A DNA stretch of 64,000 nucleotides, taken from Candidatus Peribacteria bacterium (lineage in GTDB: Bacteria > Patescibacteria > JAEDAM01 > Absconditabacterales > Absconditicoccaceae). Position numbers and translations under genes: made by a program. The DNA lies in assembly GCA_031280545.1 (NCBI GenBank), contig JAITGP010000041.1, forward strand, positions 1 to 64,000, read 5' to 3'. Numbering within the stretch: the stretch's first letter is position 1; each line of letters begins with the position of its first letter. The notes beneath the pieces are model-generated. The model saw nothing but the letters and a program-made list of their open reading frames with translations, was not told the DNA's origin and ran no database searches. Of this stretch, positions 1-64,000 are shown one piece after another.

Positions 1-242
1 TATCTACGGAAACGTAAGGCTCTACGATTGAACGGATTGCCTACAATTCACGAAAAAATAGTAATCACTGACATTTCTATTTTTGGAAAATTACTGACAT
101 TTCTATTTTGCTGGTACAATAAAGTTAACTTTTTTGCTAATTAAATTTTATAAATCAAAAAGAGCTGACGAATGTGTGGTAAGTCAGCTTATGTGGGTAG
201 AACTGTGAAATTTAGTTTATGTGGTGTCTGTTTTCTGTTTAT
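1..242. other. No intact gene; possible mobile-element end
   Basis: I see no complete gene here. The first 60 bases are open in one frame on the plus strand and could be the tail of a protein that starts before the window, but I do not recognise it. A 17-base direct repeat lies at 67-109 and a 7-bp stem hairpin at 163-189. The arrangement, just upstream of a truncated elp3 tail, would fit the terminus of an insertion element, but no transposase is visible. Confidence 0.4.
67..109. repeat. Two tandem 17-bp direct repeats
   Basis: The 17-mer ACTGACATTTCTATTTT occurs at 67-83 and again at 93-109, a period of 26 bases. Repeated copies of a short motif near an end are typical of some insertion-sequence termini (for example IS21-like elements). 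That link is inference; only the repeat itself is seen. Confidence 0.6.
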
Positions 243-247
243 TGTAA

Positions 248-400
248 ATCTGGTCGTCATTGAATAAAGATTTTACTACACGAGAGTTTTTTGTTCAAGT
301 CCTACTGAAATTGTCGGTGATTTCTGGAGTCGGAGTGAGAGAGTATTATGGTAAGTTGGGGTATGAGCTAGTCGGGACGTATATGTGTAAGGAGGTGTAA
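248..400 (+). pseudogene. Remnant of elp3 (tRNA uridine 34 acyltransferase), C-terminal tail only
   Basis: The last part of this open stretch encodes [12 protein letters not shown] followed by [12 protein letters not shown] and a TAA at 398-400. This matches the C-terminal end of the GNAT domain of Elp3, the radical-SAM/acetyltransferase that modifies wobble uridine in tRNA. A TAA at 245-247 closes the frame upstream, and none of the radical SAM or acetyl-CoA binding region is present, so about nine tenths of the gene is missing. The residues before the conserved tail do not look like Elp3. The decayed 5' side borders the direct repeats at 67-109, which suggests truncation by a mobile element. 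The terminator at 399-429 follows directly, as expected for a genuine former gene end. Confidence 0.6.
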
Positions 401-429
401 AAAAATCTGATGTAAAAATCAGATTTTTT
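399..429. terminator. Bidirectional terminator
   Basis: An 11-bp perfect stem (AAAAAATCTGA with its complement) and an 8-base loop lie between the elp3 remnant on plus and the surface protein gene on minus. A and T runs at both sides make it suitable for both strands. Confidence 0.7.
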
Positions 430-446
430 AGGATATTTTTTTAGAT

Positions 447-1304
447 TTAGAACTTGAGACAAGTAAATTGGCAAGCTAAATCATCATCTCCCCTACTGAC
501 AATTGCGACCAATTCTGAAGGTTTTCAATTATATGATGAGCGATTTACCCAACAAGATCGAGAGTCATCAGCATTATCATCAAAGTCGGTTTTTTCTAGA
601 ATTGCACTCATATCTGCATTTCGATCTAACGTCATTGCTCTACTAGAACTTCGTCTTGCTGTGGTTCGACTTTGTATATTTGAATGTGCATTATGAGGTG
701 CTTTATTATCTCAACCTCCGTCCATAATACCAGTAACGAAACAAGTGTCGTAATTATCAGTAGCTACGTTTTGTTTAGATATTCCTACCTTTATTTGTAT
801 GAGTACGTAATCTTTTATTGTGGGCTTATGATTATCTACATATTCTTTGGTAGCGACATGGTTGTTGGCAGTTGGATTGCTAGCAATAACGTTTCCATTT
901 ACTTGTAATTTTGCAGTAGGATTATTGATTCCAATTCCTACATTTCCAGCATTGTAGTAAATATTGCTTCCATTTTTGTCCCAAATTCCTCCTGTATTTG
1001 TGGTAGGGGTTCCATTACCATTATTGTTGATGATGCTTCCACTGATTTGGATTATTTTTTGATTGATGTCTCCCAATTTGCTTTGTACATCTGCGTCCAT
1101 CCCTGCTACATAATCCACTAATGCATCCCAATTTTGTGCAGTGAGCTTTTGGCTATTTGCTCCAGACTTGAGTGATGGGAGCGAGGAAGGATTACTATTT
1201 CGTGCGATAATAGCGACTCCTCCAATGACTATCAAAGAAAGAAATACGATGGCACTCACTACAGGTTTAAAAAGCCAGCTTTGAAAATTGTTTATTTTTT
1301 TCAT
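447..1304 (-). CDS. Membrane-anchored surface protein with tail-fibre-like repeat motif
   Basis: This 285-residue protein has one hydrophobic segment at residues 14-34 after a short basic N terminus, so it is probably anchored in the membrane with the rest outside. Residues about 110-155 contain GNVGIGINNPTAKLQVNG followed by ATKEYVDN, a signature seen in phage tail fibres and in adhesin-like proteins of many bacteria. A TGA at 708-710 is read as glycine and the frame then runs on for 88 residues to a TAA at 447-449. That tail is rich in Ser, Arg and Asp and unlike the front. With a standard code the protein would stop after the Asp-Gly-Gly at residue 197. Function is likely surface attachment, by inference only. 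The gene is followed by the shared terminator at 399-429 and lies 80 bases from galE. Confidence 0.75.
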
Positions 1305-1384
1305 TTTTGTAAGAGGGAGAAATAAAAATCAGTCTTCTCTTTTTCTTTACCATAAGAATTTATCTGACTATATCAAGAGGTTTT

Positions 1385-2455
1385 TTATTCCTCTTTTTCT
1401 GTTTGATTTTGTAAATACGTCCAAGCGTCTTCTACTGCTTGCATGATAGACCTTTTTGCTTCTCGATCAAAGAGCTTTTTGGCTTTTAGAGGATTGGCGA
1501 GAGAAACGGGTGCATCTCCATCTCTTCTTTCCACTACTATATACGGGATTTCTTTTTCTACTACAGTGCTCACGATTCCCATCATTTCTTTGACGGATTT
1601 TCCGTATCCTGTACCAATATTTGCGACTTCAAAGATAGGCTGGATACTGTGAATTTCGCTCGTTTCTTCAAGTAAAGCTCTATCGTGCAAATATTTTGCT
1701 GCTGCAAAGTGGGCTTCTGCGACATCCATTACGTGGATGTAATCTCTGATACAAGTTCCGTCCTCTGTTTCGTAGTTGTCGCCAAAGATATTCAGCTTTT
1801 CTATTTCTCCTCTGGCTACTTTCATCAAGAAGGGGAGGAGGTTGGTCGGGATTCCTTTTGGGTTTTCTCCGATGAGGTGAGAAGAGTGGGCTCCGATAGG
1901 ATTGAAATATCTGAGAGCAATTGCGTTGAATCCTTTGTGTTGCACCATGTCGCGGAGGAGGTATTCGATGATGAGTTTTGTGGTTCCATAGGGGTTAATC
2001 GTTTTAAGACGGTCGTTTTCGCTGAAGGGAGGTAAAAGATTCTCAGCATCATAGACGGTCGCACTTGAGGAAAAGATAATATCTTTTACTTCGAATTTTT
2101 CCATTGCTTTCAAAAGGTTGATAGTTCCATTGATATTGTTTTCGTAATAGAGAAAAGGATCATGGCAACTTTCTCCTACTGCTTTTTTAGCGGCGAAATG
2201 GATCACGAGTCAGATTTCTGGAGCATGTTTTTCTATGATTTTTTCGATTTCTTCGTAATTTCTTAGGTCAGCTTCGTAAAATTTGATTTTTGAGGGACAG
2301 AGTTTTTTAAGGTGGTCAAGGGTGGATTCGTGGGCGTTAGAGAGATTGTCTATTAAGATTAATTCAAATCCTTGTTCAGAAAAAACTGTAGCCGTATGGC
2401 TTCCAATGTATCCGAGTCCTCCTGTGATCAGAATTTTTTTTGTGGTAGGCATCAT
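1385..2455 (-). CDS. galE: UDP-glucose 4-epimerase
   Basis: The 356-residue product interconverts UDP-glucose and UDP-galactose using bound NAD, supplying galactose for envelope glycans. It is a short-chain dehydrogenase/reductase: the NAD-binding GGLGYIGSH motif is near residue 13 and the family signature VIHFAAKKAVGES follows at about residue 84. The catalytic Ser is in FSSSATVY, and the Tyr/Lys pair is in NPYGTTK. A TGA at 2210-2212 is read as glycine within EIGLVIHFAA and joins two halves that a standard code would separate. Two ATGs (2455 and 2452) are possible starts. Length is normal for GalE. The leader is pyrimidine-rich without an obvious Shine-Dalgarno site. Neighbours do not form a sugar operon. 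Confidence 0.95.
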
Positions 2456-2556
2456 CAAGCTTAAAGATAAAACCTTAAAGCTGTGTACTAAGGTCGGGAT
2501 AGTATATGTATTTGTGGAGAAAAATCAAATCTAATCTATTCACGGTCGGATTTGCT

Positions 2557-3999
2557 TTATCCTAACTGTTTTTTTAGCTCTTCTTGTGCGATTTGAGGAT
2601 TTACTTTCCCTCCTGTTTTTTTCATTACTTGTCCGACGAAGAAGCCGATCGTGGTTTCTTTCCCGCCTTTGTACTGTGCTACGATTGCAGGGCTGGTGTC
2701 GAGGACTTCTTTTACGATCGTTGCGAGTTCGTTATCGTCTATTGTGGGAGTGTCGAATCCTTTTTCTTTTACTATTTCTGTTATGGATTTCTTTGTGAGT
2801 AGGAGTTCATCGAAAACGATTTTCAACTGGTTATCAAGCAGTTTTTTCTCCTGTTCTACTTTCAAAAAGTCTTCAAAAGGCTGAGCAAAATCTGAGAGAA
2901 ACGCTTCGATAGATATTCAACTTTTTAATACCGGTCAGGAAATCCATTTCGCAATCGTTTTTGGGTCAAAGCCTTTTTCCACTTCCGCAAAAAAGAAGTC
3001 AAAAAGGGATTTATCTTGCAAGAGGGCATTGATATATTCTTTATGAAATCCGAATTTTTCCTTGCATGTCTTGATATAATGGTAAGGAATATATAATAAT
3101 TCTCTGGAATTTTCTGTTTTTAAATTCTCTGAAATTCTCAGTACAGGCATATCAGGTTCAGGAAAATAACGATAATCCTCAGCGGATTCTTTGCTTCTCA
3201 TCGCAAACGAACTTCCTTTCGTATCTTCCCATCTTCTGCTTTCCTGCAAGACTTTTTCTCAGCTTTCTAAAAGCTTTTTTTGTCTCTGATATTCTCCCTC
3301 CACAGCTCTTTTCATCGCTCCAAAGGTATTGATATTCTTCATCTCAACTTTCGTCCCCAACGGATCGCTCGCGTTTCTTCTGATGGAAATATTCACATCC
3401 ACTCTCATCTGCCCTTTCTCTAAATCGGCGTCTCCTAATCCGTTCCATCTTGCGATTCTCTGGATTTCTTTAGTATATTCCACGGCTTCTTCGGCGGAAG
3501 TGAAATCGGGATCGGTGACAATTTCCAAGAGGGGAGTTCCCGCACGGTTGAAATCAAGCAGACTTTTCCCTTCCTTCCCTGTTCCCTCGTGGATCATCTT
3601 CGCAGTGTCACATTCCAAGTGGGCTTCGTGGATTTTCACGGTTCTCTCTTCCTCATAATTATTTACAAAATAATGCACTTCTCCGTCCTTGATAATCGGG
3701 TGATAAAACTGCGTAATCTGAAATCCCATCGGCAAATCAGGATAGAAATAGTTTTTCCTATCAAAAGAGCTAAGAGGCTGAATATTGGCATTGATAGCGT
3801 GTCCAAAAAGGATTGCCTTATCTACGACTTCCTGACTGAGAAGCGGAAGTGCTCCAGGTTGTCAGGTGCAGACGGGACAGATGTTGGTGTTGGGCGGAGT
3901 GTTGAAGTCCTGCTCGTTTTTACAGCGACAGAAGATTTTAGTCTGGCTGTTGAGCTTGAGGTGGATTTCAAGTCCGATAGTGATGAGGTAGTCGGTCAT
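2557..3999 (-). CDS. gatB: Asp-tRNA(Asn)/Glu-tRNA(Gln) amidotransferase subunit B
   Basis: GatB binds the misacylated tRNA in the GatCAB complex that makes Gln-tRNA(Gln) and Asn-tRNA(Asn) by transamidation. The 480-residue frame begins [13 protein letters not shown] and contains [29 protein letters not shown] and VDVNISIRR, all typical of GatB. The YqeY-like tail domain runs from about residue 375 to the end. Several in-frame TGA codons are needed as glycine, for example in the CPVCTG stretch, after LLES (3256-3258) and twice near 2911-2934. The start at 3999 matches other GatB proteins exactly. gatA and gatC are not in the window. A near copy of the first 45 coding bases is found at 6870-6914. 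Confidence 0.95.
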
Positions 4000-4031
4000 T
4001 TTAGATTGAAAAAGTTAAAAGCTAAAAATGG

Positions 4032-4706
4032 TTAGTCTTTGAAACAGCGAACCGCACGACCAGCATCATTATAAGTATAACTTTGAGGATATACAGATCA
4101 TGGATCAACATGCAGGGCATATGCGTAAATTTCAGAGTTTGCTGGACTAGATGACCAATATGTTCCTATGGATCCTTGAGTATCCATAAATTCCTGAATA
4201 CTAAATCCAAAATAATAATTCTTTTCCCCACCCAAAGATAATTTTAGATCATTTTGAAAATCTTCTAGTTTTATGATTCCGTTATTCATATCTCGCCAAT
4301 AACTATCTTTGTTAATAAAATCACTTCACTTAGAAATAAGGTAATCATCAAGTAAGTCCTGCCATTCTTCTTTACTTGGTAAATGATAACCCGTTGGACA
4401 TACCTCTTGAGCCTCTTTCCAAGTGTAATAATTCCCATATGATTTTTCTCCTGTTCCTACTTCATCTGCTCCAACATTACAAGGTTGTATTGTGTATTTC
4501 CCAATGTTGATATCTGGACTATCACATCAAAGAGAACTAGAGGCCATTGTTTCTTGCTGTAATTTTTCTCCTGTCTGTATTTCCATTTCTTGAACTGGTG
4601 GCTGTGAAACATCCTCCTTCGTAAAAGGACACTTCGTCCATATCAGAAAAGCTCCTACTCCAAGTACAATGATAGCACAAATGGTAATCAGAATTTTTTT
4701 CTTCAT
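4032..4706 (-). CDS. FISUMP-domain protein (Fibrobacter succinogenes major paralogous domain)
   Basis: This 224-residue protein has an N-terminal hydrophobic segment (MKKKILITICAIIVLGVGA), a short Pro/Gln/Glu linker, and a C-terminal domain. The domain has the FISUMP pattern: GYHLPSKEEWQDL near residue 115, GTYWSSS near residue 180 and a terminal AVRCF. The fold belongs with C-type-lectin-like or FGE-like surface domains. It is probably exported and membrane-anchored. At least one TGA (in HVDPGS, about 4096) is read as glycine. It resembles the DGR target at 7200-8357 in overall domain type but has no copy of the template repeat, so I see no sign that it is diversified. The stop lies 33 bases before gatB. 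Confidence 0.8.
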
Positions 4707-4738
4707 GAGTTGATAGGATAGAAGGGTAAAAGGAATGG

Positions 4739-5782
4739 TTATTCTAAATTATCTTCAATATCTAAATGCTGATCTAAGTATTGTTTTAGTTCAGCTTTAT
4801 TTGGAAGATAGAGTTTGTACTCTTTGGTGAAGATTTGCTGATTGTCTGGTAAAGTATACTGTAAAACTATATCATCTTTAACTTTACACAAGATTAATCC
4901 GATTGTCTTATTCTCTTCTAGGGATTTATACTCTTTATCATATCGATTTACATACATTTGCATTTGTCCAATGTCTTTGTAGGTGATTTTTCCTATTTTC
5001 AAATCAACCAAAATGAAGCATTTGAGAAAACGATGATAAAAGACTAAATCTACATAAAAATGTTCTTCTCCTGCGGTAAATCTCTTCTGCCTACCCACAA
5101 ATGTAAACCCTTTTCCCAGTTCTAATAAAAAATCTTCCAAATTATCAATAATTGCCTGTTCTAACTCATTTTCTGTATATTTATGGTCTTCTTTTAATCC
5201 TAAAAACTCCAAAACATAAGGGTCTTTTATTGCTCCATCTGGAGTTGTGATAAGTTGCCCCTCTTGAGCCAGTTTCATTACGCCATCTTTATCCTTGCTC
5301 AAAGCTAATCTTTCATATAAAGCACTATTAAACTGTCTTTTCAGCTCTCTCAAAGATCGCTGTTCAGCGTTAGCTTCTAATAGATAAAAGTTTCTTTCAT
5401 CACTATCTTTTACTTGGCTAAGAAAAACGAAATGCGATCGACTGAGAGATTTTTGAGACACTGTCTCAAAATTTGGAAAAGTTAGGTACACATTCCTCAT
5501 AAAATTTAAACTGAAATATGAAAACCCTTTTCAGAATTGCTCAGTCAGCTTATCTGAAATATGCTGTAAAAGCCCAGTTCCATATTCGGCTCTTTCTTCT
5601 CCCTTCTGTTCGTATTCTACTATGTGTCTTCCGATGCTTCGATACATTTCCGTCATTGAAGAATTTACCTGTTTGATAAAATTCTGCTTTGATTGCTGGA
5701 TAATCTGAGAAATCTGTTCAATGAGCGTTGAATAGTGAGCAGGAGTTCAGGAGGTAGTTGAGGGATTAGAGTTTATAGTCAT
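4739..5782 (-). CDS. YhcG/DUF1016 family PD-(D/E)XK nuclease, copy 1
   Basis: The 347-residue protein has the two domains of the YhcG family. The DUF1016 N-terminal helical domain covers residues 1-150 (including MYRSIGRHIVEYEQKGEERA), and the PD-(D/E)XK nuclease-like domain covers about 190-330. Candidate catalytic residues lie in FYVDLVFYHR and LVDLKIGK, and the family word GFTFVGRQKR precedes them. TGA codons near 5523 (EQFGKGF) and 5746 (TTSGTPA) are read as glycine, and without them the N-terminal domain is lost. The family is usually found on mobile or defence-associated DNA. Its substrate is not known to me. A paralogue follows directly upstream at 5816-6841. Confidence 0.85.
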
Positions 5783-5815
5783 ATTGGTGGTATGGGATTG
5801 TAAAAGGCTGAATTA

Positions 5816-6841
5816 TTATTCTGGTAAGGCTTCAAATCCTGCTAATCTTTTGATGATTTCACTTTCACTGGGTAAGTATTTCGCATATTCAGTTGGTAAT
5901 TCGTGATAACTATTGTAAGTTGCCACTCCCATTGGGTCTTTGGCTTGTTCTAACATATATTCTACCTCTGTTCTATTTTTGTCTCTACAAATTACTACTC
6001 AGATTGTGGGATTGTGCTGTTCCAATTTTACTTGCTTATTCACTAATTGCATATACATTTGCACTTGTCCAATATCTTTAGGGCTAAATTCTCTAGCTTT
6101 GAGTTCAAAAACAACATAACAATTCAGCTTGAAATTGAAGAATAACAAATCAATAAAATACTCCTTTTCATCAAGGGTCAGCCTATATTGCCTTCCTACA
6201 AAAGCGAAACTTCCATCCATATCTTGTAAAAACTTAACCATATTGGTAATAATGCTGTTTTCGAGTTCCTTTTCAGAAAGTGGCAAGTCGGGAGTAAGGA
6301 GTTCAATATTGTAATCATCCAAAAACTCTCGTGCAACCTGTGCTTTCAATGCTGTGGGAACCGTGGCTTCAAAATTATTCTGAGCGAGTAAATGTTTCTC
6401 AAAATACTGATGTTCTAATTTTTCCAGTAAGTCCAATTTCGACCAGCCTTGTTCTTTTGTTTTTCTGAGATAGAATTCAATCTGTTTTTCATTTTTGCAT
6501 TTCTCCAAAATCAGACAATTTTGCACCCATCCAATTTCTGCAACCAGTGGTTGCAGTTTTATATGTTCTGCATAAAATTCATAAAAATGCTTCATATATC
6601 TGATATTCCTCGTAGAAAAACCACGAATACCGGGGCATTCAGTCTGTAAATCTTTTGAAAGCTGCTCTACAACGGAATTCCCCCATTCTGCATTTTGAAT
6701 TTTTTCGCTTACAGACTTCCCAATTTCTCGATACAATAAAACGGTTTGCTTACTTACTGCTTTAAGCATTTCATATCTCGCTGACTGGATTTTGGTGAGA
6801 ATATCTTGGAGAAAGGTTTGGTAATTGATGAGATGGGACAT
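5816..6841 (-). CDS. YhcG/DUF1016 family PD-(D/E)XK nuclease, copy 2
   Basis: This 341-residue paralogue of the neighbouring gene has the N-terminal DUF1016 domain (residues 1-165, with LLYREIGKSVSEKI and STRNIRYMKHFYEFY) and the nuclease domain (about 200-310, with FAFVGRQYRL, YFIDLLFFN and VVFELKAREF). The TGA at 5999-6001 is read as glycine in NPTIGVVICRDKN and restores the usual C-terminal section that ends at a TAA (5816-5818). The two copies differ substantially, so they are not a recent duplication. They are 33 bases apart and on the same strand, probably one transcript. The position between gatB and a gatB 5' remnant suggests that this block was inserted. Confidence 0.87.
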
Positions 6842-6869
6842 TAGGATTGTACTAGTAAAGATTAAAGGT

Positions 6870-6914
6870 ATTGAGTTTGGGGTGGATTTCGAGTCCGATG
6901 GTGATGAGGTAGTC
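6870..6914 (-). pseudogene. Remnant copy of the gatB 5' end
   Basis: On the minus strand this stretch encodes [15 protein letters not shown], which equals the N terminus of GatB ([15 protein letters not shown]) with one change. At DNA level about 40 of 45 positions agree with 3953-3997. There is no ATG at the corresponding place and the similarity ends abruptly on both sides, so it is a fragment and not a gene. It lies 2.9 kb from the real gatB start, on the far side of the FISUMP and YhcG genes. The rest of the gap to 7199 holds nothing else I can support. Confidence 0.8.
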
Positions 6915-7199
6915 CCTTCGTTCGCTAACTATCAGAAGGAAAAAACTGACTAAAAAATACGATTTCCCCTTAAAAATGCAACGGGAAGAAAAAATTAAAA
7001 AAATTAGAGAAAAAGGACGGAAAGAGTAAGAAACTCTGAATAACTCGTAAGAGATCTCTTTCGTCACATTCTGAGCGACTTGGTTGCCTGTCCTCAATAG
7101 AGGAAGTGAATGCATGTAGAAAAAGTGATAAAATATTTGCAATTTTCGATAAAAATACATATACTTAATAAAAGTTTTTAACTTCTTATAAATGAACTG

Positions 7200-8357
7200 A
7201 TGAAAAAATGGATGATTACGCTTGGGGTAGTAGTGGTTTTGGCAGGATGTATCGCTTTGTATGCCAAAGATACCTCAGGAAAAAGAGATGCACTTTTGGT
7301 GGCTGCTTGTAATGCTGCGACTGCTGGAGAGCTGAGATATGGTTCTGGCTGTGCAGAGTATTGTGACGGTACTAATTGGATCCCAAAATTTGGGTGTTCT
7401 GCTACGACTCAGACTGTAGCTTGTAGTAGTAAACCTGATAATGCCGTCTATAATGGATCTGGGCTTGTCACTTCTACCCGAAATGGGACGGAATGGACTC
7501 CTTCTTTGGTTGCGAGTTATAGTGCGACGAGTTCAGGTAATACTTGTACTTTTCATTGTGATACTGACGCTATTTATGATTCTTTGCTTAATCTCTGTAG
7601 AGTGGAGAGAGCAGACTGTGAAACGACTCCATTGGGTGGGGCGATAGGTGCGGCTTTGGCAGCTAGTGGATATGTGATTGCAGGCTGTAATGTTGGAGCA
7701 TTGACGGGATGGAATCCATCAACTATGACTCCGACTATTGTTAATACTACTACTTCTGCTACGTATGGATACCATTTTCAATGGGGAAATAATTTCGGAT
7801 TTGATGCGAGACCGGGGGCAAGTGTGGTTTTGTCTAATATGGATGAGTATGTAGATACTCTTAATTATGGACCACTTAGTGGAGGATATTATAGTAGAGA
7901 TATCTTTGTAAGAGTGACGGATGGAGCAAATAGAAATGATCGATCTTTGGATCAAAATGATGGACTTTGGGGAAATGCTGGATCTGAATTGGAACGCCAA
8001 TGACCGTGTGCTACAGGATGGCATCTTCCTACCCATACCGAGTGGATTGGACTCTTTACTACCTATGCACGTATAAAAGGGAATACTACCTATAATGGAA
8101 CTAACGCTACTTGGCAGTCTGGTATGAATATGATAGACACGGTGAATGACTTATTGATACCCTTAGCCGGTAACCGTAATCGTACGTCTGGTGGTCTGTT
8201 CAGTCAGGGAGCCTACGCCCTCTACTGGGCATCTACACCTAATGGTACTAATGCCTACTACCTGTACTTCTATTCGACCAATCTCCACCCGCAGCCCAGC
8301 AACAATCGTGCGATCGGCTTCTCGGTTCGTTGTTTCCAGAACTCTCTAACCCCGTAG
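7200..8357 (+). CDS. DGR target: diversified surface lipoprotein with FISUMP/C-type-lectin-like C terminus
   Basis: The 385-residue protein starts with MKKWMITLGVVVVLAGC, a signal peptide with an LAGC lipobox, so it is probably a lipoprotein on the cell surface. A Cys-rich middle region (residues 37-150) and a Gly/Asn/Thr-rich section lead to a FISUMP-type domain that begins near GWHLPTHTEWIGL (residue 272). The TGA at 8001-8003 is read as glycine and is required to reach this domain. The last 60 residues are the variable repeat: 8161-8346 is a copy of the template repeat at 11833-12018 with changes only at template adenines. It ends in FSVRCFQ plus a TAG at 8355-8357. In known DGRs such C-terminal C-type-lectin folds present variable residues on a ligand-binding face. 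The ligand here is unknown. Confidence 0.9.
8161..8346 (+). repeat. DGR variable repeat (VR)
   Basis: Aligned without gaps to TR 11833-12018 (offset 3672). Sixteen substitutions are found at 8199, 8200, 8203, 8214, 8220, 8221, 8246, 8259, 8265, 8271, 8286, 8295, 8296, 8299, 8314 and 8327. In all sixteen the TR base is A (ten to T, four to C, two to G). Eleven residues change, all at template Asn codons, and two changes are silent. The only non-adenine difference is TR C to VR A at 8340, in the 3' invariant end that should act as the initiation-of-homing region. Confidence 0.97.
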
Positions 8358-8393
8358 GGGTTCCCCCCCTGAGGGGGTTGGGGGGTCAGAGAG
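8342..8393. promoter_or_regulatory. Nested hairpins just downstream of VR
   Basis: Directly after VR come AACCCC-GTA-GGGGTT (8348-8362) and CCCCC-TGA-GGGGG (8365-8377), enclosed by an imperfect outer stem that pairs 8342-8353 with 8382-8393 (11 of 12). In the Bordetella phage DGR a hairpin or cruciform downstream of the homing site is needed for efficient target recognition. The same role here is inference. The hairpins resemble the REP-like elements nearby, so they may instead be one more such repeat. Confidence 0.65.
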
Positions 8394-8454
8394 GAAAAGT
8401 CCTTTGAAGGGTGATGTTGGTCGAAGGATAAAGTTCGTAGTTTTTGAGCCAATC

Positions 8455-8483
8455 CCCTCTCGGAGTAGAGGGCGATTTTTTTT
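8455..8483 (+). terminator. Terminator of the DGR target gene
   Basis: CCCTCT pairs with AGAGGG (8455-8460 and 8467-8472) and an eight-T run follows a few bases later. It lies 98 bases after the stop codon. Confidence 0.6.
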
Positions 8484-8502
8484 GTTTGGGTTTTTGTTGT
8501 TC

Positions 8503-8803
8503 GGACCCCGCAGTACTGCGGGATCCCCACGTGGTATGTTGGATTGTGTGTTGGATTGTGTGTTGGATTGTGTGTTGGGTGGGTATTGGATGGTATGGTA
8601 ATATTTGTGTGTGGACGCCCTGATGGGGCGTCCGAATGTGGATTCAAAATGATGGATTGTGTTGTGTGGTTATTTTGTTGTTCGGACGTGCCAACAGCAC
8701 GTCCCTACGTGGTATGTTGGATTGTATGGTGTGTGATGTGGTGTTGGATGTGGTATTGGATGGTATGGTAATATTTGTGTGGGGACGCCCTGATGGGGCG
8801 TCC
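8503..8803. repeat. REP-like hairpin array, part 1
   Basis: Several palindromic units alternate with GT-rich spacers. CCCGCAGTACTGCGGG lies at 8507-8522, GGACGCCC/GGGCGTCC stems at 8613-8633 and 8783-8803, and GGACGTGC/GCACGTCC at 8684-8704. The 12-mer TTGGATTGTGTG is repeated three times at 8539-8574. Spacers share words such as TGGTATGGTAATATTTGTGT. The layout resembles bacterial REP/BIME arrays, and a RAYT transposase lies at 10201-10881. No coding gene is supported in 8358-9072. Confidence 0.85.
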
Positions 8804-8895
8804 GAATGTGAATCCAAAATGGTGGTTTGTGTTGTGTGACTCCTATGGGGTCTTGAATATTGTATCTGAAAGTCCCAGAAGGACTATATTTGTAG

Positions 8896-9048
8896 GTCGG
8901 GGATTTATCCCCGACAATAAGAAAAAGTCGAAAAAGTATTGCAATTGTAAAAAAAATGAGTATACTGTATATGAACAAGGAGATAGTGGGTGGTATGTTC
9001 TACGGGATATACACATGTCCTATCCGTAGCCCCACACTCGTTGTGGGG
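8896..9048. repeat. Further isolated hairpins
   Basis: Three more perfect stems occur: GTCGGGG/CCCCGAC at 8896-8915, a stem around ACGGATA-type halves at 9002-9027, and CCCCACA/TGTGGGG at 9030-9048 followed by a T-rich run. The last could stop transcription from upstream before the NYN gene. Confidence 0.6.
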
Positions 9049-9072
9049 TGTTTGTTTTTACTCTGTTTTGTG

Positions 9073-9798
9073 ATGATGAGTGATATTGCTATGCAATCTC
9101 AATGACCTATAAAAGTATGTGTATATATTGATGGATTTAATGTATTGCATGCTATCAAGCAACAGTATGGTAAAAAATATTATCGATTAGATTATGGTGC
9201 TTTAGCACAAAATTTACTCTGACATAATGAGAAACTAGTACAAGTATATTATTTTACAGCATATTTTACATCCGATACACAGGGAGTGTATCATCATAAA
9301 AATTATATCAATGCGTTGCATATAGTAGGTGTACAAACTATTCTAGGAAAATTTCAGAAAATCAATAGAAGTTTTTCAAAAAGACGAACAAAAACCGTAT
9401 CTATCATTTGGAAAAATATTATAAAGCTGTTCCCCTATCAGGTACAACAGTATTTTTTGCCTTATTCTTTATGCTATAAGACCTATGAAGAGAAAAGAAC
9501 TGATGTAAATATTGCGACACGAATACTAATGGATGGAGTAAATAATTTGTATGATAAGGCTATTATTATTACGGGAGATAGTGATATTACCCCAGCGATT
9601 GAAGCAATCAAAAAGAGAGATGCGAGTAAATATTTTGTTTGTGTTTCCCCTAAACAGTGAAAAGGAATGACCATTGCTAATGCTTGTCACGAAAGTAGAT
9701 ATTTAACGGAAGAAATGTTGGAGAATGCACAGCTGCCTAGTTCTGTTATTTCTAGGTCATGAAAACATAGCTACTCTAAACCTGTAGAGTGGGAATAA
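9073..9798 (+). CDS. NYN domain protein (PIN-like putative ribonuclease)
   Basis: The 241-residue protein belongs to the NYN/LabA-DUF88 family of PIN-fold nucleases. The first conserved acidic motif is VYIDGFNVLHA near residue 16. Further motifs are EEKRTDVNIATRILMDGV around residue 140 and IITGDSDITPAIEAIKKR around residue 160, which supply the Asp residues that bind metal in this fold. TGA codons in LLGHNEK (9221), KQGKGM (9658) and RSGKHS (9760) are read as glycine. ATG at 9073 or 9076 is the likely start; no strong ribosome binding site is seen. The gene lies inside the REP/RAYT region, so it may have moved with it. Similar NYN proteins are common in CPR genomes; the RNA substrate is unknown. 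Confidence 0.85.
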
Positions 9799-9874
9799 TC
9801 TTTCTTGGAGTGCTAGAGCGAGTGTGTGTGGGAAAAAGTTGAAAAAGATATTGCAATTTGAAATATTTGTGTGG

Positions 9875-10132
9875 GGATGCCCTGATGGGGTGTCCGAATG
9901 TGGATTCAAAATTATTGTGTGATGTGTTGGTATGGTAATATTTGTGTGGGGACGCCCTGATGGGGCGTCCGAATGTGAATCCAAAATGGTGGATTCGGAT
10001 GTGTGGTTATTTTGTTGTTCGGATTTTTGTTGTTTGGACCCTGCAGTACTGCGGGATCCCCACGGTGTGGTGTTGGATGTGGTGTTGGATGGTATGGTAA
10101 TATTTATGTGGGGACGCCCTGATGGGGCGTCC
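9875..10132. repeat. REP-like hairpin array, part 2
   Basis: GGACGCCC/GGGCGTCC-type hairpins occur at 9875-9895 (with compensated changes, GGATGCCC/GGGTGTCC), 9950-9970 and 10112-10132. The CCTGCAGTACTGCGGG variant is near 10040-10054. Each is followed by GAATGTG and an AATCCAAAAT-like tail, as in part 1. The compensated stem changes argue that the structure is what is conserved. Confidence 0.85.
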
Positions 10133-10200
10133 GAATGTGAATTCAAAATAGTGGATTGTATGGTGGATTGTGTGTTGGATTGTGCGGTAATGTTTGTATA

Positions 10201-10881
10201 TTATATTTCTTCCCAAAATTTACCTTCATTTCGTTTTCTGGGATTTTGTTGAATATAAAATTTAATGTTATTGTATTCCTTTTCATTACGGACGATATGA
10301 TCATGATAACGAGATTGCCACCCAAAATTAATTGGGTGATTTTGTGCGTATTTGGTAACGTTTCCTTTGAAGGTGTTGACGATAATTCACAAGGAAGGTC
10401 ATTTATATATGTCGTTGTGATTTGTTTCATTATTTGGATGTGTGGTTATTATTTTTCATCAATTTTGATGGTGTATTATTTTTCATCAATTCGGACGTGC
10501 CAATAGCACGTCCTTACGTGGTGTGTTGGATTGTATGGTAATGTTTGTGTAGGGACGCCCTGATGGGGCGTCCGAATGCGAATTCAAAATTAATGCGTCT
10601 GAATGAGTATCGTATTTTGCCAACCATTCATCCATTCCCAATAATATATGTACGTGATTTGGCATCACGATCCATTCATGAACCTTTACCGTTTTCCTTT
10701 CATTCAGATTTTTTATTTCTTGTGCACAATATTTTCCCAGATCGTTCAATACCATTTCCTTATTTTTGATTTCACCAAAAAAATGTTCTCTGTTTCTGGT
10801 ACAAATGGTTATAAAATATATTCCTTCACTAGTGTAATCATATCGTGATGCACGAGGTGAGCTACGGCGAGGCAATTCCAT
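10201..10881 (-). CDS. REP-associated tyrosine transposase (RAYT, Y1_Tnp family) with in-frame REP insert
   Basis: The 226-residue protein starts like other RAYTs (RRSSPRASRYDYTSEGIYFITI). It has the HUH-type motif in MPNHVHILL near residue 76 and ends with the conserved block FGWQSRYHDHIVRNEKEYNN and FYIQQNPRKR. RAYTs nick and mobilise or maintain REP hairpins. Between the two conserved blocks, residues about 85-150 are encoded by REP DNA itself (units at 10493-10513 and 10553-10573). The frame stays open there only because two pairs of adjacent TGA codons (10483-10488 and near 10456), and further TGAs, are read as glycine. The insert probably sits in a surface loop or the gene is already inactive. 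It is surrounded by the array it presumably spread. Confidence 0.85.
10493..10573. repeat. REP-like pair inside the RAYT gene
   Basis: A GGACGTGC/GCACGTCC hairpin (10493-10513) and a GGACGCCC/GGGCGTCC hairpin (10553-10573) are separated by the usual TGTTGGATTGTATGGTAATG-like spacer. The pair is identical in layout to 8684-8803 and lies within coding sequence. Confidence 0.85.
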
Positions 10882-10947
10882 GAAAAAAGAAAAGAGGATA
10901 AAAGATTAACTATGGTCCCGTGTATGACATCCCTTGGATAAGAGAAA

Positions 10948-11208
10948 TTAAGCATAAGCAGATTCTTTATTCTCAAACAAAGTATACTGAAGACGGAATT
11001 TTTTGATTACTGCCTGTGGATAATTTCCGTCATCTTTTTTATGTAAGTCCAAGGGTTCTTGGGGAAAAATGATTTTCATATAAGCTATAATAGCAAATAA
11101 ATCTGTGGAAAAGCATAACGGTTTATTTTTGAGTTGCAAGAGAATGTTTTTTTTTCTTAGAAATCTCTTGTAATTTGTTCGGAAAAGATTATTTTTTCTA
11201 TGAAGCAC
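10948..11208 (-). CDS. Small hypothetical protein, doubtful
   Basis: An open frame of 86 codons begins with GTG at 11208; an internal ATG at 11079 would give 43 residues. The later part (MKIIFPQEPLDLHKKDDGN and onwards) has a protein-like composition, but I recognise no family. It lies between RAYT and the MutS-like gene and is divergent from the latter. It could be a decayed fragment or chance. Confidence 0.25.
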   Translation of the reverse strand: MLHRKNNLFRTNYKRFLRKKNILLQLKNKPLCFSTDLFAIIAYMKIIFPQEPLDLHKKDDGNYPQAVIKKFRLQYTLFENKESAYA

Positions 11209-11240
11209 AAAAATAAAAATTTATTACAAACAAAAACACC

Positions 11241-11681
11241 ATGAAAACAAACTTTGACTGTTGGCTAGAACTCAAGCGTTTAGTAGAAAATAAAGAAAAG
11301 ATTCTGCTTTTTTATTCGGGAGTTTTTTATAAAACCTTTGAATGAGATGCAGAATTTTTGTCTGCTCTTTTTTGATTCCAAGTTGTAAAAAAGGGTGGAT
11401 ATGAAGTAATTGGATTTCCTGTTAGCGGAGAGGATAAATATCTTCACGAGCTCAGACAAGCAGGATATTCTTATCAACTCCTCAAAAATACCGAGAATGA
11501 ACTTATCTTGATCGATGAATTTGAGGGAGATATTCCTTTGAGGTATGATAGAGAAAAAGTAGTTTTTCGGCAAGAAAAACCCAAAAAAGCTGATCCTTCT
11601 CCTCCAAATCAGTCGGAATTTAAGGCGTTCCTGCAGGATTTATGAGTTTTGGTGCAAACCTATATAGAGGAGAAAAACTAA
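11241..11681 (+). CDS. MutS domain I-like protein, DGR accessory
   Basis: This 146-residue protein looks like an isolated MutS domain I, the mismatch-reading domain. ILLFYSGVFYKTFEGDAEFL at residues 21-40 corresponds to the MutS LLFYRMGDFYELF region, and YEVIGFPVSGEDKYL with LRQAGYSYQLL corresponds to the following GVPYHA and VKKGYKVAICEQ section. The Phe-X-Glu pair that MutS uses to wedge mismatches appears here as Phe29-Tyr30-Lys31, so the Glu is replaced. No ATPase, clamp or core domains are present. TGA codons in FEGDA, LFGFQ and DLGVL are read as glycine. It directly precedes the TR, Avd and RT genes on the same strand. As I recall, MutS-like accessory genes have been described in some DGRs. 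A role in handling template/target mismatches is inference. Confidence 0.8.
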
Positions 11682-11832
11682 TCTTTTGGGCGAGAGTCTA
11701 CTATTGCTACGGCAGGGTAGAGCGTGTCCATTCAAAGAGAGTTCAGTGATTCACTGTCCCGCTGTACAGCAGGATAGTAGTAAAAGATGTATATACAGGG
11801 ATGTATCTGCACAAATCAAGTAATCACTTTCA

Positions 11833-12018
11833 CCTTAGCCGGTAACCGTAATCGTACGTCTGGTGGTCTGAACAATCAGGGAGCCAACGCCAACTACTGG
11901 GCATCTACACCTAATGGAACTAATGCCTACAACCTGAACTTCAATTCGACCAATCTCAACCCGCAGAACAACAACAATCGTGCGAACGGCTTCTCGGTAC
12001 GTTGTTTCCAGCACTCTC
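11833..12018 (+). ncRNA. DGR template repeat (TR) and its RNA
   Basis: This is the adenine-rich donor copy of the VR at 8161-8346. Its reading frame would give many Asn codons (AAC/AAT) at the sites that vary in VR. It lies between the MutS-like gene and avd, about 120 bases upstream of avd, the usual TR place in DGR cassettes. Mutating AAY codons at A cannot create TAA, TAG or TGA, so the template is built to diversify without stops. A hairpin with stem CAGTGA/TCACTG at 11744-11756 and a 10-base palindrome GCTGTACAGC at 11761-11770 precede it. The TR RNA ends are not visible. Confidence 0.95.
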
Positions 12019-12023
12019 AATTT

Positions 12024-12078
12024 AGAGGAAAGGTAAAAGTCCAAAAGCTAAAGATTTGTGAGCTGAATCCTTTCCTCT
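12024..12078 (+). other. 10-bp stem-loop immediately 3' of TR
   Basis: AGAGGAAAGG (12024-12033) pairs perfectly with CCTTTCCTCT (12069-12078) across a 35-base loop. In the studied Bordetella DGR, the RNA just 3' of TR is bound by RT-Avd and primes cDNA synthesis. This stem is a candidate for the equivalent element. Confidence 0.6.
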
Positions 12079-12100
12079 TTTATTTTTTCTTTTAAATCTT

Positions 12101-12454
12101 ATGACTACTTACGATCATTTACCTGTCTATAAAGCGAGTTATGATTTTTTAATTAAAATATTTGTGACGGTTAAAAATTTTTCTAAAGAATATAAGTATA
12201 CTATTGGCGAGCAGTTGCAAAAAGAAGCAGTAGGTCTGGTCTCTAGTATTTGTACTGCTAATCGTAAACTAGATAAAACTGAAATTCTGATTCTTTCCAA
12301 AGAAAAGGTAGAACTCCTTACGCTCTATTTGAGAATCTGTAGTGATATGAAACTTATCTCTCTCAAGAAACACGTAGAGCTTACGCTGATCCTTGAAGAT
12401 ATTTCAAAACAGCTTACTGATTGGAGTAATTGAAGGAAAAGATCTGCTTCTTAG
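12101..12454 (+). CDS. avd: Avd-like four-helix bundle protein (DGR accessory variability determinant)
   Basis: The 117-residue protein is helical throughout, beginning MTTYDHLPVYKASYDFLIKI and with YTIGEQLQKEAVGLVSSI in the second helix, the pattern of the four-helix bundle/S23-like family to which Avd belongs. Avd forms a barrel-like pentamer, binds the DGR reverse transcriptase and nucleic acid, and is needed for mutagenic cDNA synthesis. The TGA at 12431-12433 is read as glycine and adds a short basic tail (GRKRSAS). It lies between TR and RT with 27 bases to the RT start, the normal order in DGR operons. The leader is pyrimidine-rich. Confidence 0.88.
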
Positions 12455-12481
12455 TTTTTTATTTTTAGTTTCTTGGCTTTT

Positions 12482-13708
12482 ATGTCTTTGTTATATGATC
12501 TTTTCGACTCCTACTATGATGCGAGAACCAACAAGAGAAATACTATTAATCAGCTAGCTTTTGAGTTTGATTTAGAAAAAAATCTCTTACAGCTTCATCA
12601 GGACTTAGTTGATGATTGCTATACTATAGGGCCAAGTATCCACTTTATACAGTTTCATCCTGTTAAACGTGAAATTTTTGCAGGAAATTTCCGTGATAGA
12701 GTTATTCATCATTTGATTTATAATTATCTCAACCCGCTGTGTGAAAAGACTTTTATTTATGATAGTTATAGTTGCAGGGTAAAGAAGGGTACCATTCAGG
12801 GTATAAAAAGAATCCACAAATTTATTAGGAGTTGTAGTCAAAATTATACTATAGATTGTTATATTTTAAAATTGGACATTCAGGGATATTTTATGTCGAT
12901 CAATAAAGACATTCTTTATCACAAAATAGAGGATATGTTTACTGAGAGATCTGATGAATTTCATCATCCTGTGTCTCTGGAGCGATTTCTGCAGCTTATT
13001 CATAAAGTAATTTATCACGATCCCACCAAAGATTCCTTTTTTAAAGGAAATGAATGAGACTATGAAGGGTTGCCTCCTTCCAAAAGTCTTTTTTTTACCA
13101 AGCCAAATTGTGGTCTCCCTATAGGAAATCTTACCAGTCAGCTTTTTTCAAATATTTATCTTCATGATTTAGATGTCTATATTACAAAGGTGTTGGGACT
13201 TTCTTATTATGGGCGTTATGTAGATGATTTTGTGATTGTACATAGGGATAAAGCCTATTTACAGAAATTAGTTAATGAAATCTGAGGCTATCTACAAGAT
13301 CATCTTTCTTTAACCTTACATCCCAAAAAAGTATATCTGCAACATTATTCTAAAGGAGTGCTTTTTTTAGGACAAATGATAAAACCTTATAGAAGGTATA
13401 TTAGAAAAAGGACGTTTGGATATTTTTATACTAAGCTCAATGAACTCACTACTCAGCTTTCACAAATCGAGGATTCTCTTGACTTACAGCAGGTGCAAAA
13501 GCATTTCCTAGCTGTAATCAACTCCTATTTAGGATTTTTCAAGGGATGTAAAAGTTATCAGCAAAGAAAACAGATCATAGAAAAATACGTGCATCCTAGT
13601 TTTCGAGAGTATTTTTCTTGTAATGAATCCTATACAAAAATTACTCGCTTACATATTATGAATCAAAAATCGAATAACGGTAGTAGTAAATGAGTCAATT
13701 CTTGTTAG
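12482..13708 (+). CDS. DGR reverse transcriptase
   Basis: The 408-residue enzyme copies TR RNA into cDNA with errors at adenines. Reverse transcriptase motifs are in order. VKREIFAGNFRDRVIHHLI is near residue 65, KLDIQGYFMSIN (motif A) near 130, and LPIGNLTSQLFSNIYL near 212-227. The catalytic YVDDF is at 246-250, and VLFLGQMIKPY follows near 292. The GNLTSQ form of motif 4 is characteristic of DGR and related RTs, which lack the maturase and endonuclease domains of group II intron RTs. TGA at 13055, 13283 and 13691 are read as glycine. ATG at 12482 is preferred over a TTG nine bases earlier. It follows avd and ends the cassette; no clear terminator follows. Confidence 0.95.
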
Positions 13709-13778
13709 ATTTTTGCAAAATTTTCATTTTGGATTACAATAGATTGAAAAAGTTTTTTTTATTCTCATATGTAATAAA

Positions 13779-16700
13779 ATGAAAAAAGTACTTGTACCAG
13801 CCTTCCTTTCATTAGGGGTTTTGCTCCTAGGGATAGTGTACCTCTCTACTCCAGAGATAGAAGAGGTGAATTTTAATTCTCCTGAGCTCTGAGAAGAGCT
13901 CTTCGTGGAATTCCCTGCTGACGAATCAGCCGTGGATGAATCAACTGTGGATGAATCAACAGAAGTTGGAGTACCAACGGAGGTTGGTGGTCTCATAACA
14001 ATTGGGGACCCGACCGAGGAAGAAACTCCTACAGAAGTGGAAACACCCGCTGAACCTGAAACACCAGCAAAACCTGAGGTTCCTGCAAAAGTGGAAACAC
14101 CTGTAACGGTTGAAGAACCTCTGCCTACTGAAGCATCTTCAGTACCTGAATCAGTACCTGAATTAGTAGAACCTATAGAACTAGGAGACGCTGTTTCAAC
14201 TTTTTCTTTTGGTACGAATATGTCACGAAACTGGACAACTTCTGCTTCTAATAAACAAAAATGTATCGTAATTGGACGTACTGAACGAAATGGAAGTGCC
14301 TCCGTTAGAGATATCATCATTGATTGGGGAGAAGGAGCTGCACAGTCTTTGAGTGGGATAGGGGTGTATACTTCTGCAGGTGCACAGACGTACAATAAAG
14401 TTTGTCATACTTATGCTTCCGCTAAAGAATACGGAGTGCATATTACTACTCCTGATAGAGTAGCTTATCTGGATCTTAGCTCTCAAAATGTAAATGCTTT
14501 CGAGGCTGGGACTTGGGGGACTAATCTGATTTATCTTTCTTTAGATGATAATGATCTTTATTCTCTTGCTGGAGGAGCTTTTCGTGGACTAACAAAATTG
14601 GAAAAACTTTATCTCTCAAATAATGCTTTTTCTGCTCTGCCACCTGATCTTTTCCAAGGACTAACAATGCTGAAAGTTATCGAACTTTCTCGAAATAATT
14701 TGACAGCACTGCCTGATACTATTTTTAATGGTTTGACTGCGTTAGTAGATTTAGATTTATCTTATAATGCCCTTGGAGCCAATAGTATCTCTGCTGCTCT
14801 TCTCACTAATCTCAATAACTTGGAGATTGTAGCTCTGGCAGGGAATGGCTTGTCTGTTCTTCCTTCCGCTTTTGTTTCTGGACGTACTAAATTGACTGAT
14901 CTTTATTTCTATGAAAATAATTTGCTAGAGCTTCCTTCTTTGGCAGGGCTTACTAAACTTCGTGTGGTATCAGCTTTTGATACAGCTTTAGATACGTCTG
15001 GATATAACGCTTTCCTCAATACCTTTAAAACGATTCCTACAGCTACAGGTGCTTTATATGCTTCTCCAGCTTCTTATGGTGGGTGTGTAGCCAATGCTTC
15101 TCTAGGAATCGCAGGACATACTACTCTCACTACTGTTCCAAATATTTGGGTAGTAAATGATGCTGGATTAGAGAGCTGTGTTATCTCTGGAAGTCTTGCT
15201 TATAGTCCAGATACTACTGTTTGGACTAACAGCGGAGTAGTTGCCACTCTGACCTTAGATACCACAGGAACCGTAAGCTCAGCAGGTTGGACTCCATCTG
15301 GAGCAGGAACCATCTTTACAAAAACTTATATTTCCAATACTGGTGAAACGGTGAATTTTGTATCTCCCTCTGGGGCTACAGGTTCTGCTTCTGTAGTCAT
15401 TAGTAGTATTATTAATTCTGGCTCTCTCGGAGCTATAGTTTCTTATACTCCAGCTCAAAATGCAAGTGGAGATATTACGGTGACTGTCACGCTTAATACT
15501 ACAGGAGGAGTTGCTCCTATTCATTGGAGTGCTACAGGTGCTTATGCTTACACAAGAATCTATACGACAACAACCCTTCAGTCTGAGGAAACGTTTTCTG
15601 ATGTCGCTGGAAATACTATCGAAACACAGATAAATCTGACGATCGATAGGGATGCTCCAGTTGCCACAAATGTGTCTTATTCTCCACATACTGTGACCAA
15701 TAGTGGAGTGACTGTTACGTTGACGACCAATGAGGTAGTGGTTAAACCTTCTACACGATCATGACCAAGTACAGGAACCGTCTTTACAAAAGTCTATAAC
15801 ACGAATACGACAGGAATCGTTAGTTTCTTTGATCTCGTAGGAAATAGTGGAAGTACGGGAATCAATATTACTCGAATAGATACGAATGTTGTGACAGGAA
15901 GTGTAAGTTATTCTGTTCCTACTCCGACAAATGGTGATGTATTGGCTACGGTTTCATTTGTAAAGACAGGAGTAGTGGTGACTTCTACTGGAGGTACCAG
16001 TCATCTCTTTACGGGAGATGGAACTTGGACCTTTACTTTTCAGGATCCAGCAGGAAATACGGGAAGTGCTATAGCTACTGTAAGCGGAATCGATAAAATA
16101 GCTCCTACAGCTACCGTAATAAACTACTCAACAACGAATCCCACCAATGGAAGCGTGACTGTCACGTTAACTACAAGTGAAAATGTTTCACCGATAGCAG
16201 GATGGACAGGAAACACAGGAACAAGTTTTACAAAAGTATATGATACGAATGCAGTTGAAACAATCTTCTTTTATGACCTCGTAGGAAATCAAGGATATAC
16301 AGGAATTAGTATTCAGAATATAACAAACGATAAACCGATTGGATTAGTTTCCTATAGTCCTAATAGTGCCACGAGTGGAAATGTGACTGCAATCATTCAA
16401 GTGAATAAAGCATTAGCATCTACGCCAACAGGACGAAATGCTACAGGCACCAATGCTTACTATAAAACGTATGCAAGTAATACGGGTGAAACACTACTCT
16501 TAACTGATACAGCAGGAAATACGGGAAATGTGGATGTGACTATTGCACGAATAGATACCACAAATCCTACAGCCATTACGGTAAGTTATGATCCGAATTC
16601 AGCAACTAATGGAAATGTGACGGCAACTTTGACTATCTCTGAGCCGATAGATACCCCAATCGGATGGGCGAAAACAGATGCTACTACCTATACAAAAATC

Positions 16701-17978
16701 TTCTTTGAAAATACAGGGTATACACAGACATTCTATGACCTCGTGGGAAATGAAGGTTCTACGGGAATTGTTATTGATCGGATTAGCACTTCTGCAATTA
16801 CGGGAGAAATTAGCTATTCTACGACTGGAGCTACTAGTGGTAATGTTATTGCTACACTGACTACTTCCGAAACGGTAAATCCTATTGTAGGATGGGATGG
16901 AACGACAGGTACTACCTTTACTAAAACATTTATCTCTAACGCTAATGGTCATGTAGTTTTCCAAAATGCTCTTGGTACACAAGGATCTGCGACTTATGAT
17001 ATTGATTGGATTGATACGACTGCACCAAGTGCTTCTGTATTCTATACCCCTTCTGCAAATCCACAATGACCAGTTCTTGTGACTATCACTTTGAGCGAGA
17101 CGGGAAATATTCCATGATGGACAGATACTGGAGATCAGAAAACTTTCACAAAAAGCTATGCTTCTAATACGACAGAGACGATTACTTTTTATGACTCCCT
17201 TGGAAATGCAGGTAGCATCCAAGTACAAGTTTCTGGAATTACTCAGCCTTCCTCTGGTGGAGGTGGAGGAGGAAGCTCTGCTTCCAGGGACGTTTGTCCA
17301 AAGGGAGACTATACCGCTAGTTATTATGATGGAGAATGTGGAATTTCTCCCGACCAGAAAGAAGAAATCAAAAACGAGATATTATGAGAACTAGGACTTA
17401 CTGATTCTGACCAGTCAGGTTCTACTACTGGAGAATCAGAGCATAATGAATCTGATCTTACCTCTGATAAGGAAATGCTTCTTTCTTATGAACGAGCTAA
17501 AGAATACGGTATCACTACTGCACCAACCTATGAATCTGCAAGACTCTCTGATACTATTATTAGAGGAGAAATGGCAAAAATGATCTCAACCTATGCAATA
17601 AAACTTCTCAATAAAACCCCAGATAAGGAAAAACGAGAATGTATCCAATTCCAAGATCTTGCTCAAGCGGGTGGTGATCTTCAACCCTATGTCATTCAAT
17701 CTTGCCAACTTGGTCTGATGGGAATGAACGGTGATGGTATTGGTGTTCAAGAAAACTTTTTCCCTACTAGGACGATCACGAGAGCGGAAGTAGGTACCCT
17801 ATTATCTAGGCTCCTTCGAGGAACAAAATATGCTACTCAGCAAGGAGATGAAACCTATTATGGTAGACATCTACAGGCACTCAAAAAAGCCGGTATTATG
17901 AACTTTATTTCTGATCCTGATATGCTAGAGCTCAGAGGAAATGTCTTCTTGATGCTTTGGAGGATGATTGTGGACTAA
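13779..17978 (+). CDS. Giant surface protein: LRR, Ig-like repeats, SLH-like C terminus
   Basis: The 1399-residue protein opens with a signal/anchor segment (MKKVLVPAFLSLGVLLLGIV) and a Pro/Glu/Val/Thr-rich spacer (residues 45-140) built of short repeats. A leucine-rich repeat domain follows from about 225 to 405, with words such as LTKLEKLYLSNNAFSALP. Six or more bacterial Ig-like repeats cover about 470-1155, recognisable by the recurring GxVTVTLTTxE and TFTKVYxxN patterns. A Gly/Ser linker (GGGGGGSS) leads to a C-terminal SLH-like region at 1233-1399 (EYGITTAPTYESARLSD, RAEVGTLLSRLL, ALKKAGIM) that probably anchors it to the cell wall. Frequent TGA codons in the Ig region are read as glycine. 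It probably mediates attachment to other cells. It follows the DGR on the same strand but has no VR. Confidence 0.85.
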
Positions 17979-18014
17979 TCTTTGTTCTCGCCATAGAAAC
18001 CCTCAAATAAATTG

Positions 18015-18046
18015 AAAAATCTCAACCCATTGGGTTGAGATTTTTG
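18015..18046. terminator. Bidirectional terminator between convergent genes
   Basis: A 14-bp perfect stem (AAAAATCTCAACCC with its complement) and a 3-base loop lie between the surface protein gene and rplD. Confidence 0.9.
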
Positions 18047-18063
18047 TTTGTGCAATGTATATA

Positions 18064-18690
18064 TTATGCAACATTTAAAGCGTTTAATGCGTCTTCCAAG
18101 AAAACGACTTTTTCTGCGTTGAGCAAATCCTTTGGATTGAGGTAGTCAAGCAAAAGGTATTTTACTTTCTGGATATTTCTGAAAGATTTTTCAATTCCTT
18201 CATTTTTTTCTTTCATCACGAGGAGGGTTTTCTTTCCAGAGAGTTCTAAAGCAGATAAGATTGCTAGTGCGTCCTTGGTTTTGGGAGCCAATGAAGTCAA
18301 AGCGAGTCCAGCTAAAGCATTTTCCTGAGCTTTCAAAGTGATGATACCATTGAGAGCTAGCTTTCTAGCTTTTTTAGTCATGGTCTTGGAATAATTTTCT
18401 ACACCTCTTGGTCCGAAAGCGATTCCTCCATGTCTACGAAGTGGTGAATTTTTATCTCCCACACGACCGCTTCCTGTTCCTTTCTGTTTGTAGAGTTTGC
18501 GTCCAGAACCTGCTACTTCACCTCTAGTTTTGGTAGAAGCGATAGGAGTACGAGCGTTTGCCATCTGGAGCAAATAGAACTCTTGGATTAGAGTTTTATT
18601 CACTTTTTCATCAGAGAAAAGCTCGGTGTTGAGTTCCACCTTGGACACTGCTTTTCCTTTTGTATCATAGACATCAACAGTATAAGTCAT
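18064..18690 (-). CDS. rplD: 50S ribosomal protein L4
   Basis: The 208-residue protein is uL4, which lines the exit tunnel of the large subunit. The conserved stretch ARTPIASTKTRGEVAGSGRK continues into KQKGTGSGRVGDKNSPLRRHGG, and FGPRGVENYSKTMTKK follows near residue 80. The start is taken at MTYTVDVYDTKGK (ATG at 18690), because residues further upstream would overlap rplC and are not L4-like. It follows rplC by 28 bases and ends at a TAA before the terminator. No in-frame TGA is used, as in the other highly expressed genes here. Confidence 0.95.
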   Translation of the reverse strand: MTYTVDVYDTKGKAVSKVELNTELFSDEKVNKTLIQEFYLLQMANARTPIASTKTRGEVAGSGRKLYKQKGTGSGRVGDKNSPLRRHGGIAFGPRGVENYSKTMTKKARKLALNGIITLKAQENALAGLALTSLAPKTKDALAILSALELSGKKTLLVMKEKNEGIEKSFRNIQKVKYLLLDYLNPKDLLNAEKVVFLEDALNALNVA

Positions 18691-18718
18691 TTTACACGGG
18701 TAGTTAAGGTAATTAAAA

Positions 18719-19324
18719 TTATTCAATAATGAATTTGAGTTGAGAGTTTCTAGCACCAGGAAGTGATCCTTTTACTACGAGAAGTTGTTCGTTTTCTTTG
18801 TTCAAACGATCCAAAATACTGATCTTCTTTAACGTAATGAGTTCGTCTCCCATATGTCCTGCATGTGGATGATTTTTCATTGTCCTTCTTGGTTTTCTGT
18901 TTCCCATTGAACCAACATGTCTGTGGAATTTAGAACCATGAGTTTTTGGACCTCCTTGGAGATGAAATCTTTTCATCACACCTTGATATCCTTTTCCCTT
19001 GGAAACTCCTTTTACAGAAACGGTATCGATTCCTTCCAAAAAGGAAACATCCAAATCGGAACCAGCTTCATGGGCAGTCTGAAAACTATCGTCAACCTTG
19101 AATTCTACGACCGTATCATAAGCCAGCTTTTGTCCTTTTTCTTTCTTGGTTTCCGTTTCATTTACTCCAATAACTACGGCTTGATATCCGTCTTTGTCGG
19201 CAGTTTTATATCTCAAAACTTTTTGTGGTAAGATTTCCACGAGCGTCACAGGAACCATTTTCCCATCCTGTCGTATTCTCGTCATTTCCTTTTTGGAAAC
19301 TACCAATCATCCTTTCGTATACAT
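18719..19324 (-). CDS. rplC: 50S ribosomal protein L3
   Basis: The 201-residue protein is uL3. The core signature VSKGKGYQGVMKRFHLQGGP with THGSKFHRHVGSMGNRKPRR is at about 115-155, and PHAGHMG follows. The N terminus reads MYTKGGLVVSKKEMTRI; one glycine is a TGA (19307-19309), so the ATG at 19324 is only reachable with code 25. Compared with the usual GLLGKKxGMT opening, VVSKKEMTRI is divergent. It is followed by rplD, the normal S10-operon order, but rplW, rplB and the rest do not follow. Confidence 0.95.
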
Positions 19325-19481
19325 TTGCTATATAGGGCTAATTAAAACACATACTTTATCCTCTACAGAAAGAGGCAGTGCTGGTATCATACAGATTTGA
19401 AACTTGAATGCAAGTCATTTTTCTATTTTTTTCTTGTGCTCTTTGCGGTTAGTGTTTTTTGTAGTGAATTTTTTCTTTATG

Positions 19482-19508
19482 AAAAAAGGATAGCTCAGCG
19501 AACCATCC
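19482..19508 (-). terminator. Terminator after rpsJ
   Basis: On the minus strand GGATGGTT and AGCTATCC pair (8 bp with two G-U pairs) around a 5-base loop and are followed by six T. It separates rpsJ from rplC, which is unusual because these are cotranscribed in most bacteria. Confidence 0.65.
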
Positions 19509-19528
19509 TCTTTTTATATTTCAAAACT

Positions 19529-19855
19529 TTAGAATACTTTAATGTCTACGAGAATTCCTACAGGGATTGATAAATTTTGTAGATATTCTACTGTTTTTGC
19601 ACCTGTTTCGGTCACATCAATCATTCTGGTATAAGAGATTCTTTCAAACTGCTCTCTAGAACTCTTAAATTTAAAGTTTGATCTCAGAACCGTATATACC
19701 TTTCTCTTTTTTGGTAAAGGGATTGGTCCTTTCACTTCAGCTCCTGATTTGATCAAAAGGCTGATCACTTTTCCAACTGATGCTTCCAACATTCTCACGT
19801 CATAGCTTTTAAGCTTTATTCTGAGCTTTGGACTTTGGTCTTTTTTTGCAGGCAT
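19529..19855 (-). CDS. rpsJ: 30S ribosomal protein S10
   Basis: The 108-residue protein is uS10, a small-subunit head protein that also acts in antitermination as NusE. It carries LRIKLKSYDVRMLEASVGKV at the start, GPIPLPKKRKVYTVLRSNF in the middle and the REQFERISYTRMIDV block. Length and motifs are normal. It lies between tuf and rplC on the same strand, with its own terminator downstream and a long leader upstream. Confidence 0.96.
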   Translation of the reverse strand: MPAKKDQSPKLRIKLKSYDVRMLEASVGKVISLLIKSGAEVKGPIPLPKKRKVYTVLRSNFKFKSSREQFERISYTRMIDVTETGAKTVEYLQNLSIPVGILVDIKVF

Positions 19856-20058
19856 TATCCAATAATTAGTAAATAATTAAATCTTAACAACTCTTTTTTA
19901 TACAAATCTCCTCATAAAATACAAGACATTTTTTCTCTCACTTGAGAAAATCTGATACCAACATTATGAATAGATTCATACTAAAGATTGCAATGATGTC
20001 TATATAGTGATTTGCATATGAATTGCAAGGGGTTTTTGGTACTAATTTTTGTTTGAAA

Positions 20059-20083
20059 TGAAAAATGTCCCGACTGGGGACAT
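20059..20083 (-). terminator. Terminator after tuf
   Basis: ATGTCCC pairs with GGGACAT (20065-20071 and 20077-20083), followed on the minus strand by TTTTTC. The stretch 19856-20058 holds no gene and presumably the rpsJ promoter. Confidence 0.75.
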
Positions 20084-20115
20084 CTTCCATGGAAATTATT
20101 TTCAGATTTTTAGAA

Positions 20116-21291
20116 TTATTCCAATACTTTTGTTACAACTCCAGCTCCAACTGTTCTACCTCCTTCTCTAATTGCGAATCTCAATCCATCTTCCATAGCT
20201 ACTGGGTAGATGAGGTCAACGATGATTTTAGCGTTATCACCAGGCATAATCATTTCCACACCAGGTGCGAGTTCGATATTTCCAGTTACGTCAGTTGTTC
20301 TGATGAAGAATTGTGGTCTGTATCCTGCCATAAATGGAGTGTGTCTTCCACCTTCTTCTTTTTTAAGTACGTATACTTCAGCTTCAAATTTGTGGTATAC
20401 TTTTACTGAACCTGGTTTACAAAGCACTTGTCCTCTCTCAATAGAATCTTTGTCGATACCTCTGAGGAGCAATCCAACGTTCATCCCAGCTTCAGCTTGG
20501 TCAAATTGTTTGTGGAACATTTCTACTCCAGTGATTACTGTTTTAGTAGGTTCTGCTCCAAGTCCAAGCAATTCAACTTCTTCATTCATTTTTACGATTC
20601 CTCTTTCAATTCTACCTGTAGCTACTGTACCTCTACCTTTGATAGAGAATACATCTTCAACTGGCATAAGGAAAGGTTTTGCACTGTCTCTTTCAGGTAC
20701 TGGAATGTAAGTATCCAAAGCTCCAAGAAGCTCCCATACACATTTAGCAGATCCTTCAGCATCAGTTGGGTTCTCAACAGCTTTGAGAGCTGATCCTCTG
20801 ATGATTGGTGCGTTTCTGTCATAGTGATTTTTTTCAAGCAAGTCTCTGATTTCTTCCTCTACGAGGTCGATCATATCAGGATCGTCTACCATATCACATT
20901 TATTGAGGAAAACTACGATTTTTGGCACATTTACCTGGAAAGCCAAAAGAACGTGTTCTCTTGTCTGAGGCATAGGTCCATCAGTTGCGGCTACTACGAG
21001 AATAGCTCCATCCATCTGAGCAGCACCCACGATCATGTTTTTAACGTAATCGGCATGTCCTGGACAGTCAATATGAGCGTAGTGTCTTGCATCAGTTTCG
21101 TATTCAACGTGTCTGGTAGCAATTGTAATTCCTCTTGCTTTTTCTTCTGGTGCGTTGTCGATCTGATCGTAAGCAGTAGCTTGAGCAAATCCTTGAGTTG
21201 CAGCTACTGTAGTAATTGCAGCAGTCAACGTAGTCTTACCGTGATCAACGTGTCCGATAGTACCTACATTAACGTGTGGTTTAGTTGCCAT
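20116..21291 (-). CDS. tuf: Elongation factor Tu
   Basis: The 391-residue GTPase delivers aminoacyl-tRNA to the ribosome. G1 is GHVDHGKT (residues 13-20), switch I has [18 protein letters not shown]3 is DCPGH, G4 NKCD and G5 GSALKA. Domains II and III follow in full, with [13 protein letters not shown] and [15 protein letters not shown]. All glycines use GGN codons and there is no TGA, although neighbouring genes use TGA freely. The leader is pyrimidine-rich. Three tRNA genes lie directly upstream on the same strand. Confidence 0.98.
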
Positions 21292-21405
21292 ACTTGTATA
21301 GTTTTAAAAGTTAAAAAAAGTACCTCACTTATAACGATCCCTTTGCAAAATGCAAGAGATTTATCCAAAGAATATGGTGTGTTATCCATATACTTATATT
21401 TAATT

Positions 21406-21479
21406 CGGGGATGCGGGACTCGAACTCGCGACCCCTTGGTCCCAAACCAAGTACTCTAGCCATCTGAGCTAATCCCCGA
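21406..21479 (-). tRNA. tRNA-Pro (anticodon TGG)
   Basis: A full cloverleaf can be drawn: acceptor CGGGGAT/ATCCCCG, anticodon stem CTTGG/CCAAG with loop TTTGGGA, and T arm with GTTCGAGTC. CCA is not encoded. The 5' half also occurs in the pseudogene at 22001-22065. Confidence 0.93.
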
Positions 21480-21499
21480 TATTTTATTAAAGTAAAGTA

Positions 21500-21576
<77 letters not shown>

Positions 21577-21589
21577 ATACTTTATTTTA

Positions 21590-21664
21590 TGGTGCCAAGA
21601 GGCAGAATCGAACTGCCGACACAAGGCTTTTCAGGCCTCTGCTCTACCACTGAGCTACCTTGGC
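21590..21664 (-). tRNA. tRNA-Phe (anticodon GAA)
   Basis: Acceptor GCCAAGG/CTTGGC region, D arm GCTCAGTGGTAGAGC, anticodon loop CTGAAAA and T arm GCAGTTCGATTCTGC are present. CCA is encoded. Its 5' end overlaps the stop codon of the GIY-YIG gene, and its first 23 bases recur at 21968-21990. Confidence 0.93.
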
Positions 21665-21906
21665 ATTACTTTAAATGTTGGATGTTGCAACCAATGTTGT
21701 ATATGACCGTTTCTTTTGATCATGTTTTCCAACTTAATTGCTTCTGTTTTTGTTTCCTTCTCAAAGTATCAATATAAGAATAGGTTATTCATTTTGCTTG
21801 TGGTAAAAGTTTTTCCATCTAAATGTTGACGTCGTCTTTTTTGTAAATCGCTAGTATATCCAACATAATATTGTGTATCTCACTTAAGAATATACACATA
21901 ATACAT
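21655..21906 (-). CDS. GIY-YIG nuclease domain protein, small
   Basis: The 83-residue protein opens MYYVYILKGDTQYYVGYTSD, which carries the two beta strands of the GIY-YIG nuclease fold (YVYIL and YYVGYT), followed by DLQKRRRQHLDG with the conserved Arg and by KLENMIKRNGH. Small proteins of this type (YhbQ/UvrC-like) cut DNA or act as mobile endonucleases. Two TGA codons (in LKGDT and LYGYF) are needed as glycine. The TAG stop at 21655-21657 lies inside the tRNA-Phe gene, and a copy of the tRNA-Phe 5' half lies just upstream of the gene, so the gene is flanked by a 27-base direct repeat. This points to insertion at a tRNA gene. Confidence 0.82.
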
Positions 21907-21929
21907 TTCTCTATCTTAGAGATTAAAGG

Positions 21930-21990
21930 ATTGTCAACGCAAGGCTTTTTCCCGTAGTCCTACGGGACTCTACCACTGAGCTACCTTGGC
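21930..21990 (-). pseudogene. tRNA-Phe pseudogene with hairpin insert
   Basis: The first 23 bases equal tRNA-Phe. The anticodon 5' stem is then replaced by the hairpin CCCGTAGTCCTACGGG (21951-21966), and a decayed stretch (AAAAGCCTTG-like) follows. No 3' acceptor strand remains. The hairpin has the same design as the REP-like CCCGCAGTACTGCGGG at 8507-8522. Confidence 0.75.
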
Positions 21991-22000
21991 ATTATATTTA

Positions 22001-22065
22001 GCGGGGATCGAACTCCTGACTCAGCCGATGCATCGGCTTACTCTAGCCATCTGAGCTAATCCCCG
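22001..22065 (-). pseudogene. tRNA-Pro pseudogene with palindrome insert
   Basis: Acceptor CGGGGAT and the D arm match tRNA-Pro. The anticodon arm is replaced by the 16-base palindrome AGCCGATGCATCGGCT (22023-22038), and the 3' strand of the T arm is deleted, so GTTCG runs directly into ATCCCCG. It cannot form a normal tRNA. Confidence 0.75.
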
Positions 22066-22155
22066 AAAATTTTAATTGCCTATTTTTTATATAGATTCAA
22101 CTGCTGAATGCAAGAGAATTTTCTCTTTTTTCTTCCTTTATACTATTGTCTGATA

Positions 22156-23661
22156 TTACCTGAGATATTGTACAATTTTTGTTTCTCTGATCCCGGAGAT
22201 ACGGATGACCCCTGGATAATCAAGCTGTTCTTCGATTTTGGTTCAGATTTCTTTTAAAAGGCTTTCTACTTCCATATCACCGATTTGCTTAGGATTTACA
22301 TATACCATGATTTCTCTTCCTGCTTGCATAATATGTACTTTATCTACTCCTTCTACTTCATTAATGAGTTTTTCGAGTTCTCCCATTTTTTCAATGAAGA
22401 GTTCTTTAGTATCAAATCTTGCACCAGGACGAGAAGCAGACATTGCATCAGCTGCAGCGATTACTCGGGAGAGGGGATGGGTCATAGCTACTTCGTAGTG
22501 GTGAGATTCTGCGGCATTGATAATGATCGGGTCCATCCCTCGTTTTCTGAGCATGTCGGCACCGAGTTTGGTGTGAGATTCTCCTGTGGTGGAAAGCACT
22601 TTTCCAATATCATGGAGGAGCCCTGCTTTTTTAGCCATTACAGGATCGAGTCCGATTTCTACAGCGATAGCTTCCGCGATTTTTGCTACTTCGATACTGT
22701 GAGTTCGTAAGCTTTGTCCGTAGCTGAATCTCAGAAAGAATTGTCCGATAGTTTTTACCACTTCGGGTTTCATCATCGGGATATTCAGAATATTTAGTGC
22801 TTCTTTTCCTTTTTCCATAAAGGTATTTTGGAGGTCTTCTACGACTTGAGTATAGACTTTTTCGATGTACATAGGATTGATTCTTCCATCTTTGATGAGC
22901 AGTTCAAGGGTTCTAGCTGCCACAAATCTTTTTTCGTTATCGAAAGAGGAAATTTTTACGGTTCCTGGAGTGTCATCGATAATTAGCTCTACTCCTGTGG
23001 TTTTCTCGAAAAAGGAGATATTTCTTCCCTCTCTTCCGATCAGCTTTCCTTTGATTTCTTCATTTGGGAGGTCTACGGTTTTAGTCGTAAATTCACTAAT
23101 GGTTTGTGTAGCGATTTTTTGCAGGGAAGTGACTACAATTTTGGCAGCTTCGGTTTCAGCTTCTTCAGCTTTGATCGTTTTGTATTTTTCCACAAATCTA
23201 TTGATTTCGCTGATATTCTCTTTTTCAATCATTGCGAGGATTTCTTCTTTTGCTTGTTTTGGGGTGAGTTCAGCGATTTCGCTGAGTTTTTGGATTTGCT
23301 GTTTTACGGTTTCATCTGCCTGTTGGCGGAGCTGTACTACTTTTCCTTTTTCTTCTTCTAATTTTTCCAATCTTTGTTCCATTTTTTCTTCTCTGTCCAA
23401 GAGACGATTTTGAATTTCTTCCATTTTTGCAAGTCTCTGCTCTTCAATTTTTTCAGCTTTTTTTTCAGCTTGGTCTAGGACATCATCACATTTTTTCTTG
23501 GCTTCAGCGAGGAGCTCTTCTTCAATTTCTTTTATTCTAGCGATTCTTTCTTTGAATTTGATTGCTTTCTCGGTCAGTGTCTTTTTGTAGCCGAAGAATC
23601 CGGCAACACCACCAAGTCATAGTCCTGCAATCACGAGGGCGATTGTCGTTAGTACTGGCAT
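22156..23661 (-). CDS. rny: Ribonuclease Y
   Basis: The 501-residue membrane-bound endoribonuclease starts mRNA decay. An N-terminal membrane helix (LTTIALVIAGLGLGGVAGFF, with one TGA glycine) is followed by a long Lys/Glu coiled coil to about residue 190. A KH domain (KGKLIGREGRNISFFEKTTG) and an HD domain (LRTHSIEVAKIAEAIA, GLLHDIGKV) come next. The C terminus GVIRISGIRETKIVQYLR is only reached through a TGA at 22243-22245. Length and order are normal. The gene follows rpmH on the same strand and precedes the tRNA cluster. Confidence 0.95.
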
Positions 23662-23760
23662 TATTTATGGGGGAAGGTATAATAAAATCAACATTTTATA
23701 CACTGTATGTGTATATGGTATTGGGAGCAGAATGCAAGGAAAAAAAATTAGAAAACAAAA

Positions 23761-23788
23761 AAGATACCCTATTTGTGTAGGCTATCTT
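23761..23788 (-). terminator. Terminator after rpmH
   Basis: AAGATA-CCTA halves pair around a 6-base loop with one internal mismatch, and a T run follows on the minus strand. It separates rpmH from rny. Confidence 0.7.
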
Positions 23789-23817
23789 CTGGATGTAAGA
23801 AAAATATGACTAAGGCT

Positions 23818-23970
23818 CTATCTTTTTACCGTTAAGTTTTTTCTTCCTTTTGCTCTGCGTCTTGCAAGTACTCTGCGACCTGTTCGATCAGCCATTCTTG
23901 CTCTAAATCCATGCTTATGCATTCTGGATTTCCAGTTGTATTTTCTAATTCTGCGAAGTTTACTAGCCAT
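23818..23970 (-). CDS. rpmH: 50S ribosomal protein L34
   Basis: The 50-residue, strongly basic protein is bL34. It contains [16 protein letters not shown] and [19 protein letters not shown], corresponding to the usual [22 protein letters not shown] signature. It ends in TAG at 23818-23820. rnpA and yidC, the usual neighbours, are absent; the next gene upstream encodes a coiled-coil protein. Confidence 0.95.
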
Positions 23971-24012
23971 TTGTAGTAAGATTATAAAGTAAAATAAATG
24001 TTAGTTGTTTTT

Positions 24013-24495
24013 TTAATACATTTTTAGATGGAGATTGACACTATTTTCCATTGTGAGTCCTCCTTTAGCTATCGTGATATTGTTTTGATATCCCTTGATG
24101 TCTGTTTCTAGATCTTCGATTCTGCATTTTCGGGCATGCTTTTGCAATTTAACAAGCGTGGCTTTTTCACTTTCAGTTATCTCTTCTATTATTCCCGTGT
24201 TTTTTTGGTGAGCTTCAATTATATCTTGGACAATCTGATTTTTATAGGTTTCATCTGTAGTAAGTTTTTTCAAGGCTTCAGTAAGTGAGACAAGGCTTTT
24301 TTTGAATCTTTCGATTTTTTCTTCATTATAGGCGATATATTCAGCAGTCACTTTTTCCAAGTCTCAAAGAGCATTTTTTAATTGATCTTTTTCGCTTTGT
24401 GATAACTTTTCTAATTGCTTTCTTCCACTCAAAATTCTGTCGACTTTGCGTTCTTTTTTTCGTATTTCTTCAAAAGGGTCAGTAGCATTTTTCAT
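24013..24495 (-). CDS. Hypothetical coiled-coil protein
   Basis: The 160-residue protein is rich in Lys, Glu and Leu with long predicted helices and no membrane segment. It begins MKNATDPFEEIRKKERKVD. The TGA near 24361 (NALGDLEKV) is read as glycine and joins the first 45 residues to the rest. I recognise no family. It lies between the S6-S18 fusion and rpmH on the same strand, 48 bases after the former. Confidence 0.6.
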
Positions 24496-24543
24496 AAGGA
24501 TCTCTAGTAAAGAATAAAATCAGCTTTATTCTTTTTGTTGGGT

Positions 24544-25101
24544 TTATTTGTTGATAAATGGGAGAAGTCCTAATCCTCTCGCTCTGATAATTTCTGTTCT
24601 CAGCTTTTTTTGGATTTTTACAGGATTTTGTGTATAGTCTCTAGGTTTGATGTTTCCAAATCTTGTTAAGTAGTATTTTAGAATATCTACCGCTTTTCGG
24701 TTGAGATATTTCTCGTTTTCTTTTTTGGTGAAGAAGGTGAGTTTGTTCCCATATTTTTTGTCTTTGATTTCTTCGATAGCTTTTTCGAAACTCTTATTGA
24801 GTTGTTCGAAGTGGAAGAATTCCTGTCATGCATCTCTAGAGAAAATCTCGTATCTGATTACATTAGGGTTGTAAAGTAAGTGTTGTTTCAATTCTGCGAT
24901 TTGCTCTGTGGTGAGCTCAAGATTGTAAGAGAAAAAATACGCTTGTTTTACTCCTCCTTTGAGAACAAAGCTAATTTCTTTGATTCCGATTTCGTCCTTA
25001 TCGAGGACTTTGAATTTGCTTTCAAGTTCTGTGAGGAACTTTTTTCTTTCTGCTTCTGCCACGGAGACATTGAGCAAAAGGACTAATTCATAACTTTTCA
25101 T
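24544..25101 (-). CDS. Fused ribosomal proteins S6 and S18
   Basis: The 185-residue frame starts as bS6 (MKSYELVLLLNVSVAEAERK, with NLELTTEQIAELKQHLLYNP near residue 60-80). It continues through a TGA at 24826-24828, read as glycine in SRDAGQEFF, into a bS18 domain (NRKAVDILKYYLTRFGNIKP, then KLRTEIIRARGLGLLPFI). The S18 part contains no methionine at all, so it has no own start codon. S6 and S18 form a heterodimer on the platform of the small subunit, so a fusion is structurally sensible. With a standard code S6 would end at the TGA and S18 would have no start. In most bacteria the two are separate genes with ssb between them. Confidence 0.88.
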
Positions 25102-25236
25102 AGAGTAGATAAGTAGAGATAAAAAGGTTAGATACTTGTATGTAGGTTTTAGCCGACTATGAGGGAAAAATTTAAAAATATGACTTTTGACTGATTATGT
25201 ATAGTAATTTGCTTTGTGTTTTCAAGTGAAAAGTGA

Positions 25237-25527
25237 TTACTCTATTCCTGTCATGGTCTTAGCAATTTCTTTTCCATCCTTTTTCTCTCACAAGTTGAGC
25301 TTCTGTATCTAATTCTATGAGAATCCTTCATGGAATATCGTTCCCATTCTTTGCTAAATTGGTTGTTGCCTCTTGCATTGATAGCTTTAGTCTAAAGTTT
25401 TCATGAGAAATTGCAAATCAAAAAAGCTTCCCAATTTCTCAGGAAGTTCTTTATTTTGGATTTTATCTGCTTTGTGAGATCAGGTCGCTATGCTCAGAAT
25501 GATGAGGATAGAGAAATTAAATAGCAA
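25237..25527 (-). pseudogene. Frameshifted small lipoprotein-like gene
   Basis: Three consecutive frames together give a coherent small protein. They are a hydrophobic leader (LLFNFSILIILSIATGSHK), then GFAISHENFRLKLSMQEATT with LIELDTEAQLVREK, then DGKEIAKTMTGIE and a TAA at 25237-25239. Two frame changes are needed, so it is either a pseudogene or affected by sequencing error. TGA is read as glycine in SIATGSH, LFGFA and DIPGRIL. I recognise no family. It overlaps the end of tsf by about 10 bases. Confidence 0.4.
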
Positions 25528-26311
25528 ATCTGATGAACTTACTAACGGTGAATCCATCAGTGAGAAGGTCTTTGATCTTTTTCCCACCATCACGAATGTA
25601 TTCTTGCTCGAGAAGCACGTCGTCAGCAAATGCTTTATCAAGTTTTCCTTTTACAATATTTTCGATCATTGCTTCTGGTTTTCCAGCTGCTTTGAGTTCT
25701 TCGGTGAATTTTGCTTTTGCTTCTTCTTTTTCACTTGCTGGTACTTCCTCAAAGGTGAGGTAGGTAGGATTCATAGCTGCTACTTGGAGAGCGATTTCTT
25801 TTGCAATACTTTCATCTCCGCTGTAGTAGATTACAGAAGCTACTTTATTTCCTGGGTGATTGTAAGCATAGGTTTTGTCAGTAGTGATAAGTACACCACC
25901 TACTTTGATATTTTCTCCGATCTTTCCAACAAAGTCAGTGATCAAGGAAGTAATATCCGCTTGGATAGATTCATCAAGCTCTTCAAAACTGTTTACGTTC
26001 TTGGTGGAGCTAGCAAGTTTATCGAAAACGTTTGCAAACAAGGTCTGAAAATGTTCGTTTTTTACTACGAAATCTGTTTCACAAAGTAATTTGAGACCAA
26101 TAGTTTTTCCATTGCGGGTTTCTACTTTGATCATTCCTTCGTTTGTTTCTCTGTCAGCTTTTTTTCCTGCTTTAGCTACTCCTTTTTTCTTTAATACTTC
26201 AATAGCTTGTTGGAGGTCTCCACCGCATTCTTCGAGAGCGGATTTACAGTCTCCGAGAGGAGCGAAGGTAGTATCGCGAAGTTCTTTAACGAGGTTTAAG
26301 TCTATTTTCAT
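25517..26311 (-). CDS. tsf: Elongation factor Ts
   Basis: The 264-residue protein is the nucleotide exchange factor of EF-Tu. The N-terminal UBA-like helix domain reads VKELRDTTFAPLGDCKSALE, and the core contains VETRNGKTIGLKLLCETDFV and later ALQVAAMNPTYLTFEEVP. The C-terminal part is complete and ends in TAA. It contains no TGA. rpsB, its common partner, is not adjacent; a DUF4870-like membrane protein gene lies upstream. Confidence 0.95.
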   Translation of the reverse strand: MKIDLNLVKELRDTTFAPLGDCKSALEECGGDLQQAIEVLKKKGVAKAGKKADRETNEGMIKVETRNGKTIGLKLLCETDFVVKNEHFQTLFANVFDKLASSTKNVNSFEELDESIQADITSLITDFVGKIGENIKVGGVLITTDKTYAYNHPGNKVASVIYYSGDESIAKEIALQVAAMNPTYLTFEEVPASEKEEAKAKFTEELKAAGKPEAMIENIVKGKLDKAFADDVLLEQEYIRDGGKKIKDLLTDGFTVSKFIRFAI

Positions 26312-26352
26312 GGTATCTTATAAATAAATGAATAAAAAATCTGAGTCTTGAT

Positions 26353-26859
26353 CTATTGCTTCCCGATTTCATATTGGGTGAGATCAATTTCAGGAGTTGA
26401 GCTATTTGTAGGGATTTGCTGTGGATTTTCAAGCCCATTTTTGCTCTGGTAGTGATCCGCATCGAAAAGGTTTAAAACCCAGCTTCCTAATCCTGCAAAT
26501 CCAGAGAAAAATTTAACTGCTCCATTGGAGTCCCATTGGTATTTCCCATCGTAGGCTTGTTTGATACAAATGATCCCGAGAGCTAATACAGGAAGTGTGA
26601 TGATCCCTCCGAGTATAGAGAAAAAATTTCCAAACAACATTCCAAATACAAACAAGATGACATCCAAAAAAATGGTGAGCACAAGCAGTACGACCCATCC
26701 CATGGACTGTTTGATGTGATGATGCATATAAGGAGAAACGTCTTGTTGTTGGAGAGAGAGGAGTAAACCTACGAACATGTACATCAGTACAGCTTGTTTT
26801 TTCTCTGCACTGCTGGGGAGGTAGTTGTCCCAAGTATTTTGGGTTGGAGTTTCTGGCAT
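26353..26859 (-). CDS. DUF4870/Tic20-like membrane protein
   Basis: The 168-residue protein has three hydrophobic segments (about residues 25-40, 52-75 and 78-100) and a soluble C-terminal tail. The motif MHHHIKQSMGWVVLL near residue 43 resembles the H-x-x-Q-x(3)-W pattern of small DUF4870-type membrane proteins. Function is unknown. It ends in TAG. It precedes tsf on the same strand with a 41-base gap. A pyrimidine-rich leader is not obvious here. Confidence 0.65.
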   Translation of the reverse strand: MPETPTQNTWDNYLPSSAEKKQAVLMYMFVGLLLSLQQQDVSPYMHHHIKQSMGWVVLLVLTIFLDVILFVFGMLFGNFFSILGGIITLPVLALGIICIKQAYDGKYQWDSNGAVKFFSGFAGLGSWVLNLFDADHYQSKNGLENPQQIPTNSSTPEIDLTQYEIGKQ

Positions 26860-26946
26860 AGGGATAAGTAGCTAAGTAAATGATCTTATTTTTTATGATA
26901 TCCTTTATGGTCTCGATCAAAGTATAAGAGTCCACAATATACTAAA

Positions 26947-27102
26947 TTGAATACGGTTTCATCTACAACATTAGACCGTGGACTGACCGATGAGCCTGTG
27001 AGAGAATTAACTCTTCTACAGAGGCGGTGCAGATGGCTGATGAAGCTAGGGGAGTTTTACTATGTTCCGTTTGAGTTTCCACCATGGGAAAAAATGAGAT
27101 AA
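26947..27102 (+). CDS. Possible small hypothetical protein
   Basis: A 51-codon frame with a TTG start contains VRELTLLQRRCRWLMKLGEF and FPPWEKMR, a composition that looks protein-like, and ends in TAA. A weak stem (TCCC/GGGA) followed by T runs occurs at 27180-27200. I recognise no family and there is no ATG. The rest of 26860-27234 shows nothing else. Confidence 0.3.
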   Translation: MNTVSSTTLDRGLTDEPVRELTLLQRRCRWLMKLGEFYYVPFEFPPWEKMR

Positions 27103-27234
27103 ATCTTTGTTTATCATATAAAAGAGAAAGCGAGATACAAGAGAAAATTCTTTTGAAGTAGATGATGGTGATGTAGAAGGTCCCTTTTTTGGGATTTTTT
27201 TTGCGTTCTTTGTGTCTTTGTAGTGAAATAAAAA

Positions 27235-27265
27235 AAGATAGCTCTTGTATATTTAGAGCTATCTT
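27235..27265 (-). terminator. Terminator after secE
   Basis: AAGATAGCTCT pairs perfectly with AGAGCTATCTT around a 9-base loop, and a T-rich run follows on the minus strand. Confidence 0.9.
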
Positions 27266-27272
27266 GATTGTT

Positions 27273-27455
27273 TTAGAATAATAAGAAGTCTAATATCTCC
27301 CAAAAGAAGATGAAAAGGAGGACGTCTATTACTATACATATTCCTATCGTCCATGTAAAAAAAGGAATATCCTTTTTTGTTGGACGTAGTTCTTTCCAAT
27401 TTAGGCTGGCAATCCCTCTTATGATTCCAGCAAAGATGCATTTAATTTTTTTCAT
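27273..27455 (-). CDS. secE: SecE-like preprotein translocase subunit
   Basis: The 60-residue protein has the SecE layout: a short amphipathic stretch with NWKELRPTKKDI, matching the family pattern ELKKVTWPTRKE, followed by one membrane helix (FTWTIGICIVIDVLLFIFFW). SecE clamps SecY in the membrane. nusG, which follows secE in most bacteria, is absent. A sigma70-type promoter precedes it. With only one short motif the assignment is likely but not certain. Confidence 0.7.
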   Translation of the reverse strand: MKKIKCIFAGIIRGIASLNWKELRPTKKDIPFFTWTIGICIVIDVLLFIFFWEILDFLLF

Positions 27456-27474
27456 GTTTTTTTATTATTTTGAG

Positions 27475-27503
27475 ATAATAAGTAATTATATTATAAAGTC
27501 AAG
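27475..27503 (-). promoter_or_regulatory. Promoter of secE
   Basis: TTGACT (27498-27503) and TATTAT (27475-27480) are 17 bases apart on the minus strand, 20 bases before the ATG. Confidence 0.65.
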
Positions 27504-27618
27504 AATATTTTTCTGGAAGTTCTTTTCCTTGTAAAAGGGTCTGATTTTTTTATACTGTTTGGGTAAATTTTATTTGGATGTTTCTTGTTATTTTATTCTT
27601 TTTCCCCTCTTTTCCCTC

Positions 27619-28725
27619 ATGAAAATCGGAATTGTTTGATTACCTAATGTTTGAAAATCAACCCTTTTTAATGCATTGACGAAATCTTATGCTGCTCCAG
27701 CGGAAAATTTCCCCTTTTGTACGATAGATCCCAACGTAGGGATTGTGGATGTAAAAGACGAAAGAGTGGACGCTTTAGCAGAATTGTCTCATTCTCAGAA
27801 AAAAGTCTACGCTGCGACAGAATTTGTTGATATTGCAGGGTTGGTGAAAGGAGCTAGCAAAGGTGAAGGGCTGGGAAATAAATTTTTGGCAAATATCAGA
27901 GAAACGGATGTAATTGTGCAGGTGTTGAGACATTTTCAGGACGCTGATGTGGTACATGTGGAGGGAGAAGTTGATCCCCTGAGAGATGTGGAAATTATTA
28001 ATATGGAGTTAATTTTTGCGGATTTAGAGCATATCGAAAGAACGCTTCCTAGTTTAGCTAAAAAAGCAAAAACCTGAAATGCAAGTAAGGACGATAAAAA
28101 ATTAGTGGAGATTTTGGAACTTATCCAAAAGACCTTACTAGAAGGAAAATTAGCTCATACGATCAAAGATCAGTTTTCTGTAGATGATTTGAAACTCATC
28201 AAATCCTATAATTTTCTTACGCTCAAATCCTTCATTTATGCCTTGAATATTTCTCAGGATGATATCGCAAATGCTCAAGCTTTGAAAGAGGAATTTTCTG
28301 CGAAATTACAAGCTCCTGTGGCAGTAGTTTGTGTGAAAATTGAGCAGGAAATGATGGAGATGTCTACTTCTGAAAAATTAGATTTTCTGGCTGAAATGTA
28401 TTCTTTGGAGCATACTAGTATCCCTACTTTGGATGATCTGATTAGTTTGGCATTCAAAACACTTGGATTGATGTATTATTTCACTACGGGAGAAAAAGAG
28501 ACGAAAGCTTGGACTATCCCGTTAAATTCTACAGCACCTCAAGCTGCTGGAGCGATTCATTCAGATTTTGAAAGGGGATTTATTAAAGCTGAGGTGGTAA
28601 GTTATGTAGAATTGCTTTCTACAGGCTCTCGAGGAAAAGCGAGGGAAAAAGGAGTTTTACGTTTAGAAGGGAAAAATTATATTGTTCAAGATGGAGACGT
28701 GATGATTTTTAAGTTTAATGTGTAG
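27619..28725 (+). CDS. ychF: Redox-/ribosome-associated GTPase/ATPase YchF (OLA1)
   Basis: The 368-residue protein is the universal Obg-like ATPase. The P-loop reads GLPNVGKST at residues 7-15, and both its first and second glycines are TGA codons (27637 and 27652), which makes this the clearest proof of recoding in the window. [33 protein letters not shown] and a C-terminal TGS domain ([30 protein letters not shown]) follow. A third TGA (28075) lies in the coiled-coil region. Length is normal. The start follows a CCCCTCTTTTCCCTC leader without a Shine-Dalgarno site. Confidence 0.97.
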
Positions 28726-28754
28726 ATAGATCAGTTTTATTTTTGTTTTTTCTC

Positions 28755-29570
28755 ATGCCAAGCCACAAAAAGAAACTTGCCCAATATCTTCAGCTTTCTG
28801 AAACCGAGATTACTTCCCTTTTAGAGGGAGAGGTTACAGAGGAGACTTCTGTGCAAAATGATCCTTTCTTGCCTCATTTACTGAAAAAGTTTGATGAACA
28901 TGTCGCTAAAAATGGGAAAATTTTGCTAATCACTCTGACCAAAAAATCCAGTGAAGAAGTGACCAATTTTTTGGTTTCCAAAGGCTACAAGGCCTTTTAC
29001 TTGCACAGTGAAGTGGCTACGATGGATAGGTGGGAAATTATTAAAAAGCTGAAAGCTGGGGTGATTGATATTATTGTCGGAGTAAATTTGCTTCGTGAGG
29101 GAATAGACTTGCCCGAAGTGACCTTAATTGCTGTGCTGGATGCGGATAAAGAAGGTTTTTTGCGTTCTACGACTTCTTTGATTCAGATTATTGGTCGTGC
29201 TGCCAGAAACCCTGCAAGTGAGGTGATTCTCTATGCAGATAATTTTACGGAAAGTATGCTTAAAGCCCTTTGGGAGACGTATCGTCGCCGCTCGATTCAA
29301 GAGAAACACAATACGAAACATGGTATTACTCCTACTGCAGCTACTTCCAACGTCAAAGATCTCGAAATAGTGAGAACTGATGAAGATTTGACTCAACAAT
29401 TTTCTGCACTTACGCGTGGAAAAGTAAAAAGGCTTAAAAGAATGACAAAGGCTGAAAAAGCTTTGATTGCAAAAGATTTGAAAATCCAGCTGGATTTGGC
29501 TATCAAGGAGCGGAGATTTGAAGATGCTGCCGTGGTTCGTGATCAGTTGAAGGAGCTAGAAGGGGATTAA
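28755..29570 (+). CDS. UvrB C-terminal half (helicase domain 2 plus UVR motif), standalone
   Basis: The 271-residue protein corresponds only to the second half of the excision-repair helicase UvrB (about 670 residues). It has ILLITLTKKSSEEVT, YLHSEVATMDRWEII, VGVNLLREGIDLPEV (motif V), IQIIGRAARN (motif VI), HNTKHGITPT and a UVR motif near the end (IKERRFEDAAVVRDQL). The Walker A/B domain and the beta-hairpin that inserts into DNA are missing. The first 40 residues (MPSHKKKLAQYLQLSE) are not UvrB-like. It cannot act as UvrB on its own. It may be a paralogue with a regulatory role or a remnant; a full uvrB may exist elsewhere. No TGA is used. Confidence 0.88.
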   Translation: MPSHKKKLAQYLQLSETEITSLLEGEVTEETSVQNDPFLPHLLKKFDEHVAKNGKILLITLTKKSSEEVTNFLVSKGYKAFYLHSEVATMDRWEIIKKLKAGVIDIIVGVNLLREGIDLPEVTLIAVLDADKEGFLRSTTSLIQIIGRAARNPASEVILYADNFTESMLKALWETYRRRSIQEKHNTKHGITPTAATSNVKDLEIVRTDEDLTQQFSALTRGKVKRLKRMTKAEKALIAKDLKIQLDLAIKERRFEDAAVVRDQLKELEGD

Positions 29571-29658
29571 TATCCCAAAAAGTTCCCTAATAGTTGACAA
29601 ATTATAGAAATATAGTATAATAATATGTTCGTGACCTTTTTATTATACTATTGTTTCT

Positions 29659-30618
29659 ATGGCATCAGGTATTCTTATCTTATTCTTTGGTTGCTTTTTC
29701 TTGGAGCAATCTACGGTTCTGAAGAAGAAATTAGGAGGAGAAATTGATCTTCATCAGATTTCTTTACTGACGATGCTTACTACGCTGATGTTTTCTGGTG
29801 TGGTGGTTTTTGTGAGTAATGATTGGACTTTTGTTCGAACACTGGGGAGTTTTTTACTGGTAGTGTTCCAAATTTTGGCGGGAGTACTTTTTAGTGAGAT
29901 AAGTAATAAAGCCGTACATCAGGCTGATAGGTCTACGTTTTCTGTAATGAGTACGATTACGATTCCTTTATTGCTCATTTCTGATCTTTTATTGGGATAT
30001 TCTGTGAGTTGGTGGCAAATACTGGGAGTAGTTATTCTGGTAATTATGCTGAGTTATACTATTTTTAAGGGAGACTTTTCGAAAAAAGGATTGAAATATA
30101 TTATTATCTCAAATCTGATTTCCTGTGGTACGGTGGTGGCTTTTAAGTATGCTACGACCTATTATGCTTCCACAGAGTTGATGAACTTTTATAATGCTGG
30201 AGGAATGAGTCTGCTTTTTCTGGTGATTGTAGGTAAAACTAAGTGAGTCCGTGGAATTACCCAAATTTTTCGTCCTAGATATTTGTGATTTGCTAGCTTG
30301 TACGCAGTTGGAAGTGTTTTGTGTGCAGCATCCTATAAATATATGATTGCTTCTATGGTAATCGCTCTCAAGAGATTTTTTGCGATGATGTTTGGAATTT
30401 TGACAGGGAAACTTTTTTTCCATGAAGAACATATTACCAAAAAACTTTCTGTGGCAAGTATTATCGGAGTAGGGGTGTTTATTATGAATGTTTGACCGAT
30501 TCTAGCTTCTTACTTTACTGGACCGACAGAAGAAATAGGAGATCATGCCTCAGCTCCTTTGATTTGTCAGCCATCTGATCCCTTAATCCCTCTTTGTCTC
30601 CCTGATAGATCAGATTAA
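29659..30618 (+). CDS. EamA/DMT-type membrane transporter
   Basis: The 319-residue protein has about ten hydrophobic segments in two halves, the arrangement of EamA-type drug/metabolite transporters. GILILFFGCFFLEQSTVLKK is the first segment, and ALKRFFAMMFGILTGKLFF with SVASIIGVGVFIMNV forms the usual penultimate and final segments. TGA codons (30244, 30289 and 30493) are read as glycine and join the halves. A soluble tail of about 40 residues follows. The substrate is unknown. It lies between the UvrB-half gene and the transpeptidase on the same strand. Confidence 0.75.
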
Positions 30619-30666
30619 AATTTTTCATTTGAAAAAGTTGAGCATATCGCTACATTCTTTATCAGC

Positions 30667-33144
30667 ATGTATACGTATTCGACTCATAAAAAACACCATA
30701 CTTGGACTGAACGTGCTCAAAAATTGATTCAACAGATTCCTTTTTTGAGAGATATTACGTTTACTAGAGAGGTACAATTAATGACCTTGTTTTTTGTTTT
30801 GTTTGCGGTGATTGTGGTCAGACTTTTTTATTTACAAGTCATTCAGCATCAAAATTATGATAATAAGCTGAATCTCCAGCATACGAGATCTACTTCTGTA
30901 AAGGCCAATAGAGGAGATATTTATGCGGTGGATAAGTCCTGACAACCAGTGAAACTGACGGAAAATATTTCGCTGTATGATGTAGCTCTAGATCCTACTT
31001 TGATCGGTTTGACCACAGGTGGTATTTCTCTGAAATCTCGTTTAATTGAATTGCTTACGCCTGTGGTGTATAAGCATTTGTGTGTAATCCATGGAATGGA
31101 GCAAGTCTCTGCAGAGGCGTGTGTAGAAAACGTGGAAGTATTCGTAGGAAAAGAGATCTTGCCGAAAATGCCTCAGCTTTTTTACTATGGAGCAGGAGTA
31201 CAATCTCCAGAATATGATACATTTGACTTTACAGGGTTTACAGAAAAAAGACTTCAGGTGATTTCGGGTTTTACGGAAACGAGAGCTTTGGATATCATTT
31301 CGGAGAGACTCCAAGAAAAAATTCAAATCTGAATCAAAGAAAAGAACTATCTAGGATTTTTTACGAATGAGGCATTCCTTTCCGATTTAGCAGGGCAAAA
31401 TTTCCCTTTTATTCAGATTTTAGGAGACTATTATGTGTATGTCTTGCCTACTAAATCGAGTTCTGCTAGTAGATCTAGGGATAAACTTCTTTTACAAACG
31501 CTTCTCAAAGCTCATGGTTATCCAGCATTGGAGTCTTCAGCTTTAGATATGCTTTTCACTCAGCAGGAATATAAATATATCAAACTCTTTACCTCTGCTA
31601 ATCCTCAAATCGCTCAAGATATCAAGGAACTGAAAGAGCTGTATTACAGTGAAAAATCTAAGGACAAAGTTCCTGTGCTTCATGGGGTGATCTTGGAGCC
31701 CTATACTACTAGATATTATCCTCGTGATTCTTTTATGTCGAATATTTTGTGATATGTAGATAAAAATGGGGATGCTTATTATGGGATCGAAAAATATTTC
31801 GATGATATTCTCAAAGGAACCAATGGAAAAATTAAAGGGCGTTCCTCTTCACGAATTGGTACGGTAGGAGCAAATGATTTTGAAGTGGTGAATGCAAAAG
31901 ATGGAGATGATGTTTTCTTAACGATTGATATTGGGATTCAAAAAGAGGTAGAATCTATTGCTCAAAGATATTTGGAACAGTTTAGGGCGGATGCGATTAG
32001 TGTGTTAGTGTATGATCCCCAAAATGGGCAGGTTAAGGCTTCTGTTAGTGCTCCGACTTTTAATCCTAATAATTATAATGACGCCTATATCCTCAAGCCT
32101 TTAGGGCAGGAAAATGCAGCGATCGTAGATGATCTTACCTATGTAGATATTCCGGTGTATGTGATGAGTGGAGGGAAATACAAGCTTGCAACGATTACCG
32201 AAAGGCAGGATATTACTCTGCAAAAATATTTGCCAACCAATACCTATGGAGCTCAAGTATTTGTTGATAAAAATATTTCTACGCCTTTTGAGCCGGGAAG
32301 TGTCTTTAAAGCGTTTACGATGGGAGTGGGACTAGACACTGATGAAATCAGACTTTATGATTATTATACGGATGAGGGGAGTGTAAAAGTCTGACCGTAT
32401 ACGATCAAAAATTCAGATATTGATAAATGTTGGGGAAATAACAATTTGTTGCATGCGTTTGTTTATTCCTGCAATATCGGAATGGTGCGTGTTGTTCAAA
32501 AGGTTGGGAAAGAGCTTTTTTATAACTATCTTTCAAAGTTTGGTTTTGGGAAACTGACGGGAATAGAATTAGCAGAAGAAAAACCTGGGTTTGTGGATAA
32601 CGAGACAACTGTGTCTGCAGCCAGATTTCTTAATAACTCTTTTGGGCAGGGATTACAGGTGACGCAAATCCAACTGGCTGCAGCGTATGGGGTTTTGGTA
32701 AATGGAGGACGTTATGTTAAGCCTACTATTATTTCCTGAATCGCTAAAAAAACTGCAGATTCTGATGTGATTCAGCGTACGGAGACTTCTCCGCAGATTT
32801 TGAATCAAGTGATTCGTCCAGAAGTGAGTGCAGAAATGAAGGATGCTCTTTTTGAGGTGATGACGACCAATTCTCAGTATACCTCTGCTCAGGTAAAAAG
32901 TTATCGTTTGGGTGCTAAATCAGGAACTGCTCAGATCGCGTTTCGTGGAAAATATCAGAGAGGAAATGGTTGGACGCAGGCAACGTTTGCGGGTGTGGTG
33001 ACGGTGGATGATCCAAAGTATTTGGTGCTTATTTGGCTCTCTCGTCCGAGAAGTTCCCAGTGGTGAGTATCTACTTCTGGAAAGATTTTTGGAGATATTG
33101 CAAGATTTTTGATTGGATATTCCTTGATTGAACCTTCATCGTAA
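30667..33144 (+). CDS. Penicillin-binding transpeptidase (FtsI/PBP2 type)
   Basis: The 825-residue enzyme crosslinks peptidoglycan. One membrane helix at residues 38-60 follows a basic N terminus. The pedestal domain contains ANRGDIYAVD near residue 80. The transpeptidase motifs are SVFK near residue 545 (after FEPG), SCN near 601 (FVYSCNIGM) and KSGT near 751 (LGAKSGTAQIA). At least six TGA codons are read as glycine, for example after AVDKS and in KVGPY. The protein is longer than a usual FtsI (about 600) because of an enlarged region between residues 95 and 400. It does not lie in a dcw cluster. It shows that the cell makes its own crosslinked wall. Confidence 0.92.
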
Positions 33145-33205
33145 AAAGCAATCCTACTTTCTTTCTCCTAAAAGAGTTAGAATATAGCATTGCTTTGAAA
33201 AGATT

Positions 33206-33763
33206 TTAATTAATTTTCTCCCTCTCTAACTCTTTTAATAGATTATCGAGGGGAATTTTTTGTTCCAGGAGCCACTTCTCTTTTTCTCTGTACTCCTTAA
33301 GTTTTTCTTGAGCGAATTCTAGAGTTGGTTCTTCTCCTAATAGGAGTTTTGAGAACCAATTTTGTTCTCTCTCCTTTTTCTCTTGCCTGTTAAAACTCTC
33401 TAATAGAATTTCACAATTCTTTCTTCTTTCTAAGACGAAAGACAGAGAGCTTCTGAGGTACATTAACTTTTCTTTTGTTTTGTGTATGAATTCTTCATCG
33501 GTTGGTTGGTACTTTTTGAACTTTCTAAAGTATTTTAAAGAAAATCCATGACAACTTACGATTGCGATTACGAGGTTGCAAAGAAGAAGAATTCCTAGGT
33601 CCTGCAGGTGAGGTTGTCGCTTAAAAAGCATTATGGCGACAATGATACTCATTACTAGCACGATTCCTGTAGTTATTAGCACGCTATTTGCGGTAGCGGT
33701 ACTTCTTTTTTCACGAATAATACCTTTCATGAGTTTTCTTTTTGTTTTTTGGAGATTTTTCAT
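33206..33763 (-). CDS. Hypothetical membrane protein with coiled coil
   Basis: The 185-residue protein has two hydrophobic helices (about residues 28-46 and 56-72) and a long charged helical tail (residues 85-185, rich in Lys, Glu and Arg). It resembles no family I know. A TTGACT/TATACT promoter lies upstream. It uses no TGA. The gene is convergent with the transpeptidase gene and divergent from prmC. Confidence 0.6.
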   Translation of the reverse strand: MKNLQKTKRKLMKGIIREKRSTATANSVLITTGIVLVMSIIVAIMLFKRQPHLQDLGILLLCNLVIAIVSCHGFSLKYFRKFKKYQPTDEEFIHKTKEKLMYLRSSLSFVLERRKNCEILLESFNRQEKKEREQNWFSKLLLGEEPTLEFAQEKLKEYREKEKWLLEQKIPLDNLLKELEREKIN

Positions 33764-33792
33764 GATTTATTTTTTTTGTGTTTATATTCTAT

Positions 33793-33821
33793 AGTATAAT
33801 GATTGTTGTATAAAAAGTCAA
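33793..33821 (-). promoter_or_regulatory. Promoter of the coiled-coil membrane protein gene
   Basis: TTGACT (33816-33821) and TATACT (33793-33798) with a 17-base spacer on the minus strand. Confidence 0.7.
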
Positions 33822-33908
33822 TAGGCAAATTTTCTTATATTTTTATTTGATTTCTGCAGGAGAAACGCTACTCTTTCAGCATTCTTTTTTTATTTCCTTT
33901 TTGTGTAT

Positions 33909-34772
33909 ATGACGATTCAACAACTTTTGCAAAATCCTGAATATTCTCAGAAATTCGTGCTTGAAAAACTTATCCAAGAACTCTTTTGACGAACTAGAGC
34001 CGAAATCTGGCTTCATTTGGATGATGAGATTGATACTGGAAGATTAGCTAAACTTCAAGTGGATTATAATGCTTATACGATAGATAAAAAGCCTCTGGAA
34101 TATATTTTGGGGCATGTGGATTTTTTTGGGGTGCCATTCCAGGTGAATGAGCATACGATTATTCCTCGTCCAGAAACCGAGTATATGATTACTGCGGTTT
34201 CTGACTATTTGACTCAGCAGGCTTCGACAAGTCCTTATATTCTAGTGGATATTTGAACGGGGTCGTGAGTATTGGGAATTTCCATTTTGTTGCAGAATTC
34301 TGAAGCTTTTCAAGATGTTTTCTTAGCTGATATTTCTCCAGATGCTTTGCAGGTGGCAAAGCAAAATTATGATACGCTTATTTCTTCGACTCAGTATGAT
34401 ACGAGATTTATTCAATCCAATTTGGCTTCTTTTTTGGAATCCTATGAGGTATTTCAGCAAGCACCGATTATCTTGGTTGCCAATCTGCCTTATATTCCTG
34501 ATGAGACTTTTGATACTAATGCTCTTGAAAATGTGCAAAAACGAGAACCGCGTTTGGCTTTTGTGGGTGGAGATGATGGGTTGGATTTGTATAGAGAAAT
34601 GTTTGTACAGATTAGACAGGCGGTTTCTGGTTGTTCGTTTGTGATGTTTTTGGAGATGATGACGTGGCAGGTAGAGATTTTAAAAGCTGAATTTGGGGAG
34701 TGGTTGGAGTTTGAAGAGGTAAAGACGTTCCATTTTAATATCAGGATTGTAAAGACTAGCTTTAGGGTATAA
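33909..34772 (+). CDS. prmC: Release factor glutamine methyltransferase
   Basis: The 287-residue enzyme methylates the GGQ glutamine of release factors. The N-terminal helical domain includes KKPLEYILGHVDFFG, and FQVNEHTIIPRPETEYM is the family signature. The SAM-binding motif I reads DIGTGSGVLGISI with two of its glycines encoded by TGA (34254 and 34266). The catalytic motif is NLPY (in VANLPYIPDE) instead of the usual NPPY, a change that keeps the Asn and Tyr. In a cell where UGA is a sense codon only RF1 should remain as substrate. Confidence 0.93.
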
Positions 34773-34815
34773 GAAGTTTTAAATATGTTTTTTTGCAGAG
34801 TATTTCCTTCGGAGA

Positions 34816-34849
34816 GTTACTTTCTTTTTCTTGAAAAAAAGAAAGTAAC
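34816..34849. repeat. 14-bp inverted repeat in a gene-free stretch
   Basis: GTTACTTTCTTTTT (34816-34829) pairs with its complement ending at 34849 around a short loop. It may be the prmC terminator. The surrounding 34773-35021 holds no gene I can support; it contains a CCCGC-AAGCGGGG-like short palindrome near 34883 and looks like intergenic repeat DNA. Confidence 0.55.
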
Positions 34850-35021
34850 CAAAGAAAATTCAAGAGCTTTCAGTGCTTCACCCGCAAGCGGGGCCCATCA
34901 GCAAAGCCTGAGGTTAGTTTGCTATTCTCTGGATTGGCTACGGTTGGGGCTAGTGAAAGCTCGGGTGTGGTATTTCTTTTGATGTTTTTAATTTTGATCT
35001 CTTTGCGACTTTGCGGTGGGT

Positions 35022-37235
35022 TTACTTCTTGGGTTGATATCGTAAGATGTCGTCTAAGATCAATTGGGATTGGGCACCACGAATATTTCGGACGATGATT
35101 TCATCAAATTTTACTTTTTGGGCGTAGCACATCATTAGGAAGTTGTAGCCTCCGATGACTATTTTGGCAGTTTTTTTATTGGCTTTGTAGATATTTTTCC
35201 CAGCACCTCCTGTGATGTTTTCTGCGAGGAATTCGTATCCTTCCAAGAAACGCATTTTTTGTAATGCTTCAAAGATCTGTCTACTCTCGTCTTTTACGGT
35301 GGAGATAATAAAAATGGAGACAGGTTTTTGTGCTGATGCGGTTTGCAATTTTTCTTGGAGAGCTCAAAGAGTGGAGATGTGGGGGAGTTTTGGTTTAGGA
35401 GTAAGTTCTTCGGATGATGATAAGGTGGGTTGTACTACTTGTTGATACTGTTTTTCGTGATCAGAGAAAAAGACGATATGGTTTTTCTGGAAGATGTCTT
35501 TAAATTCTTCTCGATTGGTGTATTTCGCTTCTTCGGAAAAGAGAAAATAAAAATCTGTTCCCGTTTGTCCAAACATTTTCCTTTGTACTTTGGCAATGGT
35601 TTCTGTGATGTCAAAGAAATGTTCAATCTGCTTCCAAAGGGTCGTGAAATCTGTTTCGTGCAGGACAGCTTTCAATTTTTCTCTAAATGCTTTGAATTTG
35701 GGAAGCACGAGATTGGTTTGATAAAAGTCAGAATGGCTTACGATAGGATTGATTTGTAACTCGTCCTCTGCACGTCCTATGAAAAGCTTTTTGGTGTCGG
35801 TTCGGAGAATGCCGAGAAACATGGTGAAGAAGGTATCGAATTCTTGCAGTGTTTTGAACCCCCCGCCTTCGGCTCCCTCCTTATGAAGGGAGGTATACTT
35901 ATACAATAGCATATCTATAAAATTTTGGATATAGTACAGGTCACAAGTACGAGAGAGGTAGGCATTGTAATTTCTATATCGCCACTCCAGATCAAAAAAT
36001 ACAATATCAAAATCTGCATAGACGTGAGCTTCCTTTTCTAAAATAGAATACAAACCGTGATGAGTAGTCAGCACGACAGGATATTTTACGACTTGTCTTT
36101 CGTCTTTGATGAAATTATACACCATATAATCTCCCTTACTATTCAAATCTAGTACACCATAACCGAGAAAGAGATGAGAACAGTACTTTAAAATAAAATA
36201 GAGCTCAAATTGATTGAAATCCTCTTTATTGAGAAACTGTTGAAAAAGTTCCGCTGAAATGGTTTGTTCTTCTCTGGCGTATCCGATGTTTTTTATTCCT
36301 ATCTCAAAGAGGATATTTTTAGCGATATCGAGTTTCGGCTTAGTCGAAAAAATCAGCATTATTTTTTTATTAGCTAGGAGAGCACTTAGCAATTCTTTAA
36401 AATCTAAATTTCCTACGAAGTATCTCTCTGCGTCTTTGAGGTTGGCGAGGTCGATAGGGTAGGGGAAACTTGTGAGAGAAATGTTAGCGGGGGCGATTTT
36501 TTTGAGAGGAGGCAATGAAAAAGAAGATTGCAGAAGATTTTGTCCGACGAGGTCTGAAGATTCAAATATTTTGGTAAGTATGCAATCACTTTTTGTTATG
36601 AGCTGTCCTAGAATTGGGTGTTTTTCTTCGATTTGGTGGATATAGGTGACTAGGTAGCAAAAGAGTGCAAGGGTGGATTTAGCGTCATAGAAGGCATCGT
36701 GAAAGGTAGCTTCTTCTTCTCCTTCACTAGATTCTGTTCCCTGGAGAGTTGAAAAGGATAATCAGAATTTTGATTTCCATTGCAAAAAGAGAGGTTTCCC
36801 TTCCAGATGTTGCATCAGGATTTCTAGTGCGAAACTTGGGGGATAGGGGATGAGGGCTTGGGCGAGCTGGAAGGTATCAAAAGAGGCATGCATTTGGAAA
36901 TCAGGAAGCATTTTCTTTAAAAATGCTAGATCAAAATTGATGTTGTGTCCAATGATAATTACGTTTGATCAGAAAAAGTGGGCAATTTGCGTAGCTACTT
37001 CGTCAATGGTAGGAGCGAAAACGAGTTGAGCTACTTCGATTTTGGTGATGAAATGCACGATATTTTTTAGCTCTTTGATGTCTTTTTCTGGTCTGATGAG
37101 GGACTCGAAGGAGTCAATAATTTCGCCGTTTGTATCGATTTCTACGATTCCTACTTGGATAGGGACATCTTTTTGCATGTCGAGTCCTGTGGTTTCGAAG
37201 TCGATTCCGATATATCTGTAGTTGGGATTAAGCAT
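35022..37235 (-). CDS. DnaQ-like 3'-5' exonuclease fused to a degenerate DinG-like helicase domain
   Basis: The 737-residue protein begins with a DEDDh exonuclease: Exo I is IGIDFETTGL (Asp12, Glu14), Exo II is GHNINFDLAF, and Exo III is FHDAFYDAKSTLALF. This layout matches Gram-positive-type DinG, where an exonuclease precedes an XPD-like helicase. The C-terminal 500 residues keep helicase-like pieces (IMLIFSTKPKLDIAKNIL and VVLTTHHGLYSILEKEA), but I find no Walker A GxGKT motif. The final section (RNIRGAQSQLILDDILRY) could be the last helicase motif. TGA codons at 36969, 36755 and 35361 join four pieces that a standard code separates. Exonuclease activity is likely; helicase activity is doubtful. 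Confidence 0.8.
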
Positions 37236-37412
37236 GATGATCTCCGTGAAGGGAGTAAAAGTATGGATAGTGTAGTGAGTGGCAAATGGAATGCAAGGGC
37301 AGAATTTTCCTCTAGTAAAAGCAATCCATTTCCATATACTACACCATAGTTTTGAAAAAAGATTAGCAAAAAAATCTGATGGAAAACTGTATTTAGTTTC
37401 ATTTTTTTTACA

Positions 37413-39209
37413 ATGAGTATCAGGAATATCGCGATTATTGCCCATGTGGATCATGGAAAAACTACCCTTGTGGATCAGCTTTTACAACAGTCTGGGACTT
37501 TGAAATCTCTGGGAGAAGAAGGACTAATTATGGATAGCAATGACCAAGAAAGGGAAAGAGGAATTACTATTTACGCAAAAAATACTGCTATTGAATGGCA
37601 GGGGAATACGATTAATATCGTGGATACTCCAGGACATGCTGATTTTGGAAGTGAAGTGGAGAGAGTTTTGAGAATGGTGGATAGTGTGCTGCTTGTTGTT
37701 GACGCTTATGAAGGACCTATGCCTCAGACGAAGTTCGTTTTGAAAAAGTCTCTAGAACTTGGGTTAAAGCCGATTGTCGTAATCAATAAAATCGATAAAC
37801 CGACCGCTAGACCAAACGAAGTTATTGATATGTTGTTTGATCTTTTCATCTTGCTCGGAGCTACGGATGAACAGGCAGATTTCCCAATTATTTATGCGAG
37901 TGCTAAACAGGGATATGCGATGAAAAATTTGGATGATGAAAGAAAAGATATGATTCCGCTTTTTAATGCTATTTTGGACTGGGTACCAGAGGCTCCAAAT
38001 AAATCTGATGAACCATTTAGAATGCAGGTAGTAAATCTTGGATATGATAACTTTCTTGGAAGACTCGGAATTGGACGTGTATATGAAGGGACATTGAAAG
38101 CAGGGTCTCCTGTTAGCATTATTGATAATGATGGGAAGAAGAGAAACGGGAAAGTAGCAAAAATTTTTACGACGCTCGGAGTTCAGAGAATTGAACAGAC
38201 TGAAGCGAGATGTGGAGATATTATCACGATTTCTGGGATTCCCGATATTTTTGTGGGAGAAACCGTGGGAGTGGGTGACGTGGAGGCGTTGCCGACCATT
38301 TCTATTGATGAGCCGACTCTGAAAATGGAATTTCTCGTGAATGATAGTCCTTTCGCAGGGAAAGAAGGAAAATATATGACGACCAGAAATCTCCAAGAAA
38401 GACTTGAGAAAGAGCTTGAAACCAATGTGGGATTGAAAGTGGACTTTAGTGATGGGAAATTTGTCGTGAGCGGAAGAGGGGAACTCCATTTGTGAGTATT
38501 AATTGAAAATATTAGAAGGGAAGGACGAGAACTCCAAGTTGGAGCACCACAAGTAATCTTCAAAGAAGATGTTCATGGGAAAAAGCAAGAGCCGATCGAA
38601 AATCTCGTAATCAGCGTAAATGACGAACTTTCTGGGACGGTGATTGAAACCCTGTCAAATCGTAAAGGAATGATGAAAAATATGAATTCTGTAAATGGAC
38701 TCACCACCATTGAATTTGATATCCCAACGAGGGGTTTGCTCTGATTTCGTGGAGAGTTTATCTTGATGACCAAAGGTGAGGGAATTATGTACTCTTCCTT
38801 TTCTCATTATGAAGACTGGAAAGGAGAAATCAAAAAAAGAGAAGTCTGAAGTATGATCAGTTCAGCTACGGGCCAAGCGATGAACTATGGAATTTTCAAG
38901 CTCCAGGAAAGAGGTCCTATCTTCGTAGATCCTGCTCAGCAAGTGTATGAAGGAATGATTGTCGGAGAGTATTTGAAAGGAAATAATGATATGACGGTGA
39001 ACTTAACCATCAATAAGCAGCAGAATAACGTAAGAAATAGTGGAAATGATGAAGCAATGAGGCTGAATCCTATTGTGCATTTGAGCTTGGAAGATGCGTT
39101 AGGATATATTGGACACGATGAATTGGTAGAGATCACGCCAAAAAATGTGAGAATCAGAAAAAAGTATCTTACCGATGCTGCGAGAAAAAATGCAGGAAAA
39201 GGTAGCTAA
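37413..39209 (+). CDS. typA: Ribosome-associated GTPase TypA/BipA
   Basis: The 598-residue GTPase acts in ribosome assembly and stress adaptation. G1 is AHVDHGKT (residue 10), switch I has QERERGITI, G3 DTPGH and G4 NKIDKP. The EF-G-like domains follow with VSGRGELHL-G, where the glycine is TGA (38493). IPTRGLLGFRGEF has TGA at 38742, and a third TGA precedes SMISSATGQAM (38847). The C-terminal BipA-specific domain is complete (GQAMNYGIFKLQERG, RKKYLTDAARKN). It is divergent from the exonuclease gene with a 177-base region that must hold both promoters. Confidence 0.97.
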
Positions 39210-39224
39210 AAAGCTGAATAGAAA

Positions 39225-39281
39225 AAAGACAATCTTGATCCCTTATTATGCATTCATAATTTGGGATTTTTGATTGTCTTT
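39225..39281 (+). terminator. Terminator after typA
   Basis: AAAGACAATC (39225-39234) pairs with GATTGTCTTT (39272-39281), and inner GATCCC/GGGATT-like pairs extend the stem. Confidence 0.65.
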
Positions 39282-39290
39282 GATGGGGTT

Positions 39291-39314
39291 GGAGTCGTCT
39301 TATTCAACGACTCC
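39291..39314 (-). terminator. Terminator after the zinc-ribbon gene
   Basis: GGAGTCGT and ACGACTCC form an 8-bp stem with an 8-base loop directly after the stop codon at 39315. Confidence 0.55.
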
Positions 39315-39515
39315 TTAGTCATATTCTCCTTTATGCTCTTTGTGTGGAATTTCTTCTCCACACTCTGGGCATTGTATGAAACGTGGTCTGGATGCTTCAT
39401 CCCAAGGTGCTTGTCGTATTTCACTTCTTTTATATGAGAATCTAGCTCTACAAGCTGGGTTTGTACAAGATACAGTAAATGTATCGTGCATTATTCCTCT
39501 TTTTATAACTTCCAT
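39315..39515 (-). CDS. Small zinc-ribbon protein
   Basis: The 66-residue protein carries two Cys pairs, CTNPAC and CPECG, separated by about 30 residues with a basic middle (RARFSYKRSEIRQ). This is a zinc-ribbon layout that may bind nucleic acid or protein. The start MEVIKRGIM (39515) is chosen because the longer frame upstream overlaps the preceding gene. It follows the 234-residue gene by 22 bases and is probably cotranscribed from the promoter at 40308-40336. Confidence 0.6.
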   Translation of the reverse strand: MEVIKRGIMHDTFTVSCTNPACRARFSYKRSEIRQAPWDEASRPRFIQCPECGEEIPHKEHKGEYD

Positions 39516-39537
39516 TTTTTTACTTTTAAATTGTTTT

Positions 39538-40242
39538 TTACATGAATACTGTGAATTCTCGGCACATTCTGTTGAAGTTCTCAATAGAAATACACATATA
39601 GAATCGTTGCTCAAATGTGTAGTTCGAATATGCCTGAAATTCCGAATTGGTCATATAGGAGCCAAGTGATTTCGAGGTTGGACTTCCCTGTGGTCTCCCT
39701 AGGCTTGGGAGTTTTTCCCATGAGAAGATTCCTCCGGCTTGTTCCGTTTCCAAGAACAATTCATCCTCATGGAAGGTAGCCAAACGATTGTTCCTATAGA
39801 GAAATGCTCGTATTCTTTTCGGTTTCGTTTCTTCTTTACCGATGATTCCTCGTTCGCCCGAGAGAGCGAATAAAAGGTCTTGCTGTTCTTCGAGAGATAA
39901 GATAAAGAAATCCCTAATCCATACATTGTTTACATTCTCGAGGAGTATATTGAATTTTTCTATACTAATTGTCCCCTTAAACTTATCGTTGGACAGGGAG
40001 GGATATCCTCTATATCTACAACACTGTTCGAATACGCCTTTCTTCATTGCTTCTTCTAAGAACCGAAATTCTTTCTCGGTGAACCAGGCGATAGGTTTGT
40101 CTTCTCCTTTTACGCCCCAAGCTTCGGAAGTTGATTCTTCTGCTTGTTTCAGTTTTTTGTATTCTCTCTCTCCCAAGAATACAGATAAAACTGCTTTTTT
40201 CTTCGCTGATGAGAGCTTCAGGAAGTTTTTGATTTGTTTCAT
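39538..40242 (-). CDS. Hypothetical protein, 234 residues
   Basis: The protein is soluble, basic and rich in Phe, Lys and Glu, with words such as KKAVLSVFLGEREYKKLKQ, AWFTEKEFRFLEEAMKKG and FILSLEEQQDLLFALSGERG. No known motif or membrane segment is seen. It uses no TGA for its glycines. A consensus promoter lies 66 bases upstream. Together with the two genes upstream at 40408-41936 it forms a small island of unknown genes between typA and tRNA-Arg. Confidence 0.6.
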   Translation of the reverse strand: MKQIKNFLKLSSAKKKAVLSVFLGEREYKKLKQAEESTSEAWGVKGEDKPIAWFTEKEFRFLEEAMKKGVFEQCCRYRGYPSLSNDKFKGTISIEKFNILLENVNNVWIRDFFILSLEEQQDLLFALSGERGIIGKEETKPKRIRAFLYRNNRLATFHEDELFLETEQAGGIFSWEKLPSLGRPQGSPTSKSLGSYMTNSEFQAYSNYTFEQRFYMCISIENFNRMCREFTVFM

Positions 40243-40307
40243 TTTAATTATTTTTTAAAATTGTGTTTATATTATTTTGTTTTTTAAGTCGTTTTTTTAA
40301 CTTTTAT

Positions 40308-40336
40308 ATTATACTGATATATATATGTAAAGTCAA
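40308..40336 (-). promoter_or_regulatory. Strong sigma70-type promoter
   Basis: TTGACT (40331-40336) and a perfect TATAAT (40308-40313) with a 17-base spacer drive the 234-residue gene and the zinc-ribbon gene. Confidence 0.8.
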
Positions 40337-40351
40337 GTATATTTTTGCTGT

Positions 40352-40400
40352 AAAAAAGAGCTATTGATCCAAGGGAAATCCCTCCGACAATAGCTTTTTT
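40352..40400 (-). terminator. Terminator after the 87-residue gene
   Basis: AGCTATTG and CAATAGCT pair, flanked by A and T runs, with a second small stem (GGGA/TCCC) inside the loop. Confidence 0.75.
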
Positions 40401-40407
40401 AGTAGTT

Positions 40408-40671
40408 TTATAGAGGCAGCATTTTGTCTCCTGTTTTCCTTTCCAACCACTCTTTGTAGTATTCTACATCAGAAGTGGTTAAATAGACATTATTCTCCCA
40501 TAAAAATTCTGTATCGAAGCCAGGAAGTAGATCTTTCCCGACTATTACTGTGGATCTCTGAAGTTTTATTCCAGATACAGCGGGTCCTTCCTTTGCAGGG
40601 AGCGGAATAATTCTGTCTATAAGCTCCTCCTCACTCAATGAAGAGCTTAAAAAAAACTTTTGTGTTTGCAT
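40408..40671 (-). CDS. Hypothetical protein, 87 residues
   Basis: The small soluble protein begins MQTQKFFLSSSLSEEELIDR and contains PLPAKEGPAVSGIKLQ and YYKEWLERKTGDKM. No family is recognised. It follows the 417-residue gene by 11 bases and is followed by a clear terminator, so the two form an operon. No TGA is used. Confidence 0.55.
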   Translation of the reverse strand: MQTQKFFLSSSLSEEELIDRIIPLPAKEGPAVSGIKLQRSTVIVGKDLLPGFDTEFLWENNVYLTTSDVEYYKEWLERKTGDKMLPL

Positions 40672-40682
40672 TTTCTTTTTTT

Positions 40683-41936
40683 TTACTTGATTCCATTAAT
40701 TTCACATAGCAACTCAAAATTGTTATAAAGCTCTTCTGGAGATAGAATTCGTTTTGAAGTATCTATCTCAATGTGGTAAAACTGTACAGGGACTTCTACT
40801 CTATCGCCTGGAGAAACACTTCCTATAATGAGGTAAGCATTTGCACCTTTGGGAGCGACGGCTTTTACTTCATTGATGTCATATTTCAAGAAAAACATAA
40901 TATCCGTTGTTATAAAAGAGCTTTCTTTGCCAATTTTCTCAATGGAGTTAACGGGATATTTGATTTCTCCCGTATCTAATCGATCTCCAATTTTCGGGGT
41001 TTCTACGAAGAACTTTTCTCCTTTCTTTATCAGAGAGAAGAAATCAGCTTTTTCTCCTGCTGGATTGTCTACGAGGCATTTTTCTTGATTGAGAAGAGGG
41101 TCGGTTTTAATTTCTTGAAGCTCTGTATTGCCTTCTCCTGTAAGGATGATGAATTTCGCAGAACGTCCTCCTGATTCCCAGTCTATTTCTGTAGAAATAC
41201 TTAGTTCCTTATTGCCCCAATGGCTAGGGTTTTCTAAACAAAGAAACCCAGCAATAGGTTGAGTTGGCCATTCTACTTTTTTAAAATATTTCTGGTCAAA
41301 GGTATGCAAAACATCTAATCCATGGTTATCTTCCAAGTTGACAGTTAGAATTATTTCTCCAGCTCCTTCCTCCTTTCTTTTCTTTTTTGCGTATGCTCTG
41401 GAGATCTCAAGATGTTTTTCAATAAATTGTTCTCCTGATCTACCCAATAAACTCTTTAATAAAGGATTGTTCCGAATAAGATCAATGGGATAATGACCAC
41501 TACGAAGTAGTGAATAGATTGCCTCTTCGTATTGTTCAAGAGGAAATATATCTACTTTCCCATATTTCCCTTCTATAAGGGCATCAAACTCTTCCTGAGT
41601 GATTTTTCTACATCCTTTCCATCCGTCTGCTGTTCTTCCACCTTCTTTTAATGCACTCTTTGTGAACTTTTCCACTCTTTTTATCGTGGTAAGTGGACCG
41701 AGATGATGGGCAATAACTATCAGTTTCTCTCCTTTAGAGGAAGTTCCAATATAGATGGTAGATCCAGATGTAAACCAGGTTTCCCAACTTTCTGGAGTTT
41801 TTGGATATTGGGCACGTATTGTGATAATGTCCTCCAGTGTTGCTATCCTCCTTCCGTTCCTTCTTTTTGTTAATGCTTTGGCTATTTTATAGACCGAAAG
41901 CAAATCTTCATTCCAAATGTACAGATTTTTTCCCAT
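40683..41936 (-). CDS. Hypothetical protein, 417 residues
   Basis: The soluble protein begins MGKNLYIWNEDLLSVYKIAK. It contains IYIGTSSKGEKLIVIAHHLG, ADGWKGCRKITQEEFDALIE and, near the end, ANAYLIIGSVSPGDRVEVP. I recognise no family. Glycine is frequent, yet none is encoded by TGA. A sigma70-type promoter lies upstream and the 87-residue gene follows in the same operon. It could be a CPR-specific or transferred gene. Confidence 0.6.
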   Translation of the reverse strand: MGKNLYIWNEDLLSVYKIAKALTKRRNGRRIATLEDIITIRAQYPKTPESWETWFTSGSTIYIGTSSKGEKLIVIAHHLGPLTTIKRVEKFTKSALKEGGRTADGWKGCRKITQEEFDALIEGKYGKVDIFPLEQYEEAIYSLLRSGHYPIDLIRNNPLLKSLLGRSGEQFIEKHLEISRAYAKKKRKEEGAGEIILTVNLEDNHGLDVLHTFDQKYFKKVEWPTQPIAGFLCLENPSHWGNKELSISTEIDWESGGRSAKFIILTGEGNTELQEIKTDPLLNQEKCLVDNPAGEKADFFSLIKKGEKFFVETPKIGDRLDTGEIKYPVNSIEKIGKESSFITTDIMFFLKYDINEVKAVAPKGANAYLIIGSVSPGDRVEVPVQFYHIEIDTSKRILSPEELYNNFELLCEINGIK

Positions 41937-41992
41937 TTTTTGTTGTTTAAATTGTTTTATATTTTTATTAATTGCTTTTATTTATTATTGAT

Positions 41993-42020
41993 ATTATACT
42001 GATTTGATATATATATGCAA
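41993..42020 (-). promoter_or_regulatory. Promoter of the 417/87-residue operon
   Basis: TTGCAT (42015-42020) and TATAAT (41993-41998) are separated by 16 bases on the minus strand. Confidence 0.65.
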
Positions 42021-42085
42021 TATTTTTTTTAAAAGTGAAATCTGATTGCATTTTATGGCGGAAATAATATACTTTCGAAGTTATC

Positions 42086-42157
42086 GCTCCCCTAGTTCAA
42101 TGGATAGAATAGGCCCGTCCTAAGGGTTAGATGTTGGTTCGATTCCGACGGGGAGTA
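42086..42157 (+). tRNA. tRNA-Arg (anticodon CCT)
   Basis: The cloverleaf has acceptor GCTCCCC/GGGGAGT (one G-U at the end), D arm TAGTTCAATGGATAGAAT, anticodon loop GTCCTAA and T arm TTGGTTCGATTCCGA. CCA is not encoded. Confidence 0.92.
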
Positions 42158-42189
42158 AACTGTTTAAAAAATTATTTGTGAACATAATG

Positions 42190-42222
42190 AAAAAGTCCCG
42201 TGTGGTAAACAGGGGGCTTTTT
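42190..42222. terminator. Terminator between tRNA-Arg and the PKD protein gene
   Basis: AAAAAGTCCC and GGGGCTTTTT pair around a loop of about 13 bases. It can serve both strands. Confidence 0.75.
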
Positions 42223-42232
42223 ATTGTTTATC

Positions 42233-45200
42233 TTATTCTTCCTCTTCGGCTTCTTCATCAGCTTCGGCATGTGCTTTAATTTTTGCTCTGATTGCGAAGA
42301 ATACTACGATTCCTCCCATGATGAGTATTCCTCCTCCGATAATTCGGAGAATTATTTTCAATCGGACTGGTAGTCATCCTTTTGAATCTGATGGGTTCAC
42401 GTTTTCTGGTGGGATATCTGGGACGATTACTGGACTATCAGTACTACATTTATCGCTACCTATTTCGTAGTATCAAAAGATTTTACAGAATTGTGGAATA
42501 TAGAGTCCATCGAGGTCTTCAGTAGGAATATCGTAAGCTTTTGCATTAGTTGCGATAAATGCCAAAATCTCATTTAGCTTTTCTTTTTTTCCTGCAGTGT
42601 CGAGATTGTCTGCACTGAGCTCAAAATTGGAAAATTTCGTAGCTACTTGGACTCTGAGATTTTCAGGGAGAGAGATCAAAATATCTTCTCTAGCTTGTTC
42701 GTAGGCATTCCATCCCATGGCTGAAATGGTATCAGGATTCTCTAAGCGAGAGATAATTGATTCTAAGAGGGCGGTTTGTTCGGTATCGAGATAAACTACG
42801 GAATTTGCTAGATGTTCTTTGAGCTGAACTATATTATTGGTAGTCTGATTTTTATCCAGGAGATTTTGCTTTAGAGTAAGGAGGAGTACTTTAAGGTCAG
42901 CATTTCCTAAGTTGCGGTCTTCGATTCCGTTAAAGAGAGTCGTGATGTCTTGGTAAATCAGTAAATTATTCTGATCCATTACTACGTCAAATCCTTCGAA
43001 ATCCACAGCAAAGTTTTTGAATACGAGTCTGCCATTGTTTTCGAAATATATTCTTCCCACAATAGTTTCGAATTGTGGTTGATATTTTCGGAGTATTAAG
43101 GTATTGCATTTGATATCTTCGTCATTATCAGGCTTTCCGTCTTTGTCGCTATCTTGAGAGATGTCGGTATCAATAAAACATTGTCCTGGTTCTGCATGAT
43201 AGAGATAAAAGAGCACGCTATTGTCCATCGTTTTTCCTACATAGATTTCTGGATCTTTATTACTAAAGCTCGCTTCAGGGATAGTGATTAAATGTACTCC
43301 AGAAGTAATTCTTCCATTATTTACGTTATTGGAAGTGGTGACAGTATAAGTACCGCTAACGTTTTCTCCTTGACTGGATTTGAGAGTGATACTGACTTCA
43401 TGAGGACCATACTCATTATATTTCTGGAGAAATACTCTATTTTGTGTGATAGGAGTGTTATTCATCACGGTCATACTGGAGGTATTTGGTGCGATGTGAG
43501 TCTTTTGGTAGGATTTGTTTCCAGCTGCACATTCTTTTTCTTCAAAACAAATATTCCTCTGAATCATATTCCCGACGCTGAGATCTCTAAAGATTACGAT
43601 ATTTTTGATACTATTAAATGTTAGAATCGGTTTTACACTGTTGCGGACTACGAGGGTATTTCCTTTGGTTTCGGAGATCCCTTTATATCCTCTATAAATC
43701 ACGGCTGCTTTGGGACTATATCCTCTTTCATTTGGTTGAGTGTAGGTATAGGTCGCACGGTCTTTGGTAGTGATTAGGTCTCGTTCTCCATCGCCGTCGA
43801 AGTCATATTGGATGGTTCTATGAGAGACGAAATCGCTATTGTTTGAAGTGACTTTTGCGATAACATCAAAGGTGACAGTATCTCCTACGTTTACGGTCTG
43901 TTTGTCGAATTTGAGAGTCACAATAGGGATGTCAGGATTATTGTCTGTTTGTGGGAAAAATACTGTTGGTCCATTTCCAATGATTTGTTCACTTTTTTGG
44001 TAGCCATCATCACTATCGTACATTGTCACGCCAAACATATATTCTCCCGCAATTCTAGGGAGAGTAAAGAAGGTATAAGGGATATTACTAGGAGTAATTC
44101 TAGTATCCAAAATCTGATTAGGATTATCTTTTGGGTAATAATACCATTTGAAGTAAGCTACTTCGCCGTTAGGACTATCTGGGTCGGTTGCTCCGACGGC
44201 TGTCACTTTTACAATCAGATTTTCACTAGAAAGTCCTCCTGGATCCAAGACATTTTGTACTTTGTTTTCCTGAAATCCGATTCCGCTTTCGTTGCTATAT
44301 TGAGGGAAAGAAAGTGCAATATTTTTTAAGGTTGGGAGAGCGTTCTGCACTTTGAATCGGATTCTATTGTAAACTTGTTGTCCGACTTCGGTGTCATCGA
44401 CGGTTAAATCTATATATTGGCAACCGAGCTCATTAAATTTATAAGAAAAGCTTGATTGTGGATACACAGATTCAAATTTAGGTTGGAAGTAAAACTTTAG
44501 GTTGGTACTCATTCCCTTTGAGTTTACCGACCAGCTAGGATCAATGGTGATGTTTTGGTATCTGTCGATACTGTAGGCAGTGTAATTGTTTGTTTTTCCT
44601 TCTTCTTGAACGGAGCATGTTTCCGTAGTTTGGAGATAAAATCCTCCTCCATTTCTAATTCTGAATGCTGCAATGGGGAATCCTACTTCTCCGATGAAGA
44701 CTTTTGAGGTGACGCTGTTACTATTCCCGTTTGCATCGAAGACTTGAACGTTGATGTTGTAGATTCAGACTTTTGTATACATGTGAGTCATTTGGTTGGT
44801 CTGATTAGAATTGGTGGTTCCATCTCCAAAACTTCGCTGATAGTTGATAATCGGTTTATTGGTTTTTACGCTGAATCCTACATTTTTCCCTCGCGTGATA
44901 GCATTAGGTGAAATAGTTAATTCTGGTCTGAGTACTGAAGTGACATTGACCTGCTTTTCAATACTGGCACTTTTCCCATACATATCGGTAGCGGTTAGGG
45001 TGATAGTGTGTTGTCCTATTTCATCAAATTGTACGACCACTTTTTTGTTATTCTCTTCGGTAGAGATAATTTTGCTGTTGTTAGGATTTGAAAATTCTCG
45101 TTTGTATTCGAGGGAATCATTTTGATTGGTGACGTCCAAATCTGTAGAAGCTGTAGCGTCGAGATGGAATTCTGAGGCTTGAGCCCATTTATTAGTCGGT

Positions 45201-46516
45201 GTAATGCTGAATTGTGGAATAGGGGTACTAGATTCTACATATATTTCTCTAGTATCGACATTGGTTTGCCCGAGCTCGTCTTCTAAAGTCAGCTTTACCA
45301 TATAGTTTCCTGGTTTGATAAACTGCTTTTTAATACTTTTCCCTTGGATTGTATCAGTTTTGTCTCCATTACTATTAAAAATTTCTCGTGTATAGAGCTT
45401 GAGACGAGAGGTCAAAGAATATGAAGTACTAGAGTCAAAATTGAAGGTGGTGGAGGTATTCCCTTCATCAGGGGTTTGTTTGATGATAGCTACGGGGTCG
45501 GAAACGGTAATACTGAAGGTTTCAGATACGGTATTTTTTTCGTTGTCGGTGGTAGAGAGTTTTATGTTATATTCTCCATTCCCATTGAGAGGGACATTAA
45601 TATATCTGGGTACGCCATCATATTCTCTGCTTCGCTTGAATCCGTCTCTACTGGTGATTGTTCGTGCATGGCTCTGAATTTTTCTTCCTCCCGTGGGTAG
45701 GGTAGCGGATCCATCGAAAATTACTCCCTTGATTGCTTCTTGGGTTCAGATTTTGGTAGGAATGGTTTTATCAAGTTTTTTTGTGTTAGCGTAGACGATA
45801 ATATTTGCTGCTTTGGGAGAAATATTGATATTAAGATCAGCTTGTCCGTCTAGGATTCCTTTGGAATTATTTGAGCTTCTGACAGTGAGATGTACTACGT
45901 AGTTTCCTGATTCTTCGAAAGTATAGGTGATCACGCTTCCTCTTCCAATAACTCTGTCTACTCCTTTGGTATCTCTATAGTATCGATAAAAGTTATTGGT
46001 TGGGATGGTTTCACTAGAGGGATCTTTACTAGAGGTAGCTACAAAAGTGACAGGTAAAGGTGCTGATCCATTTTGGGGATTTTTGGAAGCGGAAACTTGG
46101 ATAGTGTATTGGGAATTGATGCTATTAATGGTTTTATTTAGCGGAGTATAACAGTTGCTCATAAAGGTTTGGAAATTGTCTGTGGTATTATTCACTGCTA
46201 AAGTACTTGCACTATCTAAGCATTGTTGATAAATTACTTTAAAATTATACTCCTGAGGAAATGCGGCGAAAACACTCCCAAAATTGCGGTGTAACTCTGT
46301 GAAAAGATCGCTACTTAGGCTATCGGTGGTTCCCATTCTTTTGGCTGCATCGATTTGTACGAAGATTTCTTGGATTTTATCCCATCCTGCTTGGATTCTG
46401 TAATTGGGATAGTATTCGTCTGGTACGGATTGAGCAGAGGCAGTAAGTGCTGAAAATGAACCAATCAAGCCGAATGCGAGACATAAAAGTTTTGTTATTT
46501 GTGTTTTGGTTTGCAT
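42233..46516 (-). CDS. Giant PKD-domain surface protein with C-terminal membrane anchor
   Basis: The 1427-residue protein has a signal peptide (ITKLLCLAFGLIGSFSALTASAQS) and ends in a membrane helix (IILRIIGGGILIMGGIVVFF) with an acidic tail (HAEADEEAEEE), so it is anchored by its C terminus. In between are several PKD-like beta domains, marked by ITYTFEESGNYVVHLTV, NYMVKLTLEDELG, HTITLTATDMYG and YQRSFGDGT. DSDKDGKPDNDED near residue 1130 is a thrombospondin-type-3 calcium site. TGA codons at 45743, 44762 and 42473, among others, are read as glycine and join four segments. No enzymatic motif is seen; a structural or adhesive role is likely. Its leader lies back to back with copA. Confidence 0.85.
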
Positions 46517-46636
46517 CAGGGAAAAGATAAGGAATAAATGCTGATATAATTATACAGATTTTGGTGGGAAAAGTCAAAAAATATGCGAGAAAATTGTGAA
46601 GTGGGAGAATAAAAAAATTTTTTCCTAAAAAATCTC

Positions 46637-46684
46637 TTGCAATTAAAAAAAATCTGATTATATTATACCTACCCCCTAGGTATA
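46637..46684 (+). promoter_or_regulatory. copA promoter with CsoR-like operator
   Basis: TTGCAA (46637-46642) and TATTAT (46661-46666) are 18 bases apart. Overlapping the -10 box is the palindrome TATACCT-ACCCCCT-AGGTATA (46664-46684). A C-rich centre flanked by an AT-rich inverted repeat resembles operators of CsoR-type copper-sensing repressors. The repressor gene is not in the window. Copper-induced expression of copA is the expected outcome. Confidence 0.65.
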
Positions 46685-46707
46685 ATTTTAGCTTATTACC
46701 TATAACA

Positions 46708-48987
46708 ATGCAAAAAACCTATCCCGTCAGTTGAATGCACTGTGCCTCCTGTGCCACCCTCATTCAAGGCGAACTCAATGAAACTCCCGGTATCACTTCC
46801 TGCGAAGTTAATCTCGTGAACCATACCGCCACCCTGACCTTCACCGACCAAGAACTCCCCATAGAAGACTTGAATAAGAAAATTATTCCCTTTGGATATT
46901 CCTTTGTTTTTTCTCCCTGACAGGGGAGAGGGAGGAGCGGAGCGACGGAAGAGGGGTTGTCTGAACATGACCACGACTTCACAGAAGCCAAAAGGGATAT
47001 GCGAATTTCCATTCCCGCGATAGCCACTTCCCTCTTCTTGATGGTGCGAATGATGGGAGCAGAATACGGACGACTAGGAATCACCGAAATGCCTGAAACC
47101 TTCCACTCTATCGCGACCAGAATTTTGCTTCCTGCTCTTTCCACCTTCATCATCTTCACCATCGGGAGAAAATATCTCAAAGCGGTCTGGCTCTACCTTA
47201 CGCGTGGAAAGGCGACTATGGACACCTTAGTCGGTATCGGAACAGGGTTCGCGTATCTCTTCAGCCTCTTCGTCACCTTCTTCTGAAACGATTTTTCCGT
47301 CTACATCGACCCTACGAGAGTCTTCTACGAAGCAGTCATCATCGTCATCGGCTTCATCTCCATCGGAAAATATATGGAACAACGCACAATGTCCCGTACG
47401 GGACAGGCAATCAAGTCCTTATTGAACTTACAAGTAAAAAAAGCTAGAAAGCTGAATGGAGAAGAAATCTCCATTGAAGAAGTGATAAAAGGCGACCTTC
47501 TCCTCGTGAAACCCGGAGAAAAAATCCCTCTCGACTGAATAATCCGTTCAGGAACGGCTCACATCGACGAAAGTATGATCACAGGGGAGAGTCTGCCAAT
47601 CTCCAAGACCGAGGGCGAAACCGTCATCGGCTCAACGCTTCTGCTGGACTCGCCTCTCACAATTGAAACCATCGCCACAGGAAGCGAAACCTACCTTGCA
47701 AAAATTATCGCCGTCGTTGAGCAAGCCCAAAATTCTAAACCTCAAATCCAGCATAAAGTAGACAGCATTATGAAAATTTTTATCCCTGTCGTGCTGGGAA
47801 TTGCGGTGGTTTCCACCCTGCTTCGACTGCTCGTCGGACCGTATTTTCTCGATATGCAAACCGTCATCAGATATGCCCTCCAAGCCTTCGTCGGGGTGCT
47901 AATCATCGCTTGCCCCTGCGGACTGGGACTCGCCACGCCAATGGCGATTATCACGGGAATGGGACACGCTGCGAAAAATGGAATATTAGCAAAAAATGCT
48001 GACGGACTCATCAAGCTCAGAAAAGTGAAATATATTGCATTTGACAAAACAGGAACGATTACCGAGGGGAAACCTACGCTGACGGATATGACAGGCGAGG
48101 GGTTGCAAATCCTCGCTTCCCTTGAAGCCACTTCCACTCACCCGATTGCTCACGCTATCGTTGACTACGCTACCAGCCACGACATCACCCCACTTCCTGT
48201 GCAACAGGCTACCAATCATGCAGGAAAAGGACTTTCGTGAATAGTCGACGGAACGGAGTATTTCGTAGGAAATCTGGATTTTGCTTCTGCTTTTTCTCTC
48301 TCTTTCGATGAAACATTGTATAATGAGCGAGCAAATCAAGGAAAAACCCCACTCATTCTCTTTACTAAACAAGAAGTCCTTGGACTCTACGCGGTAGCTG
48401 ACACCGTGAAAGCTTCTGCTATTGAAACCATTGCTCAGCTCAAGAAAATGGGTATTACACCCGTGATGATTACAGGCGACCATCAAAATACTGCGAATAC
48501 CATCGCCACCCAAGTCGGTATTGACCAAGTTTACGCTCAAGTTAAACCCGAAGAAAAAGCTGAGGTCATTCAACAGTTGAAAAATCAGCTTTCTTCTTCT
48601 CATTCTCACAACGATAAGGATGAAGGACTTGTTGCGATGCTCGGGGACGGAATAAATGACGCACCTGCTCTAGCAACCGCTGACATTGGTATCGCGATGA
48701 GTACGGGAACCGATGTTGCGATAGAAAGCTCGGATATTACGCTCTTGCACGGAGATATTTCCAAGGTACTGAAAGCTATCGAGATTAGCAATCTGACCCA
48801 ATCGGCTATCAATCAGAATTTGCTTCGAGCCTTTGGATATAATCTCATCGGAATTCCGCTCGCAGCAGGTGCTTTCTTTCCACTCTTCTGACGAATGCTC
48901 AATCCCGCCTTCGAGGGAACGGCAATGGCGTTCAGTGATTTAACGGTGGTAGGAAATAGTTTGAGATTGCAAGCGAAAAAGATATAA
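46708..48987 (+). CDS. copA: Copper-translocating P-type ATPase
   Basis: The 759-residue pump exports Cu(I). The N-terminal metal-binding domain has GMHCASC (residues 9-15, Gly9 is TGA). The membrane CPC is at residues 402-404 (IIACPCGLGLATP), the actuator TGE in MITGESLPIS, and the phosphorylation site DKTGT at 446-450. HP (THPIAHAI) and GDGINDAPALA complete the ATP-binding domain. TGA codons at 46918, 47284, 48238 and 48889 are read as glycine. The linker after the metal-binding domain (SPGQGRGRSGATEEG) is encoded by a hairpin-containing, GC-rich stretch at 46912-46960 that looks like an inserted repeat. The gene is visibly richer in C than its neighbours, which suggests transfer. Confidence 0.96.
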
Positions 48988-48990
48988 AAA

Positions 48991-49020
48991 AAAAAGAGAA
49001 CGGTCAGCTGTTCTCTTTTT
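48991..49020. terminator. Bidirectional terminator between copA and rplI
   Basis: AAAAAGAGAAC pairs perfectly with GTTCTCTTTTT around an 8-base loop. Confidence 0.9.
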
Positions 49021-49033
49021 CTGTATATACAAA

Positions 49034-49672
49034 TTATTTGTATTTCTCTTTGAGCTTTGCAATCTTTTCAGCTTTTTCAGTAGCTTTTTTAACTTCTCTT
49101 TCAGCTTTTAATTCTTCTTTGCTCTTTTGTACTTCTTCTGTTGTGGCAGTTTCAGCTTTTGCAGCTTCTTCGACCTCTTTTGCATCTTTTCCAGAGAGTT
49201 CTCCTTTGATTTTTACGGTGATTTCTCTTTTGAGGTCATTATAAGCGAAGACGATGTTGAACGTTCCTACTTCAGTCAGCTTTTTCTTGAGCTTGAATAA
49301 GTGTGAATCTACTTCGATTCCATATACTTCCTTGATTTTTTCAGCAATGTCATGTTCGTCAACTTTTGCATATAAGGTATTGTCCTTATTTGCTTTTCTA
49401 GTGATTTCGATACCTTCATCAGCAGAGATTTTCGCAAAAAGTTCTTCAAGATTGCTGGCTTTTTTGCTTCTAGCGGCAGTAGCAGCGTCCATTTTCTGTT
49501 TGTAATTGTTTTTTGCAGCTGCGTCAGCGAATACTGCGATTCCTTTTGGTAAAAGGACGTTTCTAGCGAAGATAGGTTTAACTCTTACGATTTCGTATTT
49601 TTCTCCGAGATATTTATCGTTTTGGAGCAAAATTACTTCGATAGTTCTGTTTTGTTGGGTTCTTCTGGCCAT
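49034..49672 (-). CDS. rplI: 50S ribosomal protein L9 with charged C-terminal extension
   Basis: The 212-residue protein is bL9. The N-terminal domain carries IEVILLQNDKYLGEKYEIVR and VKPIFARNVLLPKGIAVFA, followed by the long connecting helix and the C-terminal domain (TLYAKVDEHDIAEKIKEVYG). Compared with the usual length of about 150, some 55 residues are added, rich in Lys, Glu and Ala (EVEEAAKAETATTEEVQKSK). L9 is missing in some CPR lineages, so its presence is informative. No TGA is used. Confidence 0.93.
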   Translation of the reverse strand: MARRTQQNRTIEVILLQNDKYLGEKYEIVRVKPIFARNVLLPKGIAVFADAAAKNNYKQKMDAATAARSKKASNLEELFAKISADEGIEITRKANKDNTLYAKVDEHDIAEKIKEVYGIEVDSHLFKLKKKLTEVGTFNIVFAYNDLKREITVKIKGELSGKDAKEVEEAAKAETATTEEVQKSKEELKAEREVKKATEKAEKIAKLKEKYK

Positions 49673-49955
49673 GTGATGAGTATAAAAAAATAAAGCTAAT
49701 TTGTATATAGGGATTTGTTGGGTAAATACAAGGGAATATTTATTTTTATTTCCTAGGTTAGACGAGGAGTATCTTTTAAAAAATGCTAAATGTTTATTTT
49801 TTATTGTATGTCAATTGTATGTGGTTGAATACAAATCCCCTTCTACCCTTCGGGCTCCCTATTCGACAGGTCGGATCCAAGCCCCTCTCGATCTATCGGG
49901 ATTGACTGCATCTTGTTTATCAGGAGGAAGTGCTTAAAAGTTGCATATAGAAAAA
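49673..49955. other. Gene-free stretch
   Basis: I find no supportable gene. The part 49835-49935 is richer in GC than the surroundings and contains short inverted segments, so it may be a decayed repeat or the remnant of a mobile sequence. Confidence 0.4.
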
Positions 49956-49977
49956 AGATCGCCTATGTAGGCGATCT
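49956..49977 (-). terminator. Terminator after the 74-residue gene
   Basis: AGATCGCCTA and TAGGCGATCT form a perfect 10-bp stem with a 2-base loop, followed by a T run on the minus strand. Confidence 0.85.
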
Positions 49978-50015
49978 AGGTGTTTTGTTTAACGAGAGAG
50001 GAAATCCTCTTGTCG

Positions 50016-50240
50016 TTATTTTTTAAATTGGGAACAATTCCCAAATGTTAACTTCCGCGTTTGTGGATTGCGATAAACCGCATTTGCTCCACCTGCGAAA
50101 GAAATGTAATATTCCCCACTGTCTGATTTTTTTACTTCGCCTCCCTCTATTTGAGAGGCTACTTTTACCGCTTCTTTTTCGGTAATGGGGTTGTTGTAAA
50201 TCTTATTAAGATTTACAGATTTTTTTTGATTTTTTGACAT
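50016..50240 (-). CDS. Small hypothetical protein, 74 residues
   Basis: The basic, soluble protein begins MSKNQKKSVNLNKIYNNPIT and ends FGNCSQFKK. It contains GEYYISFAGGANAVYRNPQT. I recognise no family. A consensus promoter and a strong terminator bracket it, so it is a well-defined single-gene unit. Confidence 0.6.
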   Translation of the reverse strand: MSKNQKKSVNLNKIYNNPITEKEAVKVASQIEGGEVKKSDSGEYYISFAGGANAVYRNPQTRKLTFGNCSQFKK

Positions 50241-50268
50241 ATTTTTAAAATTTTATTTATGAATTTTT

Positions 50269-50297
50269 AGTATATGAAATTCCTCTTCAAAAGTCAA
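50269..50297 (-). promoter_or_regulatory. Promoter of the 74-residue gene
   Basis: TTGACT (50292-50297) and TATACT (50269-50274) with a 17-base spacer on the minus strand. Confidence 0.75.
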
Positions 50298-50381
50298 GTC
50301 AAAAGAATGGTGAATTTTGCTTTTTTTTTGTTTTTGGATATACTTAAGAGGAATACCGTTTTATCTTTTTTTTGTTTCCTT

Positions 50382-51146
50382 ATGTCTAATGAAGTCAAAA
50401 ATGCCTCAGAACGCCAATTAGAGCAGAATCGTGTGATGACCTATCTCTCGCTTTTTAATGAGATTGATAAGCATTTTGATAAAGTCCTCAAAACGGAGAG
50501 CTTTTTGCCGTATAATGATAAAATAAAAATGATTGTCCAAGGACAATATTCGATTTCGTGGTTTGTGAAACTTTTTCAGAATGATTTGAAATATTTTGGA
50601 GAATTGAGAAACCATATCTCTCATGGCTTGAAAGTGGATGAATATTTGTATGCGATTCCGACCCAAAGGGCGATTGATAAGCTTTCTGATTTCGTGGATA
50701 AAATCGTAGAGCCTCCGCTGTGTATTGATCTTTTCCGTAAGGAAGTTTATTCAGTTCAGCTTTCTGATCCTTTTTCTCAGCTTTTGAAATTGATGAAGGA
50801 GGAGCATTACCATCTCGTGCCTGTATATGATGGGACAAGCTTTTTGGGAGTAGTGAATGAAAGCTGAGTGTTTCAGCGATTGGCTCAACAGCTCTTGAAT
50901 GAAGATTTTATTGATTTGGCGAAAATCCGTGTTGAACATTTGCCGATGTCTACTTCACATTTGGATTTTGTTTTTGTCTCTGCAGGAATCAATATTTATG
51001 AGGCGGATGAAATTTTTACGATGAAAAAGAGGAAAGGAAAAGGTCTGTGAGCGATGTATATCACAGAAAAAGGGAATTCCCATGAAAAGATTATTGGGAT
51101 GATTTCTGGGGATGAGGTTGCTTTGATTGATGATTTCGTGATTTAA
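50382..51146 (+). CDS. CBS-domain protein with helical N terminus
   Basis: The 254-residue protein has a helical N-terminal half (residues 1-130, with WFVKLFQNDLKYFGELRNHI), which resembles a HEPN-like bundle in its RNHIS motif. A pair of CBS domains follows: DPFSQLLKLMKEEHYHLVPV-type at about 145-185, then SHLDFVFVSAGINIYEADEI and the final IGMISGDEVALIDDFVI. CBS pairs bind adenine nucleotides and regulate partners. TGA codons at 50865 and 51048 are read as glycine. The ATG at 50382 follows a pyrimidine-rich leader. The ABC transporter genes follow on the same strand. Confidence 0.75.
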
Positions 51147-51207
51147 CCTTGATTTTGTCCAAAAGAAGTTCATACTACAGTCAGCTTTTATGACTGTTTT
51201 TTTTCTT

Positions 51208-52119
51208 ATGCTTACGGTTCGCAATGTTAGCAAGTCCTTCAATATCAGAAAGAAATCTGATTCTAAATTCAGAAATTTTTTTCATCCGGAATTTGAGAAG
51301 TTTCCTGCACTAAAGTCGATTTCTTTTCATGTAAATCAAGGGGAGAAAGTGGCTTTTATTGGACCCAATGGTGCGGGAAAATCCACGATGATCAAATCCA
51401 TTTTGGGAATTTTGCATTATGATGTAGGGGAAATCGCTGTCTTTGGGCAGGATCCGAAAAAAGAAAGAAAAGCTATTGCCAAGCAGACTTCTTCTGTTTT
51501 TGGGCAGAGGAGTCAGTTGTTATACCATTTGCCATTGATCGATAGTTTCAACTTTTTCAGGATTATTTATGATATTCCCAAGGATGTTTTTCAGGAGAGA
51601 TTGGATGGATTTGTAAAAAAATTCTGAGTAGAAGAATTTCTTTATCAGCCTGTGAGAAAGCTGAGTTTGGGACAGAGGATGAAAGGGGAGATTATTGCTT
51701 CTTTGCTCCATGCACCAAAGGCGATCTTCTTGGATGAGCCAACCGTTGGTTTGGATATTATTGCCAAAAAGGTGCTGTATGAAATTCTCAATAAAATCCA
51801 TAAAGAGGAAAATATTACGATTTTTCTGACTTCTCATGATCTAAATGATATTGAAAATCTCTGTGATAGAGCGATTGTGATCAATAGAGGGAGTATTCTG
51901 TATGATGGGCAGTTAGAAGATTTGATGGATGAATATGCGAATAAAAAGTTTATCCGTTATAAAGAAGTAGAAAGTCTGGAATGGCAGGATATTGAAATTG
52001 AAAATACTCCGGCTATGATTCAAAAAACCATTAAGCATCTCTTGGATACCAAGCAAATTGAAGATATTACTATTGAGCATCTCCCATTAGAGGAGGTGAT
52101 TGAGGAGTTTTATAGGTAA
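51208..52119 (+). CDS. ABC-2 type exporter, ATP-binding protein
   Basis: The 303-residue ATPase has Walker A GPNGAGKST, the Q-loop region SVFGQRSQLLYHLPL, the signature LSLGQRMKGEI, Walker B AIFLDEPTVGLD and the H-loop SHD. The SVFGQ and LSLGQR forms, with the insertion NFFHPEF near the start, are typical of the subfamily that works with PF06182-type permeases. One TGA (51625) is read as glycine in KKFGVEEF. An alternative start lies 18 bases upstream. The partner permeases are at 52753-53541 and 53553-54338. The substrate is unknown. Confidence 0.92.
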
Positions 52120-52127
52120 GATTTTTT

Positions 52128-52568
52128 TTATCTTGGAGCAAGTAATGCAAGGATTCTTTTTATCTCTGCAATTTTTCTTTCGATCTTTTGTAATCCTTCT
52201 TTTGTTTCTCAAATTTCATCATTATTAAAGGTGAAATCAATTAATTCAAGATCCGTAGTGATTAGGTATAAACATTCGTCTTTTGTTAACTCTATTTCTT
52301 CTTCGTGGAGAGCAATTAGGAGGTCTTCGATAGTGTCGGAGAGGTTCTCGATTTCTTCTAGTATCTGTTCAATTCTGATTTCTTGCATTATTTCGTCTCG
52401 CTGAGTATATTTTGTGCTGAGCTGTTGTTTTTTTACAAGAGAGTCGATTGGTCGGGTAATCGTATGGTAGATGTCTGGTGTCATAAGGGTATATTTTTCC
52501 AAGGCGGGGGCTGGGTCTTCGACAGGTGCAAGTGCGATAACAGCTGATGTTAAGAAGGTTGATAGCAT
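52128..52568 (-). CDS. Hypothetical secreted helical protein inside the ABC operon
   Basis: The 146-residue protein has a weak signal-like N terminus (MLSTFLTSAVIALAPVEDPA) and then long acidic helices (EQILEEIENLSDTIEDLLIA). The TGA at 52209-52211 is read as glycine in DEIGETKEG and gives 27 more residues to a TAA. No family is recognised. It lies on the opposite strand between the ATPase and permease genes, with its own promoter, so it appears to have been inserted into the transporter operon. Confidence 0.6.
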
Positions 52569-52604
52569 GATAATAAGAGTAATAGTAAAGATATCTACTT
52601 TATT

Positions 52605-52632
52605 AGTATATCTATCTACTGTGTGGTGTCAA
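52605..52632 (-). promoter_or_regulatory. Promoter of the inserted helical protein gene
   Basis: TTGACA (52627-52632) and TATACT (52605-52610) with a 16-base spacer on the minus strand. Confidence 0.7.
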
Positions 52633-52752
52633 TACTTCTTCATAGCAAAGATACAAAGAATACAAAGAAAGAATTGATACTACTCCAGACTTGCAATATT
52701 AAAAGAAATGGCTATAACAATCAGGCTTTTATTCGTCTCTTATGTAGATTAT

Positions 52753-53541
52753 ATGAAAAAATATCTCCAAATTCTGGGATTTGCTTTCAAAGAACAGCTG
52801 GAATACAGACGAAACTTCTTTTTTGGGATCACGACGATGGTGATTAATGATGCGATTTTTCTGGTGATTTTTGCAATATTCCTCTCTTACTTCACGGGAA
52901 CGGGACTTACTTTCGGAAATTTTATGGTGGTCTATTCGTTGACGGCTTTCCTTTTTGGAATTGTAAATGGACTCTTCGCAAATATCGGTGGGCTCTCCAA
53001 CCTTATCGAAGAAGGGAAAATGGATTATTATCTCAGCTTTCCTGTCCCTTCTTTAGGATTTTTGGCGATGAAAAAAATTTCGATGCATAGTTTGTGAGAT
53101 ACTGTTTTTGCTTGTATTCTGATGACGATTTATACGTTTACGTATTGGGAAGGGAATAGTCGACTCTTTATGATAAAATGGTTAGTTATTATGCTCATTG
53201 CAAGTATTTTTGTGTTGGGACTTTATCTCCTCGTTAATAGTATTTCTTTTAGACTTCAGAGGGGATCGAGATTAAAAGATCTTTTTGAAAGCTTTTTTAT
53301 AGTTTTTGGTGCTTACCCACCTGACATATTTCTTCGTGATAAATTGCTTTTTATTCTCATTAGTTGTATTGGGCTGTATCCAGCAGTATTTCTGCCCTAT
53401 CGCATGATCGTTGGTCCTGCAAGCATAGAAAATTGGATTCTTCTTATCGTTCTTAGTTTTGCAATGTTTGCTCTTTGAGTTTGAGTCTTTCATAGAGGAC
53501 TCAAGAAATACACGAGCGGAAACCTTGTTTTACAAATGTAA
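52753..53541 (+). CDS. ABC-2 type exporter, permease 1
   Basis: The 262-residue membrane protein has six hydrophobic segments and starts MKKYLQILGFAFKEQLEYRR. It matches the PF06182-type permeases in length and in the EEGKMDYYLSFPVP segment near residue 90 (family form: GxLDxxLxxP). TGA codons at 53095, 53476 and 53482 are read as glycine. It pairs with the next gene as a heterodimeric channel for the ATPase at 51208-52119. Confidence 0.85.
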
Positions 53542-53552
53542 TCTGTATACTG

Positions 53553-54338
53553 ATGTTAAAATATATCAAAATCTGATTCTACTTTCTCAAGGAAACCCTC
53601 TATTACGCCTACCTTTTGATTTTGGATAATATCCATTTGTTGTTCTTGATTTTTGTTCTTACGAGTTTGGGAATCTTTGGAGCAAATGCGACAGGAGTGC
53701 AGGAAATTGGAGGAATTTCGATATATATATACGCTCGATATATTTTTATTACTGAGCTGGTTATGGTTAACTGGAAAGATCCAAATATGATTAAGGAGGT
53801 AAAAAGCTGATCTATCATCACTTTTCTCAATAAACCGATTAATTTTATTGGATTTTATTTTTCTCAAACATATTTCAAAACACTGATCAATATGCTGATT
53901 GTGGGGGCGTTTTGTGGGGTGATTATTTTCCTAGTGATAGGGAGATTCCCGCGATTTGGAGTGGGACCGTTTTTTCTTTTCCTGCTTTCTTTACTGGTCG
54001 GGATTGGGTTGTTGTCGTTGATTTCTTTGATGATTGCTCTGTTTGCGTTTATTTTGGAGGATTCCACGTTTGTACGTTTATTTATCAATAAGCTGTATTT
54101 TATCTTTGGAGGGCTTTTCTTCCCGTTGGATATTTATCCTGGATGGATGCAGACGGTCGCAGAATTTTTCCCGTTCAAATATTATCTGTATGCTCCAGCA
54201 AAGTTTTTTACGACAGGGGATGTGGAATTTTTTGTGAGGTATTTCCCATTTCAAGTGGGGTGGCTGGTGGTTGTGGCGTTGTTTGTGTGGTGGCTGTATG
54301 CTAGGGCGGTGAAGAGGTTAGAAGTGAATGGAGGATAA
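53553..54338 (+). CDS. ABC-2 type exporter, permease 2
   Basis: The 261-residue membrane protein begins MLKYIKIGFYFLKETLYYAY (one TGA) and has six hydrophobic segments. EVKSGSIITFLNKPINFIGF corresponds to the family's GxLxxxLxxPxN loop, with its Gly encoded by TGA (53808). GGLFFPLDIYPGWMQTVAEF with FFPFKYYLYAP is the conserved end. It follows permease 1 by 11 bases. A terminator at 54345 closes the operon. Confidence 0.87.
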
Positions 54339-54344
54339 AAAAAT

Positions 54345-54371
54345 AAAAGGACGCGTTATTGATGCGTCCTT
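54345..54371. terminator. Terminator between the ABC operon and infB
   Basis: AAGGACGC and GCGTCCTT form an 8-bp stem; the stem sequence resembles the GGACGCCC REP hairpins at 8.6-10.6 kb. Confidence 0.75.
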
Positions 54372-54383
54372 ACATGATTTTCC

Positions 54384-56906
54384 CTATTCTTCTTTTTTAT
54401 CTTGCATTTCATAAAATTCCAATACATCACCTTCTGCAATTTTCTTTCCGACTTTTACTTTCATTCCACAGTCTTCTCCAGCGAGAACTTCCTTCACCTG
54501 ATCTTTATTTCTCTGGAGAGAAAGGATTTCTCCATTACCGATAATTTCTTCTCCTCTGTGAGTACGGAATTTCAATTTGTTTTTCACTTTTCCTTCGATA
54601 ACCATACCACCGATCGTCATTTCTCTGGTTTCTGTGAAGAAGATTGCCAGGACATTCATTTTTCCAACTGTCACTTCTTCCTGTTCGAGCACGATCATTC
54701 CTTGGAGAAGGTTTGATAAATAGTCGGTCAATTCGTAGATGATATCAAAAGATTTGATTTCTACTTTTTGTTGTTCGGCTTTCTTTTTTAATACACTATT
54801 GATACTTACATTAAATCCAATCAAAAGAGATTTAGAAACCTGAGCCAAAGATACGTCGCTCTCAGAAAAATGTCCTACATCGTTGTGTACAATTTTGATG
54901 ACTACATTTTTTGGGAGAGAGAGTCCTTGTACGGCTTGGGTCAATGCTTCTAGACTTGATGCACCTTCAGCTTTCAAGATCAGTTTAAGTTCAGAGATTT
55001 TATTTTCTCCAGAAGCTTTGAGTTGAGCCAAGAATTCTTGCACGGCACCTTCAGTTGATTTTCCTGTTTCTTGGGCTTGGATAACGGCAACTTTATTTTG
55101 AGCTTCTTTTTCGTTATTTACTACTTCTACGATTCTTCCTGCTTCGGGTAAGTCTGGGAATCCTAAAATCTGTACAGGTTCACCTCCTACCACTTTTTGT
55201 ACAGGTTGTCCTTTTCGGTTCTGCATTCTTTTTACTTTTCCATAAGTATTGTAGGCGAGGACGATATTTCCCATTTGTAAGGTTCCTGTGAGGACGATGA
55301 CGCTTGCTACGACTCCTTGTTTTGGGTCTTTATAACTATCTACTACTACTCCTACAGCTGATCTATGAGGGTTGTATTTCAGTTCTAACATTTCTGCTTG
55401 GAGTAAAACTTGCTCAAGTAATTGGTCGATTCCTTCCCCTGTTTTGGAAGAGATTCAAATGATTGGCGTTTCTCCTCCCCATTCTTCTGGAGTCAATCCT
55501 TGGGCAGCGATATCAGATTTAATTTGTTCGAGATTTTTTCCAGGTTTGTCGATTTTAGTAATTGCGATAATGATGGGTACTCCTGCAGCTTTGGCGTGAT
55601 TAATAGACTCAATAGTCTGAGGCATCACACTATCATCCGCTGCGATTACGATAATTGCGATATTTGTAAGTTTCGCTCCTCTTGCACGCAGTGAAGTGAA
55701 GAGTTCATGTCCTGGAGTATCGATGAAAGTGATTTTTTCTCCTTTGTAATCTACTACAGATGCTCCGATAGACTGGGTAATCCCTCCCGCTTCTCCATCA
55801 GCTACCCCTGTTTTTCTTAGATAATCCAAGAGGGAAGTCTTTCCGTGATCTACATGTCCCATTACTGTTACTACAGGTGCTCTGTCCAGCAAGACGGGAG
55901 CTTCTTTGTCCAGATCAAGGATCTTTTGTAGATCTCCGCTCATAAAACTTTCCATATCGAGCTGTTTTTCTATCTTTTTTACCTCCACATTAAATTCTGT
56001 TCCGATGAGCATAGCTGTATCGAAATCGAGGGAAGAGTTGATTCCTGTCATGATTTTATTTTCCATCAGCTTTTTCAAAATTTCAGGTAAGGGTACTCCC
56101 ATTTTTTCAGAAAATTCTTTTACAGAGATTCTCTCATCCATAAAAAGTTCTGTTTTTTTTACCAAGTTAGCTGAAGTAGTGGCATCTTTATGTACTTTAG
56201 GGGTGTCGGAAATACGTACGGGTTTTCCTTGGGGTTTATCATTGTGTTGGTTGTGAGGTTTTCCATGTCCTTGACCATGTTGTCCTCCAGGTCTGTTGTT
56301 ATGAGGTTGTGAGGTGGTGTTTCCTTTAGCTCTAGCGGCATCAAAAATATCTGAAGAGGAAACACCTTTCTCTTTTGCGACATAAGTGCTTTGTTCGATA
56401 GAAACATTTCCGTTAGGTTTTCTGTTGTGGGTAGCTGGGCGACGGCTGTCAGTGCTACGTTCTGAGCGAGCAGGTTTCCCTTCTTTTCTGGCTTGTTCAC
56501 GTTTTTCGTTTACATTACGAGAAGCTATATCAAAGAGGTCCACTTTGGAGGTGGTGACGGGTTCGGCTTTACCGAAGTATTCGTCCAAATCGATTTTTTC
56601 CTCCACTTTTTCTTCCGTTTTCCCGAATCCGAGTCCTGAAAGAAATCCTCCACCACCAAATCCACCGAGTTCATCAGATTTCAGAATTTTTTCTGCCTCA
56701 GCTTCTTTTTCTTTTTTCTGAGATTGAGTCCCCTTTTCCACAATATTTTTTGGGAGTTGGTCGATCATCTTTTTGATTTTTGCTAAATTAGCCTCGGAGA
56801 TAGGCACTTTTTCTGAAAGAGGTTTCCCCAAAGCTTTTTCATATAATTGAGAAAAAAACTCTTTATTTACTCCTACTTGGCTGATTGCGTCTGAGATACT
56901 TGGCAT
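54384..56906 (-). CDS. infB: Translation initiation factor IF-2
   Basis: The 840-residue GTPase positions initiator tRNA. A charged, low-complexity N-terminal region with Gly/His-rich GGQHGQGHGKPHNQHNDKP is followed by an IF2N-like segment (MDERISVKEFSEKMGVPLPE). The G domain has [34 protein letters not shown] and ISSKTGEG. Domains II to IV are complete. One TGA (55452) is read as glycine in PIIGISSKTG, joining the G domain with the rest. It ends in TAG. nusA and rbfA are not adjacent. Confidence 0.96.
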
Positions 56907-56995
56907 ACAATGATAAGAAAAAATTTAAAAATCTGTTTACACCGATAGTTCGATGCATTTATGTGTAGGGATTTGATGAGAGAATGCAAGGGGAA

Positions 56996-58783
56996 TTATG
57001 GAGTCTCTGCTGTTTCTGGAGGGACTTGATATTGAAGATAGAGAGAAAGAAACTGTTGTGCAGAGGGTGAATGGGAGATGAGTGTTGGGATATTGGTTTC
57101 TTGGAATCCTGATCCATTTCCCATGATGAGAGAGTAGTGATTAACTCCCAAAAAACCACAGCGCATAAATGCCCAGTCTCTTCCTGTTTTTCCTGAGAAG
57201 GGATCATTGTAGATTTCCGAATTGATGACACTGCCTGAGGCGATGAGTTTTCTGAGCCCGTAATAGATGTCGCTATGTTGGAGAAGGGTGGTATTGATAG
57301 TATTGGGTTTGATATTTTTCCCGACGATGGTGATCAGCCCTTTGGCATACCAAAATTCTCCGAGAGCTTCTTTCTCTCCTTTTTCTAAGGAGTTCATTTT
57401 TCTATGGTCGCTCACGATGATGAGGAGTCCATTGTCAAAAAAGTGTTCTGCTTCTAATTTTTCATAAAAGCTTCCGAGCATTTCGTCGCTGTAAGCGAGA
57501 GCACTAGCTTCATCTTTTCCGTAGGGAGTATTGTAGGATTTGTGGAAGGAAATGGTTTGCATGACCATGGCGTAGGGATCAGCTTTTTTTCTTTCTTTGG
57601 TTTTGAGGTCTTGGAGGGTTTCTTCAATGCGGATTCTGGAGAGTGCTTCCTTATAAAGTTCTTCGTCGGGAGCTGCGTCAAAGGTATAGGTTTTCCCTGA
57701 AAATTTTTCTTCTCCGATGATTTGGTCAAATCCCATTTCTTCCAAAAAGGCTCTTTGATCCAGAAAATTGAGAGGAGCGGTGCTCAAAAAGGTGGTATGA
57801 TATCCTTGGTTATTGAGAAAAGTTGGTAGGCTTTCTATGGGTGAACGGAATCCTTTATAATTTGGGATGTTTCGAGGAAACACCCCTTTTAGAAGGGCGT
57901 TGTGAGCAGTGTCGGAGGTACATCCGTTATTGATGTAATTGGTAAAGGTTATCCCCTTTTCAGTGATAGCGTCGAAATTGGGGAGTCTATCGTTGACCCC
58001 TCCCACTCTTAGGGAGTCAATTTGTGAAAGAGATTCCGCAAAAACGATAATTAGATTGAGGTGTTGTCCTTTGCCTTTTTCGGTAGTGAAATATTCCTCG
58101 TAATGGGTGTGAGGGATAAGTGGATGTTCTGTTTGTTCATCGGTTTGCTCTCCTAGTGCGAGGGTTGAGAGCAGAGGGATTTCTATATTTGAGAAGGCTT
58201 GAATGGTACGTTCTAGGAGGTTGTCGGGGAAGGTATAGGAAGTGGGAGAGAGAAAATAATATCCTATACTACTTACTTGCAAAAACACTATCAAGAGGAG
58301 TCCGTAGCTCAGCTTTTCTTTGATTTTGGGGATGTTGAGTGCGATCATCGTTGTACTAAAGAGTAGAAAAAAGCTGATCACGACTTCTGTGATGAGTCCT
58401 GCAAATCCTGGAGAGGAAGTTCCCCAAAATCTTGCCATTTCGGGTAAGGAAATGTTGGTGGACATCACTGCCATGGCAGAGAGATCTAGTCCGTAGCAGA
58501 GAAAAATTCCCGCAGATATGAGGAGAAAAATGAGTTTTCGTAGCCGTTTTTTGGAGAGGGAAGAAAGTAAGGTGCTACTGAGGATTATGAGGAAGATCCA
58601 AGCATCAGAGAGGAAATAGCCTGTAAAAATTTCTAGTGCTGTCTTCAGTTCTCCCATGATACTGAAATTTTGGATGCTGAGTCGGAGGCATTTTCCGAGT
58701 AAAAGAAAAAAAAAGAGGATAAGAAAGCTGAGCGAATAGTGTTGGAGTTTTGAAAAACTTTGTTTGAGGTCAGGAAAGTTCAT
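56996..58783 (-). CDS. LTA synthase-like membrane sulfatase-fold enzyme
   Basis: The 595-residue protein has five hydrophobic segments in the first 200 residues and an extracellular alkaline phosphatase/sulfatase-fold domain, the layout of LtaS and related phosphoglycerol or phosphoethanolamine transferases. LIIVFAESLSQ supplies the metal-binding Glu, NNGCTSDTAHNALLKG the probable Thr nucleophile, and IIVSDHRKM the Asp-His pair; TISFHKSYNTPY matches the family's H motif. The donor and acceptor are unknown. It suggests a polyol-phosphate or similarly decorated envelope. It contains no TGA. The gene is divergent from the M57-type protease gene. Confidence 0.82.
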   Translation of the reverse strand: MNFPDLKQSFSKLQHYSLSFLILFFFLLLGKCLRLSIQNFSIMGELKTALEIFTGYFLSDAWIFLIILSSTLLSSLSKKRLRKLIFLLISAGIFLCYGLDLSAMAVMSTNISLPEMARFWGTSSPGFAGLITEVVISFFLLFSTTMIALNIPKIKEKLSYGLLLIVFLQVSSIGYYFLSPTSYTFPDNLLERTIQAFSNIEIPLLSTLALGEQTDEQTEHPLIPHTHYEEYFTTEKGKGQHLNLIIVFAESLSQIDSLRVGGVNDRLPNFDAITEKGITFTNYINNGCTSDTAHNALLKGVFPRNIPNYKGFRSPIESLPTFLNNQGYHTTFLSTAPLNFLDQRAFLEEMGFDQIIGEEKFSGKTYTFDAAPDEELYKEALSRIRIEETLQDLKTKERKKADPYAMVMQTISFHKSYNTPYGKDEASALAYSDEMLGSFYEKLEAEHFFDNGLLIIVSDHRKMNSLEKGEKEALGEFWYAKGLITIVGKNIKPNTINTTLLQHSDIYYGLRKLIASGSVINSEIYNDPFSGKTGRDWAFMRCGFLGVNHYSLIMGNGSGFQETNIPTLISHSPSAQQFLSLYLQYQVPPETAETP

Positions 58784-59052
58784 GGTAGCCGTGGCGTAAA
58801 GATGCGTTTCACTATATCAAAAGTTCGCTCGTTTTCAAGGGAAGAATTATTGGTTATTTTTCATTTGCTTTTTCTTTGAGGTTTCGTATAACGGCACACG
58901 TTGCAACAAAAAATGTAGAGTTTTCTTTGGTAGAGAGAATGATACCGAAGTGGAGAGACAGCTTTGTTACTCAATGTCTCTGCAAGCAAGTCAACTTGAT
59001 CTCTGTAAGAGATGAATGGCAAAAATATTAACAAATATAAAAAGAAAGTTTT
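58784..59052. other. Divergent intergenic region
   Basis: No gene is supported. One plus frame stays open through 58870-59000 and would encode several Cys, but it has no start and runs into the next gene out of frame. Promoters for the LtaS-like and protease genes must lie here. Confidence 0.4.
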
Positions 59053-59943
59053 ATGAAAAAAGAAAAGTTGTTTTTAAAGTTTTGTGCGTTTTTTTTAATC
59101 GCAAGTGTAGTGCTGTTTCCATCCTGTAGTCAGGATGAAGTCTCTCCTCAAAATGAAGAGTTAACTTCCCAACAATTGATTCCTTCTAATGAAGAAATCA
59201 TATCTTATCTCGTGGATGCTTTTAACTTCCATGTGGAAGACATTAAGATTTCTACTACTAAAGATCTGATTATTGTGGAAGGAGATATGTTATTCTCCAA
59301 AAATGAGATACTTAAAGACATGCTTCTTGCTGAAAACCAAAATGGTCCGTCTTTAAGAGTGCATAGAAAATCTACTTATCTAGTAGGTAGTACTCCTAGA
59401 ACTATAACTATTAATCTTGCTGGACTTTCGTCTGTTGCATGGAGAACTGCCATTACCCAAGCAGCATCGGAATGGAATTCTTTGAGTGGAGATATTAGCT
59501 TTACAGTAATTAATACCTCTCAAACTACTAGCGGAGGGATTAATGTGAGGACTGCTTTTGCTTCTGACTTAGGGTTAGATGAGTATGCGGTTGCTGCTGC
59601 TTTGTTGCCCACGAGTAATGGTAATCCGGGATTGTATTTTTACGTTTTGGATGAGACTCTTCTTAATTCCACTACTGCTTCTCAGAAAAAATTTGCAGCA
59701 GTTCATGAATTGGGGCATGCTATAGGATTTGAACATACAGATACGGCAGAAGGAGTTAAGCTCTGGATATATGCTTATAATTGTGATAATACTACTGATA
59801 ATTTTTCTGTAATGCGACCAGTGGTTAGAAACTGGGGAGGATTCTCCCAATGTGATCAGGCGGCTTTTAATGCTATTTATTGAGTTTATCTCAAGTTAAG
59901 ACTTCTCATTCTGAGGAGTCTTTTCTATATTTACAGCACATAA
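59053..59943 (+). CDS. Lipoprotein zinc metalloprotease (M10/M57 type), probably acquired from Bacteroidetes
   Basis: The protein starts with a lipoprotein signal (KFCAFFLIASVVLFPSC, then SQDEVSPQNEE), in the style of Bacteroidetes surface lipoproteins. The catalytic zinc motif is HELGHAIGFEH at about residues 219-229, the metzincin HExxHxxGxxH, and NFSVMRPV after it resembles the Met-turn. The first 277 codons end in TGA at 59881-59883. With code 25 this is glycine and translation continues for 20 codons, through the terminator hairpin, to a TAA at 59941. The purine-rich leader (AAAAAGAAAGTTTT) differs from neighbouring leaders. A donor in which TGA is stop would explain both features. The annotated end follows code 25; 59883 would be the ancestral end. 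Confidence 0.82.
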
Positions 59944-60307
59944 ATCCTAGGACATCTCATTGGTTGATGGTTCCTAATAATATTCCTTTTTCTCCACATA
60001 GATAAGACTTTCTTATTGGATCTTTGGGATATAATTGTGTTGCGGACGCATAGGTATCCGCTTGGACTGCTTCCCCTCCAAGTTTTTTACATTCTGCATC
60101 CGTATAATGCATATCTTTTGTTATAAAAATTCCTTGTTCATCCAGTTTCTTGTACTCGTTTGTACACTTAAGATTTTTTTGATATAAAGAAAGTTTTTTT
60201 TGATAAAAATCGTTTTCAAAAAAGAAACAATAAGCTATAACCCCTCAAAAAATAAGTGAAAGAGAAATACCGATATTAATAAAAATGATAGTGCGGTTTG
60301 ACATCAT
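59873..60307 (-). CDS. Small Cys-containing membrane protein A
   Basis: The 144-residue protein has one N-terminal membrane helix (IFINIGISLSLIFGGVIAYC) and an outside domain with six Cys, including LCGEKG and GFMCCKY. Several TGA codons are read as glycine. Its start overlaps the stop of protein B as TAATG, so the two are translationally coupled. The C terminus overlaps the end of the convergent protease gene and the hairpin at 59898-59922. I recognise no family. Protein B has the same layout, so they are probably paralogues. Confidence 0.6.
59898..59922. terminator. Hairpin between convergent genes
   Basis: AAGACTTCTCA and TGAGGAGTCTT pair (one G-U) around a 3-base loop, followed by a T run on plus. 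With code 25 it lies inside the reading frames of both flanking genes. Confidence 0.75.
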
Positions 60308-60657
60308 TATGGAGTGAAATAAATTCCATTACAACAAATATAAGGTTCTCTATTGTCTTCATGTTTTCCTAGAAAGATTCAGTTTTGATAGCATTGATTA
60401 CCTCGTCAATTATCTCAATCATTCGGACACGTTGAATTGTAAAAACATAATGGAAGTTCTCGATGTCCCCTCAACTGTATGCATTCATTTCGTGTATAAT
60501 ATTCTTTTTGAATTGGTGGTTTTAGAGCTTTTTCTATTTTTTTACATCTTCAGTCAATCTCATCTGGTAAGTCATGAACTTTAAAAAAAACAAAGAGAAC
60601 AAGCAGTATAATAAATGATACATCTCCGATGATGAAGTATCTTGTTATTTTTTTCAT
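60307..60657 (-). CDS. Small Cys-containing membrane protein B
   Basis: The 116-residue protein has one membrane helix (FIILLVLFVFFKV) and an outer domain with seven Cys, such as CFYNSTCPND, NQCYQN and YICCNGIYF. Four TGA codons (in DGRC, NDGD, NGRG and QNGIF) are read as glycine. It precedes protein A with a 1-base overlap. The paired Cys near the end are shared with protein A. Function is unknown; disulfide-stabilised surface proteins are plausible. Confidence 0.6.
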
Positions 60658-60785
60658 TTTTTTTCTCAATTAAATAAACAAGTGTTATGGTACTAAAATA
60701 CCTCATAAAAACAATCTCTTATAAATATTAGAGGTTTTAGTGCTTTTGATAAGCATAAATTACCGTATTAATCAGTGCTTGTATA

Positions 60786-61760
60786 CTAAAAGTTTCTGAA
60801 AATCTCGTGGAGCTGTTTCTTTTTAGATTCAGCTTCTTTTTTCTCTTGAGTAAATTTTTCTTGTTCTGCGAGGTGAGTTTCGAATAAGAATCAGAATTTA
60901 TTGAGTTTGTCTGTGATTCCATTTGCTTCTTTGTTATCCTTAGTAAATTGATACAACAACATTTCATCTACGAAGATATCTAGGTGTTGGCTAGTAGTGG
61001 TGTAGGTCCATTGTAAAAGATGTTCCTCTTCTTCGTCATCTTGGGTTTCTACTTTTTTGATGAAGAGGTCGATATGGTCTGCTTCGTCTTCAATGAGATA
61101 CACGAAATATTCTAGGAGATTATCTGCAGTTTTCCCACCAATGATTTTAAAATTGCTCTTATCTTCTTGAAGGGCGAAGATAGCTCTGGCAGTATCGGTG
61201 AGTGATAGAAATTTGTCGAAGAGTTCGTTTCCTGTTTTTTTGGAAGGTTCAAGCTCTATTGTTTCTTCGGGCTCAATATTCTGCTCAATTTCTTCTTCCT
61301 CAGTCTCCTCTTCAGTCTCCTCAATAGGAAGGGAAACTTTTTCTTTTTCTGCTTTTTCTTCGATTTCTTCTGCAGAACTATCTTCAATCGTTTCTTCAAT
61401 AGGCTCTTCTACAATTTCATCGGGTTGTACTTCTTCAATGGGTTGTGTAGGCTCAATAGTCTCAACGGTTTCTGTTTCCTCATCATCTCCAAAGGGATCA
61501 AAATCTGTTAATTCGTCGGTTTCGGTCTCCACAGGGTCAACTGTGATTTCAGGTTCAAAACTGATGATTTCTTCAGCTTTTTCTGGCTCTGGAGCGTAGG
61601 AGATTGGAGCAATTTCGTCGGTTTTCGGAGGTTGTTCTCCGTGTACTTCAAAATTGGTATCGTTGAAATTTACCTCTCCACCGAAAAAGTTTTTCTTGGG
61701 CTGTTGGGTTGATGGGTTTTGTCTCTGTCCGTTGGTAGTTGGAGTGATTTGGTCAGTCAT
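60786..61760 (-). CDS. Hypothetical acidic protein with Glu/Pro-rich region
   Basis: The 324-residue protein has a long acidic, low-complexity region (residues 50-180, built from Glu, Thr, Ile and Pro, for example EEPIEETIEDSSAEEIEEK). A globular C-terminal domain (about 180-290, FDKFLSLTDTARAIFALQED) and a charged helical end follow. The TGA at 60891 is read as glycine in NKFGFLFE and adds the last 35 residues. I recognise no family. It is cytosolic by composition. It is divergent from atpD. Confidence 0.6.
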
Positions 61761-61907
61761 GGAAATCTTAGTAAAGAGTAAAGATTATATCTAGTATACT
61801 CGAAAAGAGAAAAAAAAGCAAATTTTTTGAGACGTTTTTCGCTTGCAATCTTAGAGCAATCTCGTAGAAAGGAAAATAGTAAATTGTCTTTTATCTCCTC
61901 TGGTTAT

Positions 61908-63290
<1,383 letters not shown>

Positions 63291-63360
63291 TCTCCCTCTT
63301 GAAAAAGCTTTCAGCTTCTTTATATTCAACGTATTCTCTTTACTTTCTATTTTCCTTTCT

Positions 63361-64000
63361 ATGGCAACATCTGCTAGTACTTCTAAGCTTTTTCGAGATG
63401 ATGTGAAGGCGATTTTCCACTCTTACAAAGGGCAAATGATTTGGATTGCGATCTTGAGTGGATTTCTGATTTTTTTACTCAATATTTTAATTGGAGTGTC
63501 TTTTTATGGTAATGCTTTTAATGATTCTCTGAGAGATAAATTGGGAATGTATTTCTATATTAAAGATTCTCCTGAGCAGGAAACGCAGATTTATAAACAG
63601 GTAATGAATCTGAAAGAAAAACTCCAGGTGGAAGGTTTAAAAGTGGATTTTTCAACCAAGGAAGATGCACTCGCATTTCTTCAAAAGAGATTGCCAGATT
63701 TGACGGGAAGTTTTGAAAGATTCTGAATGAAAAATCCTTTACCTGCGACACTGTATGTTACCTTTCATGATCAGTCTCAGTATGAAGTATTGCAGAGGGT
63801 AATGAATGAAAATAAAGATATTATTCTCAATGTGCAGGATCTTTCTCAAGTAAGAAACCTAGAACAGCAGGAAAATAGAGTGGTAAATATCATCAAACTT
63901 TCCAATTTTGTGCAGATTTTATGTTGGACGTTAGTGGTGGTGTTGGCAGCGGTGATTTTGTCTTTTGCAGTATTCTTTCTTAGAGGAATTTTCACCACCT
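63361..64000 (+). CDS. ftsX: Cell division protein FtsX (partial, runs off the window)
   Basis: The visible 213 codons begin with a cytosolic segment and a membrane helix (IWIAILSGFLIFLLNILIGVS). The extracellular domain follows (YFYIKDSPEQETQIYKQV, KEDALAFLQKRLPDL, PLPATLYVTFHDQSQYEVL), and then the start of the second helix (ILCWTLVVVLAAVILSFAVF). FtsX with FtsE controls peptidoglycan hydrolases during division. A TGA at 63724 is read as glycine in ERFGMKN. The C-terminal half is beyond the window. Confidence 0.87.

Follow-up and report, generated by a model that had tools for sequence, protein, structure and literature searches.

The window analysed in this study, a DNA stretch of 64,000 nucleotides, raises the question of whether its segment 7200-13708 is a complete diversity-generating retroelement (DGR) in a genome that reads UGA as glycine, and which of its parts is out of the ordinary. 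The segment is a complete DGR with all parts on the forward strand. The parts named in the original prediction are all present in the order that it gave, namely target with variable repeat (VR), MutS-like protein, template repeat (TR), Avd and reverse transcriptase (RT):

7200..8357, + strand: target gene, 385 aa under code 25, in-frame UGA at codon 268
8161..8346, + strand: VR, from repeat comparison
8348..8362, + strand: stem-loop AACCCC-GTA-GGGGTT directly 3' of the VR, across the target stop codon, from sequence and fold
11241..11681, + strand: MSL, a free-standing MutS domain I protein, 146 aa, three in-frame UGAs, from profile
11690..11834, + strand: structured RNA leader of the TR, RT-7-like, from Rfam match and covariance models
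11833..12018, + strand: TR, from repeat comparison
12101..12454, + strand: Avd (accessory variability determinant), from profile
12473..13708, + strand: DGR RT, three in-frame UGAs, from profile and motifs

We are highly confident that, as a whole, these features are best explained by a complete DGR in a Gracilibacteria-type genome with UGA as glycine (code 25).

TR and VR differ at 17 of 186 bp, and 16 of the 17 differences fall on TR adenines, which make up 52 of the 186 bases (hypergeometric P 2.8e-9). The non-adenine positions are identical at 133 of 134; the sole exception is near the 3' end of the repeat. The 33-bp conserved start of the repeat occurs at two places only in the 64 kb, the VR and the TR. 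Eleven of the 13 adenine-changed codons read AAC or AAT in the TR. The idea that code 25 shields the TR from stops was rejected, as none of its 61 codons can turn into a stop under either code 11 or code 25. The stem-loop 3' of the VR is not exceptional in its fold (z -1.53; 18 of 200 shuffles equally good), and no matching stem-loop was seen in the inspected sequence 3' of the TR.

The RT is 411 aa long from a TTG start, or 408 aa from the ATG at 12482, and scores 62.4 bits against PF00078 (cut-off 29.6). It carries LPIGNLTSQ instead of QGxxxSQ, together with YVDD, that is, a motif 4 without QG and a YxDD box. Its best solved-structure match is 8ub7 ('Reverse transcriptase', E 1e-26), presumably the BPP-1 DGR RT, and the best group II maturase follows at E 1.4e-6. 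The Avd scores 53.4 bits against PF22296 (cut-off 40); both accessory proteins, Avd and MSL, stand above their Pfam cut-offs in the profile search. The best NCBIfam match of the RT, group_II_RT_mat, would suit an RT from a group II intron or retron with a repeat next to it by chance, although its 103 bits lie below the cut-off of 300. We regard this explanation as extremely improbable. The LPIGNLTSQ motif class is common to all 120 RT relatives listed, no group II intron RNA was matched in 6800-14000 at E 0.1, and 61 of the 80 loci identified through RT similarity have an adenine-biased repeat pair; the adenine bias between TR and VR is decisive against it. As judged from the solved-structure ranking and the motif, the RT is not a group II intron RT, in line with the original prediction.

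The predicted reading of UGA as glycine in the window is supported by alignments of gatB, MSL and the target. Three of the four gatB UGAs (46, 247 and 361) stand opposite Gly of GatB 3h0l, and UGA 355 stands opposite Asn. MSL UGA 45 corresponds to an invariant Gly in five aligned sequences, while UGAs 35 and 135 are not at conserved Gly positions. Target UGA 268 is opposite Gly in 11 of 21 relatives, two of these 11 being themselves read with code 25. None of the three RT UGAs falls in a Gly column, UGA 484 of IF-2 is opposite His, and tRNA-Gly(UCA) is absent from the four tRNAs found in the window. It was also predicted that target, MSL, Avd and RT are intact only when UGA is glycine. This is true of the target (codon 268 of 385), MSL and RT, which are broken under code 11, but the single UGA of Avd is at codon 111 of 117 and leaves it nearly intact. 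The warning that gene callers could miss the system is partly right because the target stands truncated in the protein collection: it is catalogued there as P0124, a 267-aa product listed as window-encoded, which ends at UGA codon 268 and lacks the VR. However, 32 of the 120 listed RT relatives were found despite apparent UGA miscalls. In these 32, between 4 and 10 of 10 conserved Gly columns hold Trp, the pattern that would be expected of UGA-Gly genes called with UGA as Trp.

The target has a hydrophobic anchor or signal at its N-terminus and a FISUMP (Fib_succ_major)-type domain bearing the VR at its C-terminus, with profile scores just under the cut-offs (PF09603, 32.6 bits against 33.9; TIGR02145, 41.4 against 41.65). 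Its predicted structure was rejected as evidence because of its pLDDT of 43.7, and the only match in a homologue search of the protein collection was the window's own 267-aa product. A lipobox-like LAGC agrees with its designation as a lipoprotein, but this is uncertain because a 42%-identical homologue at locus L143 has no such cysteine. A neighbouring FISUMP-like gene (4032-4706, minus strand) was rejected as a second current target, the best local TR match being E 0.047 under very permissive settings.

MSL scores 36.4 bits against PF01624 (cut-off 20.6). The mismatch-reading motif of MutS domain I is Phe-x-Glu. In MSL and four relatives this F-x-E is replaced by F-x-K, which aligns opposite FYE of MSH6 2o8b; a weak homologue in L003 has F-I-R. 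A fold search with a weak model (pLDDT 56.8) was topped by MutS structures, with a best E of 3.1e-3 and none at 0.001. L001 is the only one of the 80 loci with a strong match to MSL. A search of the phylum with the MSL alignment matched 43 of 379 genomes, all but one (G001) in frames of ~830-900 aa, which are probably whole MutS. MSL is named as a known DGR accessory in the accessible text of PMC10053308, citing Wu et al. 2018. The window protein, likewise MutS domain I (PF01624), differs from that accessory by F-x-K. As a DGR, the cassette is thus ordinary, its MSL belonging to an accessory already described.

The starts of VR and TR lie 3672 bp apart, and the gap between the repeats is 3486 bp. 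It contains an NYN gene, a RAYT-like gene and REP hairpins; an LRR gene flanks the cassette on its other side:

8613..10573, + strand: six REP-like hairpin repeats (8613, 8783, 9875, 9950, 10112, 10553), from sequence search
8956..9798, + strand: NYN-domain protein ORF, domain at residues 53-246, from profile
10201..10881, - strand: RAYT (REP-associated tyrosine transposase)-like ORF with a REP hairpin within its reading frame, from profile
13779..17978, + strand: LRR protein directly 3' of the RT, a flank and not a DGR part, from profile

The RAYT-like ORF scores 29.4 bits against PF01797 (cut-off 23) and 64.9 against NF047646 (cut-off 80). All six REP-like repeats lie between VR and TR, with no other match at ≤3 mismatches in the 64-kb window. 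The NYN protein was rejected as the MutS-like accessory, the MutS_I match being at 11241-11681. By eye, L143 also has a gene downstream of its RT that resembles the LRR protein. The original prediction counted the separation of VR from TR among the special features. It does exceed that of all 61 loci measured (median 799 bp, maximum 3263), but identifiable genes and repeats occupy the gap, and DGR targets at a distance are already described in the accessible parts of PMC8144416 and PMC10907252. The RAYT and REP sequences between target and cassette might suggest a recently silenced relic. We consider this improbable, since TR and VR agree at all but one of the non-adenine positions and target, MSL, Avd and RT are all open under code 25. 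The cassette was apparently used recently.

The prediction that the combination of parts is special as well is not supported, because UGA-bearing RT matches are frequent in the class: matching RTs with in-frame UGAs and no other stop occur in 21 of 288 genomes of a relative's class, with a repeat pair located beside at least 10 of the 21. Further or identical examples come from the Gracilibacteria loci L001, L003 and L026. L001 (Gracilibacteria MAG, JAQUZB010000014.1), whose RT has 15 in-frame UGAs, shares with the window the order target-MSL-TR-Avd-RT, a FISUMP-like VR domain and a leader found by models R1 and R3 described below. It differs in its VR-TR offset of 964 bp, a pilin-like target N-terminus and a leader whose end is 51-57 nt short of the TR. 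Among the genome loci found, the closest belongs to G600 (L118 and L143), with RT 66%, MSL 63% and Avd 62% identical to the window; by alignment columns the leader is 74% and the TR 82% identical, the 3' flank only 30%. There, however, the target homologue lies downstream of the RT and a large surface-protein gene, >6 kb from the TR, and meets the contig end before any VR would be visible. In BPP-1 (L149, part of AY029185.2), the VR is also at the 3' end of the target (mtd), and mtd VR, TR and brt are annotated on one strand. Its RT is 28.9% identical to the window RT over 74% of the query. With the gene between mtd and TR annotated Bbp7, which we take to be Avd, its order is target-Avd-TR-RT, whereas that of the window is target-MSL-TR-Avd-RT. 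Unlike the window, BPP-1 has no annotated MSL, and R3 finds no leader in its 4.7-kb locus. According to the accessible text of PMC12875486, BPP-1 also has a stem-loop 3' of its VR, from which a similar function may be proposed for the stem-loop at 8348-8362, and its 5' TR flank is avd coding sequence.

The less expected and interesting part is the leader RNA, which occupies the same place in many related cassettes. Judged by covariation, the gap between MSL and TR encodes a structured RNA abutting the 5' edge of the TR. It matches Rfam RF03028 (RT-7) with 41.2 bits (E 2.6e-8) and has overall helices in common with it; because the gathering score of 116.8 is not reached, it is termed RT-7-like and not an RT-7 member. 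RT-7 matches end at the TR edge in the window, L002, L008 and L047 and directly before TR-like sequence in L143, all five below the gathering score. A covariance model from two sequences (R1) matched 32 of 97 RT-bearing sources and a sequence-only model (R2) 6 of 97, the two building sequences included in both counts. A model grown from the window leader (R3) found 64 leader copies in 58 of the 97, and at E 0.01 it had no match in 39. RT-7 gave no match in L001, L003, L026 and L031 (E 0.01) or L144-L148 (E 0.1), and R3 matched all of these except L145. The leader covariation score is 0.619, against 0.172 when shuffled and ≤0.114 when slid, in alignments that were fitted to the model structure and so are biased towards it; pairs changed on both sides in the 64 copies were not above shuffles (88/500). 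Folding the window leader as a single sequence gives modest values (z -2.49 for 11682-11836, -1.07 for 11690-11834). Values of z below -2 were found in 17 of 25 leaders, 15 of 25 TR 3' flanks and 5 of 25 upstream controls, so the idea of structure confined to the 5' TR flank was rejected. The literature searched yielded no statement on a structured 5' TR leader or on UGA-Gly DGRs, though either may have been published.

The 3' end of the leader lies ≤12 nt from the TR 5' edge in 44 of 53 R3 copies with a located TR, and likewise in 21 of 27 copies outside the R3 training set. A separate leader copy directly precedes five of the six TRs located in L066 and L067. The retron msr lies 5' of msd. 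The leader, being structured and 5' of the template, might similarly be a recognition or priming domain that recruits RT and Avd and does not stop reverse transcription, and a copy for nearly every TR in L066 and L067 is as would be seen for an RT-binding domain. This is a serious alternative but an unlikely one, given that the TR 3' flanks are structured here too and that in BPP-1 it is the 3' spacer that serves recruitment and priming, copying being ended by a motif 5' of the TR (PMC12875486, accessible text). Since the leader is upstream of Avd and RT in the likely transcript, it could also be a cis-regulatory attenuator that acts on the genes downstream and plays no role in retrohoming. 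This is quite doubtful, as the position of its 3' end follows the TR edge and not a gene start, and the TR copies in the two multi-TR loci mostly have their own leaders. The likely role of the leader is that of the 5' boundary of the template RNA, that is, a reverse-transcription stop.

With such a boundary, the TR RNA and its leader would be bound by RT and Avd, and the RT would copy the TR with errors at adenines until copying stops at the 5' leader. The cDNA would then replace the VR and re-draw residues on the surface of the target domain, which is presumably C-type-lectin-like. MSL may act at the cDNA-VR heteroduplex as a DNA-binding, not a mismatch-reading, domain. A cDNA that acts as a diffusible donor may explain why the VR-TR distance is tolerated.

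We tentatively propose, with somewhat less than even confidence, that an ancient structured 5' domain, covered only in part by RT-7, is common to DGR template RNAs across many cellular lineages, where it sets the point at which reverse transcription stops, travels with duplicated TRs as one unit and marks TRs with a remote or off-contig VR. Searching for the leader structure makes it possible to locate TRs when the VR is distant or absent from the contig. The leader is also a concrete, testable element for the open question of how the 5' end of the mutagenic cDNA is set in systems other than BPP-1. A full DGR toolkit would operate, or have operated until recently, in a lineage with genes that standard gene calling disrupts.

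The original prediction of a complete diversity-generating retroelement (DGR) at 7200-13708 was confirmed, and the DGR is real and of an already known kind. Target, variable repeat (VR), the MutS-like accessory MSL, template repeat (TR), Avd and reverse transcriptase (RT) are all present with an adenine-biased repeat pair; the genes are open under code 25 (UGA read as Gly), and the repeats come from repeat comparison:

7200-8357, plus strand, target
8161-8346, VR, 186 bp
11241-11681, plus strand, MSL
11833-12018, TR, 186 bp
12101-12454, plus strand, Avd
12473-13708, plus strand, RT

TR and VR show 17 differences over 186 bp, 16 of which fall on TR adenines (A to T 10, A to C 4, A to G 2). The single non-adenine mismatch is C/A at TR 12012, close to the 3' end, and the remaining 133 non-adenine positions are identical. 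By blastn of TR against the window, no further match was found at E < 0.1. A hairpin immediately 3' of VR (8348-8362) fits the homing-aiding stem-loop of BPP-1; its fold is not exceptional.

RT matches RVT_1 and has the DGR-type motif LPIGNLTSQ and YVDD; its best solved-structure match is 8ub7. Among the best 120 of 7706 RT relatives, the motif-4 class is kept in all 120 and YxDD, as searched, in 119, and QGxxxSQ is absent from all. Avd and MSL exceed the Pfam cut-offs, the FISUMP domain of the target scores slightly under its own, and VR-bearing proteins from 21 chosen related DGRs can be aligned with the target. MSL is MutS domain I standing alone; in a fold search with a weak model (pLDDT 56.8), MutS structures rank first, none at E 0.001. 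MutS reads mismatches through Phe-x-Glu. Because this is replaced by Phe-x-Lys in MSL of the window and four relatives, and by Phe-Ile-Arg in the weak homologue of the Gracilibacteria locus L003, the sequence suggests that MSL may bind DNA without reading mismatches. A section of PMC10053308 lists MSL as a DGR accessory under the same Pfam number. Among the best 80 RT loci, its match is strong only in L001, also from Gracilibacteria; L061, L070 and L003 have weak matches (E 1e-4 to 1e-3).

The combination of a DGR with UGA as Gly had been considered special, which was not borne out. Genome contigs were searched with an alignment of the window RT and 14 relatives, and L001-L080 are the best 80 of at least 584 candidates. 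An adenine-biased repeat pair is present in 61 of the 80, at a median nearest distance of 799 bp (range 371-3263 bp), and L077 has a second pair spanning about 5.9 kb. RT reads through at least two UGAs in L001 (15), L003 (15), L031 (5) and L026 (2), and one in L016, L027 and L061. In the class containing the genome of L001, RT matches at E 1e-40 come from 35 of 288 genomes, and the weakest of these may include non-DGR RTs. In 21 of these 35 a match contains two or more UGAs but neither UAA nor UAG, 11 are without any stop, and UAA or UAG occurs in 3. Since at least 10 of these 21 genomes (G001, G002, G519, G590, G535, G490, G571, G554, G422 and G558) carry a repeat pair next to RT, DGRs are frequent in UGA-Gly genomes.

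The genetic code is incidental to the window DGR. In-frame UGAs occur in 12 of 13 window genes checked, the exception being EF-Tu with 0. Three of the four gatB UGAs lie opposite Gly of GatB 3h0l and the fourth opposite Asn; MSL UGA 45 is an invariant Gly column, and MSL UGAs 35 and 135 are not. Gly stands opposite target UGA 268 in 11 of the 21 relatives, the one UGA of IF-2 is opposite His of the E. coli-type chain, and all RT UGAs are in variable columns without Gly. Among the 120 RT relatives listed, 32 public proteins (within P0004-P0118) show Trp at conserved Gly columns; these are probably UGA-Gly genes translated with UGA as Trp.

The VR-TR separation had also been proposed as special. 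The long gap is accounted for by its contents: an NYN ORF, an ORF resembling RAYT and every one of the six REP hairpins detected in the window. Passages of PMC8144416 and PMC10907252 already describe remote targets and transposons next to CPR DGRs. The RAYT-like ORF (10201-10881, minus strand) contains an in-frame REP hairpin and six UGAs and may be decayed. L001 has the gene order of the window, but its VR-TR offset is 964 bp. In L143 (with L118, the closest genome locus found, from G600), the order is MSL, leader RNA, TR, Avd, RT, a large surface protein and the target, which ends at the contig edge. Across these three loci the DGR cassette keeps together and the location of the target shifts.

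Upstream of the target, the gatB 5' end is present as a 44-bp copy (91%; 6871-6914 and 3950-3993). Between the copies, 4032-6841 contains one FISUMP-like gene together with two nuclease genes of the DUF1016/YhcG type, as if inserted with duplication of the gatB 5' end. A second FISUMP-type-like protein was recognized by eye (CPTGYHLP, AVRCF) at 4032-4706 (minus strand); because its DNA has no significant likeness to TR, the gene is perhaps a paralogue or retired target. The DGR target N-termini of L001 (5550-6989) and L003 (6882-8657) look type IV pilin-like by eye (FTLVELIVVITILAIL).

The whole space from MSL to TR is occupied by the leader, a structured RNA, part of which is already catalogued in Rfam as RT-7 (RF03028). 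RT-7 is the sole Rfam match in 6800-14000 (11690-11834; 41.2 bits, far under the gathering score of 116.8), with E 3.1e-7 over that region and 2.6e-8 when a shorter stretch was searched. Sub-gathering RT-7 matches also lie directly ahead of TR in L002, L008 and L047, and at the equivalent position in L143. A covariance model (R1) was trained on just two sequences, those of the window and L143; its structure was derived by reading the RT-7 alignment together with the sequence of the window. The 97 sources for the models were the window, L001-L080, six further loci (L143-L148) and ten short loci drawn from the 30 of L113-L142. Among the 20 short loci not used, eight duplicate stretches already covered and 12 were omitted. 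R1 matched 32 of 97 sources at E < 0.02, both training sequences included, and gave an antisense palindrome match of the window at E 0.51. A sequence-only model (R2) found 6 sources, two of them training, so most of the leader signal is carried by structure. Among R1 hits, 94.5% of pair cells are paired, and the covariation score is 0.619 versus 0.172 for shuffles.

A model grown from the R1 hits (R3) found 64 copies across 58 of the 97 sources, 26 of the 58 being new, with a covariation score of 0.817 versus 0.206 shuffled; pairs altered on both sides were not above shuffles in these copies (88/500). For R1, a TR was located for 26 hits; 22 of these stop no more than 10 nt from the TR start and the other four end 23, 55, 57 and 131 nt ahead. 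R3 offsets were measured to the nearest adenine-biased repeat start, a choice that favours small values. So measured, 44 of the 53 R3 copies for which a TR was located end within 12 nt (21 of 27 outside the training set), and of nine outliers, one lies 370 nt after and the rest 23 to 179 nt ahead of the nearest located TR. The remaining 11 of 64 copies are without a located TR. In a MutS-gene control of 29 loci, R3 had no match and R1 had one, at E 0.054. R3 did not match the BPP-1 or Shewanella phage pieces, and gave a single weak 47-nt match (E 0.018) on the Bacteroides phage piece.

Leader carriers include records labelled Patescibacteria, Bacteroidota, Pseudomonadota, Omnitrophota, Neomarinimicrobiota, Fibrobacter and Treponema. 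Two Parabacteroides loci, L066 (8836-9945) and L067 (8406-9631), contain multi-TR arrays in which most TRs directly follow their own leader copy. Each has three located TRs, and a copy is immediately ahead of five of the six; the nearest copy to the third TR of L066 lies 179 nt ahead of it, and for a fourth copy in L067 no TR was located.

According to passages of PMC12875486, the BPP-1 3' spacer both recruits RT-Avd and serves to prime cDNA, which is ended by a motif 5' of TR, within avd. Since the leader sits where a BPP-1-type stop is expected, our best guess, at slightly better than an even chance, is that it is a boundary element that would end cDNA copying 5' of TR; it might instead be an msr-like recognition element or a cis-regulatory element. 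The 3' flanks of TRs are also structured, which suggests that a BPP-1-like 3' spacer is probably present in addition to the putative boundary element. The conserved leader is the part of this locus that deserves follow-up.
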